Assembly: GCF_025602895.1 (NCBI RefSeq)
Contig: NW_026516226.1
Span: forward strand, 1-64,000
DNA from: Polychytrium aggregatum
Taxonomy: Eukaryota; Chytridiomycota; Chytridiomycetes; Polychytriales
DNA length: 64,000 nucleotides
Direction: 5' to 3'
Shown: one piece after another, positions 1 through 64,000 of the stretch
Numbering within the stretch: the stretch's first letter is position 1
Layout of the letters: each line of letters starts with the position of its first letter
Notes under the pieces: generated by a model
Told to the model about the DNA's origin: nothing
Databases searched by the model: none
What the model saw: the letters and a program-made list of their open reading frames with translations, nothing else
Made by a program: the position numbers and the translations under genes

Positions 1-99
1 GCATGCGATTCTCAGGCTTGGCTGGCGTTGGGAAACGGTCCATGCTCGAACCGTAGCACCGCACCGAGTCTCTAACACACCCTGATGCATCCGTACCAG

Positions 100-2444
100 A
101 GGTCCTGGTGACTCCCGAGCAGTTTGCGCAGATCTTTGCCGACGATATCGACTCCCCGCTCTCGCAGCAGTTTGTGCCGCTCATCTCGCAGTCCATCCGT
201 CAGCAGTGCCAGTCGTATTTGGAGGAAGACAGCAGCCCAGGCATGGGACAAAATCCGCCTGCCCCCGTCCATCCCTTTCCGGAGGGGCCGACAATGAGCC
301 TGGAGGACATCCGCATCATCATTAAGGTACGTTGCAACAATCACTGGCCTTCACATTTGCCTTTGCGGGTCCAACCGTGACGACCTTGCCGCCCACGAGA
401 GAACCCTGGCTGGCGACGCTAACTTTACGGTTGCTCTCTCGGCGATGCTTTGTAGCTCGATGTCAATGTTGGAACTTTCCACCTACACGACCAGTTTGAA
501 TGGCCGCTCTTTGCTCCCAACGCACCCAGCCCCGAAGAGTTTGCTCACCAGCTGTCGCTGGACCTCGGGTTCCCTCAAGAATACATCTCGGTGATTGCCC
601 ACGAGATCCGGCAGCAGCTATGCCTGGCCCGAATCAACTTTGAAGAGTCTGCACACGTTGGTCCTGTGGTCGGAGCGGCCCCGGCTGCAACGGGCCCTGT
701 GCCAGGCATCACTCCACCCCATCTCAGCGTCCTGGGACCACAGGGATCGGCGCTGAATGCAAGTTACCAGTCTGAGCACATTCAAGAAGGTGATTGGATC
801 CAGTCCGAGTCCAGCGAAAAGGGCGGCCGAGAGAAATCCAAGAGGTAAGTGCCTATCTCGCACACGTGCAGCCATTTGTCGTCGAGCGGTGGTTCTGTCG
901 AGTACTTCGCGCTGGGACGCGCAAATGCGGCTCCGGTAGCTGGAACTCGTGCAGGATCGGCTTGAGCGAAACTTGCGTGAAAAACAACAACAACACGGTG
1001 CTGCCCTTGGCGCCATCTGGTGCGCTGTATGCAGCCGAACGGAGCTGGGGACGCTCGCAGGTCGCAGTGCCTGATGCGAGTCGCCCGTGGTGTCGCGCTT
1101 TCCGTTTGAAATGGATGGGGGGGGGAATACTTTCCCACACACATGAGGCCGCATTCCGCAGTGTGCTCGTGGTTCTTTGATTTAGCACGCGGGGAACTGT
1201 CCCGACACGAACTCTTGGTGTCTAATTGATTCCTTGATTCCTTGGTCTACCAGGAAGCGAAACCGGCAAGGCGCATCCTACAGCTCCCAAAGTCTCAACC
1301 TGAGCGGCAACCCTTCCCACTCGGGGATGTCTCAAAATGCCGCGAGTATCCACTGGCAGCACGGAGGCCCCGCGGGTGGAACCAGCAACAGCAGCAGCGG
1401 CTCCAACTCCCGCACGATGATGCCTCCGAGTCACCCTTCCCGTATTCCATACCGCAACTACACACCGACGGCCGAGGAGCAGGCAACCTTTTCTCAGTTT
1501 GCATACGGCGCCGGTGGGGTCTATCTGGGCGGGCCCCAGACACCGACGCAGTCGCAGACACAGGCGCAGACACCAACGCAGTCACACCACCCTAATCCAT
1601 ACCAGAACCAACTGCAGCTTCCGTTTCAGTCCACACACTACTCGTCACAGTTTGGCGGGGCAAATGTGCCACAGCAGCAACAGCAGCAACAACAGCAACA
1701 GCATCCTGCACACCTCTCCATGCACTTTGCCAACAGCGGACCCGGCAGCAGCTGCAGCACCGACAACCAGGGCAGCGGCTCAACCATCGGCGCTCATATG
1801 CAGCACAATCACATGTCGAGTGCCTCACAAAAGAAAGAGAAGCGCAAGCAGCGCGATCCCCCCATCATTGACACGGAGCTGGTCGCGAAACAAGTCGAGT
1901 TGATGCAACAGAGCGCCGACCTGTTGAACAATCCCGGTGGCGGAGAACTCATCAACACTGCAAACGGAAACATCATCGATCTCTCGGATTCTCGAGGCAT
2001 CAGCCCTCCCAAGAAGCACAGGGGGTTTGGTGCCAGTGCCAACATGTTCAATGCCGACGGAAGCATCGATGTTGGCGGTATGTCGAGGGTGGTGCTGTTG
2101 CGCAGGAGCCAGGGCCGACTCACAATCATGGGTCTGGCTGCGTCCCGCTATACTTTCATTCTCCAACTCCCCGGCTTTGACGCCAAAATGCTGTTGCTTG
2201 AGAGTCTGTCCACGTCATAGGCCATCTTCATCGCAATCGCTGATGACATCGCGCTCTCCCTCTCTCTGCAGAGTTTCGGCTCGTTTGGCGATGCTCGTGG
2301 TGCCTGCTCAGTGGCCGCTACACACCCACCCTCCGCAAGGGACCTCTCGGCTCGAAAACCCTTTGCAATGCCTGTGGAATCTGGTACTCGAAGCATGGAT
2401 CCCTGCCTCAGGATCGATACCAAGAAAACGCAGACTGTGTATAG
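100..2444 (+). CDS. SNF5: SNF5/SMARCB1-family chromatin remodelling subunit with C-terminal GATA finger (5' partial)
   Basis: Core subunit of SWI/SNF- or RSC-type nucleosome remodelling complexes, acting in the nucleus. Exons: 100-326, 456-844, 1254-2077, 2272-2444, with GT..AG borders and matching phases. The first exon begins after a CAG acceptor at 97-99, so the start lies outside the window. Exons 1 and 2 encode the two SNF5 repeats: TPEQFAQIFADDID and then LDVNVGTFHLHDQFEW, PSPEEFAHQLSLDLG and YISVIAHEIRQQL. Exon 3 is Gln/Asn/Ser-rich and low in complexity. The last exon encodes a type IV zinc finger, CSWC followed by CNACG with GIWYSKHG, giving C-x2-C-x18-21-C-x2-C. A GATA finger at the Snf5 C-terminus is known in some fungi. 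Whether this is the Snf5 or Sfh1 type cannot be decided without the N-terminus. Confidence 0.9.
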
Positions 2445-4335
2445 GGACGCTGCTTTCTTTTCCAAATCGCCATCGCTCGTTGCCGCTGCGGCTGCTCCCT
2501 TCACTGTTACGGTATCGACCGACGGCATACGTGCTCTCGACGCCTCGTATGCAACACTGTGGTTTACTTTCGCTTCTTTGATTTTGCTCATGCATGATGC
2601 ATGGCATTCCCCCCCCTTCAACCATTCTGTCAAACTCTCTCTCTCTCGTTGCACTGGGTTTGCCTGCAATCTCCCTCCTTTCCACCCTCATGCGCCATGC
2701 GTTCATTTCGTTCTATTTTCTTTCCCTTCATACACGCTCACTTGCTTGTTCGGTTCGGTTCCATCACTCTCACCTGCTTGCTCTTTGCTTCTCATTTCTC
2801 TCTTTGACTACTTCTCTGGATCTGTCCCCCCCCATCACCGAGAATGCGCTTCATAGTTGCCGTGACGACTTGGTGGCCAGTCAATGCACCCCGATTAGAG
2901 CCCGCCTGGCTGTTATCAAACCAGGCTAGATCTGATATAGATTCATGTTTTACAAGAGCGCTGTATGGCTGCGGCACTGAACGTATGGTCACGCTGTTTA
3001 TGGACGAGCCAATGTCCTTGGATAGGATCTCGACGGGGGGGGGCACTTTGATATGCCGCTGACCCACTGTCCTCGCAGCGATCTGCAGTCGTCAATCGGC
3101 AATGGCTTGATCAAAGTACACGGGTACCCAACGCCGATGTTCGCCACCGAGACCCCTCCATTCCAAAGCGACGATGCACCCATCTGGACCAACGCCCGAA
3201 GCGAGGATCGAGTCCGCACCAGACACGTTGTCTTTTGACGAGGCTGTTTCCCACACAGCCTCCATAGCCTCCACAGCCTTCGCAGCTTTCACAACTCTCA
3301 CGAGGCTCGCACTTGCTTTCATTACATATTTCGCTCCTCAGTATTCCGGATTGCTCCAGTTCGATGAATATGCCTCCCTTTCGGGCCTGTCCTCTTCCTC
3401 ACTTCCTCCCGATCCACTCACCCAAAGCCCCATCTACCGCTTCCTTCGCATCGTGGGCTCAACCTATCGATATCACTGCCACTGTTCTGTCATTGTCGCT
3501 GTCAGTATTTCTGAATACTGCACAGACACTACCTTTGCTTTCTCTGGATGTGATCGCTGCACTGTGGCATCTGACTGCTAGCTGTAACCCTTGCAAGGAG
3601 CAACAAAACAAATCTAGGACACCTGGGTTTCCATAATCGTTGTTTCCATAACGATTGTTCCCGTAATGGACTGCGGCCGCCCCTCCCGAGACGCAGGCTT
3701 TCAAGGCCTGTCCATGCAACTGTGAACAGAACTGTTCCGTTTTTCTTTTTTTTTGGCTGGGTAGACTATCAGGTCGATTCTCACAGGCGCTGACGCTCTC
3801 GGGACCTGCCCTGGCCTGCAGCACAGAATATGCGGCGGGCTGCATTTCGCCGCCCTCGTCGGGCCCTCGTCTGGCTCTCGTCTGGCCCTGGTCTCTGCTG
3901 GCTGGCGCGCCTGGCTTCCCCAACACGCCGAATCTCGGCTGGTCGGTTTGCCGAGATCTCCCATCTGGCCGCGCAGCCGAGCACTCTTCCCTTCCAAGCC
4001 AGCACGCACTGTCTCGGCGATAGCACCAGCAGCATCCAAAGCTCTCCTCCGATCTCGTTTTCATTAGCCGTTCGGTCACTTGATCTGCTCTCATCGCACA
4101 CAGTCGACTCAACATTGGATCGCACCGACAATATCCTTCGTCTGCGCCGCCGCTGCCTCCGCCTTTGATCCCAGCGCACAAGCTTCTTTTGGAGAATTTT
4201 TTTTTGTCTGCTCCATTCTTTGACCCATCCGCTGTTGACTTTGTCGCCTCACAACCCATCGTTCGACTTTTCAATTGCTCCGAATATCCCTTGATTGTCC
4301 CCCCACTGCCTCCACACACTCGAAACATCACCACC
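2445..4335. other. Intergenic region between SNF5 and BTB gene
   Basis: Holds the SNF5 3' UTR and the promoter/5' UTR of the BTB gene. The first part is pyrimidine-rich. No reading frame here shows a recognisable domain or consistent splice pattern. Around 3945-4020 there are several CTCGGC/GCCGAG words, as in other promoters of the window. Confidence 0.5.
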
Positions 4336-6127
4336 ATGATCAACATCCAGGAAGAGCACACCCGCAGCGCCTCGAGCCCAACTACTACCCCTCCTCTGCC
4401 TCGCTCCAATGGCGAGCAGCCGAAAGACTCAAAGCCCGCCGCGCCTCAGGCATCGATCGACATCCCGCCCAACGAGCTTCCCCAGGGACACGACCCAAGA
4501 ATCGGCCTTGTCAACGGCAGCGTCTCGCTCCCGGTCGCCCAGCAGCAGCAGCAGCAGCAGCATCACCATCACCACCATGGCTACCATGATATTGTCTGTG
4601 CACATCTATACCATCATGGTTTCTCTCAGGGTCGCTATCACGACCTTGTTTTGCGTTTCGAGTGTCCCCCCACCGACGATCGGACTCTGGCGCTTGATCG
4701 TGCGGCCCTGGCGGCTGCAAACTTCAAGCTCCACCGCATTGTGGCCTCGAGGAGCCCCTTCCTTTCGGCACGTCTGGAAGCTTGCGAACAAGAAAGGTAA
4801 TGTCGCCTGCCGAGCGCTGGATCCGCGTGTCGGTTAATTGGGCTGCTATGATCTTTGTGGCTGCGATCGGGCCGTGCTCACGACTTGCCACATTGATTTG
4901 GCTGTGCCCATGGCTCCAGCATTGTCTGTCAGGAGAGTGGTCGTTGGAGCAAAGGGTAGACTGGATCGGATTCCAGCCATTCTGGCATTCACACACATTC
5001 TCCCAGCCGATCCGGCCAATCTATCAGTGCTTGCTGCAGCAAGCAGATGCTGCTAGTCTAGAAACTCCCCCGTTGGAGCAGCATCCAGGTGCAGTGACTG
5101 ATGGCTCCATTCTCTTTCTCTGATCAGATATTCGCTTCCGCTGACAATGACGGTTGAGCTGTCGGACCCCAACCTCACCGTCGAGGGCATCACGATCGCA
5201 CTCGGGCATCTCTACGCCGGATATGCCCAGAGCCAAATGATGGGCCACTCATCTCGCATGCTGCGGTCGCTCCTGTCGGCCACACAGCTGCTCCAACTGT
5301 GGGATCTGCAGAACATGGTGTGCGAGTGCATCAAGAACGACATGTCTCGAGAGACGGTGCTGGACTACTGTCGGTTTGTAAGCCAGCTGCCTGATGGCAC
5401 TGGATATGGCCTGGCCAACCAGAAGATCCGCGACTTTGTCTACCGCTTCCTCACCAAGGGCATCGTGCGAGAGCTGGTAGACGAGCTCAACTCTCCTATC
5501 TGGGGCAACCGTGGCGGAGAAGGCTACAAGGGGCTTGTCCGGATGTTCTCCAATCTGCCCTTTGAGTGGCTCAAGAAGGTGGTCGAGAGCGAGCATTTTG
5601 AAGTCCCCAGCGATATGGAGAGGTACGTCGCGCTGGTGCAGTGTTCTGGGCCGATATGATCCCGGCGGCGAGCGGTGCGGAAGCTGGACATTGGCAACGA
5701 GGCCCATATGACCAAAGTGATTGCTCGGGTGGCCCGGCGTGGTATCCTCGAGTTTTGCCAAGATTCAGAAGAATCGGGATTGAGTGGGTAATGGGAGGGT
5801 GACTGGTGCACGAACATTGCGAGATTGGCAAAGTGCTAGGGCAACCGCGGATCGAGTACCAATGCCAACTCCATCTGCTGCAGATACACTTTTGCCAAGG
5901 ACGTGATCGGTCTGAGGTCCCAGCGACGCAAGGGAAGCGCAAGCGGACATGCAGCAGGTGAAGAGAACGTGCTGTTGTCCTTTGGCAGCGGCAAGACCCG
6001 GGGCAGCGAGGTTACGATCGTGCGGAAGGCGCAAAGCAAGAGCCGCCTGGCCGAGTCGGGACGAAGCAGCGTCGGGAGCCACAGCAACGGCGCCGAGCGC
6101 AAGGTGTGGAAGGCACAGGCTCTGTGA
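4336..6127 (+). CDS. BTB/POZ domain protein
   Basis: Exons 4336-4796, 5128-5622 and 5884-6127 join in phase (Arg codons are split at both junctions). The ATG at 4336 follows a CACCACC context and begins a low-complexity, proline-rich leader with a Gln7-His6 run encoded by CAG and CAT/CAC repeats. The BTB fold follows: YHDLVLRF, then FKLHRIVASRSPFLSARLEA (the typical HKxxLxxxSxxF box), then LTMTVELSDPNLTVEGI and IALGHLYAGY. A BACK-like helical part follows (LRSLLSATQLLQLWDLQNMV). The tail contains a VLLSFGSG strand and a terminal KVWKAQAL. Fungal proteins of this shape are probably Cullin-3 adaptors or scaffolds; the partner cannot be inferred. The second intron carries a 37-codon open stretch in the exon frame after one stop, so an alternative exon is possible. 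Confidence 0.82.
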
Positions 6128-6989
6128 TGCCGCCCGCTGATAGACCGCAACAGACGATGGCGGGTCTGGGTTTGTTGAATGATGCCGGAAGGCCGGCAGG
6201 TCTGAATCGATGCGCGCTCGAGACGACTTGCAACTCGAAGGCTTGTGCTCTGGCTGGGATTAGCGTCTGAGCCGGACGGCACCAATACGACGGAACAAAC
6301 GGCGTCGCAGGGACTTCGCGTCCTGGCAATAGCCTCCGCCTGAGCACTGTCGCAGATCCGTGGGGGCTCATGGATACCATGGGCCAATCCTGCTCCGAGG
6401 ACATTGATGTATCGTCCTGGAGGTGCCCTTTGGATCGTGAATAGACACGTTCACAGAGCCATGCAGCACCGCCTCTATCTATCGACATCGCGGATACCGT
6501 CGATGATTCCTCCAGGTATCCAGAGCAGCTTCATCCACCAAGACAGGGGCACATACATGGGGTGGGTGAGCCTGGTAGGCAGTCACCGAAAGCGTGCCAG
6601 CAACCGTGCCGTTGATGCCATGTGGCGAAGTTGTGATGGAGAAGGTGGCGAAGTGTCTGGATATACGAGGAGTGATGTGGGGCGATGTGACGAAGGACAG
6701 ATTGCCAGAGATTGCGATGGATATGTGTGGGGTGGGTGGAGTGCTATGGGTTGCGCAATGGATGGAGCGGATGGAGTGGGAACAGGGGGCTGAGTCTGGC
6801 CGCCCTGAGGCGGAAATGTGCAAGGCCCGGCCCAGCACAGGATGACAGAACGGCAAATCAGAACGGCAAATCCGGTCACCCACAGAGCAGATGGCCACGA
6901 GTATGGGCCGCGTGCAGCGATGGATCCGGGGGAAGAGGGCGAAAAAAAGACATTTGGCGCGCACGGTGCCGAAGCCGACGGGACACATG

Positions 6990-7075
6990 CAAAGTGCAAG
7001 GAGATGCAAGATGCAAGGAAGTGCAACGGAAGTGCAAGGAAGTGCAACGGAATGCAAGGAAGCGCAGCAAAGGCC
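6990..7075. repeat. Imperfect GTGCAA(G/C)GGAA repeats
   Basis: Units such as GTGCAAGGA, GTGCAACGGA and ATGCAAGGA alternate with 9-11 bp spacing across about 85 bp. The tract is purely repetitive and sits directly before the 13-bp tandem array. Confidence 0.7.
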
Positions 7076-7140
7076 AAGGAGACGCAAACAGACACAGCAG
7101 CCCCGCGGAGTTCGCAAGACGCATTTGCACATCCGTTTAC

Positions 7141-7231
7141 ATTTCGGCCAACCATTTCGGTCAACCATTTCGGTCAACCATTTCGGTCAGCCATTTCGGT
7201 CAACCATTTCGGTCAGCCATTTCGGCCAGCC
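7141..7231. repeat. 13-bp tandem repeat, seven copies
   Basis: The unit ATTTCGGTCAACC is repeated seven times without a gap. The only changes are T to C in the first and last copies (CGGCC) and an A/G alternation in the last four bases (CAACC versus CAGCC). It lies about 550 bp upstream of the C2H2 gene start. Confidence 0.9.
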
Positions 7232-7776
7232 GGGCTGAAAACGCAACAGACACAAGGAGCGCAGACACAGGCCCGCTTGTCTTTTCCCGGCCGCCTTGCT
7301 GGCCAACCACGGGTGCGCCACGTCCGCGCTCCTATCGCCGTCGTTGTCGTCCGCGCCAGGCCGAGGCGGGCTCGCTTGGACCGAAGAGAACTCCTCTGGT
7401 CGCCGTCTCAGCCAACTGTTGTATCCGTCGCCTTGGTCGTCGTTGCATCGTTATTTGATACCACTAACGCTCCACGTAACAACCGCAGCTGCAACCGCAG
7501 CAACAGCGCTTCAGTATCCGTTGCCGCGCCTCTCCCGCCTCGCCTCGCCTCCGCTGCCCGCCACTGCCACCGAGGCTTTCTCGTCCTGCCCTCCAGACCA
7601 CTCCCGTCGTTGCATCGGCTCTGTTGTCCACCTCGGCCTATTTTAGCCCAGCCAGTGTCCTCGGGCCTCACTCGCTCTCATCCTCGATCTCCCCAGGCCG
7701 ACTTCTTTGTTCGTCCGATCCCATCCTGTCTTCTCCGACCCCCCATCATCGGTCTTGCACTCCTGTCGCCGCTAAC

Positions 7777-10055
7777 ATGATCACCCCCGCCGTTAATCCA
7801 CGAGACAAACAACCTGTGGGCTCTCCAGCCGTGGCCTTCACCCCTGCCATCAATCCCATGTCCTCGACTCTCTCGCCGGCTTACACCCCAAACATGGCCT
7901 CACGCCCAACCCCCATGCTCGCCTACGAGCTCGAGCGCCTCAACTTCAACAGCCCGGCTCTGCCACCCACTGTGAACCTCGAGGAGACCTTTGATCCGCG
8001 CGACCAGGCCAGCTCCACCATGGCCGCTCTCGGTCTTCCCGGCTCGTTCAACTCCCAGTTCGTTGGGCATCCATCGGCCTTCAGCTCGATGGCTGCGTTG
8101 GAGTCGCCGCTATACCCCTTCGTGCAGAGCCCCGCTGTCGTGCAAGCGCCGCCCATAGGCACTCCATATTCGACTATGAATGTCCCGTTTCCTCACTTCT
8201 CGCCGGCACTGCCGCCCGCCGATCACTCGCTCCTCAACCCCTCGACCGACCTGCAAGCATCGCTGCTCCACAGCCCCCATATCCTGCTCAGTCCCTCGGC
8301 CGGCACCTCGTATTTGCAGCCGAGCCCATATCTGCAGCCAGCTGCAGCTGCGGCTGCGACCTTGTCGGCCCCAGAGACTCTGGCCTCGACCTTTACCCTG
8401 CCACAGGACCCGAGTTTTGCCCAGTCCAACTTTTTCGACGCCCTTGACGACCCGCTGCTCATGCCAGGGCCAGCCCAATTTGTCAGCCAGCCTCAGGACG
8501 ACCTCGACTTGCAGGCCTTTCAACAGCAGCCACTGCAGCTCCAACAACCACAACAACAGCAGTTCCAGCAGCAGCAGCAGCAGCAGTTCCACATTCAAGA
8601 GCAGCTCCACTTCCCACAGTCGCAATTCTATGGCGTCGGCACCCTCCAGTCGCTGCCTCAGATCATCGCCACCATGCCCGACGATGCCAATTCTGCGATC
8701 ATGTTCACTCCACGAATCAGCGTGCTGTCACCGGACCTGTCTGCAATCAGCCCGCACATTTCGATGATGAACCAACAGCTCCCGCTCACTATTACGTCGC
8801 AGACGCCGCTGAGTGTGCTGTCGCCTGCCCTGCTTTCCGTCATCCATACGCCGATCCAGCCCTCTCCCATCGACTCTGGTGAGAATCTGTGACTTTTACT
8901 ATAACGATCAGACGCCGTTGCTCTAGCTGCGTCTCCGGTCGTGTATGCATCTGCAATGTCTGGTCGAGCATGCATGAATAGGAAGGTGCTTTGTGAATCT
9001 AATCTCTCCGCTCGACTCGGCTTCGGCATCCATCGACCGTGTTTCCCTGCTAGAATGGTCGTATGCGGGCTCCAGCGCCTCACCGTCCCTGCTGGTCTCT
9101 GAAGAGCTCGATGCCGGCTTTGATTCAACGGAGCTGGGTGATGAGGAACTCGATTCGCCTTTGCTTGAAGATGGCGCTGCGTCTGCAACCACAACAAAGG
9201 CCAAGCGACACGCATGCACCTATCCCGGCTGTAACAAATCCTTCACCAGGATGAACAACCTGAAGAGCCACATCGACGGTGCTCACGAACGTAAGGGACT
9301 GCTGCTCAGCGATTCTGCCTATGCATTTGCTCTGCCCCCCCCCCTCCTGATGCGATCTGTCTATCAGCATAGCCCGCTGAGCGCCATGGCCATGGACTTG
9401 CACCGTCGCCACTCCTGCGTTGCTGTCTCACTGCCTCATGATTTAACGCCTTTCTGCCGCGTCGTCCTCGATTCTTTCGTCGACTCGTCGAATCCACTGC
9501 GCCAATCTTGATCTGCCACAGATGTCCGCAAGTATACGTGCCCTGGATGCAACACATCCTTTGTTCGCCAACAGGACATGGCGCGACACCGGAAGCAAAA
9601 CTGCCGGCAGCTCCGCCAGTCCAGCACGGTTGCTGCTGCTGCTGCCGGAGGATCGTCGCCAATAGCGCGCTATGTGTGCGAGGACTGCGGCCGCAGGTTT
9701 TGTCGACAGGTACGAAAGCCGGTCTGGTGATGCGCGACGGTCGCATGTGGTGGCTCGACGCTTCAGTGTCCCTAGCGCCTGCATGAGATATAGATGGCAA
9801 TGGTCAGTCTCCTTGGAGAGGCATGTCCTGATGTCGAGGTCCTTCGGATGGTTGCTTTTGGGTGTCTGCGGCTCTGCGATCTTCCTCTGACACCCATGCT
9901 GTCGTGGCCTTGTTTTTGCACAGGACGCTGTCCCACGCCACAAGAGAAAAAACTGCCCACGCCTCAAAGAACACCGTGCCGATGCGCCGGCGCAGGACGA
10001 CGATCAGTCTATCGACCATCTGGTCAACCATCCCACCGACTACCTCCAGCAGTAG
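7777..10055 (+). CDS. C2H2 zinc-finger transcription factor
   Basis: Exons 7777-8878, 8982-9290, 9522-9709 and 9924-10055 join in phase, ending at TAG 10053. The first 370 residues are Pro/Ser/Gln-rich (poly-Gln near 8520-8590) with no known fold, typical of an activation region. Three zinc fingers follow: CTYPGCNKSFTRMNNLKSH with IDGAH; CPGCNTSFVRQQDMARH ending in C (C2HC); and CEDCGRRFCRQ joined across the last intron to DAVPRHKRKNC (again C2HC). The first finger's last codons are split by intron 2. The arrangement is of the fungal Azf1/Con7-like C2H2 class, but no orthologue can be named. The exon 2 acceptor (TAG at 8979-8981) was chosen because it alone keeps the phase. Confidence 0.83.
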
Positions 10056-10982
10056 TCACATGCTGACTCGATCGGTCGCTGCACTTGTCCTCTTTGGCTG
10101 TCACACACATCAGTTTATTTCATATATGGTTACATGGCTCGTTTCTTTCGGACTTGTGTCCCCCCCTTTTATTGCCGATGCCGACGAAGCCGCCGTAGCT
10201 TATCATCCCGCACATTTTGTGTCTGTGCTGTGTTTATTTGTCGGCGCAGCGTATGGCCGTCCTTTCTTGCTCTCTTTCATTCATTTCGTCGTTCGTTCAC
10301 TCATTCATTTCGTTTCGCTGTTCGTTCGTTCCGTATTGTTATCGTATGTTCTCGTTTCTTTCATATTTTGTACCTCTTGTTGCCCCCCCCCATCTTTCTC
10401 TCCGTTCATCTTCCTCTCTTTGTATTTCCATGTATAGATTCGATTTGGAGCGATTACGCCCATGGATGAGGAAGGCTTCACGGCTCCTTCCCCCCCCTCC
10501 TCTGTTTATTTGTAATCTTTGATCATCTATTTTGGGCTTTCCGGGAGGAGATCTCCATTCCAATTGGAAATGTACAATCTATCCAAAAGAAAGTGGAAGT
10601 GGAAGCACAGGGCCAAGGAAACGGAGAGGGTGAGGGGAGAGAGAGTTCACTGCTCCTTTGAGCTCAGCATCATCCAGTCGGGACAGGAAGAGGCGAGAAC
10701 ATGGCCAAGGCACGGGCAACAGGGCTTCGCAGGTATACTTGTCAAGCTTTTGGTGCGTCTCCCTGGTCCCGGTTTCCCCAATGCGAATGACCACGACTGC
10801 TTTCGAGATCCTCGTTCGATGCTGCGGATACTGTATATTTTGAAGTTACATCATTTTGTACATATCCCCTTGGGCTGGCCAAGACGAGCGATGTGCTGCC
10901 TTTTCCGCTCGATCGGTACTCTCCTTTGGTCCCCGCAGCGCCAATACATAGACATGATTAAGTAGCCATAGACGATCCCGTG
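10056..10982. other. Convergent intergenic region
   Basis: 3' ends of the C2H2 gene (+) and the APC/C activator (-) face each other here. The left half is strongly pyrimidine-biased with TTCGTTCG-like runs and C homopolymers, consistent with UTR sequence. Nothing else is seen. Confidence 0.5.
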
Positions 10983-13874
10983 CTAGCGGAGCGAGTTGGT
11001 TAATGGGTCATCGGCGGTCACCAACTTGCCCGGTGGCTCAAGGAGCTTTTGGCCGGGCTTGATCGGGAAACACTTCCAGAACTAACAATATAGGAACAGA
11101 GCAGAGGAGAGAGATTAACGTATGCACGGCGATTGATAGCCGGCAGGGAAGGGAGAGACGATCGGCAAACAGTTGCAGGCTCAGTTCACACCACCGACGG
11201 TGTTGCGCCATCCTCTGCTCCCTTCCCCTCACGCCCACCTTGAGGTTCTCATCGCTCGCTGCCGTCACTACTGTTTGGCCGTCCGGGCTGAGCGCCATGT
11301 GGATCGGTCGTTCCTTGTGTCCAGGCATTGTGCCGACCTGTTCCATCGACGGATAGCTCCACAGAATAAGTTGGTTCTCGTCGCGGTATTGGGCCGAGAT
11401 GAGCTCTCGATACGACTTTGACCAGAGCACGGCGCAGACTGAGTTATGAAAGTGTAACGAAGATCGATCAAAGATTTAGCTAGCAGCCCACATCCGCATC
11501 TCCCTTGTCGCCTCGTGCACCATGCTACAGTGTTCCCGCACTTCCATATTTCTGACGGGGCTACTGGCAGACTTTACCTTGTGAGCCCGTGTGAACTTTC
11601 TTCACGCATGTTCCGGTATCGGTATTCCAGAACCGAATACATCGATCGTCAAGACCTCCGCCTGTCTCACACGCAACGATCGAAGGACGAGTCAGTTGGC
11701 GGCAGCGAGGAAGGCAGGGCTGTTGATCAAGCAGTCACTACCGCTCCACTTGTTCGTCACCGCTCTCGCCCACTCAAGCCAAGATCATACTTGAGACCGT
11801 CGTCAGTCCCGCCGTACACCCTTAGCCAAGCATCAACACCAGTGTTAACTATACCTGTAGCTAGCAGATTGTATTGCCATGGGCACCAGGCTATCGCTCG
11901 GACAGCTGCTGAGTGCCCTGCAAGCTCGAGCTTTGGGCTGCTTCTGCCAATCTCCCACAGAAACACTCGGTTGTCGTTTCCGCCGCTGGCCAGGAGCCTG
12001 CCTTGAGGACACCATCGCAAGCCCACCACCCGGTCCGTGTGGGCGCCTCCAAAAGTTTGGATCCACTGACCGATCGAGTTCTTGCCGTTGTAGTTGAGGA
12101 TCTTGCCGGAGCGGTCGCCCAGAGATACAACTCCTTGCCGATTCCATGAGATGGCGCAGACCGGGTATGACTGCTGGCAGCTGAACAGCTTGCCCATGTA
12201 TCCGCTTCCTGGAGTGACGTCGTAGATGGTGCAGAGGCCGCTCAGGGTTCCCACGGCGACCTTGGTGCCGTCGACGGAGAAGGCGCAGGAAGAGATATGA
12301 TCGTCGCGGTTTCGTTGGCTCTGAAGTGTGTCGACCTGGCCGGTTGACTTGAGATCAGTTCAGGGTGAGGCGAGTGGGGGGGGCGTGAGTACGAGGTGAA
12401 TGGGGGGAAGGAGCAGTAAATACCATTAGAACAGGACAATCATCGACATGCAGTGAGTACAGAAGGTCGTTGACGGATAGTCTGTGCGCCATATTGGAGC
12501 ACCGAAAGAGGATATCCGATCAAACAAGGCGGTTGCTTGCATCCAATGCAGCCACAGGGTCCGAGTCCGTGAAAGAGAAAATGGCCTCGCCTTCAATGAG
12601 GCCGGATCGTCGCTCACTGCACGGCGAGGTAAACTCACGTCCGTCCATAGATAGCAGGTTTCGGCGAGACCAACAGCAAGGCAGCCAGAGGACGACCTTT
12701 TCATCAGGAGGACACCGGATGGGCGGGGGAGGGTGAGATTAAGTCAGTCACGATGGCGGGCTGTCCGCTGGACGATACAGCACCCTCGAAGAGTTCTCGA
12801 CTTTGGCGATTTGCATACAGGAACACTCGACATAGAATGAAAGCATATGCAGTTGATGCCACTGGCCATCTGCTGGTCGTTTCCATAGATTCGACCACCA
12901 CCAGAGCCTCCCTCGCCCTCCGAACTCAAATACCCGGTTCGAGCACTGATGTTATCGTCATGGGCACACGCGACACTATGCTCTCACCAGTCGAGCACGT
13001 TGTAGTAAAAGTCGTTCATGAGATTCGGAGCATCCAAGACCCTCTCTGGCGACTGCGGAATGGGTGGGCGCTTCCTGGGCGATGAGCTCGGCAGTCTTGC
13101 TGCCAGGGACTCGAAGAAAGAAGCGTGGACCGGCCGACCCCCCAAAGCGTTTGGAACGGGCAAGTCAAAATCCAGAACCGGCCTGTCCAGCCGGAGTCCT
13201 GTGGCTTCTGCGACGATATCATCGTGGCTCTGGATGTCGGGCTCTCGCGCTGTTCCCACGGTTGGGGCTGTCGCTGCTCGGCCCCACGTTCGACTAGTGC
13301 GTGGGCGGACTGGAGTCGATGGCGATGGACGTGGATGGGAAGATGCTGAGCTCCGTGATCGGAGAGAGGGTGGGGTCTGAGGAATGGGCTGGTAGAGACG
13401 GATCTCGGATGGGGCTGGCGATCGTAGATGGCTCGAGAGCGTCGTGGGGTACTGGGCCGATAGAAAGGGAGCGACAAGGGCCGAGGCCGACACTGTGGGG
13501 CTCCCGGTCCCAGCACCGGCATCGCTCGATGTCTCGCCCGATGGCGAGCTCGCTGAGGCCGAGCTCTCAATGTGTCCGTATGGATGACTGAAGGCAAATT
13601 TGGATGAGGGCGATACCGGGTTTGGGATAAAGCGATCGGGTTGGAAGCCGGGCTTGACTCGCCGGCCGAACAGCTCAAGGATGGAGCGCTGGCTCTTGGG
13701 GCCTGGAGGGGCTCGGGACAGGTCGAGAGTGCGAATGCGAGTGCCTTCAACGGGCGGTGGGGTTGCTGGAGAGAGCCGAGGCTGCGGGGGACTGGATGGC
13801 GGGGGACTGGGCGGAGCTTCGTCAGCATCGGATCTATCGAGTCGTCTGCGCTTGCTCGGCGGCGAGCTGTCCAT
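10983..13874 (-). CDS. Cdc20/Cdh1-family activator of the anaphase-promoting complex (WD40)
   Basis: Substrate adaptor and activator of the APC/C ubiquitin ligase. Exon 1 runs from ATG 13874 (an upstream in-frame start is possible) to 12988. It has a Pro/Ser-rich leader (SKRRRLDR), a C-box-like DRFIPNP, and the family hallmark [21 protein letters not shown]. Exon 2 (12639-12696) encodes [13 protein letters not shown]. Then come an unresolved piece near 12421-12560 and exons 11855-12335, 11578-11661, 11239-11438 and 10983-11081, all in phase. WD40 hallmarks: [13 protein letters not shown], then [10 protein letters not shown] with [11 protein letters not shown], then [15 protein letters not shown], then FWKCFP. 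The protein ends in SLR, where Cdc20 and Cdh1 end in IR. Fizzy family membership is certain. Assignment to Cdc20, Cdh1 or the meiotic Ama1/Mfr1 group is not. Confidence 0.88.
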
Positions 13875-14830
13875 GGTCGGATTGCGCTGATGGCCAGCTG
13901 GCTGGCTGTGATTGTCGTCGGAATGAAGAGTTCTGCGAAAACCTGATGCTCTGGGTGGGATGCTTGAGGGGGGGGGAGGAATGGCGATGATGGACGCAGA
14001 TCGATACACATATATCCTGCGGCGAAGGGTGCGAGCTGAAGGGGCCTATCACGACACTGCCCTTGGGTGTCAAGGGGAGGTGTCATCAGCCCACCAGCGG
14101 CGCTGATTGGGCGAGATTCTTGGCCTGAGAGTGGAAACTGAGAGTGGCTGGGGGCACCTGATTGTCCCCTGGCACATCCAGCTGAAGGAATATGGTTCTC
14201 ACAAGTCCCGTATCGATAAGGGACGACCCCCCACACGCCTGACTGCATGGTATTGCCACGACTCCAAACCCAGCAGCCCAAGTCGATCGCTCCCCTGTCT
14301 CAGCGATTGATGCCTGCCTTAGTATCCATTCACACAGCTCCCCAGGAAACACGCGCAGACGCTTAATGTGGTGGAGAGGGTTGCTCAAATCGCCGGCCCG
14401 GTCTTATCCAACCTCACGATGGAGACGGATCGACCATCGTCTCCATCGCCGGGCAGGCTGAGGATTTATTCCGGTTCTCCATCCTGGCTACCATTTGAAC
14501 AGATCAGGCGTCCCGGGGTGGCAGAGTCCTGTGGCAATCAAGCCCTGGTGGGCTTGGCACTAACAGGGTTTGCACCGCGAGAGAATTGCTGATCTGTCCG
14601 TCAACATACAAGAGCAAGAGGAACTACCTAGGGCCTACTTTGAGATATGGAGCTGACTCAGAGTGGCTGGCGCTGAAGCAGGACTTGACTTGCTCACTGG
14701 TATGGGTAAGCCGAGGATGAAGAGTTTGGGCAAGGACCGGACAAGAAGGGGTGGTGTTTCGTTTGGTTTGGTTTGGTTTGGTTTGGTTTGGTGCTGTTGC
14801 AAGCGGGTGCCGAAACAGCGTCGGCGGCAA
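13875..14830. other. Intergenic region upstream of APC/C activator
   Basis: Promoter/5' UTR of the APC/C activator and 3' end of the next minus-strand gene. An in-frame upstream ATG for the activator lies at 14009. A short TTTGG tandem tract sits at 14760-14792. No other gene is supported. Confidence 0.5.
14758..14793. repeat. TTTGG pentanucleotide microsatellite
   Basis: About seven copies of TTTGG in a row, the first with a G to C change (TTTCG). It lies just 3' of the low-complexity minus-strand gene. Confidence 0.9.
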
Positions 14831-15862
14831 TCACATCATCTGCGCGCCGGTGGCTGGGACGTTGGCGAGCTCGACGGAGGAAGGGACGGCTCCGTAGCCG
14901 CTAAAGTCGAAGCAGCAGTCACAGTTCGAGACGGAGGAGGCTGGCGAGAGGGCGGAGAAGGATGATTGATCAGTATGAGCAAGGTCGCACTCAGTCAGCA
15001 CAGTTACGAAAGGCAGCAGGGTGCCTTCCAAGCGGCGCTGATACATACCATATCCGTCGGACTCCGCCTCAGAGGGGACGGAGCCAATGGCTGGGAGGAA
15101 CAGCCCGGTTTCGTCGAGTGGGAGCGAATAGCAATTGGCTTCCATCTTGGCGAGGGTGCTGTCGTCAGCAAAGGTGGCGTAGAGCTCGTTGAAGGGCGAG
15201 GCGGGAAAAAAGCTCTGGGCGGGAAAGGGCAGACCTTCGGTTGGTCGAGGACCGACGGGGAGAAAGTTCATAGCGCCTTGCTGTTCGAGCGGGGACAGGA
15301 CCGGCGTAGGAAGCAGCGGCAAAACAGAGTTCCAGGCAAGGGTCGCGTCGGATTCGGCCGGAGATGCCTGGCGCGAAGGGACGACCGAGTCGGCGGTGTA
15401 GAAGAAAACTTGATCGCTTCCGGACAGAATGGGCGTCCAGGGGTACATAGGAGGAAAGGCGGAGGCGAGGGGATAGAGGGGAGGGGTGAGCTGCTGGAAC
15501 TGAGAAACCGGGGTGGTGACCAGGCCAGTGACACGCTGAGTCTCGATATCCAAGAAGGGAACCGAAGGAGAGGGCGTAACCGCGGGAGAAATGTTGAATG
15601 CAGGAGGGACCGTGGCCGCAGGGATATGAGCGGCGGTGGCGGTGGTGGCTTCGATGTGATTGTGCTGAGCCCGCGGGAGCTTGCGATCATAAGGCTTCGC
15701 CCTGTGGAGCGACGGGCACGGTTCCACGGGAGCAGGAGCCAGAACATGAGCAGGAGCAGCGGGACCAGAGGCAGAGGCACTGCTCTTGGGCAGCAGGGCG
15801 CGAGCCGAGCAGGTCGAGAACTGCTTCATGTAGTGGTTGTTCTTATGACGGCCGCGGGGCAT
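14831..15862 (-). CDS. Low-complexity protein of unknown function
   Basis: The open frame begins with ATG 15862, the first ATG in frame (MPRGRHKNNHYMKQF). The protein is rich in Pro, Ala, Ser and Thr, with no recognisable domain. The C-terminus has a cysteine pair cluster (CDCCFDF). A good intron probably splits the end: donor GTATGT at 15048, acceptor CGCCAG ending at 14941, 108 nt, a multiple of three, so the frame stays open either way. Spliced length would be about 307 residues, unspliced 343. The composition resembles the activation region of the C2H2 gene further left. No function is proposed. Confidence 0.5.
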   Translation of the reverse strand: MPRGRHKNNHYMKQFSTCSARALLPKSSASASGPAAPAHVLAPAPVEPCPSLHRAKPYDRKLPRAQHNHIEATTATAAHIPAATVPPAFNISPAVTPSPSVPFLDIETQRVTGLVTTPVSQFQQLTPPLYPLASAFPPMYPWTPILSGSDQVFFYTADSVVPSRQASPAESDATLAWNSVLPLLPTPVLSPLEQQGAMNFLPVGPRPTEGLPFPAQSFFPASPFNELYATFADDSTLAKMEANCYSLPLDETGLFLPAIGSVPSEAESDGYGMYQRRLEGTLLPFVTVLTECDLAHTDQSSFSALSPASSVSNCDCCFDFSGYGAVPSSVELANVPATGAQMM

Positions 15863-16665
15863 GATGGTAATAGCGGTGGAAGTGTGTACAGAGGGAGAGG
15901 CGATGCAGATGATGGGGGGAGAGTGAATGAATACAGAAGCGAATCCCGAAGCGATGCAGTCGAAGTTGGGAGTGGAGTCCGGGAGCAGAGTCCGGAGGAT
16001 GGGATGTAGCAACGGATTACGCAATGGGAACAAGAGTTGGATCGAGAATGGAAACGCGGTTGGACGATGGGCTCAAGGTATCGGGATATACTCGAGAATC
16101 AGCGTGTGGGCAGAGTGGCTGGGCTCGGCAGTTTCACGGTTGCGAGCAGTGTGCCCGGGAGGGACGAATGGGAGAGGAGCGATCACGGAGACACCGAAGC
16201 GACAGAGCACTTGGCGAAAGGGACTGGAGGATCAGACGGGAGGGGCGCCTGGGTGCAGCGTCAGCGAGGCAGGAGCTGGAAAGGCGAATGTTTGGAAGGG
16301 CTGAAGCAGCGTGGGGCTGGTTGCTTCGAATGTCAAATGTCGCTGCAAATTTTCAACAGGAGGGCAATGAAAAGCTGAATGTCGGTAAGAGGTTTAACCA
16401 TAGTACGTGCAGATGGTCGAAGTGGGCAGATCGGATAGGAAGGGCGGTGGAAGGTTGGCCAGCAGTTCCCGGGAGCAGGGCGGAATTTATACGAGCGCGG
16501 GTGACGAAGGCCGATCCGGACGGGCGGTCGCCCAAAGGAAAAAACTCTCCGCGAGCGGGCGAGACGGCTCTCGGCGGGCTCTCGGCGGGCTCTCGGCAGG
16601 CTTCTCGGTCGCGGGGCCCGGCCAATCACGCACGGCCGCCGCCACGTCCTGGTGACCCGGACGGG

Positions 16666-16705
16666 CCTGGGAATGTGCTGGGAGTGTGCTGGGAATGTGC
16701 TGGGC
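16666..16705. repeat. GGGA(A/G)TGTGCT direct repeats
   Basis: Three successive units of GGGAATGTGCT/GGGAGTGTGCT spaced 11 bp apart in the intergenic GC-rich block. This is a short imperfect tandem repeat. Confidence 0.75.
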
Positions 16706-17142
16706 AAAGGCCTCTGTGCTGCCCAGCCTTTCCTCTTCGTCCGTCTCGGTGGCGGTCCTCGGCGCGCCGCTGCCGCCCTCGCCACCGTCCTCGCCGCCGC
16801 CCCGCACCGAGCGAGAGCGCCGCCGAGGAGCCTCTCGGCGGCTGAAGAAAAGTCTGTCCCACCGCCGCGGGCCTCGCTGGCGTCTCGCTGGCGGCGAGAG
16901 CGGGCGAGATGCCCGCTGCTGACGTAACGGCGACACACAAGCCACGCCCGCCCACCCGCCAGCCGAGGCGCGTCTGTCCCAGGCTTCCATTTTCGGATCG
17001 TGCGCGAACGCAGCGGCGGCAAGGGCGACTGGGCGATTCGGCCCTCCACCAATCCCGTGCTGTACAACCCGTTAGCTTTGGTCGTGGGACAGGGTGCGTG
17101 CGGTTGCACCAGACGACCACGCCAGCCGCGCTGCGATTGTGG

Positions 17143-17186
17143 GTGTTGTGCGGGTGTTGTGCAGGTGTTGTGGGTGTTGTGCGTCC
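17143..17186. repeat. GTGTTGTGCGG-type tandem repeat
   Basis: Four units of GGGTGTTGTGC/AGGTGTTGTGG in a row within the intergenic block. No coding role is seen. Confidence 0.7.
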
Positions 17187-18164
17187 GGCGGCGCTGCGGT
17201 GCCCTCAGCGCGACACAAGCGGCGCACGTCGCAAGGGCTGCACAGTGGGTCCGCGCAACTGGGTCTGCATTATGTTGTCTGCAATGTTGTATGTTGTCGA
17301 TAGAGAATGAGCATCTTGCCATATGCTGCGCCCATCCCACACATCCCGCATTCGCATATCTAGCTGCAGCGCCGACTGCCTGCCGTCGGCTCCAGGGGCA
17401 TCGTCCAACAGTCCACAGGCCGACCACGCCACACCCTTCGCGCTGATTCGCCACAATTCATCCACAATAACAGCGGCGCTGTGTCGTGCTGTGCCAGGAC
17501 CGTTGCACATGGATCCTTCCTTGTGACTCTGCCCACTCGCCAGCAAAGAGTCGATTCCCCTAATCTCGACCCTGCAACAGGTGACAGTCCCGAATTCCAC
17601 CCAATCAGTGACCTGACTGACCCGCGGATTTGTACCGGGCGCCAGGCCGCGTCGACTTGGCAACGGGAGGGGAAAGACGACGCGGACGGCTGCGAAGGTC
17701 GCCATGGCAATCATCGCCAAGTCAAGGACCTAGCCGGCCGCCATGGGCCCTGTTGGGTGCAATCCGCCTGCCGCAGTGCACCAGCAACACCAAGTGCGTG
17801 GAGCTGGCCAGTCCAAACCGCAATCGAGACCCACGTCAACCACGCCGCTGTTGATGGTGGTGGTGGTCGCGGACAACCGAATGGATCATGTGTGTATATT
17901 CACGGCTCATGAGCCGCTGTCAGAAACAACGCAGAGACAAGTTGGAAACATACAGACACCCGCCGGATATCGGCTGGAGGGTGGGAGGGGGGAATGCCAT
18001 GCTGAACGGACCTGGCTGCATCTGCCCGCCGTCGCTGGGGAGGTACTTCTCGCTGCCGCCGGCGAGGTACCATTTTTTGCTGTCCTATGCCGTGATCGAG
18101 TCAGAGCAGGCAGAACAGGGCCAAACAGCAGAGCTCGGCATAGCTGCCAGCGGGCCTGTTCCTT

Positions 18165-21016
18165 TCACAGGTTGGCAGATTCGACGACGGGAACAACGGC
18201 ATCTTCACCATGGCTCGGCTCTTCCACGGGCGGCGGATGCTCAGGCTTGGCCTCGATAGCGGGCTCTGCCAGTGTCGAAACCTCGATGGCGGGCCCAGAA
18301 CCCGCACCGACAAGAGCTGGCGGCTCCTGATCCTCGTCCGCTCGCCCGCTCCCATGTGCCGGTACTAGGCTGGCTGACTGGGGTGGGTCTGCAACAGCGG
18401 CGCCGAAATTCGCGGTGTCTTCGGCTGAAGGGCCTGCTGAAGAAGGACCTGCCGAAGGGCCAGCGGCTGCGGGATCGGCCGCTGTACCGTCTGTGGGGGC
18501 CGAGGACTCGCCCTCGATCTGCGCCAGCGCCTGTTGCTGTTCATCCTCGGCCCTTTGTTGGTCTTGGATGCTGCGCCGGATGGCCTCCATAAGCATGAGA
18601 TCATCCAGATCGGCGCCAATGGCTCGCATCACTGAACAAGCATGAAGGTTGCATGGGGTCAGCGGCCAGGCGGCGATTTTCCTCCAATCGAAAATCGCTC
18701 AACCACCATCCCCGCTTCACTTCGCTTTGAGTCCCAGAGACTAATTGCCATGGAGCGACCGCCACCCGACTGACCATCAAACCGCGGACTGCGGTGCTCG
18801 CGCTGGCCTCGCTGGCTTGCCCGGGCCTCTTCCATCGACTGGGACCAAGTTGTTGCGATCGTGTTGATGGATTCGGGGTTGGCAAGAAGCTGGTCTCTGC
18901 GAGACCGTGATTTTGACCGATGCACGGACAGTATGAGTGGCAAGTCCGTCAAGCAGGCTGTGTCGGAACCTCTGCCGACCGGGCACTGCACGCCAACAGT
19001 ATCGAGCTGCTGCGTTTGATCCCACGATCGACATGCCACGCTCAATGCTTCGGCATCTGCGCCAGAGCCGCCACGATACGTACTGAAGCTGGAGTAGCCG
19101 CTGTGAGTGCATTGCCGACCGCATTCTCCGCTCGCGGGCTATTCGCTCCATCGCTTGCTGCTGCTGCTTTTCTCTCCAATTCGGTCGGATGTCGTCTGTG
19201 TTTTGAAGCGCATTTGCAAAGAGACGCAGGGGCATTAGCGTATTGCCAAACACACCCGGTTCACAACGACGCAAGTGAGCCACGTTCGACGCTCGTGGTT
19301 GTGATTGTGGCAAGGTGCCTGATGCGTCCACGGATTGTAGCATCGGACATAGTGCGACACCCCATGGCCAATGCCTCCCGTTCTGTCCATCTCCGGTGCT
19401 GGCTCGCTCGTGCTGCTGATAGGCTTGTCTGGTGCTCTCGGCAGAGGTCATTTGTGTGTGTCCATGCCCTCGGTTGTGCCTTCACAAGGACCCTGCGCTA
19501 CCATGTCCCGCAGATAACATCCGTCTTGCTTTCGTCCCCTGATGTAGCCGGACAAAGGCCGAGTCTGGCGTCGCTCCTTCATAGACACGCTGGCAATCTC
19601 GCCACGCATCGTAAGATGGGCGCCATGATGGCAAATGTACATCGCATTACCACAAATCTCACCTGATGTGACAACGCCCTTGGACAGATGGCTGGTACTG
19701 GGCCGTCGTTTGGGCGTCGACGGAGGCGTCAGCGAGTCATGCGAGGCTGCCTCATGAATCTCGTTTCCGCCAGCACTCCTGCTGCTGTGTGGCGTTGCGA
19801 CTGTGATGCCGTAGCGGGTGTTGAATCCAGGGGAGCCGGGCGGGTCGTAGACGACTCCGAAGGGGGCCATCACGCAGTAAGGGCACGACGCCGGCTCCCA
19901 CGTCGTCTCGGGTCGTTGGATTTGAACAAAGCACTCGGTGCAGATGGGCTGGTCGCAGCAGCGGGTAAAGTTCATGTTGCGCGGATAGTACTGACAAGGT
20001 GGCCAGGAGCGGCACAATCCCGGCCGATGACGGTGTCGGTGTCGGTTCGCATAATGAGGATTCAGCGGGACAGAGAACGGAGCAAGAAACGCGTGAGGGA
20101 TCAGGACTTGCTGCAGATCCGCACGGGTGTCGAGCCGGCTTACCAGAAAGCATATTGGACATTCAAAGGCGTCCTTGTAGATTTCTTTCATGATATGCTC
20201 GGCCTGTGAGGCGGCATCGGCTGACGGACTCGACTTTGTGTGCGACGCCGTTGCCGACATCTTGAGGTTCTGCAGAGAAGCCGACTTTTGCACACGCTGG
20301 GCCAGCAACGAGCTGGAGCCGTGGCGGCCGGCCGATGAGTTTTCCTCCCGCCGCATGGGGACCGAGTGGCGACTGAAATGGAGGTGAAACTGTGAATCGG
20401 ATAGATCCTCGAGGCCCTTGTAGAAAGGAGAGAGCCGTCTGGCTTGGATCAGGCTCTGCACCACCTTGATGTCATAGTCTTGGGGCGCCGTTGAGTAGAT
20501 GCCATGGGGCACCAGCTCCTTTCATTCGGAATCATGTTGCATGGTGACATCGAGATGGTGAGCCGACAATATCACACCGACCCACCGCACGCACACCCAT
20601 CGTGGTCACTCGTCCGGGGCGACCGGCTATCTCTGCCCCTCTCCGTAGGACCGAAGGACACGAGGCCAGACTGATCGGGTCATATGCCGGGGTCCTTGAT
20701 GCCAAGATTAATGCGCTGCGGGTTGGGCATCGCCTTGCAGGCCGCCTGACGGACCGGCCTGCTTTCGCCCGAGGAGCATGACCCTCCCTGTTGAGCATCG
20801 GCGGCCGCTGAGGGTCGCACTCGGGCCTTGGGCCAAGACACATTCGGGAGGAGCAGCCAGTGCAAGGGCGTGAAAGAGGGAGAAAGCCTCGCCGCCACTG
20901 GACAACCAATGCTGCCGGTACCGTTGACGGATGCCACTGGATGGTGGCCAGGCCACGCTTACCCCTCCATCGACAATCTTGGCTGGGTCGCTGAGCTTGG
21001 CTGACGTGTTGCCCAT
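18165..21016 (-). CDS. SIP5: Sip5-like protein (Snf1-interacting, zinc-binding)
   Basis: Six exons on the minus strand join in phase: 20963-21016, 20144-20518, 19663-19990, 19084-19195, 18775-18896 and 18165-18631. The N-terminus MGNTSAKLSDP carries a Gly2 suited to myristoylation. Family blocks follow: PHGIYSTAPQDYD, then VVQSLIQARRLSPFYKGLED. A RING-like zinc site is split by intron 2: ECPICFL joined to YYPRNMNFTRCCDQPICTEC, then PASCPYC. Further blocks are VTSDDIRPNW and DDLMLMEAIRRSIQD. The tail is Ala/Pro/Glu-rich. Yeast Sip5 binds Snf1 kinase and the Reg1/Glc7 phosphatase; the role here is inferred from that family. Intron 2 (19991-20143, 153 nt) is a multiple of three and open, so its retention would insert 51 residues into the zinc site. 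Confidence 0.92.
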
Positions 21017-21489
21017 GGTGGATTCGGCGAGGGTGCTGGCAAAGCAGGCCCTTCGGCAGGCGACGGGGAGGGAGAGGCGAGGCGAGCGGGAGGAGCGTCA
21101 GGGCTGCTCGACGGCGGCAGAAGTCCCGGACAGAGGAGGGCGGGGCTGCTGGCCGCGTGACGATTTGGCGAGAGCATGCGAGAGCATGCCGAGACGGCCC
21201 TCGCCCCTCGCCCGTGGCGTCATGGCCCCTGGCTTGGCGCCTGGTCGCTGGGCGGTGTGGTGGATGGTCCTGGTTGCCGGGTGGTGTGCTAGGCGGCCCT
21301 GGGCTCTGGACGGTCTTGTTCGCGGTTATTCTCGTTATTCCTACATATCGAATCTATTCCATCCATGCATACAGGCCTTTCCCATCGTATTACCACTGTC
21401 CCGAACACAACCAATATCGTTGACACAGCGGTGCTTTATTCCGCTTGCACAACACATGCAACGATGCAAGACAGGAGGCGAGCCAGCCA
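21017..21489. other. Promoter region of Sip5 gene / 3' region of LicD gene
   Basis: Sip5 reads leftwards from 21016 and the LicD-type gene ends at 21490. GC-rich on the left with CTCGCCCG words. No gene is supported. Confidence 0.5.
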
Positions 21490-22494
21490 TCACATCTTGC
21501 GAGACACTGGGTCATCCGTCAGCTTGAGTGGCTTGAATTGTTCTTGTATCCTCCGACCCCGCGGCTTGGCGATCCAGCGCTTCTGCTTTTGATCGTAGTG
21601 GTACATGCCCTTGTAGATGTACATACTCGGTGATTTCCAGTGGCGATATTCTTGCTCCAGAAGCGCTTCGGTGTTGTACGGGCGGAACGTCGAGCATCCG
21701 TCAAGCTCAACATGCACAAGTGGAAAGATGTGCTCGTCCTTGAAGCGCCATGGAGACTTGCATATCCACGTCAGAGTGGTGTTGCCGTGTCCAAAGCCGT
21801 CCCAGGTGGTAATGTTCTCAGGAATTACTGCTGTAATGTCGATGAAATACCCGCTGGCAGTGTCGATAACGCGGGCATCGATCATGTTGAGACAGTCTTT
21901 GACAATCGTGCGATTGACAAAATGCGGATTGATGTCGAGCAGGGCCGTGTCTGAGATCATGGTTTTGTTGAAGGGGATCAGCTTGACAAACTCCTCCAGC
22001 CGCATCTGGACGTCAATGTCGTCGTCAAAGGTCTGGATCTTCTTTCCCCAGTACCACCCCAGAAGCGTTCCATGGGCAATCCAGGCCTCAATGCCGTGCT
22101 TCGAGGTGAACTCTGTCCAGGCCTTGAAGAGGGCGCGGAGTCGCTCGAGGCGATACGTGCTCTCTTCCTGGATATTGACGATGCGGACCATGTTGCTTGT
22201 TTTGGTTGTATCAAAGCGCGCATCGACGTGAAGCTTGAATGGGGCTTCGTGAAAATACTTGAACTCTGGGAGCTGTATTTCGCCGCTCATGATGGCCGTC
22301 AGGTTGATGTCTGGGTGCTGCAGCTGTTGCCGGTTACCGTCGACTGAGGAACTGACATTGACCTCGACAGACTGATTGTCCAGATTTACGGACTCGAGCG
22401 GCTTCCTTATGATCCATCGAATACAGAGAATCAGGATAAATTCCAGAACCAGTAGACCAACAAAGTAACGTTGTGACCTCGAGATTTTGAACAT
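21490..22494 (-). CDS. LicD-family phosphotransferase-like membrane protein
   Basis: Single exon. ATG 22494 (MFKISRSQRYF) is preferred over more upstream codons because it places one signal-anchor helix (FVGLLVLEFILILCIRW) at the N-terminus, giving a type II Golgi/ER protein with a lumenal catalytic part. The LicD/fukutin core is clear: the block IEAWIAHGTLLGWYWG and the acidic cluster FDDDIDVQM, which binds metal in this nucleotidyltransferase fold. LICD proteins transfer phosphocholine, phosphoethanolamine or ribitol/mannosyl phosphate onto glycans, and fungal relatives include Mnn4. The substrate here is unknown. Potential N-glycosylation sites (NLT, NKT, NRT, NIT, NTT) suit a lumenal domain. 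No intron is seen, unlike most neighbours. Confidence 0.85.
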   Translation of the reverse strand: MFKISRSQRYFVGLLVLEFILILCIRWIIRKPLESVNLDNQSVEVNVSSSVDGNRQQLQHPDINLTAIMSGEIQLPEFKYFHEAPFKLHVDARFDTTKTSNMVRIVNIQEESTYRLERLRALFKAWTEFTSKHGIEAWIAHGTLLGWYWGKKIQTFDDDIDVQMRLEEFVKLIPFNKTMISDTALLDINPHFVNRTIVKDCLNMIDARVIDTASGYFIDITAVIPENITTWDGFGHGNTTLTWICKSPWRFKDEHIFPLVHVELDGCSTFRPYNTEALLEQEYRHWKSPSMYIYKGMYHYDQKQKRWIAKPRGRRIQEQFKPLKLTDDPVSRKM

Positions 22495-23958
22495 CAGAAG
22501 AATTGAAGGGCAGAGGTACTGGGCTGCGTGCTTGTTTGTGAGGCGATAATGGCGAGAGTCCGGGATGAGAGATTTGCTTGCCAGGCGACCAGATAATCGA
22601 GCGAGCAGGGACGAAGTAATCACTTGGTGGTCTGAGTGCAGTATCTGTGATAGTGGAAAGCGTGGAAGCGAGTGAGGTTTAGGCGGGCGAAGGGAAACGC
22701 ATAGCGGATTCAAGGGATTTCACATACCAAATCATATATCGATCCCGCGGATTAGTGTCGATAGCGTAGGCGTTCTAAATCAGCAAAGACGAGAGAAATG
22801 GACCCGTAGTGATATGGTGGGCTATCCGAAATGAGGAGAATATCGATGCAGAAGCGGGGGAATCTTCGAGGGTTGATATAGCTGCCTCTGCACGACCAGC
22901 AAGGGGAATGGAAGGAAGCGAATTGGGTTGCCGATGCTGACGTGGACCAGCGTCGTCACTGGTTTCCACAATCTCGGTGGCGGCTGCGAGAAGGCAGCCC
23001 ACACCGGCGAGACGAACGTTCTATTATTCTCGGTGTGGATAGGTGGGTCTTGAAGAGAATCGCTGGGGGTAGAACAGCACTGCTGGGGGACAGGCTGAGG
23101 CGTTCGATCCGGGCCCGGACATATTGTCTGCTGCGTTGTCGAGAGAAACAGCGACGAATGGGGTCCGGATTGTCGGTGGTGATGGCAGACAATAGGAAGA
23201 TGTGTCAGGACTGCCAGCACAGCCGGAATACGCAAGCATTACAAGCGCAACATTCCCCAAAGCATCAGGTCAGCCCGAGGCGAGCGCCGACGCCCGGCTA
23301 GGGCCGCTACCCAGAGCGCATTGTTGTGGCGGACAATGTGTTGATCGAGGAGTGCAATCAACGGTAGGCTCTGGCGGTGGCTGACCAGCAATGAGGAGCG
23401 GAGATGCCAGCACCGCAGACCATATGTTCAGAGAATCTCCCCAATCAGTCTGCCAGCCGGCCGATTCCCAGCCGGGCCGAGCCATCGCGGACACCAATCG
23501 CAGCAAATCGTGCGGAGCGGTTTTGTCGTCGGCGCTTGGGAAGACTTTGGACGAGCTGCCTGCAATCGGCATTCCGGCGGATTCCCAGCGAGACAATAGA
23601 CTTTTGGGCTGGTTGCGAGTCAGGTTCCCGACACGATCGATGCCGCATGTTGCGCACGGAGCGATACTGGTGCCAGGCAAGCGTTCCCACCAGCCCGCAC
23701 TAAACGGAACGAATGAAACGAAACGAGACATCCATTTCTGAGCGCAGGGGGTGGCTTTTCTCTCGGTTCTGAATACATATCTCAGTATGGCCGAACAATG
23801 TGTCCTACGAGACCGGCACTGTGCTCCCCAAACCAACAGCTGGCCGTGGTTGATGCGAGGGATACTCAGGGACACCACTGCCCCGTTTCGTTCTGCACAT
23901 GCTGCAAACAATGGTGTATTGACAAAAACTATCCCATAACACAGGCGGTTATGGTCAT
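22495..23958. other. Intergenic region, no supported gene
   Basis: About 1.5 kb holding the LicD gene promoter and the DJ-1 gene 3' region. Several open frames of 60-140 codons exist on both strands, but none shows a domain, a conserved-looking block or convincing splice sites. Confidence 0.45.
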
Positions 23959-25074
23959 TTACTGGAGGAGCTGGCTGATGGCCTTGCCAAAGGCATGACC
24001 TGAGCTCGGGTTCTGGCCAGTCACCAGCTGTCCATCGACGACAACATGCTCGCCCCAGAGTGCGCCAGCCTTCTCGTAGATACCGCCGTGCTTGACGAGC
24101 TCGTCTTCCAGCAGATAGGGCATGGCCGCCGTCAGCGCTGTTGTTGAAATAGTGAGGAGCACTGGGATTAGTACTCGCTGTATGGGGTCGGCCAGCAACT
24201 TGGATCACCCAAGCTCGGCCAGCGCAGCGACAGACTTACAAACGGCATCCTCCTCGGCGTTGCTGAAGGCTGTGAGCTTCTTGCCGTTGACCAGATAGCT
24301 GCCGTTCGAGAGCTTGACGTTGATCAGGGCAGCAGGGCCATGGCAGATCGCGCCAACGACTCCACCCCGCTCGTAGACGCCGGAGATGATCCGAGCCGAC
24401 TCGGCATCATAGGCCAGGTCAAAGACGGGACCATGGCCACCGGGGACAACGACAGCGTCGTAGTCGGCCACGTTGATGGTGGAGAGCTGAACGGTGTTGT
24501 TGACGGCCGCCTGGGCGACAGGATCGACGAGGAACTTTGCGCACTCGGGATCAGCCTTGAAAGCATCGGCGCTTCCGGGGTCCATCGGGGTCGCGCCGCC
24601 CTTGGGCGAGGCCCAGGTGATCTTGTGGTGGGCCAGGACATAGTAAGGATGAGCGACCTGCGGGATGGAGGTGCGCACGGCAGCAGCGAGTCGATGGGGG
24701 CGAGGCAATGACGGAGAGCAGATTGCGATGTTAGCGACTGCCGCCAGTCATGAGTCGCGTTGAGCGGTCTATGGTGCGAGAGCGATCGACGATCTCCGAA
24801 CCCGGACAAACGATGGATAAGATCACGGCAGCCGCTATGATCAAAACATGGCGATCTCATCTTGTGCCAGAGCCAGCGAGGGCGGCGCCGGCAACATCGA
24901 TCGGCCCAGACGACCAGAAACAAAGCTGCACGACGCGCCGATCGCCAGGAAAACCAGAGCGAGCGCGATGGCCAACGGCACAGCACATACCTCGGGGAGA
25001 TACCAGCCGGTCTTGTGGCCGGTGGAGCCGAGCTCGGAGTGCGAAGTGAGGACGAAGAGGATGTTCTTGGCCAT
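23959..25074 (-). CDS. DJ-1/PfpI family protein, Hsp31-type glyoxalase III
   Basis: Glutathione-independent glyoxalase or chaperone of the cytosol, converting methylglyoxal to lactate in the family. Exons 24991-25074, 24240-24657 and 23959-24137 join in phase, giving 226 residues. Landmarks: MAKNILFVLTSH with GSTGHKTGWYLPE (the Glu of the active-site triad area), YYVLAHHKITWASPKGG, YDAVVVPGGHGPVFDL, and the nucleophile elbow AICHGPAAL with its cysteine. Then YLVNGKKLTAFSNAEEDAV joins across intron 2 to SLTAAMPYLLEDEL, and HVVVDGQLVTGQNPSSG ends the fold. Length and order match Hsp31/GLX3. All catalytic landmarks are present, so it should be active. Confidence 0.94.
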
Positions 25075-25469
25075 GGTGGTGGGCAGTGGGGCTGGAGATG
25101 ATCAGATGCCGATGGGGTTGTGTGCGGTGCCTCGCTGTCGATCCGCCGCGGCGGGATTTTTATCCAGGAAGGCTGACAAATGGCGCGTGGAGGGGCGGCT
25201 CTGATCTCCTTGCCTGGGCGATCCTCCAGGTTCTTCGATTCGCATAATCCCTTGCCGGCCCGCCGGCCCATTTCATCCGGCAAGGATCGCCATGCGGGAT
25301 GAATCGTCCAGGATCATCCGTCGATCCCGCGAAGCAATGCGGGGTACTGCGGCGTGCGAAATGCCGCCGGGAGCCCCTCGACCAGATGACAAACCACGGC
25401 CGTGTGCCGAGATTTGAAATGACTGCATCTGGGACGACGCACTGGTGGTCGCCGGCTCCTCTGGAATGG

Positions 25470-25548
25470 ACTCGCTGACCTGGAGTGGAGTGGAATGAAG
25501 TGGACTTGGTGCCCTGGAGTGGAATGGAATGGACTTGGTGCTCTGAAA
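25470..25548. repeat. GGAGTGGAATGGAATGGACTTGG-like repeats (imperfect)
   Basis: Two larger units of about 40 bp share GGAGTGGA, GTGGAATG and TGGACTTGGTG. They are internally repetitive in GTGGAAT. Confidence 0.7.
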
Positions 25549-26230
25549 CAGTATGACCCGCTGAGTGCTGGGCGAGCTCGTGGTCCAATCGCGGCACCGA
25601 ATCCAAACCTGTGCTGCGCATGGATGCATCCGACTCGAATGCGTGCACCGCGCCAGTGGATGCGCAGCGGCTCTGTGTCTCGACGCGCAGTGCCGCGCCA
25701 CATAAACGCGCACATGATGCGCGCAGCTGCGTCACACAGTGTCCGGCAGCGCGTCGCAGCCACAGACCGTGCAGCGTCCATACAGCCGCGCGACACAGCG
25801 ACACAGCAGCGCGCTCCGGGCGCGTGTTCCTTTCCCCTCGTCTGCTGTCCCTGTCGCGCTCGATGCTCGAGTGGTGCGGCGAGCGGCTGGTCGCGGGCGG
25901 CGTGCTCGTCGCGGTCTCGGCGCTGGCTCGCCCATGGCGTCTCTCGCCGCGTGTCTCGCGTGCTCTCGCTGTGTCCTCGGCGCATCCTCGACTGGCCCTC
26001 GGCGCGCTCTCGGCCTTCTCGCACCACGTTCCATGCCCGCCATGCCCTCGGTGTGCTCTCGGTGCCATCTCGGTGCCATCTCGTCTCTGGCTGTCTCCTT
26101 TGGCTGTGTCCTTTGGCCCCAGCCGCCTTTCCCTTCCAGTCTTTCCTGTCTTCGTCCAAGCTCTCCAGCCGCTTCCTCCTTCCTCCTCAGGGCTCTGCCT
26201 TTGTTGCCGCCGACGCTTTCCTCCCGCTGC

Positions 26231-26237
26231 TATATAA
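26231..26237 (+). promoter_or_regulatory. TATA-like box of the F-box/LRR gene
   Basis: TATATAA in a C-rich context 40 bp upstream of the ATG at 26271. It implies a very short leader or a start upstream. Position and sequence only. Confidence 0.4.
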
Positions 26238-26270
26238 CTCCGTGCTCTTCCTCTCCTCCAGCAGCCCCTC

Positions 26271-29034
26271 ATGGCCACGGCTACCATCGACTTGATGGCC
26301 ATGGACCTGTCCCTGGAGACCACCGCAGAGCAAATGACCTTCCTGACCGGCGGCGACGACACCCCCTCGCTGCATTCGGAGACTCCCCCCGACTCGCCCG
26401 AGCTCCAGGTCGGCCCGGTGCTGCCGCTGTCGCCTCCGGCGTCGTTCGAGGAGGTCTTGAGCCAGAACCGCGAGTGGCAATCGCAGCCCCCGTATCCAAC
26501 TCCACCCCAGTCCTTCATTGCCCCCAAGCCGTCACCGCCTGTCAAACGGCCTGGCTTCCCGCTCCGACACGATGGCAAGCTGGACCTGGCAGCGCTGCCG
26601 TCGGCCATCATCGAGGCCATCGTTGCCCAGCTGCCGTCGCTCGTCGACAAGAAGAACTGTCTGCTGGTGTGCAGGACATGGTCCAAGGGGGCCTCCAAGG
26701 CCATCTACCGCCGACCCCATCTCCCCACGATCCGCCACTTCCAGGATCTTGTCTACACTCTCCTGCGCCCAAACCTGAGTCACCCGTACTCGCGGTGGGT
26801 CGAGGAGTTTGTCATCCGCAAGGAGCTTGACGAGGACTTGTTCATGGGCGACATCGACGTGGCCCTGCAGCTCTTCTATAACCTCCAGGCTTTTCACATG
26901 GAATATTCGATCTCGGCCTCCAACGTCCTCGTCCAGTCCCTCGCCGACCACAACCGCAATCTCCGCTGCATCAACTTGCGCGGCTGTCCCGTATCCGATT
27001 CGTATATCCTGGAGCTGTGCCAGAGCTGCCCCAAGCTTCGAACCATCAACCTGGCCGACACTAACTGCACTGCCTTTGTCCTCAAGCACATCATCGACCA
27101 CTGCGCCTGGATCCAGTCGATTGACCTCGAAAACTGCCACAAGACCAGCATGCCGCTGGAGTTTGATCCGCGAGAGTCGTTCACCCGGCCGCTGCAGCAC
27201 CTGAATGCCACGAACAGCGGCATTTCAGACCATGTCTTGCGTTTTGTGGCTCTGCGATGCCCCGACATTGTCTCGGCAAACCTGGAGGGCTGTCTGGGTC
27301 TCTCGGATGACTCGTTGATTCGACTGATTCAGACAAGCTGTGGACTCAAGTACCTGAATGTTGCCTTTGTCAACCAGCTCACCGATCTCACTGCCATTGC
27401 CATCGGCTTCCATTCGTTCGACATCCAAGTCGTTATGTTCTCTGGCTGCGATCTGATCTCGCCCGTGGGTGTCCAGATGCTTGTCCAGCGTTGCGCCAAT
27501 CTGAAGGAGCTGATTCTTCACGGCTGCGCTGGCATCCTCAACACCTATATCCGAGAATACAGCTCCCGCCTCCACGACATCGACTGCAGCATCCGCGGTC
27601 CTTCGATCAAGTGGCTCGCAGGACACAACACCCTCAAAGCCAAGGATGCTCCCGTCAAGGAAATGAAGTCGGAGATGGTCCAGACCGAGTTTGTGGACAC
27701 CTCGGCCCTGGTGCCGAAGGAGCAATTTGGTAAGTCGCCAACCTGTATCAGGGCACGGACGAAACGGGCGAGGAAAGAAGATGGGCCTGCACTGTTGGCG
27801 CGCCGAGGTCTGTGTTGGAGTCGTCATATATGCAGCCCTGATCGATTCTTACCCTCGTCTCGTCGCCGTACCTTCGGCTGGGCCCTTTCTATCCCTTGCA
27901 GATGCCTCTGAGATTCTGCTCAAGTTTGCAGAGGCTGCGGCCAGCGGCAAATGGGTTCCGCAGAGCCGCCTTGGCGCTGCGGGAGCCAAGTCAATTGGCA
28001 CTGCCGGCGACAAGGCTGCTCCCACCGAGAGCGGTGCCTGGGGAAGCGGTCCCCCTCCTCCAGGATGGAACCCCGCCTGGGCCAGCTATGGCAACCCTGC
28101 TCCTGGTGAGCGCCGGCTTGAGCGCGAGTCCAACGAGTCTCTGGCATCGTCCGTCAGCTCGACGGCATCCCGATTCCGCTCCAAGATCCCGGGTCTCTCA
28201 CGCATCCCTACTCCGCCGGCCTCGCCAGATCGACGCTCCGTCGCCAGCAGCGTTGGAAGCACCCCCAGTACCAGCGCACCAAGCGTCACGTCATCGACTG
28301 TGTCGCGGCTGCCCACCAGCATGGGCGGCTCCAAGCTCAAGACTCCAACGCGCCTGCCCCTCTCCAAGACGACGCCTACTGCTCGTGCCCCCCTCTCCTT
28401 GATTCAGCAAAAGAAATTCGGCAGCTCTCCGGCCTCAAGCGGCCTCGCAACTCCATCCAAAACGAGCACCGGATCTTCGACGCCAAGGACGCTGTCCAAG
28501 AGAACCAGCAGCGGCCCTGCGCCTACGCCTTCCAAAACCTCGACCCCTGCGACGCCGAGCTCGGCCTACAAACCCCGCCAGTTCAAAAAGTTCAATGACG
28601 ACGAATTCGCCTCTCCTCCACGCTCGGTCGCTCGTCTGAATGACTCCAAGCCCAGCACGGGCTCATTGAGCCGCACGCGCAGCACCAGCAGTGGATCCAA
28701 GTCGACCAGCCTTGCTGGCGCCTCTTCGTTCTCGTCATCGGCGTCGCCATCATCATCGCTGAGCACCCGCTCGCGAAGCAGCAACAACGACGCTGCTGAA
28801 TCTACCTCCAATACCCCTGGACTCAAGAGAGTCAAGAGCGGAACACTCAGATCCGTCTCGACCTCAGTCTCGTCTTCGCGGACCTCCAGCACTTCGTCCA
28901 CCCCTGTCACCCCACAGTCGCCGTCCACTCCCTCCAAAGCCGCTACCAGCAATCTCCCTGCCGTCACTCCAAAGTCGCGTATGACGGGCCTGAAGCTTCC
29001 GACCCCGGTCAAGAAAATCTCGACCGTCATATAG
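26271..29034 (+). CDS. F-box/leucine-rich-repeat protein, long Ser-rich tail (paralogue 1)
   Basis: Exons 26271-27729 and 27902-29034 join in phase, giving about 863 residues. The N-terminus holds AEQMTFLTGG followed by HSETPPDSPE, shared with the second copy at 38.3 kb. An F-box-like helix set follows: LAALPSAIIEAIVAQLPS and CLLVCRTWSKGASKAIYR. Then come Amn1/RNI-type leucine-rich repeats with repeating units such as LRCINLRGCPVSDSYI, LRTINLADTNC and LKYLNVAFVNQLTDL. The last 370 residues are Ser/Thr/Pro-rich and basic, with the block RQFKKFNDDEF near 28590. F-box proteins recruit substrates to SCF ubiquitin ligases; the substrate is unknown. The tail resembles disordered phospho-regulated or microtubule-associated tails. 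That is only composition. Confidence 0.85.
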
Positions 29035-29340
29035 CCGCACGCTGCAGCCCATGGGCTGAGCCCTGTTCAGTGTCGTGCCTTGCCTTTACTCATGCGTCTA
29101 CTCATGCGTCTACTCAGTCAGCACTATCGCCCAGCGAGCTAGCTTGCAACGCTTAATTTTGCTTTCCTGTTTGTTCCCTGATCACCGCCTTACTACTACA
29201 TCTCACAAACGAGTCCTTCCACCGTTGTTTTGTCGCTCGGCGTGGCCGGTCTAATTTTGCTGTTTCCAGTTGATACGCCTGGCTAGATTCATGTCTTTGT
29301 AGAGGCCACATCTCCAAATCTATCGCTCCCCCCCCCTCGT

Positions 29341-29403
29341 CACTTCCACCTCCACCTCCACCTCCACTTCCACTTCTACTTTTACTTCCACCTCCACTTC
29401 CAT
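29341..29403. repeat. CCACCT/CCACTT hexanucleotide repeat
   Basis: About ten units of (T)CCACYT with minor variation (CTACTTTTACTT in the middle). Strand-asymmetric pyrimidine tract in the 3' region of the F-box gene. Confidence 0.85.
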
Positions 29404-29691
29404 ATCCTCCATGCCCAAAGCTGGAACTGTAAAGTCAATCGAGACAGCTCGGCTCAGTAGCTGCGGAGCGTCTCATTCCATCTGTTTGATCGTTTTGCTT
29501 TTGTTTTGTCTGTTCATTAGTCGGTTCATTCCTTTGCTGACAGCGCACCCAACACGAAATGGGAGACCCCCTGTTCGAGTCAGGGTTGTCGCTTTATTCT
29601 GAATACACACCCATCCACCATGGCGATTTGCAGCTGACATCGTCGGCCGAGTCCATCGCAGCATTCAATCCACCTGCCTGTCCAGTATGCC

Positions 29692-29746
29692 CCCATGTGA
29701 TCTACCCCTGTGATCTACCCATGTGATCTGCCCCTGTGATCTACCC
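29692..29746. repeat. GTGATCTACCCC tandem repeat
   Basis: Four imperfect units (CATGTGATCTACCC, CTGTGATCTACCC, CATGTGATCTGCCC, CTGTGATCTACCC) in direct order. Intergenic, upstream of the 29.9 kb gene. Confidence 0.8.
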
Positions 29747-29864
29747 CACGTGCATCGCCCATGCTCACCGGCAACCAGACCCAGGCTCTCTTGGCCGTCG
29801 CACGATTGTCCAGCACCCATTCCAGGAGTCACCCTCCAGCGGTTTTGATGTACTCATCATCATC

Positions 29865-32800
29865 ATGGCAACCCAGCCACCGACCCTCGTCCCGGCTACT
29901 CTTCCTGTTCCGCTCGCCTTGAACAGCGCCGAGCCTCGGCGGACTCGCACCCTGAGCGTAGCCGACACAGACTTCAGCAAGGTCAAGGAAGAGTCAGGCG
30001 CGTCCAAATCGCAGATCGAGGTAGGTGGGATGCGTTCTCGGACCCGCAAGGAAGGACTGCATTGGCCGAGCTACGCCTACAGATCGAACTTCCGCATGGA
30101 GTATTGTGAGCGTGACAAGCAGCCAACGGCCAAGGAGGACGCTGACATCTATGTTTCAATGGGGCCTGGCTCTGGGCCGCATCATTCTGATATCGAAAGC
30201 ACGCTGAGCGACAATACAAGGAGTTTGTTGGCATCAGGCGCATCCAGAACCAGCCGCATCTGTTATTCGGCGGGGAAGCTGCTGCTGGAAGCCTGAGCGA
30301 AATCGAGCAGACGGCAGAGCTGATCTTCCGGGCCAAGAGTGAGCTTTTGAAGGCAAAATCGCAGCTGGCCAAGGAGAACGCCGACAGGGTGAGCAAATCC
30401 CCAATTTTGGGCTTGGCTAGGATGCGTGTAGCGTCGATGTGCGCTTCCGCGGTTCACGGAGATACGAATGAAGCATGCTCAAATGGAGCATTACCGCTGC
30501 AATTTGTTTATGCAATTATCCGCCACGGATGCGACGCACTTGGTCGTTGAATGCGATACACTCGATGCATTTGGTCATCGATGGCTACTCGAACCGTTCA
30601 AGGCCAAGCGCGAGACAGAAAGGGACACCTTGCTCAAGAAGAAAGTAAAGGAGACCAAGCAGACGTACTTCTTCAAGTCCAATCTTCTGAAAGGTCAGTG
30701 TCTTTTGTTCAGCCCCATTATCATCCATATTCCCCGTTGCACTCGCTGGCCCGATATGCTTGATATATACAGCCGCTGCCTCACTTGCGGCGACGCGTCC
30801 TTGATTCTCACTCGGCTTGACGTCCTCGACCCATCCAGCTGGACCCTCGTGCGAATACCACTTTCTATCCGTTTTTGGGTTTCCGGTCCACGTTGAGCTC
30901 CTCGAGGACTTCATATACTTGGTCTTCACTCACAGCAGCTTCATAGGTTGGAATGCTTCTACAGCTGCCTTCGACGGAATAAGTGCTTGCCCATCATGCT
31001 GCAACTGAGCCAACGCGTTCTGTCCATTGACTGCGTCGTCATCTGCTCATATTCAGAGGTCTGGACATGTGAGTGCGGCAAGCCCGACAAGAAAATCAAG
31101 CTGTGGTACTTGATCCAACTTCCTATTGATGTCATGACGGCGGTTTGCAAACTGGAGACCGAGCCAGTTGGCAGATTGCTTGTCCGCAAGACTACAGTGA
31201 CCGAAGCTGTCGGAGGCTCGATGGAGAGCGGGTCAGCAGAGGGTGATCCGAGCCAGCAAAGCTCATCCTTGGCCAATCTACTCTTGGCACAACATCAACA
31301 TCAACAAAAGAGCGTCCTCCACGACAACAAATCAAAATCCATCGAAAGATTCTTTGTGGGATGCCGCTCTGGCCAAGGCATAATTGTCTCGATCAATGTT
31401 GCTTACAACAAGGAATTAAGCGTATTGGTATGGACCGCCACTCTCCTCCTTCCAGATTGAGCGAGCTCGATTGCCGTGAATTTGGTCATCAATTTCACTG
31501 GATCGGATGGTATCTTGCGGATCCATTTCCGTGTTTTGTTTCCACTCTCATTTCCGCCTCTATTCTACCGATTTGATGATGTCCTGACGTTTTTATGCAT
31601 GCTCCCCTGCATTCTCACCGGCTCGTACCTGCTCCTTAACAAAATGGCGCCATCAGATGGTTGATCACAGCCTCGAGGCCGTCCGGCGACTCTCCGTACA
31701 CTCTATCAAGTCTGTAGTCCACTGCTCAGCAACACAGCAGATCGTCATGATCGTCTCGCATGTGGGGCCAGATCATGTCGTGGCTGCCTTCGATTATGGA
31801 CTGAAGGACGTGTGGCAGTGTCGATCGGAGGCACTGCGAGCTATCGCCAACGAGAAGCAAACCAAAGTGATATCGCAAGAGACGTTTGATTATCCCTGCA
31901 GCGACAAAGACAAGCAGTCGGCACGGCCAGGTGAGATTGCACAGGGCGATGATGACTTTGAGGTTTGATGCTCTGGAGACCCGCTCTGACTCGTGCTTAT
32001 CCTCTGATCAAACTTAGAGTACATTGTGACCGCCATGTGCGCTGACGAAGCAAATAAGAGCATCTTATTGGCTGTCAAGGGCGGTACACTACTTCGAATT
32101 GCTTACGAGCGGAAGAAGCTCAACACCGATACCGACGACTCAGACCCAACCCTAAGCCAGTTCAAGTGCGATATCTTCATATCGTGGGCTCTGGATGTAC
32201 GCATGTGCCTCCGCAGGTTCATCGTGTTTATGAATACCCCGGGACTTGTGGATTAATATCGCACCTGGGGGAACACACTTTCGTGTGTCAGAAGGCAGCA
32301 GTGTCGAATGCGGCTGCGTGCTCCTCATATCCCCCGCCTGTGCATACTGGCGATGCATGACAACCGGGCTCGCCCTAACTCTGCCCCATAACACTTGCGC
32401 CTCCTTGAACAGATCCAGCCTGCGCGCACAACCGAGTTCAAGGACCTCGCAAGTAAAAAGAAGGCGAATGCACAGCCTATCAATGTCAGTGCTTCTTGGT
32501 CTGCCTCATCCGCACAATCCCGGTAAACCAACGGAGTACATGATCTGCTCATCCCTGATTCCATTTTGATCGGCTCGACACTGCTTCTCCCGTACAGATT
32601 ACATCGGTGTGCTGTTTTGTAAACTCCACCACAAATGTGTCGGGCCTTCTGATTGCCTGTGACGACGGTTCGGTTCGACATCACTCCGTTAGCGTTACGG
32701 GGCTACCAGAGTATGTCGGCAAGAGCCTGAAACGTTCTGAGCAGGAGGAAGGTATCGGAAGCATGAGAGGCGACGCTGCTTACCCGATCATCGTCAATGC

Positions 32801-33373
32801 TGGGACCGACATGCAGTTTATAATGATATTTTGCAACGGTAAGTCCACCGAAACCTATCCGCTGTGCAAGCAGCATCAGCCGCTTGGTGGTGATGCATTT
32901 ACTATCAATAACACTTGATGGTGTATCCAGGCATGCTCTATATCTACGACATTGCTGAAGTCGAGCCCATGGTCGAGCTGGGTATTCTCTTGGATCGCAG
33001 CTCCAAGCTCTCAAGCGACGTCAAGACCCGGCGGCTGAGGCGAATGAGCATCCTCCACGAGAAAAAGGGTTGGATCGTCCTGATCGCTGGCAAGGGATGG
33101 AGCATCGTCAACATCGAGGGTCTGTTTGGATGGCGAAACATCATGAAGATGGAGTACAAATCGCCAAAATCGCGAAAGGGCCAACGCTCCAGAGCATCCG
33201 CCAAGCACATAGGACAGCAGGATAGCGTGGCAACCCAAGAGGGCACTGAAGGCGGCGAGACCGTCTCGGCCCTGGATAGTGAGAGCGGCTCGAGCAGCGA
33301 GGAGGATTCGGAGACTGGCGATGACACTGCGTCTGTGATTCCGGGAGACGGAGAGGATGTGAGCAAAGAGTGA
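29865..33373 (+). CDS. Unrecognised multi-exon protein, possibly beta-propeller-like
   Basis: One gene is inferred from a chain of phase-compatible exons: 29865-30020, 30222-30389, 30603-30693, 30839-about 30930, about 30960-31427, 31657-31930, 32018-32196, 32413-32484, 32598-32838 and 32931-33373. The junction near 30.93-31.06 kb is unresolved. An N-terminal helical part (LSEIEQTAELIFRAKSELL, then RETERDTLLKKKVKETKQ) is followed by beta-rich segments separated by loops: KIKLWYLIQLP, HVVAAFDYGLKDVWQC, SGLLIACDDGSVRHHSV, MLYIYDIAEVEPMVELG and GWIVLIAGKGWSIVNIEG. These look like degenerate WD/propeller blades. The C-terminus is acidic and Ser-rich. I do not recognise the family, and no function is proposed. 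The gene reads toward the 7TM chimera. Confidence 0.6.
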
Positions 33374-33840
33374 TAAGGTTATAAATTCTCGCTGCCCAGT
33401 GTTCAGCACCCAAGGAATCGGTGCGCTTTAATCCAGGATCTCCTGTCGCCAAGGCGAGGCGCGGGCAGATAAGCATCAATGGTCTGGAGATCGATCATTG
33501 TTGCTCACAAGGTGATGGAGATATGTTGGCAATGCGGTACACAATATGTCCCAGGATTCGCAATCGAATGCTAGGGCGCCTAGAAAGTCTGTCGATGGCC
33601 CATTGGATGCCTGCCTGTCCACGCGGTTGATTTGCGCACTGCGACGAAGTTATGCTCTGCATTGGCGTCGTGATCCCATCCTGTCGGGGGCAGCGACATC
33701 CGGTCCAAAAGGACGATTCCCCCTTTTCATTTTGTGAACATAGGTTTATTCAGTATCCGGGCACAGCATCGCATCTTGAATCATCTTGAAATTCACATAC
33801 TTCTTAAAGCATGAGAGTCCTGGTTGTGTGGAGGCGGCAT

Positions 33841-36800
33841 TCAGGCGCGAGAGTTCGCGGCACCAGGGATGCTCAGCTTCCCTGGCTCAGCATCGCTTGT
33901 TGGTGGAATCAGCTGGGTAGGTTTGCCTTCGACACTGTTTGCCACTTCCATATGCCGGGAGCCCCGGGATGCTCGCGAGCCTCGCGATAGTCGGCTAAGG
34001 AGGTTGTTGACAGAATGGTATTTGTGAAGCAAGAGCTCCATGGTTTTGGAAAGCAAGCCAAAGACCAGTACGATTGCACAACTTCCTGCCGAAACTATAG
34101 CAATCGCTGACCATCCGATCTGAGCCGAAAGGTAGATTTGTAAAACCAGTTGTGGGAGATCTTGGCAAACCTCATACATGATTCCCAGAAACTGCACATG
34201 CGACAAAGTTCGCGCGCGGCGAAGATGCCGTGGGCATTACGGTTAGAGTCAGCGGCTTGATGATCAGCATGTCGACAAGCCAGTGCACTGGGATCTCTGG
34301 AGGAGGAGAGAGGCCTCCGATTCACTCTCGAATCGCGAAGATAACACAAGCATCATTGCTGTCATTCTCCCATATGTGACCAAGCACTCAGTTTCGACAT
34401 CGACTCTGGCGAACCCACCTTGATGTTCTTCCTGAACGCCTTTTTGAGCGGTGCATTGTATCGATCCATCATCATGATATTGGAAGTCAGGATCAAAATA
34501 ATGTTTGGGTTCAAGGACGACAGGAGTGTAAAGGCTTGAACAGTAAACGGGGAGTGGTTGTAGTATTCCTCAAAGTCCTCCTGTAAACAAGCCATCATCA
34601 GCAGCGATACAATGCAACACAGCAGCGATATAATGCGACACGGCAGCGATAAAATGCAATTTAACGACGACAGAGCGGAGCATCAAGGATCAAGGCCGTG
34701 GTTCGTTCGTCCGACATTCCGGCTGTCGATCTTCAAGTTGGTCCGCAAGTGTACCACGATCCATGGAACGATGTACACCTTTCTCTCCAGCAGTGTCTCC
34801 AAACTCACCAGCTTCCTTGCGTTTCGAATGGTGATGATAATTCCAATCAAGGACATAAAAGTGGGAGCCGCAAGGGTGGTAATACCAACAATAAAATACC
34901 AATCTTCCTTCACCGAACCACTAAATCCAGCATATCTAGATTGGAATCGCAACACAGAGTCGGTGTGGGTGATCCGTGTCGAGAGAGATTGAGCACGATC
35001 GAGGAAAAAACCGTTTATGTGTTGGACGCGAGCTATCCATCTCGGAATGCCGTCAGTAACCAAAAGTCAGCCAGTAGACCTACCGAACCCAGAACATTAT
35101 ATCAGCCATTGCTTTGAGCAAGGTGATCCCGATGGTAAAGACAAAGGTGTTGTGTCCATACGGATTCTTGTGTCGCAGGTACAAATACACTGTCACCAGT
35201 GCCACAGCGTCGGCGCCCATGAACGCGAAGAGCGGGATCTCGAATACATCTTCACTGACGCCACAGTTTGATCCTGTCCACCCGTGATCACAGTAACACT
35301 GCGAAAACTCGCAATATCCATGGTTGGAGCAGTCGTTATCGCAGTTCCGAAACCAAATCCACTTGCTCCACGAATTGTTGTTCTACAACGGCCACAAGTT
35401 AGTTCGATCGTCGGTACAGATACTGGGCACACAGCTCCCTCTGGCGTCCAAGGAACAGATTGGCAATAATGTGCCCAGCAATCGGCCACAGTTGCTCGCG
35501 CTGACACATCTTAACCGGTGTTCCTCGGGGACAGGAGTGAAATCGGTGGAGTCACAGCATATTACACGGCCCTACCTCTTGCACCCAGCGACAGGCAGCA
35601 TCGCGATCGCTCATGTTTTCGTACTGATTCCAGCTGATGACATTGGTAATGTCGTCGGTGGTCAGGGATATCTGGCGGAAGAACCAGTAGAGCTCTTGAC
35701 TAGTCGTTCTCAGGTTGGCGTTGATTAGCTTCTGAACGACGATTTGGCTATCTGTTGTTGAGCGAACGGTTACGCACATACGTCGATACCGTCTCGAAAG
35801 GCATTCAAAGTGTAGTTGATGGCGTAACCAGCTGTTTCTCATTGGGATACTCACAGTCAGCGCAGTTGACATCACAGACCCCGGCGACGAGTGTTGGCAA
35901 AGAAACGCGCTCGAACTTGAATCTAAAGCCATATCCAAATCATTAGCAGCAATTTCCGAGCGCAGCACTGATATTGAACGCCTCAAGAATATCCAGATAG
36001 ACTGACCAAACGACATGGCCGTTTACCCATCAACAAACAATGTTTGGTGACCCCAAGAGCTACAAACAGCAAGCCAACTGGCGCCGTATACCGCCACTCA
36101 CAAACGGCAATATGGAGCCCTTTCTACTTACCGGGAATCCGAATAAACACTATAATAGTTGAAAAATGCATGAGGAACATAGAGTGCGAATAGCGCCGGG
36201 ATGTTGTGGCTCGTCAGAACCGTCACGGCATTTATGAGGTTGGCTTCGCTCTGAGCCCACTGTATATCCAGAGAAAGGGCGTTCGAGTCGATGTGCTGCT
36301 GATGGGCACCTGCCCACGATGGATCGATGGCAACCAGGGTTCCGTTTCCGCCACTGTCGGCATGCCACGGTGCCCAACCCGCGGGGAGGCTGGGTAAGAG
36401 CGATACAAGGTTTTGCGGAACAGCATAGCGGTACGCGCTGTGGTTGGCTTTGAGCCCCCGATAGGAAGCCAGCTCAGGATAGAGGTCGAGGGCGAATTTT
36501 TGCGTGAACCAGCCGACTTGAGTCAGAACCCCGGAGGGGCCTGTATGCGTATTGTGCGGATATGGACAATCATGAGCAATCGATTGGAATCGCGTGGAGG
36601 GAGGGTGCATGCAGTCGAGGCAGATGGAGGAGACAATCGCGCTATCGAGCATGGCAGTCGTCCAAGAGCCGCATGGGTCAAAAGTGCTTGTTGCTGGGGA
36701 AATGGTTGGTGCTTGTCGATCGGGGCACCTCTCCCGATTCACGCTCAATCGACATCAGCGCCGAATCGATCGCGGGGGGAGGAGGCGACCTGAACACAGC

Positions 36801-37424
36801 CTTATCCATATGAGTGCCGGTTGAGCGAGCACACCTACCAGCATCTTCGATGGTTCGGTCAGCGCCGGTACTTCTGTTTTGAAGAATCTGCTGACGGATG
36901 GGACTGGCATCCACCCAGACCTCTGTTGGGTCGGAGCAGAGCGAGTGTGAGAACAATCCACCACAATCGACTGAAATATCAGCAATGCCCTTGGCAAATA
37001 GCAACCCCAAGAACGCGACGCTCGCCGCTCCTACGCATCCAGCTCCCAACATGGACGGGTGCGGCAGCAACTTGGTCAGTGCAGCGACTGCCATTGCAGC
37101 AAAGGTACCTAGCGAGGCCATAACCGTCCCATTGGACAGACCATCCCAGTTGTAGACCGAACACGATGGGCATGTCACCATCGAGACGCTGTATCCCAAG
37201 ACTTCTTCAAGGATGATCTTGATGATGTAGTTGGTGATGTTGCCGGAGGCCCAGTCGTAGTCGTCCAGGGTAACGTTTCCGTAGAAATGGCTTGGCTTGG
37301 TGTGGTTCAGACACGACCCTTGGCCCGTGTTGGCTGCAGTGTTGGTGCCCGTGGCCAGGGCCGTCGACATGAATAACGCAAGGAATAGGAGCTCCCGTAA
37401 CGACAACTTTGGCCGAGAACCCAT
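33841..37424 (-). CDS. Chimeric surface protein: glycine-betaine-binding-like domain, EGF module, multi-pass membrane region
   Basis: Eight exons join in phase: 36839-37424, 36132-36540, 35855-35922, 35576-35751, 35084-35382, 34755-34935, 34419-34580 and 33841-34191, giving about 743 residues. ATG 37424 starts a signal peptide (ELLFLALFMSTALATG). A periplasmic-binding-protein type II fold of the OpuAC/ProX kind follows: FYGNVTLDDYDWASGNITNY, ILEEVLGYSVSMV, VGWFTQKFALDLYPELASY, and VVQKLINANLRT through DRDAACRWVQE. Next is an EGF-like module, CDNDCSNHGYCEFSQCYC with DHGWTGSNC. Six or seven hydrophobic helices follow (LFAFMGADAVALVTVYLYL, FTIGITLLKAMADIMFWV, FIVGITTLAAPTFMSLIGI and others) and then a Ser/Arg-rich cytosolic tail. 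It is likely a plasma-membrane receptor or sensor that binds a small quaternary amine; this role is inferred from the fold. Exon 6's donor is the weakest call. Confidence 0.8.
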
Positions 37425-38258
37425 GGCGACGTTCGACTCCGAGCCACAGGCCGTCCAAAGCATTGGGTTGACAAAGCGTCCGAGAGAGAGAGAGAGAGAG
37501 AGAGAGTACAGGCAGCGGACGAGTGCCAAAGCTGATGCCTACCCTCGCAAAGTACCAAGGAGGGCACGGAATATATCTGATGTCGGTTTTTTCGCAATGT
37601 CATCCTCACCGACATGATTCGCCTGATTGGGAAGTGGAGGATCCTACGTCGGTCGCCCGGCAAGCAGATTCCCACGTGTCTCAACGGCCATCGGCCATCC
37701 GCTTGCCCGAGTCAGAGGGGCTTGCATTGGAAGTTCTTTCCGGGAACCGGCATCCCATCGTTTGCGCTGGCCGAGTCAGATGCTGTGACGATTCTCAGGA
37801 ACATCCAGGCGCAGATATAGCCACCGAAACAACACGTCTGCTTTCGAGGCTGCAGTCGCGAACATGACACCGAAATCGAGCGGAGACAGGTAATCTCGGT
37901 TGCCCGCACGCAAGTGCGAATGAAGAGCGCTACCTGCGTGAAGAGGGTAGCCAGTGCAGCACACACAACTGAGACCCCAAAAATCGAGCCCAAGGCGTTG
38001 CCGAGAGTCGCCTTTCGGCCTGCCATCCGATCGCACTTGTGCCTCTCGCGTTTGATGGGGATGCTGTCGATAGAAGGCTGTCGCAGACAATCCAGGCATT
38101 GCCCATCTTCCTCGACTGACTTGTGCCACTCGTTTTCGTAAGAAAGTCTTTGGAAAACGCATATCAAGGGCCTCCTGAGCCCAGGACCCCCGAGTGCTTT
38201 CCCGTCCTTCAGCAACACAGCGATCGACCTTGTCCAGCTCGATCTCTCGTGCGAAACC
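37425..38258. other. Divergent promoter region
   Basis: Lies between the 7TM chimera (-) and the second F-box/LRR gene (+). Holds a GA dinucleotide tract at 37482-37506. No gene is supported. Confidence 0.5.
37482..37506. repeat. GA dinucleotide microsatellite
   Basis: About twelve GA units in a row, 60 bp upstream of the chimera's ATG, therefore probably in its 5' UTR. Confidence 0.95.
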
Positions 38259-41105
38259 ATGGCCGAGAAAATGACTTTCCTCACGGGCGGCATCAACCCC
38301 GGTGATGGTCTCGAGTCCTTTCTCGATTCAGAGACGCCTCCCGAAAGCCTCGGAATCTTTATGAGCGATCCTCAGCTCAGCAGCGAACCAAGCATTGCGG
38401 AGAGCAGCAGGGTCGAGGACTCATCGGAGCCAAGCGACTGTGTGGACAGTGCTGTCCAAAGCGCTTCTCGTCCTCACCCGCAACACGTCCTGCAGCAAGC
38501 GCTGGCCTTGGAAAGTATGCACCCCTCTCTTCCTCGGAGGTATCATGGAAAGGTTCCAGAGATCACGTTGCACGGACCACCGAGCAATGCAGCCGAGTCT
38601 ATCGAGGGTCTTTCTCACGGAAGCTCCGAAACCAGCAAAGCAGCGCCGATCGACCCCAGCGAAACGATGCTATCGCAGGGGATAGGAATGGGCTCGCCCA
38701 TGGTGTACTCGGCAGAGAACGAGCACTCGAGCTCCAATGCCTATACTCCCGTCGCAGACGATCCCGACATCAGCGCACTCGACACTGAGGACCCAAGCCA
38801 GCTGCCTCGATCAATTCTCAATGGCAAGCCCTGCCCGAATGGAGCTCTCCCGCACATGTTCTCTTCTCAGCCAGTCTCCCAGAACCAGCCACAGCGACAA
38901 TCGGACATGGCACGACGGACTCCTCCCAAAACAACACAGCATCAATCATTCGGTTCGGTATCTCGGCGGTCGTCTGGGGAAGCGCTTGAGGATTGGATTG
39001 TGCCATCATCGCCGCTGGCTGGACCAGTTGCTGCCGTCACCGCAGCGACCCTCGACCGACACATCATCCGTCTCATCACTCATTGGTACGTGAGCCCAAA
39101 GCCCATACCAGGACATTCAGCCCAGAGTCGGTCGAGCTGCAGCACTCGATGGCACCCCAACCCCGTCCACCTGATGACGATCTCCAAACACTGGTCGCTG
39201 CCTGTGATTGAACAGGTGTACGAAAGTATATGTCTCGATGGCGAGCGGCCCCTCAGTATGCTGATTGGCACGCTTCTTGAGGGGCAGTCGTATGCGCCGT
39301 ATGCTAAATTGGTCAAGAGCCTCTACGTCGCCCGACCGCTCGCCGAGAAAGTCTTGGCTGGAGACCTCGATATCGTCTTGCAGCTGCTTTTCAACCTCGA
39401 GCAGTTCAAGATCGATGCTGCTCTCTCGACAACCAACATTCTTGTGCAGTCTCTGGGAGACCACGGCAGGCAGCTGCGATCGGTGGCACTGAGCGGATCG
39501 CCGGTGACCGATGCCTCGATTCTCGTGCTGATCCAGTCCTGCAAGCAGCTGCAACACTTGGAACTGGGCGATACACTCTGTACTTGCGGCGTCCTTGACC
39601 TTGTTGTGTCTCACGGGCCTTCGATCCAGAACCTTGATTTGCGGAGAGCGTTGGCGGCATCGAGACCCTTGACTTGGAATCCGCAAGCCGGGGCGCAGAT
39701 ACACAACCGGACACCGGTGTCGCTTGCAAAGTTGGATCTGACTCAGTCCAAGACGACAAACGAGCTCATATGGTTCTCGATTCCGATGTGCCGGCATCTG
39801 GTCTGGGTCCAGATTTCGGGATGCACCGAGCTTGGCGATGAATCTGTTATTCAAATTGTCAAGGCTTGTCGGCTGCTGGCCTATCTGGACTGCAGCTCCG
39901 TTGCAATTACAGATCTGGCGCTACTAGCCATCGGGATGTACTCGACAAAGCTCAGACTACTAAGGTGCAGTTGCTGCAGCAGCATCACCGCCGAAGGCGT
40001 TCGGTTTGCCGTCACTGGATGTCCGATCATCGAGGAGCTGGATCTGGACGACTGCCCAGCGGTCCAAGAATCGTTCGTGTCCGAGTACAGCCTGGATCGG
40101 AGCGAAGGTCGATGTCGAATCATGGGTGACTCAATCAAATGGCTGGCCCGATACTTTAGAGTATTGAAGAAGAAAGAGCAAGATGACATTGCCGAGGAGC
40201 TTGTTCCTGGGGTTTCCGATATGGAGTACTCGCAGCACCCCGGGAGCCGCGCACACAGCCAGAGTCGACTCGAGGCCGAGCCGAGTTTGTATCGGAGCCA
40301 GCAGATAGCCAACGAACAGAGTGCCTCGGCTGGCCAAAGCTATGGCAGTCTGGGAGGTTGGTACCCAAAGCCAAACTCGCTCGTGTTTGCAGTTGTCGGG
40401 TGTGGACCGATCGATGGACTTGGCGCAGTTGGAAGCAGAAACTATTCGATGAATAGTATCGGCACAACTGGGCAGCCGATCGCAACAACCGCGCTGATAC
40501 GATTTGGTCTTGTGACAGATTCTCCAAGCAAGGTGGCATTACGAAAGTCGTCTCTGGATGGAGCCGTGCAAACCAGTTCCAAGGGCGACCAGGAGTCGAT
40601 GCCTCGAGATAAACTGCGAGCTTCGTCGGTATCGGCGCTGGGAGGCAGCGACACTGCCCGGCCGATCTCGTTCATGAGTCATCGCAACACACCGTCCTCC
40701 AGCCGTGTATCGATTCATGCAACCAGCTTGACCGAGGGCACGTACGAACGCAGCGCCAAACCCTCGGTGCAATCGAATCCGCCGTTGCGGCTGCAAACCG
40801 GCCACGGCCCGTCCAAGCCGTCGACGGCACCTCTTTCAGGATCGGCAGCCAATGCGCTGGACCCGCGCATGGCCAGCCCTGTGCTTTCACCATCAGGCTC
40901 GACGCACCAGATGGCTTCAAGACTTCCCACGCTCTCGGGTTCGGGACTTCCAAAGCCTACGCGGCGATTGTCCAACGCAGCAGTGTCGAGACCCGAGTCT
41001 CCAACCGGATCGTCCGTCCCGTCACAGGCCAGCTCGCCACGAATGGGACCTTCGCATAAGCCGCGGGGATTCAGAAAGTTCAACGATGATGCCTCGGGCT
41101 TATAG
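38259..41105 (+). CDS. F-box-like/leucine-rich-repeat protein (paralogue 2)
   Basis: Single exon of 948 codons from ATG 38259 (MAEKMTFLTGGINPGD). It is a diverged copy of the gene at 26.3 kb. Shared blocks are the N-terminal AE(Q/K)MTFLTGG with SETPP, the repeat region (LDIVLQLLFNLEQFKI versus DIDVALQLFYNLQAFHM; TTNILVQSLGDH versus ASNVLVQSLADH), SIKWLA at the end of the repeats, and PRGFRKFNDDASGL at the very C-terminus. The F-box region is much weaker than in paralogue 1 (the stretch after HIIRLITHWYV is diverged), so SCF binding is uncertain. It lacks the intron of paralogue 1. A duplication followed by divergence, possibly via RNA, is an inference. Confidence 0.82.
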   Translation: MAEKMTFLTGGINPGDGLESFLDSETPPESLGIFMSDPQLSSEPSIAESSRVEDSSEPSDCVDSAVQSASRPHPQHVLQQALALESMHPSLPRRYHGKVPEITLHGPPSNAAESIEGLSHGSSETSKAAPIDPSETMLSQGIGMGSPMVYSAENEHSSSNAYTPVADDPDISALDTEDPSQLPRSILNGKPCPNGALPHMFSSQPVSQNQPQRQSDMARRTPPKTTQHQSFGSVSRRSSGEALEDWIVPSSPLAGPVAAVTAATLDRHIIRLITHWYVSPKPIPGHSAQSRSSCSTRWHPNPVHLMTISKHWSLPVIEQVYESICLDGERPLSMLIGTLLEGQSYAPYAKLVKSLYVARPLAEKVLAGDLDIVLQLLFNLEQFKIDAALSTTNILVQSLGDHGRQLRSVALSGSPVTDASILVLIQSCKQLQHLELGDTLCTCGVLDLVVSHGPSIQNLDLRRALAASRPLTWNPQAGAQIHNRTPVSLAKLDLTQSKTTNELIWFSIPMCRHLVWVQISGCTELGDESVIQIVKACRLLAYLDCSSVAITDLALLAIGMYSTKLRLLRCSCCSSITAEGVRFAVTGCPIIEELDLDDCPAVQESFVSEYSLDRSEGRCRIMGDSIKWLARYFRVLKKKEQDDIAEELVPGVSDMEYSQHPGSRAHSQSRLEAEPSLYRSQQIANEQSASAGQSYGSLGGWYPKPNSLVFAVVGCGPIDGLGAVGSRNYSMNSIGTTGQPIATTALIRFGLVTDSPSKVALRKSSLDGAVQTSSKGDQESMPRDKLRASSVSALGGSDTARPISFMSHRNTPSSSRVSIHATSLTEGTYERSAKPSVQSNPPLRLQTGHGPSKPSTAPLSGSAANALDPRMASPVLSPSGSTHQMASRLPTLSGSGLPKPTRRLSNAAVSRPESPTGSSVPSQASSPRMGPSHKPRGFRKFNDDASGL

Positions 41106-41514
41106 TAACCTTCGAGAGCTGTCTCTGGCACTTGTATATGCTCTACAAGACACTCAAGTCCTGTGAACAGAGCCTGCTTTGAGGCCGCAGTACTGTGCTC
41201 CTAGGCGCTATGAATGCATATCGACGGCTTGGTTCGAAGACACGAGCCGCTTCGCCTAATCCGGTGTCTAATGTCAGCGACATTCATGATGATGCGGTTG
41301 CTGAGGCATTGCTTCTGAACAGGGTGTATTCATCCGTTCGCGCAATAAATACGGCAAGAGGAGAGGTGGCGCGTTATCGACAGCGTTGCAACCACAGACC
41401 CACAGAGGTCGCAGCCGCGCGCTTCAGTGACCCAAGTTAGCATAGGGTCCGTAGAAGCTCTGCAGGCCAACGACCCAGGAAAAAAAAATATGGAGCCACG
41501 ACGATCGGATTGGC
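41106..41514. other. Convergent 3' region
   Basis: Between paralogue 2 (+) and the clathrin light chain gene (-). An A-rich run at about 41479-41489. No gene is supported. Confidence 0.5.
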
Positions 41515-43142
41515 TTAGGCAGATAGCCCGGGAGCCTTGGCATCGCTCTTGAGGGCATAGATGAGCTGCCTCATTCTGGTGGTGTCTCGTCCCTTGGTCA
41601 CGTTCGTCTTGGTCTTGTCATCGGTGGACTTTTTGTCCTTCAGCTTGGCAGGATTGGATGAGGTGTTGCTGACAGCGGCCGAAGTTTCGATGAGCTTGAC
41701 GGCGCGTTCCTGGGATAAGAAGCGGAGGCGTAGCGACGATTCCAATAAGTAAAGACAGCGTTGATCCCGAGGCCATAGAAACGACAAGAGATTCACGCAT
41801 TGTCCAGGACGGAGCGTAGAGCCGCGCTCCTCGGGTGCCGGCAGGCGAATGGACGTTTGTGATCCGATATCGATAAAGACTGCTCAAGACCCATGGCTGG
41901 ACCACCAATAGCGATGGAGATCATCCAAAGCACAGGCGGGGAACATAGCTCCGCCACTGGAAGTAAAGAGTCGAATGCTCGGGGGCGCCGTGCCTCGCCG
42001 TAGTGCCTATCAGCCTGCATCGCTCATACGCCTGCTTTGAGGTTGACACCGTGCGGATCAGAAGATACCGTACCCAGACACTTCCGTTTGTTGCCAGTTT
42101 TTGTTGCGCCTCAAGCAGTGCTGACTCGGCTTCCTTGTTCTTCAGCACACCCTTGGCCTTCTTGTCGTTGTATTCGGCATAGAAGCGCTCCAGCGACTCC
42201 TTGGCGGCCTTGAGCTTCAGCTCGTGCTTGGTCTGGGCCTTGGCATCGCGCTCGGCAATTTTCGCACTGAACTCTTCACGCCATTGACTGAGAGCCGACG
42301 TCGATCAGAAAGTGTGGCGGGCGAGCGTAGAGTCGCGGGAATCATAGTGAGCGGCCAAGAGACTCAGTGGCTGTGAGCATGTTAAATTCAACGGCAGATG
42401 GTAGGGCACCTACCGGATGACTTCAGGCTCAACTTCGGGCAGCTTGGACACAAGCGAGGGAGTGCTGGTGCCGAACGACAGCCCAGCAGCGGTAGTATCA
42501 AAGGCGCCCGAGTCGGCAACAGGAGGGAAGCTGCTTTCGAAGGAGGTGGGGGCAAGCTGGAAGCATCAAGGTTGAATATGGGGTTAGCACTTGGCAGCGG
42601 CTCCGCATCGGCTTGGCAGCAAATGGTGATGGGAGGAAGCCCAGAGAGGAAAGGCGCGCAGCAAGGTCGATGGACCGAGGAGTAGCGCCGCGACGAAGCC
42701 GGGAGGTTCAAGCCGCCGCTGGATAGAACGACAGCGGCAGACGAAATATCCAAAATCCGGGATGCAGAAGACGAGCGGGCAACAAGTCTGTGCACGACAG
42801 AGCATCTACCTCGCTGGGTTGAGAGGCGAAGGCGTCGAATCCGGTGTTGTCTTGAGCAGGAACAGGAGCAAACAGATCCGAGCTGCCCTGGGGAGCGGGA
42901 GCAGCTGAAGCGAACAAGTTCGAGGTGGACGGCGGAGCAGCAACCGGGGCCGAGGCGAAGATGTCGGCCGACGCCGTCTCAACAGGTGCGGCCATGGGGT
43001 TGCCAAAGAGGGCGGCATCGTTTCCCAGGATGGCTTGCTCACGCGCAAGGAAGTCGGCTGTGGGGTCGGAGGGGTCGGCGAAGAAGTCGGCGGCGCCCGA
43101 GTTGGAGGGCGCGGGGGCTGTGAAGTCTCCGAATTCAGACAT
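41515..43142 (-). CDS. CLC1: Clathrin light chain
   Basis: Regulatory subunit of the clathrin triskelion on coated pits and vesicles. Exons 42810-43142, 42414-42556, 42074-42287 and 41515-41709 join in phase, giving 294 residues. The N-terminus MSEFGDFTAP and DPTADFLAREQAILG are family hallmarks. A Pro/Ala/Ser-rich linker follows. The heavy-chain-binding helix is EVEPEVIRQWREEFSAKIAE, then RDAKAQTKHELKLKAAKESL and ERFYAEYNDKKAKG. The tail ERAVKLIETSAAVSN with DTTRMRQLIYALKS is the conserved C-terminal end. Length is normal. Its promoter overlaps the region 3' of the Fanzor gene on the same strand, so read-through from Fanzor could run into this gene. Confidence 0.95.
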
Positions 43143-43584
43143 GGCGAGTGTGGGTGCAGTTGGTCGGGAGGCAGGAGTGGACGGCTGGATGATGGACGAC
43201 GGACGGCAGCGGCGATGAGGGGAGAGAGTCCGGGGCTGACGAGGTTGATGTGGGGCAAAGGCCGAGAACGACAGGGGCAACACTATGAAAAAAATTCTTG
43301 TTAAAAAAATGGGCGAGAACGAAAAAACGCGCTCTCGGAGCCACCTCGGTCGGCGAGAAGAGCAGTCTCTGGCGAGAGACCCCCGAGGGAAGGCGAGAAG
43401 CCTCTCGCCGTCACACGCACACACACTTTGCACAAGGGAGTCAAACACCTCCCATCGACCATCCCAAGAGGGATGGCAACCCCGAAGTGGACTGCCCAGA
43501 ATATGGGCGACCCGGCATCCACTGTCGAAATGCACAAGGAACAGTGCGAGATACTTACAGTCTATCCAGAAATAAACGGGACAG
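43143..43584. other. Intergenic region between Fanzor and clathrin light chain
   Basis: Carries the Fanzor 3' flank, where guide RNAs of this nuclease family are usually encoded, and the clathrin light chain promoter. Perfect inverted repeats occur at 43392-43409, 43459-43476 and 43494-43508. CTCTCGG/GCGAGAG words cluster at 43330-43410. Confidence 0.6.
43392..43584 (-). ncRNA. Candidate Fanzor guide (omega) RNA region
   Basis: Directly downstream of the Fanzor stop codon, same strand. Reading in the transcript direction, three perfect hairpins follow one another: 5-bp stem GCCCA/TGGGC with 5-nt loop (43494-43508), 7-bp stem CCATCCC/GGGATGG with 4-nt loop (43459-43476), and 7-bp stem GGCGAGA/TCTCGCC with 4-nt loop (43392-43409). 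TnpB and Fanzor guide RNAs are transcribed from the 3' flank of the nuclease gene, with the guide reading out of the element. The last hairpin may instead belong to the clathrin promoter. No transcript evidence is available. Confidence 0.35.
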
Positions 43585-46155
43585 TCACTTTCTGGCTTCT
43601 GAAGCCCGCTGACTGACTGTAGGCCCAGCGGGTAGGCCATGGCATTGCACTCCTGTCTTCGTTGGCAATCGAGTGGTTTTGGTTGGTTTGGGAAGCATGG
43701 TCTTTAATACACCCGGCCGATCTCCTGTGGCGATGATCGACTGGCATACCGAGATCATGTTCCTTGAGGCATTGATGTCTCGATCCCACAGCGTATGGCA
43801 GCTTGCACAGCTCCGGACAAAGTGTAGTTTCTCGATATCAAGATGCTCGGGTGACTCAAGTCGCTTGAATTCCCGACAATGTGAGCACACCTGGGATGTG
43901 TTGAACTCGTTCACCGAGCACACATGGATCTTGGAGACGGATCGGTCTGGTGGGCGTCTCTGGTGGTGGTGGAACTGCTCAAAGTACTTGGCGAACCTGA
44001 GTCTCCTGGGACTGGAAGCATATCCCTTCCCCTGTTTCCACGAGGCATTCCCAAAGGCAATCACCACTTCGGTCTCCCTTGGTGCCTGGTCGATGAATTG
44101 CTTGCACATCTCGTGGACAGTGCGCTGTCGCTTGCTGTGGAGATCGAGTCGCTTGAATCGCCGTCGCCGGGTCAGGCTGAAGTACAGCTGCTTGTCCAGC
44201 ATGTCTCCATCGAACACATGGCGAATGTATCGCAAGAAAGAAGGCACTCCAGGGATCTTGGGACTTGGTGTGGTGCTCATCCATTGCTGCAGACCAAGGA
44301 TCTTGTGGGTGCTCTGGATCCACTTGGTCGCCTGGGTGGTGCCACATCGATGCTGGTACTCCTTGTTGGAGAACGACACGATCTTCTCGTTGGCACGCTG
44401 TGCCTTGGTCACCTTGACACCGTCTTGCTCCTGGATGGATGGTTGACCGGGTGCCCGAATGACAGCGGTGAAGATCGATCCCACACCAGGGTCGATCCCA
44501 ATCCATGTGGTCCGAGAGTCGTCAATGGGACCGACCCTGGTCTGGATCCTCTGCTCGGGAGTGAGTGCGCTCGCCTTGTCCACGGTTTTTGGCTTGGCAT
44601 CAGGGTCCTTCTTCTTCAGGATCTTGTACCTGAGCGTGGTGATCGAGCACCCGGCCCCATCGGTGGTGATCTCGCAGCCAAAGAGCTGCTTTCCCTCCTT
44701 CCTGGCACCAAAGAGTCTCGACTCCAGCTTGAAGTTGGTCTGCCAGAAGATCTCTTGTTTTGTGGTGTCATTGACCTTGGTCTTCAGGTCGTCCCACTTG
44801 AGACCAGTGCCAGTCTGGTATCCAAGGATCTCCCACAATGCTTTGGTGTCGAGCTTGATGTACTTGGCTCGGGCATCGCAGAGCGGGACCAAGGTGCACT
44901 GTGCTCGAGGGGCCTTGAGTCTCTTCTTGGTCTGGGCAAGCCGGTCGGCCAGTCGCTTGATCCGCTTCGTGTTGACAGTGATCTGCTTGCACACCTCCTC
45001 GTGCTGGGTCTGGAGTGCGTTGTATTGATCCGACTGCCTACGTTCGATGGGTTGACACATCTCCTCGTTCAGCCGTCCGCGCTCTCCTTTCAGATCATCG
45101 GTATCCCTCACGAGCCTGGGAATGATCATCTTCTGAAAGACCACCATGAAGAGGGCCTCCTTCAGGTGGGTCAGGCGAGAGACCTCACTGGCCAGAATTG
45201 GTACGACTTTGTACAGGTCCTGGTGGCTTTCGTACCGAAACTCATACAACTGGTCGGCATGGTGGGCGAAGGATTTTCTCAGATCAACGAGGAGTGTCTT
45301 GGAGAGGGGATTCTCCATCAGCTTGACACAATCGTCGACGTGTGTGTGTCGTTTGACATCCTTCGGAGCAACCAGGACCAGACTGCAGTATTGACGGAGG
45401 AGAGACCAGTATCGATCCACGATGTGGGTCTCGCAGTTGACTGCATAGGTCTTGACAGCCAAGCCAAGGACCTGTGAGCCAGTACCCTTTGGGAGGGACA
45501 CAGGAGGCAGGATACACGTCTCACTCCATGCGCTTCGATACATCTCATAGGTGTCGATGATGTGCCTGTCTTCTTGGGTCGTGCCTTTCTTGACACTAGT
45601 CATTCCTGTCTGCACCATGTTGAAACACTTTCGAATAAACGAGGGGTCTTTCGACGACACAGTGGGGAGAGTGATGCCCTCGTCCAAGCACCGCCTGAGA
45701 TGCAGCTCCAGGAGACGAGATGCTTCGAACTGGACTTGAGTCATGGCTCGGACAGTCTCCTCGATCTTGTCGTGCAAGGCATCGTTCTTGATGATGGCAT
45801 CGAGGGTGCACTTGACGATCGAGTACTCGGCCTTGGCATACTCGTTGGGGCCACAGTCAGGCAAGGTAGAGCTCCAGAGTGGGTTCTTCTTGGTACACAA
45901 TGAACTGTTGCTTCTGGCATGACCCTCTTCCCCGCACGTGGCACATACAGGGACCTTGGGTGCTTGGCTGACCATTTCAGCGACCGAGGCAGGGCTGCTG
46001 TCGACTCTGGCTGTACACTTCTTGGTGAAGGGTTTGACATGGTTGGTCAGGCCACAGGCACGACACGATTTGATGGTGAACTTCTTGGCCACAGGAGAGT
46101 CATTGGGTGATCCCGGGTCGGGATCGGGGGGTGTCTTTCGTTTGTGGGGAGCCAT
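43585..46155 (-). CDS. Fanzor: eukaryotic TnpB-like RNA-guided DNA endonuclease
   Basis: Intronless, 856 residues from ATG 46155, the first ATG in frame (MAPHKRKTPPD, a basic possible nuclear signal). Two CCHC knuckles of identical spacing C-x2-C-x4-H-x7-C lie at residues 31-47 and 71-87. A long helical recognition region follows, with a coiled stretch near 350-415. RuvC-I is WIGIDPGVGSIFTAVI (Asp 555). The usual RuvC-II strand reads VVIAFGNASW (697-706) with no glutamate. A Glu sits at 750 in VNEFNTSQVCSHC. The zinc ribbon uses Cys 757/760/783/786, and RuvC-III is DRDINASRNM (Asp 793). This is the rearranged catalytic layout described for Fanzors. All acidic residues appear present and no frame break is seen, so it could be active. 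Closest in plan to fungal Fanzor1. Function by family: RNA-guided cutting of double-stranded DNA. Confidence 0.9.
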   Translation of the reverse strand: MAPHKRKTPPDPDPGSPNDSPVAKKFTIKSCRACGLTNHVKPFTKKCTARVDSSPASVAEMVSQAPKVPVCATCGEEGHARSNSSLCTKKNPLWSSTLPDCGPNEYAKAEYSIVKCTLDAIIKNDALHDKIEETVRAMTQVQFEASRLLELHLRRCLDEGITLPTVSSKDPSFIRKCFNMVQTGMTSVKKGTTQEDRHIIDTYEMYRSAWSETCILPPVSLPKGTGSQVLGLAVKTYAVNCETHIVDRYWSLLRQYCSLVLVAPKDVKRHTHVDDCVKLMENPLSKTLLVDLRKSFAHHADQLYEFRYESHQDLYKVVPILASEVSRLTHLKEALFMVVFQKMIIPRLVRDTDDLKGERGRLNEEMCQPIERRQSDQYNALQTQHEEVCKQITVNTKRIKRLADRLAQTKKRLKAPRAQCTLVPLCDARAKYIKLDTKALWEILGYQTGTGLKWDDLKTKVNDTTKQEIFWQTNFKLESRLFGARKEGKQLFGCEITTDGAGCSITTLRYKILKKKDPDAKPKTVDKASALTPEQRIQTRVGPIDDSRTTWIGIDPGVGSIFTAVIRAPGQPSIQEQDGVKVTKAQRANEKIVSFSNKEYQHRCGTTQATKWIQSTHKILGLQQWMSTTPSPKIPGVPSFLRYIRHVFDGDMLDKQLYFSLTRRRRFKRLDLHSKRQRTVHEMCKQFIDQAPRETEVVIAFGNASWKQGKGYASSPRRLRFAKYFEQFHHHQRRPPDRSVSKIHVCSVNEFNTSQVCSHCREFKRLESPEHLDIEKLHFVRSCASCHTLWDRDINASRNMISVCQSIIATGDRPGVLKTMLPKPTKTTRLPTKTGVQCHGLPAGPTVSQRASEARK

Positions 46156-46302
46156 CTGGCGAGAAAATAGCAGCGATGGCTGGTTCTTGTCAGGAACGGA
46201 GCTGGACTTTGGCACCAGACAGCTGATGGTAGTCGAACGGACGGTCGTAGGACGAAGGGGAGTGTATTCAATAGGCTAAGGGCAGGATACAAGAGGCAAG
46301 GT

Positions 46303-46332
46303 GAGGTGCTGGTTCTGAGGCCACAGCACCTC
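46303..46332. repeat. 9-bp inverted repeat upstream of Fanzor
   Basis: GAGGTGCTG and CAGCACCTC flank a 12-nt loop; the match is perfect. It lies 150 bp 5' of the Fanzor ATG. It could be an element end structure, a protein site or part of a 5' leader. Confidence 0.8.
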
Positions 46333-46334
46333 GT

Positions 46335-46342
46335 TTATATCT
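46335..46342 (-). promoter_or_regulatory. TATA-like box for Fanzor
   Basis: GATATAAA on the minus strand, about 180 bp upstream of ATG 46155, inside the small inverted repeat GTTTA/TAAAC (46333-46348). Sequence match only. Confidence 0.35.
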
Positions 46343-47076
46343 CTAAACGCCGTCCTTGTTCGCCGCAGATTTTTCTTCTACTACAAGGGAGATTGGTTAT
46401 CTGCGACGGGGGGAGATTAGATCCGAACGTTTCCCTCGCCCGCCGGGAGGTTTCATGTCAGTGCCTTACCCAACATTGCACATCAAGGAAACAGGACACG
46501 GGTTGGGGCGCCCATGAAACCATCCACCGGGCGTGGGAACGCGGTTCATGACAGTTCTGCCCTTGGGGAAGAAAAATTTTCCTCAAATCCAGCGCATTTT
46601 GGGCTGGCAGAGATGCTCACAGTGGCGTCCTTGATCCAGATCCAGAAACGCATCGCTCGCTCAATCAGTCGTGGGAAGACATCTTGTCAAGGTGAGTCTT
46701 GCCTGATAGCCAAACGATCATGTCATCTCGCTGACACACAGCCACGCTTGACTAGGTTTCCAACCAGAGAGATTCAGATGGTGGTGGTTCTTGTCCGCAA
46801 TCGGAGTGGAGCTTCCAACAATGATACAATTGGTCATTCCTCCACACCAATCGCCCACCACCACCGTCAATCGGCTCAAGGTGATACCAAATGCCGTCAA
46901 CCGACCATGGCCGGATTCCAACTTTTGCTGCATCTTGGTCTACAGCGTGTATTCATATTCGAGATGAGCAGCCGCGAGGGGGCCGGAAAAAATTGAGGGG
47001 CGAAAAGAAGAGCCAGGGCGGGTGTGTGTGTGCGGCCGGATGCATCCGCATTCGATCCAGGCGCATGCCGAGGCGC

Positions 47077-47080
47077 AAAA
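47077..47080 (-). terminator. RNA polymerase III terminator of tRNA-Pro
   Basis: TTTT on the minus strand immediately follows the 3' end of the tRNA gene. Confidence 0.8.
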
Positions 47081-47153
47081 GGGCTTCTCCGGGAATCGAA
47101 CCCGGGACCACTCGCACCCTAAGCGAGTATGCTACCACTGTACCAAGAAGCCC
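47081..47153 (-). tRNA. tRNA-Pro (anticodon AGG), intronless
   Basis: 73-nt cloverleaf on the minus strand. The acceptor stem GGGCTTC pairs with GAAGCCC. The D-arm contains GGTACAGTGGTAGC. The anticodon stem CTCGC/GCGAG encloses loop TTAGGGT, so the anticodon is AGG (proline, CCU-family after A34 to inosine). The T-arm is CCGGG/CCCGG with loop TTCGATT. A-box (TGGTACAGTGG-like) and B-box (GGTTCGATTCC) are intact and a T4 terminator follows. It sits 0.9 kb upstream of the Fanzor gene and 170 bp from the GT34 gene, which reads away. Confidence 0.96.
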
Positions 47154-47323
47154 AACATTGAGTGGAGTCGGTGGCCCAAAACCCGTCCCATAGCCTCAGT
47201 TCAATATTGCTTACATTCGCGCAGCCCAGTTTGCTGGCTCCTTCGCTCCCCTCTCTGCCCAACACACTCTTGTCTGCCCAGCAAACTCTTGCCGCCGTCT
47301 CCCCAGCACCCCTGACCCAGCCG

Positions 47324-48133
47324 ATGCTCATCCGAAGGCGGCTGCTTCTGCTGCTGCTGCTTGCGCTGCTGCTCGTCGCCACCGTCGGCGGCCCCCTGTT
47401 TTTGTCATCGCCTGTCGGCACCGCTCTCAGCCGACAGCGAGCACTCGCACTACAACATGCCCTGCACCACAAGGATTCGTGCTCGCCCAAGAAGCCGTTT
47501 GCCGTGATAGTGACCGCAATCCGCCCGAGTCTCCGGCTGCCGAGCCGATACGAAGCCGTCTCCATCGCAAACAAGAGGCAGTACTGCTGTCGGCAAGGCT
47601 GTGATCTCATTGTTGTCCGCAGCCAGAACTCGAGCTCGGCCAACCCGGCCTGGGCCAAAATCGAGGAGCTCCAACGCCAGTTCGCCAAGTACGAGTGGAT
47701 CTGGGTCATCGACCTCGATGCATACATCATGAACAAGTCCATAGGATTCGAAGAGATCGTCGGTGTCCACGGCACAAATAGAGAAATCATCATCGCCCAA
47801 GACTATCCGGCTTTTGTGGTCAACGCTGGCTCGTTCTTCGTCCACAGCTCTCCCTACACAATACGATTTGTCGAGGAGTGGTTCCGGCACCACCAAGAGC
47901 GGATTCATCTCTTCGAGCAAGCCGTCTTTGCTTCGCTCTTTACCCGAAACTACATGGATATCCAGGACCGAACGGCCTTGGTGCCCCTGCGAACAATCAA
48001 CTCGTACTGCCCAGAGCATTTGATTCCGGATTTCCGCTACCAGCCTGGAGACTTTGTCGTACACTTTCCTGGACAGTGCAAAGGGCGGCAGCATGAATTC
48101 GTGAACCGGCATTTCGACAGCATCATCCGCTAG
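47324..48133 (+). CDS. Glycosyltransferase family 34 (GMA12/MNN10-type)
   Basis: Single exon, 269 residues from ATG 47324. The start is chosen because it begins a signal anchor: basic MLIRRR and then a Leu-rich helix (LLLLLLLALLLVATV). This gives a type II Golgi protein. Family blocks: SIANKRQYCCRQGCDLIVV, AWAKIEELQRQFAKYEWIWV, the metal-binding IDLDAYIMN (D-x-D), FVVNAGSFFVHSS and GDFVVHFPGQCKGRQ near the end. GT34 enzymes add alpha-galactose or alpha-mannose to N- or O-glycans using nucleotide sugars; the donor is not predictable here. Length is on the short side for fungal members but no block is missing. Confidence 0.9.
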   Translation: MLIRRRLLLLLLLALLLVATVGGPLFLSSPVGTALSRQRALALQHALHHKDSCSPKKPFAVIVTAIRPSLRLPSRYEAVSIANKRQYCCRQGCDLIVVRSQNSSSANPAWAKIEELQRQFAKYEWIWVIDLDAYIMNKSIGFEEIVGVHGTNREIIIAQDYPAFVVNAGSFFVHSSPYTIRFVEEWFRHHQERIHLFEQAVFASLFTRNYMDIQDRTALVPLRTINSYCPEHLIPDFRYQPGDFVVHFPGQCKGRQHEFVNRHFDSIIR

Positions 48134-48459
48134 ACCTGGACCTGTGGGCTTGTGGGTCGGTTGGTGTCGCTCCCAAGATGCATCGGCCGGGATCGCCCGG
48201 ACCGGGGACAGTCTCCATTCCAGAATGCGGGAGGCAATCGATTGCCTAAGATGTTGGCCTTGGTGGCCGCAATACACATGTCCATCGGCATCCAGTGTCC
48301 GAGGGTCTATCGGTGCTGCGAATGGGCTCTTGCGGGCGATCCTGACAATCCTCCGTCCATCGAGTTTGCCCCCGCACTTTCACTCAAGCCCGCATCTGCC
48401 CACAAATCCACACCAGCACTGCATTCAGACACAAGCCGGACTCGATCGCTGGAGACACT
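48134..48459. other. Intergenic region
   Basis: Short spacer between the GT34 gene and the F-box/WD40 gene, both on the plus strand. No feature recognised. Confidence 0.5.
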
Positions 48460-50213
48460 ATGCCTCATTGGCTCCGCTTTCCCCTGGACCCTTCCATCGA
48501 TCGGTGGCCAGTGTGAGTGGCAATCAACTCGGCGATGATTGCGACGCTGTCTCGACTGACAGTTGTTTTGCCGCACCAGGCTGGCCGAGATTCTCGCCGA
48601 ATGCTCGACTGCCGAACGTCTCCGCATCCACCGCTGGCTGTGGCAAAACGGCAACAGCGCCATCAGCTATCCCACCGAAGTCGTGCCGGACGAAATATTC
48701 GCCCGTATCTTCGAATACGTCGATCTGACGGCCCTGGGTCGTGTTGAGCAGGTAGATGCCAACCACACTGCACATTGCAGCACTTGGCCGGACAGGACCG
48801 AATCTCTCGCAGATCCAGATGGATCCGCTTTTACGTTGGTACCTATCCATGGAGCAGCCTTGACTGTCGTCCGGTCGAGGCTAAGACCAGTCCTTCCGTA
48901 GGTTTGCAGACGCTGGAGAGCCCTGGTCAGCATCCGCCATTGGGTTCAGATCCACCATGGCCTAGTACTAGTGCCGTCCCCAGGCCCCACAGATCCACAG
49001 CCCGGCCAAAGCTTGGCGGGATGGAAGGACAGATGCAAGCGTTTGCTCGAGCAAGAGAAGCGGTGGCAGGGAGCCCTCGCGACGACACACCGGAAACTGC
49101 ACTCGGATCGGATCGGCGGATTGCGGTTCTATTGCTTGGGCAGCGAATGCCGAGTTATCAGCAGCAGCTACGATCGTACCATCCAGATGCGGTGTTTGAG
49201 CGACAACAGCCGCCTGTGGGAGATCGAGGGACCCACCGTGAGCTGCCTCGAAGTCGATCAGGACCAAAGCCTTCTCGCTGCGGGATCGTTCAACAGGTTT
49301 GCGAATAGAGAGCCACTTTGCTTCCGTTGGCGATCGTGGGAACTGAGTGGGTCGCACTGCCGATTCGAAGAGGGCAGCCGGTCAATAGCAGGAGGTTGCA
49401 GGCGAGATCACTGAATACCCGCACCAACTTATCACAGATCCCTGTCGCTGTACTCGATGACAAGCAAAAGCCTCTGTTGGGTCGCCGAGGATCTGCTTTC
49501 CGCAGTGACGTCGTTGGCTTTTTGCGGAGCATACATCTATGCTGGCCTTGCCAATGGATTGCTGCTTTTGCTGGATGCGAGAAATGGCAGGAGCCTTGCA
49601 AGCTGGGTGATCCATGATGGGAAGGTGAGCATCACTGTCGCTGTCGCTTTTGGTCAACGATATCATACCAACTCTGGCCCGACTGCAGATAGTCAAGGTC
49701 CTATCCTTCAAGACATTATCAAGAGTACGGCCAGTCGAACCTCCGGATGACACAGTGCAGCCCCCATCGGTCTGGCTGCTGGTCACGGCATCTGTAGACG
49801 GATCGTGCAAATTGTGGGATACCACCGATACAGGCGGAATCGAGTTGGCTCGGCTCATATCCAACCCCGGACCGGTGCTTGACATCCGTAAATGTGGCAG
49901 TACTCTCTTGATAGGCTGCCCACTACTGGGAATATTCGCCCATGTTCTTTCACAGAGAAGCGAGGACTGCCAGTCCTGGATACCCCTCGACACACTGCGA
50001 TATTTCGATGTGGTCGGCAACATGATCATCACTGTTGATGCAGACGAAACGGTGCTCTGGCATAGGCGATGCTGTCGCAGACTCTTGACCTTGCCCGCGC
50101 CGTCCGACATAACTGGGCTCTACTCAGTGAATGAGAGCTGCTTTGTAACCACACACGGCGATGGTAGGATCGCCGTGTATCAATGTATTCGTGGCGAGCG
50201 CTGTGGGGGATAA
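48460..50213 (+). CDS. F-box/WD40 protein
   Basis: Exons 48460-48512, 48580-48751, 48902-49296, 49438-49624 and 49689-50213 join in phase, giving about 443 residues. The F-box spans intron 2: VVPDEIFARIFEYVDLTALG with RVEQ, then VCRRWRALVSIRHWVQIHHG. Degenerate WD40 blades follow: CRVISSSYDRTIQMRCL, VSCLEVDQDQSLLAAGSFN, VTSLAFCGAYIYAGLANG, WLLVTASVDGSCKLWDTTD, NMIITVDADETVLWHRR and SCFVTTHGDGRIAVYQCI. This is the plan of SCF substrate receptors such as Cdc4 and Met30, but the blades are too diverged to name an orthologue. ATG 48460 is the first in frame and gives a short 17-codon exon 1, so an upstream start cannot be ruled out. Confidence 0.8.
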
Positions 50214-50301
50214 CAGAGAACAATTCTTCAGAGATACGAATGACTCAAACAGTCAAAACAGCATCCGTTGTGAACCACCGGGATATATTCCTCCGTTGTT
50301 C

Positions 50302-53300
50302 TCAAGTGCGCTCCAGAGTTGCGGTTGGTGCTGCATGGGCTGTCGGGTTCTCATCATGATCGGATAGGATGGCCACATCCTGACGTAGTTCTGCCATGCG
50401 TTGAATGGTTGCCTTGATCACTTTGATCGCCTCGTTGCTTCAGTTGCCTTGCTCACTCTATGACCCAATGGACCCGGGGTAGGGACAAGCACTAGGGCAG
50501 GTGCATCAACTGTCGCTGGCAGCTGGGCATGATCAGAACCAATGATCAGCACGTATGCAGAGAGATGACTAGAGAGACAAGGCCATCTCTAGCCGCTGCC
50601 TGGAGACTGGTTCCGCTATGCTCGGCCTTCCACTCACCTCTCCAGCGCCTCAGACAGTCTCGAGACCTGCTCCTCCGCCACGGTGCAGCGAACCAGGAGC
50701 CGAGCTCGCTCGTTTTCCAGCTCGCGCTGGCTGTTCAACATGAATTCCTTCAGCTCCTTCTTCAAGCGCGCCAGTTCTTCGCTGGAGCCATCCTTTGTGA
50801 TATTTGCCATGTCAGTCGGAAACGTAAGCACCGGCCTGGAACCTGTTTTTCCCGCACCGGAGAAGCCCCGACCTTATGTGCTTTTGCACTCTTCTCGCTG
50901 TTCCCTGCGCGAGATGCAATCTCGTGCTCAGGCCTGTCGGTGGTCTGGGAGGCACTGTCGTTAGTCACAGAGCGTTTCGTATCGTACTTCATGTGGATCA
51001 TGTACCTTGGGTGCTCGCTCCGTTCCGGCTTCTTCATCGGCCTGATGCCTTGGTTTGGCCTTGCTTGCCTCCGGCTTCTATCGGATCGAGCGCTCGCAGT
51101 TACCACACGAACTGTGGACGTAGCTCACGCAAAATGCCGCCAACATACCTTGGCCCTGAGCTCCTGAAGTTGCTGGAGCAGATACTTCTCGTTTTGCATA
51201 TATGTCCCTATGATTTCCTTGAACATTCTTTCCACCATCGCCTGAAGGGTCTTGTGCGGCCTGCCTGAGACTGCATTGCCGGTGAGATCAACCGCTGCGC
51301 ACATGCAAGTTCACCGGCCCAAGAGACTCACTTTCTTGGCTACCAGCCTCATTTGTTAATCGGCTGATGACTGGGTCGACGGGACAGACTTGGTAAGTGT
51401 GGCTTTCAAATCAAAGCGACGAGAAAGCCGTTGCACTTACGCTCCTCGACACTCCGACGGTACTCGGCTCTTTGGGCATTAAGCTAAATATGACGGTGCT
51501 TAGTGCGGCCTCGTTGCAATCGAGTGTCGACCAGCGGTTGCTTGTAAGATGGTGGCTTTCGATAAAGTGCTGCAGTACCTTTTTTTCCAGATCTGTGTGC
51601 CGTTTTCGCCACTCTTCTTCGGACTTGCTGAGCTTCTTGATCAATGTTTCGTTCCTGCTGATTTCTTCATTCAGGCTTTCTCTCTTGGCATTGAGCTGCT
51701 GGACTTCCGCAGCAAGCACCTTGCGAGCCTCTTCGTGCGCCTGGCTTTGGACGCCGCAGCTTTCTTTCAAGGCCGCAATCTCCACTTCATATTGCTGCCT
51801 TTGTTCCAGCTGTCGGTTTGGTGTGGGCGCTTTGAGATGACATCACTGGATCGGACGTGCAGTTGACAGGAGGTGCCTTACCATCTTGCGCTCGCGATCG
51901 TTGCTTTCTCGCTCCAGAGCAATCAGCCGCCGTTCAAGTTCGATTCGACTTCCGCTTTCCTCCGACCTGCGTGATGCACCATGTTTGCGTCAGGACTACA
52001 AGCCCTCGGTGAGTCTTTGAGAGCCTCAAGTGTGTCGCATCTCGTGCTTGCCTCGATTTCTCCAGATCAAGCTTGATCTTCTTCAATTCACTGCTAGCCT
52101 CAAATCCCCGAAGCTCCAGTGTCTCCAGCTTCTTCTGGAGATACTCGTTGCTGCTCATGTCGATGCACATGACAGAGTTAGTTTCTGTACAGCTCTGTCC
52201 AGCCAAGCTTCGAGCCACTCGTATCCCGTACTTACTGCTTGGCCAGGCGTGCTATTTCCGCCAGCTTCTCTTCCTTTTCTTTCAGCAGGGCATTCTATCA
52301 TTTCTCGGGGTTGAGTGCGCGTCTGTACCTCGCTCCCTTTTGCTCTCTCTGTGTGTGTGCTGCGGAGTTACATATTCGATCGCAGTGCTTACTTTGGCAT
52401 TCACCAGATTGAGAATCTCGACTCGCAATTCATCCATTTGGCTGCATTTCTTTTTGTTGTCCCCCTGGGTTGAAATCTGAAGGCCACGAAGTACCTCCAG
52501 CTGATGGCGAGTCTGTAGCCGCGGGCTGTGTGTAAGACATCAGGCATGCAGCGTAGCGCAGTGACCTGCACTCCGATCCTTGCCCGGAGGAATCCCACAG
52601 TGCCGCGCAGATATCACCTCTTCGGCTTGACTTTCCAGCAGACTCAGGTTTCTCTTGAGCGTCACGTTTTCTTCTCGAGCCGTTCTCAGTTTTGCTTGTT
52701 CGCTTTGAAGCTCCGATGTCAGTGCAGTCACCTTGGTATCAACCTATGAATCATGTGCGAGTCATCAGGACGCAGCGAGGCATTTGTATCCTGGGGGCGT
52801 TATCGCTGGAAAGATCATTCACTTCCAGGATCCGTATGCATACCTCGCCTGACGTCGTACTCAGCTTCATTGTGATCTTTGAGTTTTCAATTTGAGAGTC
52901 GATCAGAGTAGCCTCGGTCTTGAGCTTCTCTTCTTCCAGCACAGTCACCTTTTCCTCCAGCGAATGCTTTGCGGCGGACAGCTTCTCTATCCTGGAAACA
53001 GCATCAATCGGGAAGTGACTGGTCTCGTTGTTGAGAAGCATAACGCCCTCATGCTGGCGCAGCGACGCACCTCTCGTTGTATTCTGCGAGGCGTGCCTTG
53101 AGCTTTTCGTAGTCGTCTTGGAGACTTGTCAGCAGGCGAGTGGACTGCAGTACCCGTCTGCTCATATCTAAACGAGGACGAACGTGGTCACCAGCCGAAA
53201 GAGTGGTGGCTCGATGCTGCATCATGCCTACCTTCCGAATTAGCAGACTCCTCTGGTCGTTGAAGGAGGTGTATCTCGCTGCTGGTGAGTTCATCGGCTT

Positions 53301-55150
53301 CTCGTAGCCGAATCTGGGTTGGCACGGAGTCAGTAGATTCTCGGACACAACGATGCGATAGCAGGGGCAGCACATACTCGATAGCGCCGCAGCAGATTGA
53401 GAGCGCAGTTGTCCATCTTGATGGGATAGTTGACGATTCGATGGATCATTTCGCTCGTGCTCAAGATGGCCATAGACTGAAGCACCGGATCGGTTGGATT
53501 CAGGTGAGCAAGGTAGGCCACAAAAGTGTTTCCGCCAAGTATTTCGGACATGAGCTGTGTGCTGACGGCTTGCCGGCAGTCGAACGTTGGGCTCTGGAAA
53601 ACAACAACGAGGCGCTGCTGAGTAGTGCACTCTATGTTCGTCCACAACGTCGTCTTGCACTTGCCCCTGGCCAGAGATACTGTCTGTGCCCTAACGAGAT
53701 ATCAGTTCCGGGGCCTCGAGTGCCGGGTTATAGCTTACCGCCGTGATACTGCAGTGCTTCATGGCCTTCCATAGCGACATGATTGTCCGGCTGGCGAACA
53801 CGCCTAGTGCAGCGTAGACGGTCAGGGAGCAGGACATTGGGCTGTCTCGAGTCTGATCTGCGTGGATTTGCACCCGCAAGGCTCCGCACTAACCAGATCG
53901 CATCACAGACTTTGTTGGCTCCTCGAGGAGATGCTCGAGCCCACACAGATCAACGAATGTAAAATGTGTTACTTCTGCAGCAAAGCATTCTCCCTGTGAA
54001 TGGATTGCAAAGAAGTGTGTGGTATCCAGAGTGTGGTGTGAGAGGAGATTGAGCAGCCTTGTCGCATATAGCCAAGCGGCCTTGCCTTGGCTTCAGCAGC
54101 CTGGGAGTTGTGTGCGCTGACGATGGCAAAAACGATGGCCCGCTCCGAAATTTGGTCGCTCATCTCGCCGCTCCGATTCTGGTAGGCCTGTTGCATAGGA
54201 GCTCCTTAGTCGGGGGCATGTCGTAGAGCGAGAACCAATCCAAGCTTCGAACAGGGATGCTGCTTCACCTGAAAGCACAGCTCGCCCATCTCTGCGGCGT
54301 TGCTGATGGAGCGATGACTCAGTCCGCGCACGACAAAGCCTCTATTGACGTCTTCTTCGACCCCGAGGTTGTCCCTGGAGGGATCGATCAGGTCCTTGAC
54401 GAGTTCGCCATAGAGCTCGAAGAATGTGGCGACGATACAATGCCGAGTCAAGGTCAATATCATATTATGCAATGTGCAAAATACCGCTGAGGATATGCGT
54501 AGAAAGGATATTGAACGGTCAGCAGTATCTGCCTTCCGGATCGCTCAAGGTCGGCTTGCTGGCCGGCGACCCAGGCCACACACTGTTGGATCAGCCCGCC
54601 TCCTGCAAAGGGTCGAGGGTGCAGCTGCCAAACGTTAGCGGCCGCTTGGCTTGCTACGATCCCGCTGTGGATCATGTGGGATATCACGGCAGATAGCCAC
54701 TTGACTTGCCTTTGTCACCTCCGACAAGTGAGAAAGTCTTTCCGCTGCCCGAGTTTCCGACGCACACCAGGGCCACGTTGAAGCCATCCAACCACTTTTC
54801 GATGAGCGGACGCGCGGTGCTCCTGAAGACATCTTCGTTGGATGCGTTGGCTTCGTAGATTTGGTCGAAGCTGAAGACTCGTCTGGAAATGGAGCTGGCG
54901 AGTGCAATCGCCGGTAGTCGCTCTGGTGAGTTGCGATGACGGAGTCGGCACTTCAGAGGCATCCGTTCGATAGAGCGTGCGGCCGAGGGCCATCAGCACA
55001 CCTGTCGGCTTTGTTCTGGTTTATGGAGACGAGCCCGGTCTCGCGATCGGCATAAAAGTCCAGTCCTGGTGAATTGGAGGCCTCGCGGACTGGTCCGCGC
55101 TTGCTTTGCAGCGGCTTAATCCTGAGGGCGACGTGCGGGGTGAATCCCAT
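50302..55150 (-). CDS. Divergent kinesin with long coiled-coil tail
   Basis: Minus-strand gene of about 18 exons. Those checked for phase: 55002-55150, 54710-54894 (ending at a GC donor, AAAG/GCAAGT), one starting at 54602, and the last at 50302-50437. The motor begins MGFTPHVALRIKPL, has FSFDQIYEANASNEDVFRST, P-loop GNSGSGKTFSLVGG, ATFFELYGELVKDLID and a switch II THFTFVDLCGLE (DxxGxE kept). Where NxxSSR would stand there is only SDQISERAIVFAIVSAHN, so switch I is degenerate. From about 53.1 kb down the gene is coiled coil: LQDDYEKLKARLAEYNE, SLEEKVTVLEEEKLKTE, YLQKKLETLELRGFEASSEL and SEEELARLKKELKEF-like heptads. The C-terminus ends ATLERT. A plus-end kinesin is inferred from the N-terminal motor. 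The subfamily is unknown. Internal exon borders are approximate. Confidence 0.78.
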
Positions 55151-55648
55151 GGTATCCAGAGCCTGCAGCGGGAGAGTGAGGTGAGCAGAAGCCGCGCTGC
55201 TCGGCTCGGCTCATCCAGACGCAAAGACTGGGCGATCGGCATCATCCAATCATCCTGTGATGGAGGTGCAGTGCTTTCTGGTCTTGGTGCGACTCGGTTG
55301 ATCCCGATCAACGCCATGATCCCAGCGCAGACAACAGCACAGAGAACAGTATGGCTGTGGTGAGTTACTCGGAGATGTCGACCATGTATATTCAAGACAA
55401 GCTGGCCATTGACGGCTGATGGTAGCCGGAGCGGCCACCGTGAATCAGAGCAGGACCTCCGAGGGGTGCCGCCCACCCAGGCTCAGCAACAGCGAAGCTC
55501 GACCAGAAACGCCCGGGACAACCCGGTTTCGGTTGGAAGAGCTGTGCTGACTGCCGGAGGAGGGAGCGTCGGGGCTTGTTTCCTCGTCCGTGATGGGTCT
55601 TGGGTGGATTTAGAAGGTCTGACGAGCAAATCGGGGGCAACGATATGA
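55151..55648. other. Spacer between kinesin and topoisomerase I genes
   Basis: Kinesin promoter and topoisomerase I 3' end. An open frame reads here on the minus strand, but it is only the shadow of the topoisomerase read-through. No gene is supported. Confidence 0.45.
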
Positions 55649-58600
55649 TCAGTGTCCGTTGTTGCACGGCTCGGGTTGGTTGACAGCTTCCTCTTGTCCA
55701 AATCCTGCCCCGAGACGATTGGATCCGATCGGAACTCGGCCACTCAAGCTATATGCTGTGGCAAACGCACGGCTTACCCAATCATTCTCAAGCTCGGCCG
55801 CCCACTTGAACTTTTCTCTAAGGGTTTTGTTGAAAATCTTTTCTAGAGGAACATCGTATCTCTTGGCCCATGCCACCGATATTCTTGGATCGATGTAGTT
55901 GATTTTGGACGTGCCGAGGGCAGTGGTCATGTTTTCATCCTAAAGCAGATCAACTCTCCCGATTAGAACCCTGTCAAGACCACCACCACAACCACGGACA
56001 CAGCCACCACCACAACCACGGACACAAACTCATGTACAGATGCGGATACGATGGAGGGAGGGGGCGGCGGCTTGTCCAGGCGGCAAGCATGGCGTCGCTG
56101 AGATGCAACCGGTCGCTGTTCCCCTTCCAGCGGCCAGATGCCTCACGGTCCTACCTTCTCTGTCATCTGTAGTTTGGTATTTTTGATCTTTTCATTGAGC
56201 ATCTCAATCTTTTTCTCGAGCTTCTCCGAGGTCAGTGGCACTTTCTTGGGCAGCTTGATTTCCTCCAACAGCTCCAGGCCATCCGCTTTGCGCTTTTCGT
56301 TTTCTTTCTCTAGCTTTTTCTTCAGGTTCTCTTCTTCCTTCACAGCAACCTGCTTCCTGTATTCTTCAATCCAGTCATCGTCGAGGTCGCTCTCATCCTG
56401 GGCGAGCTCTGGTCGCTTCTTTTTCAGCGAAGGCTCGAGCTTCAGCAGTTCTTGTCGAGTCTCTCTCAGTTCCAGCTTGTATGCGCGAATCTAGCGGTGC
56501 GTGAGGGTTGATGGATAGTTAATAAGAAGGGCCGGGCGGATGCGCGCCTGTCTGGAGGGCCGAGTCAGGGGGGCGGTCGAGGGATGTGTGGGCTGTCCGG
56601 TAGTCAGGTTTCTTGATTGGCGAAGGGCCTCATGATGCTGAATACAGTTCTCGCGACTCAGAGGAGCAGAGACAGTGGGGCTATTTGGTTTGGCTCAGGA
56701 TTACCTTGTCGCGAATACGGCCGAGCTGCGAGTCCGCGGCTTTGGGTCGGGCCCGTTGATGGTTGCAGAGGATGGCGACCTGCCGGTTTGCACGATTGTA
56801 AGCCAGCACTTTCTCCATGACACTTCCATCCTTTGGTGTTTTGCGTAGCTCCTCTTGGAATGTATATGATGCATTGTAGGTACGGAAGACCTTGGCTGTG
56901 AGGCCCTTCATGTACTTGTTCAAATGCTTGTTCAAAATGCCCGTCTGGGGATCAAGAACAGGCACAATTGTCGTTAGAGAAAGGCTTGGTGACGCCAGTC
57001 CTCTTGGATCGGGGTATGTGTCTGCAACTCTCTGGAATAGGGACTTACATTCAAACGATCAAAGAGGGGATCGCCGGGCTTTTTCGGATCGCGCTTGAAG
57101 ATCTTGAGGTTCTTGAAGACTTGCTCGTCTACTTCAACCTCGTTGTAGTAGCGGATCGAGTCTTTACCCAAAAAGTCAAAGATGACTGTCCTGGGAGGCT
57201 TGAGCGATACGTGCTCGAATCGGAGCGAGCAACAGCCGACCGTGTCCGCTTCGTCATCGCTCTTCTCATTGCCGGCACGCAAGGCAAACCGATCGATCAG
57301 ATAGAGGGCCGTGGCCTTTTGTCGCTCGGCCGTGACCTTGTTCTTAAGCCCTGCACGGTAATCCTTGCGGATCCTGTCGATGTGTCGCTAGCCACGGTCG
57401 TAAAAGCATATCATGTGAGCAGTTGCTCGAGCCTGGGCCGAGCTTGCGATTGCTGTGGTGAGCAGTGACATGCGCCCTCTGATCAAGACTCCGCCCCGAT
57501 GGCTTGCCACGGCCATCCAAGCCTTACCTTGAGCTCGCGAGCCTTCTCGAACTTCTTTAGATCGCTCTGGCCCTTAAGAGAAGAGCTCGCCGCAAAGAAG
57601 ACGTACTTGGTGCTGTCGTTGACGTTTTCTTTCCACATAGCAAGCCAAGTGACGGTGTTGTCGTGAATGACGGCGCCCCATTTATGACCGGCGGGTGGCT
57701 CGGGGACTTTGACACCCTCGCCAATGTTGATCGTGACTTGCTCAGGCACCACTCGGCGCTACAAAGCCCGCAAAGAGAGAGCGGCAAATGTAAGCATGAG
57801 TATGCGTGGGATGCGACGCGGCAGGTCTCAACTGGGTGCCAGCGCGACACGATGGACTCGACACGATGGATTCGGCACGATGGACTCGACATCAACGGGT
57901 ATCACCCCGACATGACTGGTGATGCTTTGGAACATGGGGCCGCCCAGATGAGCTGCAAGTCAGTACCTTCAATTTGCCAGTCTTGGGGTGCTTGCCTCTA
58001 CCGCGGAAGAGATTCGGAGGCTCGATACGGAAGTTACCGACTTGTTCGCGCCGACCATCGAGCTGTGCCCAGCCGTAATGCTCGTCAATCTTGAGCTTGG
58101 CATCTTTGACGGCCTACAAAGAATGAGCCGGTTCGTGAGGATGATGCTGAGTGTATACGGCTTGTAGACGGATTCAGATGGCCGACGATGGACAAACCTG
58201 CTTCTCATCCTTGGTCATCGTCTTCTTAGCTTCCTTCTGCCTCTGCAAGTGGTCATATATCCGCGAGAAATCACATTTGCTGAACACTTTGATGGGCGAA
58301 GGCTGACAACACAACACCATGCGCTTTAGTACAACCACTTTGGCACTGCCGCCGTTCCCGAAAGACAGCGGAAAGAGAAGAAGCGACTCATCCTGGTGGC
58401 CACGCGTTTACCTTCTTTTGCTTCGAGAGCACATCCAAGAAGTCGCTGAAAAAGTTGCTCTGGAACGTTTCGTTTTTCTCATGGTCGGTGCCAATGACAC
58501 CGGCATAGAATGTCGCTACTTCTTCGGCTTCGGGTTCGAGGATAAGCTCCTTGCCTGAGTTGGATCGAAATACAGGCACGGTCAGTTGGAAAGCCGAGGT

Positions 58601-59997
58601 TCGAATACGATATTTGTGCAGGCATTGCTTGGTATGGTCCTGAGCCCTGGCAGAGCGCAGCTGGAGTACGGCACGTCCACGACGCCATCCAGAAGGAGGC
58701 CAAAGCACAACGAGAAACAATATGATCGACTCGGACTCAATGTCGGGCGGCATATGTCTGCCTCGGCTTACCGTCGTAGATAAGCGGGACCCCATGCGGC
58801 TCGTAGGGCGGGGGGAACCATGGGCCGTTGTGTTCCAGCGTGGTCCACTTGACACTGTTATCGAACTGGACCTGGGTTTCTTCATCCTCGGTTTCTTCGT
58901 CATCATCGGGCTCCTCTTCTTCTTCACTCTCCACTTTCGTCTTGGCGGCTTTATTCTGGAGAGGGGAAGCGGGGCATTATGAACTGGACCGATGCTCAGG
59001 AATACTCGTCGAATACGTGGGAACTGAGTGCTAAGAGCGACGCCATTTTCCCAAACAACCTACCGTTTTCGCCCGTTTCTTCTGCCGAGGGCGGAGAAAT
59101 CGGCACCAGGAGATATGAGTCTGCTGCTAGACGAATCGGTCGCATTCCGACCCCAAGATGGCAATCGAAGCAGCTGCATACGAACCAGAGGCTTGTCTTC
59201 ATCTTCATCTTCGGTGGCTTCGGAGTCGGTCTCTTCTTTGACTTCCTTCTTTGGTTTTTTGGATTTGCCAGCCTGTTTATCCAAAATCGATAAGGATTGA
59301 TGGATTAACGGACGTATGATCAGCGAATATATGATCAAGAGGTTCAATCGACAAAGAGCGAGCGAGTGCGGGTGCAAGTAAAGGAGGGCAACTCGGTCGC
59401 TCTGAGGCACAGACATATAGCCCCTTCTTTGGAAACTGCTGCTATGCGAGGCAGACCGTTCGAGAAACCAACAGCTGCGAGTGCCAACGAACATATGCCG
59501 GCGCGATCGGAGGTCGCTGGCGGCTTTGGGACACTGTTGAGTTTCTTACCGGTGAGCTACTGCCTCCATTCTCGCTCTTGATTTTGGATTTGTTGCCTGC
59601 GGGTCTGCGACGCTTGGCCTAGATCAGAGGAGAGTCGTTGGGCCCAAAGCCGGTGTGGTGGGATGGAATGGAGGGTGTTATCGACGGTGAGCTGCACCCG
59701 CGTCTGGTTGGCCGTGGCCCGATTATGCCCCGTGGGCGCGGGCGAGTATTTCTTTCGAGAGGAAGTGGTCGCAACGGGGCCGTGGGATTCACTACTCACC
59801 AAAGGGACGTCCTCGTCATCGTCGTCGTCCCGGGTCTTGACCTCGGTCTTGACAGGCTTGGAGCTGCCGGTCTCGGACATGGCCTCGACTTTGGGCCTGC
59901 GATCGCCCGAACCGGTCACGCCGTTGGACTCGGAGCCCTGGTGCTTGCGTTTGTGATCCTTGCGCTCGGACAAGGCCACGTCGTCGCTGTCTGACAT
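55649..59997 (-). CDS. TOP1: DNA topoisomerase I (type IB, nuclear)
   Basis: Relaxes supercoils by a transient 3'-phosphotyrosyl break. ATG 59997 ([20 protein letters not shown]) begins a charged, Lys/Glu-rich nuclear leader spread over several exons to about 58.9 kb. The core opens with [20 protein letters not shown], then [20 protein letters not shown] and [89 protein letters not shown] with TVGCCSLR, and [16 protein letters not shown] with [14 protein letters not shown] coiled linker ([20 protein letters not shown]) precedes the active-site exon [20 protein letters not shown], catalytic Tyr at about 55895-55897. The last coding exon is uncertain. A donor GTAAGC follows at 55777, so the true stop may lie in a small further exon; the end given is the read-through stop. 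Confidence 0.93.
55975..56032. repeat. CACAACCACGGACACA tandem repeat in a TOP1 intron
   Basis: Two to three units of (CCACCA)CAACCACGGACACA within the intron just upstream of the active-site exon. Non-coding by splice context. Confidence 0.7.
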
Positions 59998-60589
59998 CTG
60001 GTTCTCAGCGGCTCTGGCCCGTGGGGCAGCGTATCAATATGCCCCTCTAAGATCAGGGCGTGCGAGGTGCGTCTGGTGGGTGGCTTCTGAATGCGAAGGA
60101 GCACAGCGGGTCGGGCTGCTCGCGGCTGGCTCGGAGCTGCTCGAGGGGAAGCGCACAGCCAGATCGGAAACGCTCTTGGGAGATCGGCGAACGGGATGGG
60201 GTGCCAACGGGGCAAAAAAGACGGACGCGGGTGGTGTGCGGCCAGTGCAGCCGGCTCGAATGCGCCGGACCGGATCGAGCCGGACAGGCCACGTGGGCAA
60301 CCATGGCACAGATTTAGCGAAGCAGCTGGTCTGGGACGGCGATGCTCCATGGTGATGATGGCCTGCGGCTCGTCAGCACAGGCGCTGGGGTGTTTACAGC
60401 AGGGGCCGCCACTCTCGTCTCGCACTCAGCTTGGGCACAGGCTATTTCTCGAAACACACTGACTGTATTTGCAGAGAGCGTATAGGCCATGCGAGAGTCA
60501 AAAAATTAGATTGTCGCTGCTATGTACTGGTGGGGGGGAGGGGAGGGGAATGGAGGGCAAGATCGGCGGGTAGTGCCTGGATTGCGGTG
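59998..60589. other. Intergenic region upstream of TOP1
   Basis: Promoter of topoisomerase I and 3' flank of the PWWP gene. GC-rich, no gene supported. Confidence 0.5.
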
Positions 60590-63513
60590 CTAGACCTCGG
60601 CAGCGAGAGGCGGGGCAGGAGCGTCGTTCGTGCTTTCCTTGACGGCGCTCGGGTGAGAATCAGAGGGGGCAATCGCCTCGACTGGTGTAGCGACAGCCGT
60701 CGCAACGGCGGCAGGATCGGCGGGGGCGGCGTCGTCTGTCGAGTTGGCCACAGCGATCGGCTTTGCCGTCGTCTCGCTGGAATCTACCAGGCTCGTTGCC
60801 ACTGTATCGACCGGGACATCGGCATCGGGGCTCGTGGTGGCAGCCGCTGGCGCCTCGGCAGCGGGGATCGATCCGTTTGCTTCAGCGTGCTCGGACTTGG
60901 CGGTTGCAGCTTCGTGACTGTCTGTTGAGACGACGGGCTCGACCGAAGCCATTGCGATCACAGGTGTGGCATCTCCGTTGTGATGATGCTCGTCGCTTGG
61001 AATGAGCAGCTTCCACCGATGCAGTTGCTCCTTGCTGTGTGCGTATGGGGAACATCGCCATACAACGTTAGCGACGCTATAGCAGCAACCAGACCGCCGC
61101 GCTGTCAACGAGAGGAGGCAAGCTGGCGTGTTGGCACATACAATCGGTCCATGAGCTTGTAAACGTCGCTTTCCAACTGGAGTGCCGATAATTTCTTCAT
61201 AACCTTGCCAATCTTGCTCTCCTGGAAAATCAAAACGACAGCAGCGTCAGCGGCAGTCTGGTTGTCAGTCCCCCTGGCCCGCGCCGAGATTCGGTGTCGA
61301 TGCCGCTCGGCTCCAAGCTCACGCACCTTGAGCTTGTCTATGGTCATTTCCGACTCTTCGATTTCCTTCATCCACTTGTCGGCCTTTTCGAAATCTTCAG
61401 ACTACAACCAAGAGCCGCGTTGGTCAGGCAGCTCCCACGACGCGGAAATCCGAACAGCCCCGCATTCCAGCGTCATCTTTCCACCGCTGAAGAATCGCGC
61501 CAGCAACGCGAAGCCCAGACAGCGAGCAGCACCCCCTGCTGCCAATGTTCTGTCATCGTCAGCCAGGGCACCAACACAACATGGAGCTCATGTGTGGACG
61601 AAGAGAAAAGCGAATCTGATGCGTACCTGGCGGTCAGCTTTTGTGAGGAAACGCTGTGCCTTTGCTCTCAGCTTCTGGATGCGATCGCCCTTCTCTAGAG
61701 CCACGACAAAAGTCGCAAGAAACGAGCCAGGCGAGGGTTAGATCGTTGCTCACAAACTCTGCTAACTGCCGCGGCAAGGGTCGCAAGCGACGAAGATAGA
61801 CGGCGCGATATCCGGGCTAGACAGAGCAGACACATACTCTTATCCTTTTTGTCGTCGTCGTGATGGTGCGATGATTTGTGCTTGGTCTCCGATTCGTTTC
61901 CCGAGTGAGAATCGTGCTGGTCATCCTCATGGGCAGGCTTCTTTGCGTCGCTCTCGTGGCGGTGGTGGTTGTTCTCCTTCTCGGCGGTCTTGACCTGGAC
62001 AGCAGGCACCCCATCCCGCAGTCAGCAACATGAAAATGACTGGACTGTGCTCAGAATCGCCAGATCGCCAGATCGAATCCGGTGCGACCGGAAAGGCCGA
62101 TGCGGCCATCGCAGAGCAGCTACCTTTTTGGCTGGCTCGTCCGCCTCGTCGTCGGTGTACTCCATGGCCCTCTTCTTAGCTTCCTTCTTGGCGGCGACGC
62201 CGGGATCGCTTGCGCGACGCTTCTTCCTGGACTGCTTTTCCTCCTCCTCTTCGACCTCGTCGTCAACTTTGCTCTTGGTGTGAGCCATGGTGGCTCTCCG
62301 CTTCTTTGTTGTGTCCTTTCGCGAGGACTTGGACTTTGCCAGGATTTCCTGATCGACATCGTCTTCGTGGGAAGACTCGTCATCGTTGCGGCTGACCATC
62401 GGTGGCGGATTCAGGGCCGCTTGAACGGCCTTGACGAATTTGATGGTTTTTGACTTTTTTTCGAATTCGGAGCGGTGGTCTTTGAAAGGCTTGATTGCAT
62501 CGGCAGTCTGCCATGAGCTATTCACGGAGTGCGGAGAATCAGTTCAAGTCAGAAAAACGCTCACGGACGTCAGACTAACTCGCCTCCAGACCAGTACGGC
62601 CACTTCTCTGCCCAACCACGCCAGAGCGGGCGATGAGGGAGATTGGCAAAACGCGCCGGAGGCAGAAAGAGCGAGGGCGAGGGCGAGGGCGAGGGCGAGG
62701 GCGTATGGATCGCTCGTTGGCGCATGGCAGAGACTAGCCCCATTGAAACAAGCTGCGACGGAGCACTCACTAGTCATTCGAAACGAAAAAATGAACAATC
62801 TGAGATTGTTTGTTGAGCGGCTTGGCTCGTCGAACGTCGACAGTCACATCACTTTCGCTCACAATCTAGTAAAAGGCGAAAAGAAGGAATGACGATCAGT
62901 CTGGAATGAAGATAGAACAAGCACGAGGGCACCGACGCACCAGGTACGCTTTCGTCGGTCTACCCTGAGGCATGTGGCGAGTGCGGTGCTGGTGCCGTGT
63001 CAGTCACAAGACGCCCCAAATGCACATCCGGCAAACTCGAAAGGAGCCATATGGTCGGTGTCGTTTGAGCGCGTCGGTCTCCTTTCAGCGCATATCAACG
63101 GGGCGTCGCCAATATCCACCCGGATCGGCTTTGGCCCACCCTGCGAGTCCCGAGCGGACTGATCGGCAGCTGGGGGCTCAGACGGATTGACGCCACCGGG
63201 TCTCTGGAAGGAGGGGACTCGCGCTCGCGCAACGAACCGAGGAGCAGGATGGCGGACGAGAGAGAAGGGGGGAAGAGGCTTCGGGAGAAACGCCACAGTT
63301 GGGAGAATGAGGCGAGCGAGCCGAAGCCGGCGCCGAGACGGTACGTACCCTTCCAGGCCACCACGGATAGCCCTTGACTTTTGCCCAGACGATCTCTCCA
63401 ACCGCGAACGGAAACGCCATCGGACCGGCAGCGCCGGTGGGATCGGCTTCGACGATCGCACTCTCGGATTCGGCCGGAGCGGGCGTGGGCGCAGAGGGCT
63501 CGGGGTTGATCAT
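60590..63513 (-). CDS. PWWP plus TFIIS-N/IBD-like domain protein (LEDGF/HDGF type)
   Basis: Eight exons join in phase: 63349-63513, 62771-62865, 62124-62517, 61838-61994, 61627-61694, 61327-61401, 61142-61221 and 60590-61034. ATG 63513 (MINPEPS). The PWWP domain opens with FAVGEIVWAKVKGYPWWPGR, continues in exon 2 (IVSESDVTVDVRRAKPLNK, then IVHFFVSND), and closes across the junction as YSWQTADAIKPFKDH. This reads methylated H3K36 nucleosomes in the family. A highly charged linker follows (KKRRA, then EEEEEKQSRKKRRA, His/Asp/Lys runs). Then a helical bundle like the LEDGF integrase-binding or TFIIS N-terminal domain: FEKADKWMKEIEESEMTIDK, then SKIGKVMKKLSALQLESDVY and KLMDRFKEQLHRWK. The tail is Ala/Thr/Ser-rich. 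A chromatin-bound transcription elongation cofactor is the likely role. Confidence 0.88.
62671..62702. repeat. GAGGGC hexanucleotide repeat
   Basis: Five GAGGGC units in the second intron of the PWWP gene. Confidence 0.9.
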
Positions 63514-64000
63514 CTTGGTGGCAGATCCGGAATCTGCTTCAACAGGCTGTCGCGGCGGCAGCACGGATGGCGAGGGCAGATGGCGCGGTTAGAGGCATTT
63601 CCGGGCATCGATGATCGAGAGGAGAGGAGAGCACGGCAGAGGAAAGGCCGATCGCGGGTCAGGTTGAACCGGCCGGACGGACGATGATTTGATCTGCCCG
63701 CGTGGATGCAGCCAAGGCAGACGTTGGCAACGTCGGGCAGCGGCTCGTGGTGGTGCTGTCGTCTTGTGATCCATGCGTGATGGCCCTATGGGTCGACAGG
63801 AAGCCCTCCCAGTCCGATCCCTGGGCGGCGATGACGCAGAACGAAGGGACGCCGGCGAAACGGCGGCGCTGGCGACGAAATGCGCACGCACCTGGCTGGT
63901 ATCGAGGGAAAGCAGCTTGGCCAGACTCTGGGGTTGAACGACGCTTGCGCAGGGGTCTAATATACAGGACGGCCGGCTCGCTGGCGGGATGGCAGGGAGT
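63514..64000. other. Right-hand flank, promoter region of PWWP gene
   Basis: Probably promoter and 5' leader. On the minus strand, 63891-63960 has a short open stretch ending at a GTGCGT donor (encoding SLAKLLSLDTSQ) that could be the end of an exon of a gene or leader starting beyond the window. Too short to call. Confidence 0.3.

Follow-up and report, generated by a model that had tools for sequence, protein, structure and literature searches.

A stretch of 64,000 nucleotides from the chytrid Polychytrium aggregatum (the window; positions 1 to 64,000 of contig NW_026516226.1) contains a Fanzor1 gene that, judged from its sequence, has an intact nuclease core, and this gene lies on a DNA transposon with CACTA-like ends (Table 1). 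We consider it very probable (roughly 0.85) that it is a Fanzor1 on a non-autonomous CACTA-ended element of P. aggregatum that was derived from a captured mariner-Fanzor element. Fanzor proteins are eukaryotic relatives of the CRISPR nucleases, and Fanzor1 genes are known in several transposon types. A transposon-borne Fanzor1 as such belongs to an already known broad class; a CACTA-type Fanzor carrier and an internalised guide position were not found described in the literature searched, which comprises a part of all published papers; no paper in it names both Fanzor and CACTA, and the one listed paper that names Fanzor together with EnSpm is on a green alga.

Table 1. Features of the Fanzor1 locus (window coordinates)
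Feature	Position	Strand	Basis or remark
Transposon copy of type A, CACTA-like ends, carries Fanzor	43281..46996	minus	boundaries from aligned copies
3' end module with hairpins, ends in ...TTTTTTCATAGTG	43281..43457	minus	present in full, 1.55-kb, and 0.28-kb elements
Candidate fixed internal guide, directly 3' of the relic right end	43533..43555	minus	inference
Candidate omega-RNA scaffold; its homologue in mariner-Fanzor extends from the stop to the right end	43556..43655	minus	inference
Relic of the right terminal inverted repeat of a mariner-Fanzor element	43556..43588	minus	ends ...GACTGTA
Fanzor1 ORF, 856 aa plus stop	43585..46155	minus	frame, motifs, profile and fold comparison
Codon of D793, column of SpuFz1 D606	43777..43779	minus	alignment
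Zinc ribbon C757, C760, C783, C786	43798..43887	minus	Pfam and motif alignment
Codon of E750, column of SpuFz1 E541	43906..43908	minus	alignment
Codon of D555 (RuvC-I acidic residue), column of SpuFz1 D383	44491..44493	minus	alignment
Optional 362-bp stretch, TGTC..GACA ends between AGAAC repeats, a short way upstream of the ORF	46192..46553	minus	some copies only
Relic of the C-terminal end of a Tc1/mariner transposase	46642..46684	minus	43 nt, 93%; tblastn E 4.9e-5
Clathrin light chain gene next to the element, two or more exons, start codon at 43140..43142	42068..43142	minus	PF01086
tRNA-Pro(AGG), neighbour on the other side	47080..47153	minus	

The preliminary description of the locus had proposed an uninterrupted frame of 856 codons with a RuvC-I GIDPG motif, a four-cysteine zinc ribbon, and a DRDINA motif, and had identified the product as a Fanzor. 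All of this was borne out. The frame runs on the minus strand from an ATG at 46155 to 43585 and contains neither an internal stop codon nor a frameshift; an alternative GTG start at 46215 would add 20 amino acids. The motifs comprise D555 (GIDPG), C757/C760/C783/C786, and D793 (DRDINA), and these two aspartates and E750 align with D383, D606, and E541, respectively, of the Fanzor SpuFz1, which are its metal ligands according to the available text of PMC10432273. E750 is unchanged in all 12 aligned sequences, five of which stem from the P. aggregatum genome. The similarity is well above chance level, with a match to Pfam PF07282 (Cas12f1-like TNB) at an E-value of 3e-9. A comparison of its profile with solved structures ranked the chytrid protein SpuFz1 first (E 1.7e-21), and SpuFz1 was also on top of the fold comparison, with CasPhi-3 within 1 Z; the profile was required for this match, as a simple phmmer search of the PDB yielded only weak zinc-ribbon matches.

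The C-terminal motif D-X(125,275)-[TS][TS]XX-C4 zinc finger-X(5,50)-RD has been described for Fanzor1 (available part of PMC3627910), and it is present as D555, T753-S754, C757/C760/C783/C786, and R792-D793. This motif is also common to TnpB, and the protein is nearer to Fanzor1 than to TnpB, Cas12, or Fanzor2. SpuFz1 of Spizellomyces punctatus (PDB 8GKH; Spu-1) is also a chytrid Fanzor1 of a multi-copy element with the same catalytic triad columns, but the P. aggregatum protein differs by its length of 856 amino acids, its N-terminal cysteine-rich region, and the long helices predicted by AlphaFold at residues 311-413. The AlphaFold model is weak overall (mean pLDDT 58, pTM 0.36), and its RuvC core has pLDDT values of mostly about 75-85. 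By its sequence the window copy encodes an intact enzyme, the catalysis of which may be preserved. In a viral collection at least 17 distant loci are related to the protein, and the best segments among the matches listed are 22-42% identical.

The preliminary description had also placed the gene among ordinary host genes, beside clathrin light chain. The clathrin light chain gene is indeed its neighbor, but the gene is not a lone copy: it is one member of a multi-copy transposon family. The search of the P. aggregatum genome (64,678,306 bases, 418 contigs) yielded 72 Fanzor pieces, namely, 53 long matches, 34 of them without an internal stop, and 19 short ones, mostly N-terminal second pieces; because 53 of 1504 first-look candidates were scored, these copy counts are lower bounds. 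An ATG-to-stop frame of at least 830 amino acids with all motifs is present in 23 of the 40 fetched copies. The transposon around the ORF was a feature absent from the preliminary description.

The same element boundaries recur across the aligned copies of this type, called type A, and the element is limited by CACTATCAATTTTTTCCGG ... GAAATTTTTTCATAGTG. The 5' CACTAT is exact in 34 of 41 rows, and the 3' ATAGTG in 39 of 41. A 3-bp target duplication is visible, the flanking three nucleotides being identical at 20 of the 35 listed sites versus 3.3 expected, or at 18 of 32 when three site pairs with nearly identical flanks are counted once each. Genome-wide, the two end motifs have 122 and 151 matches, versus 0 and 1 for the reversed control patterns. 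CACTA termini and a 3-bp target duplication are traits of the CACTA (EnSpm/CMC) superfamily, which the type-A family shares. In contrast to this superfamily, the type-A element is devoid of a transposase, and its inverted repeats are short and imperfect. No CACTA transposase was found in the element copies read; a gene of the Transposase_21 type is absent from the type-A element, but PF02992 is present elsewhere in the genome, with 29 matches, 28 of which are over the cut-off (three of them only together with their neighbors). A word search of four 3.2-kb loci around PF02992 did not find the element end sequences. A CACTA-type transposase might move the element in trans.

Several derivatives have lost most or all of the gene. 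An internal deletion from about codon 10 to about codon 605 is common to three elements of 1.55-1.58 kb and one with a 1-kb insertion. Three others are miniatures of 278-295 bp, two of which have nearly identical flanks; what remains of them is about 90 bp from the 5' end and about 180 bp from the 3' end. Across the full, 1.55-kb, and miniature forms, no part is retained as consistently as the 3' tract. In this respect the derivatives resemble those of S. punctatus, for which the available text reports 42 Spu-1 loci with full-length or partial genes and 134 Fanzor-less "ghost" elements that retain the 3' module (PMC10432273). Two loci with the same flanks (L059 and L060) are fold-back derivatives of inverted 5' ends of the Fanzor element and an unrelated spacer. 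The 5' region is broken at about window position 46858 in L055, L016, and L039, and L055 contains about 1 kb of extra sequence at this break.

Copies also differ by two optional stretches. The 362-bp stretch has 19 genome matches with 98-100% identity, of which 17 immediately precede a listed Fanzor match and the other two are, according to the end motifs, inside elements. Its TGTC..GACA ends and the AGAAC repeat suggested a solo LTR, a reading that was dropped because all 19 matches sit at Fanzor elements and no source retrotransposon was found among them. A 63-nt extra block near 45960 is present in five of the 35 type-A copies fetched. A reading as an intron was dropped: the block is in-frame, is also present in type B, and is bounded by GCACCC repeats, and therefore its absence is read as a deletion.

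Type B, represented by five fetched copies (L032, L034, L037, L038, and L040), has a different architecture. In L037 a Tc1/mariner transposase of 325 amino acids (PF13358, E 7.1e-24) is encoded directly upstream of Fanzor, and both are enclosed by related inverted repeats that begin and end in TA. Such repeats and TA at both ends were found in all four type-B copies of which both ends were read. L032 and L040 also have a full transposase frame upstream of Fanzor, about 140 nt of it are missing in L034, and L038 is cut by a contig end. Elements that combine Tc1/mariner and Fanzor1 are a described type, e.g., PGv-1 and PUl-1 (Bao and Jurka, 2013; available part of PMC3627910), and type B, with a mariner transposase and Fanzor between TA-ended inverted repeats, shares their layout. 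The transposase family as such (L037:1190-2164 and elsewhere) has at least 123 scored matches from 623 candidates, most of them with open frames and 90-100% identical; seven of the 123 loci adjoin a listed Fanzor match.

The ends of type B are unrelated to those of type A in spite of the shared ORF. Different from PGv-1 and PUl-1, type A, including the window copy, contains relics of the mariner-Fanzor layout within the ends of another transposon. Its similarity to the right end of type B is exact through the terminal ...GACTGTA (43556) and then stops. Because only relics of the transposase tail and the right repeat are present, and the mariner features (transposase, TA flanks, inverted repeats) are otherwise missing, the window copy is not classed as a mariner element. 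The presence of mariner relics in type A together with intact mariner-Fanzor elements in the same genome makes it probable that the CACTA-ended carrier acquired its Fanzor gene from a mariner carrier. The simplest history would be that a Tc1/mariner-type element with transposase and Fanzor came to lie inside a CACTA-ended element, by capture or by insertion, and that of the mariner transposase only the last codons then survived, with Fanzor and the mariner right end being retained. The family also differs from Spu-1, for which putative TA duplications and 33-bp repeats were described (SPu-1; Bao and Jurka, 2013; available part of PMC3627910), by its CACTA/TAGTG ends, its 3-bp duplications, and the position of a mariner right end inside the element.

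The probable change of carrier raises the question of the source of the guide RNA afterwards. It has been reported for Spu-1 that an omega RNA originates from the 3' end of the element and that the flank serves as guide (available text of PMC10432273). By analogy, the omega RNA of type B would correspond to the tract between the stop codon and the right end, and the flank would be its guide. In type A the homologous tract (43655..43556) is internal, and therefore the next approximately 20 bases are nearly the same in all copies. If this scaffold were used, any mariner-type omega RNA would have one fixed internal guide, which all type-A copies would share because the capture would have moved the guide-specifying end inside the element. 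The guide would then match the members of the family itself, not ever-changing flanks. The internal guide tract has 89 genome sites at up to three mismatches, and small deletions are present in the tract of some copies. An empty carrier, i.e., the guide tract without a mariner relic, was not found, as the relic was present in all six sites read, of 88. The folding of the candidate omega RNA of the window copy is no better than that of shuffled sequences (z -0.34), and in five other copies the z values range from -1.78 to -4.69 (the latter for L008); the 3' end module has a value of -1.56, and the conserved 3' tracts contain possible hairpins. The sole Rfam match above the gathering score is the tRNA outside the element. 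Type A may use the internal scaffold, a new scaffold at the CACTA end, or none. In the proposed mechanism the Fanzor protein would bind an omega RNA encoded immediately 3' of the Fanzor gene and would cut guide-matching DNA beside a short TAM, and repair from an element-bearing template would retain or spread the element.

For eight insertion sites, the fetched copies come from two contigs each. At the window site the second contig (C416) has three mismatches in 3002 bases outside the element and 119 differing positions in the ORF. In six of these pairs 65-160 ORF positions differ, and in the other two the ORFs are the same or almost the same; for 610 of the 675 ORF differences of the six pairs both states are found in other copies. 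Over 27 unique loci, r2 is 0.60 for sites 1-5 nt apart and declines to 0.08 for those 21-40 nt apart; it is 0.06 over 41-160 nt and about 0.04 at greater distances, the permuted level being 0.039. The four-gamete rule reveals 145 events. The presence or absence of the 362-bp stretch shows only weak linkage to neighboring sites (r2 0 to 0.25). Per 120-nt block, the diversity of the ORF is about 2.5-15%; that of most of the 5' UTR, the 362-bp stretch, and the 3' end is about 1-3%, with two exceptions, namely, 46639..46554 (about 6%) and the outermost 5' end (46996..46880; about 8%). Type B has a type-A state at 383 of 389 polymorphic A sites, and it has 52 fixed differences at 1650 sites invariant in A. 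As assembled, the Fanzor ORFs are mosaics, a pattern that looks like intense exchange among copies but much of which local consensus mixing could imitate. A gypsy gag family was uninformative as a control for mosaicism, its 40 listed copies being 99-100% identical; this gag-like tract (L037:6760-7380; at least 40 copies at that identity, 578 candidates) is apparently a very young retrotransposon expansion.

The chances are only a little below even that the mosaicism is an artefact of the assembly, in which a long-read consensus mixed repeat copies and the paired contigs represent one sequence assembled twice. The flanks of the paired contigs are nearly identical, and linkage is nearly gone within about 40 nt, a scale that is possible for local consensus choice. 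However, two of the eight pairs are identical or nearly so inside the ORF, and the members of a pair are alike at the variable 5' end, with a ratio of 0.06 to unrelated copies, but not at the 3' end, where this ratio is 0.53, an asymmetry that is not expected of a symmetric edge effect, although other 5' blocks are intermediate (0.00 to 0.56). In addition, mixing would not create the diversity of sites itself, which is about 8% for the ORF and 1-2% for the 362-bp stretch and the greater part of the 5' UTR. If the mosaic is real, it offers a natural case for examining whether gene conversion among the copies is driven by their own RNA-guided nuclease. In such a scenario the shared fixed guide would direct cleavage of sibling copies, repair from other copies would turn the family into a self-recombining gene pool, and such self-cutting would lead to mosaic ORFs, to the loss of linkage by about 40 nt, and to same-site ORF differences with unchanged flanks. 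We regard this scenario as quite improbable. The literature searched, which covers a part of all publications, contained no paper on diploidy together with heterozygosity of Polychytrium, and none of the matches listed was by its title a paper on Fanzor gene conversion.

A further alternative to a nuclease that contributes to the spread of its captured carrier is that the type-A nuclease is a decaying passenger with a young ORF, and that the CACTA-ended element spreads by a trans-acting transposase alone. The existence of Fanzor-less derivatives of 0.28 kb and 1.55 kb is in agreement with this, as are the end motifs (122 and 151), which outnumber the at least 53 scored Fanzor matches, and the 17 of 40 fetched copies that fail the full-frame test, three of them by a motif variant alone. 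It is nevertheless unlikely, because the family has a mean dN of 0.055, a dS of 0.18, and a dN/dS of 0.30, with regional ratios, computed from 120 sampled pairs, of about 0.20-0.26 for RuvC and the zinc ribbon; although approximate for a counting method on mosaic sequences, these values indicate long constraint at this dS. Selection acts at the level of the family, and the constraint could partly date from before the capture. The N-terminal cysteine-rich/linker region at window 45766..45975 (residues 61-130) has a dN/dS of 0.68, well above the rest, and residues 84-90 occur as two alternative blocks.

The window copy itself has GCCCC in place of the first five bases CACTA at its 5' end, on both contigs of the site, whereas its 3' transposon end is intact, and no 3-bp target duplication is visible. 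Because the 5' CACTA is replaced, this copy probably is no longer mobile and has become fixed. Its last base (43281) is separated by 138 nt from the start codon of the clathrin light chain gene on the same strand (43142..43140). A DNA query with a whole flank yielded only tRNA matches. It is highly improbable that this copy has been domesticated or is maintained by the host for a function beside the promoter of the clathrin light chain gene, because in spite of its immobilised 5' end, an intact frame on both contigs, and a dN/dS below 1 for the pair L001/L002 (0.45), many equally intact copies exist elsewhere, and the 119 ORF differences between the two versions at the site are not what a conserved host gene would show.

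With the capture of a mariner-Fanzor element as the preferred reading, a single genome contains both the donor layout and the recipient layout (CACTA ends around mariner relics), together with numerous intact ORFs and Fanzor-less derivatives. This makes a carrier switch directly testable, and about twenty intact Fanzor sequence variants can be used for a comparison of enzymes. Five deposited gene models of P. aggregatum (P0001, P0002, P0004, P0005, and P0006) fuse Fanzor pieces with other domains, such as F-box, kinase, and male-sterility-type domains; these models are probably mis-joined, or possibly represent exonised fragments.
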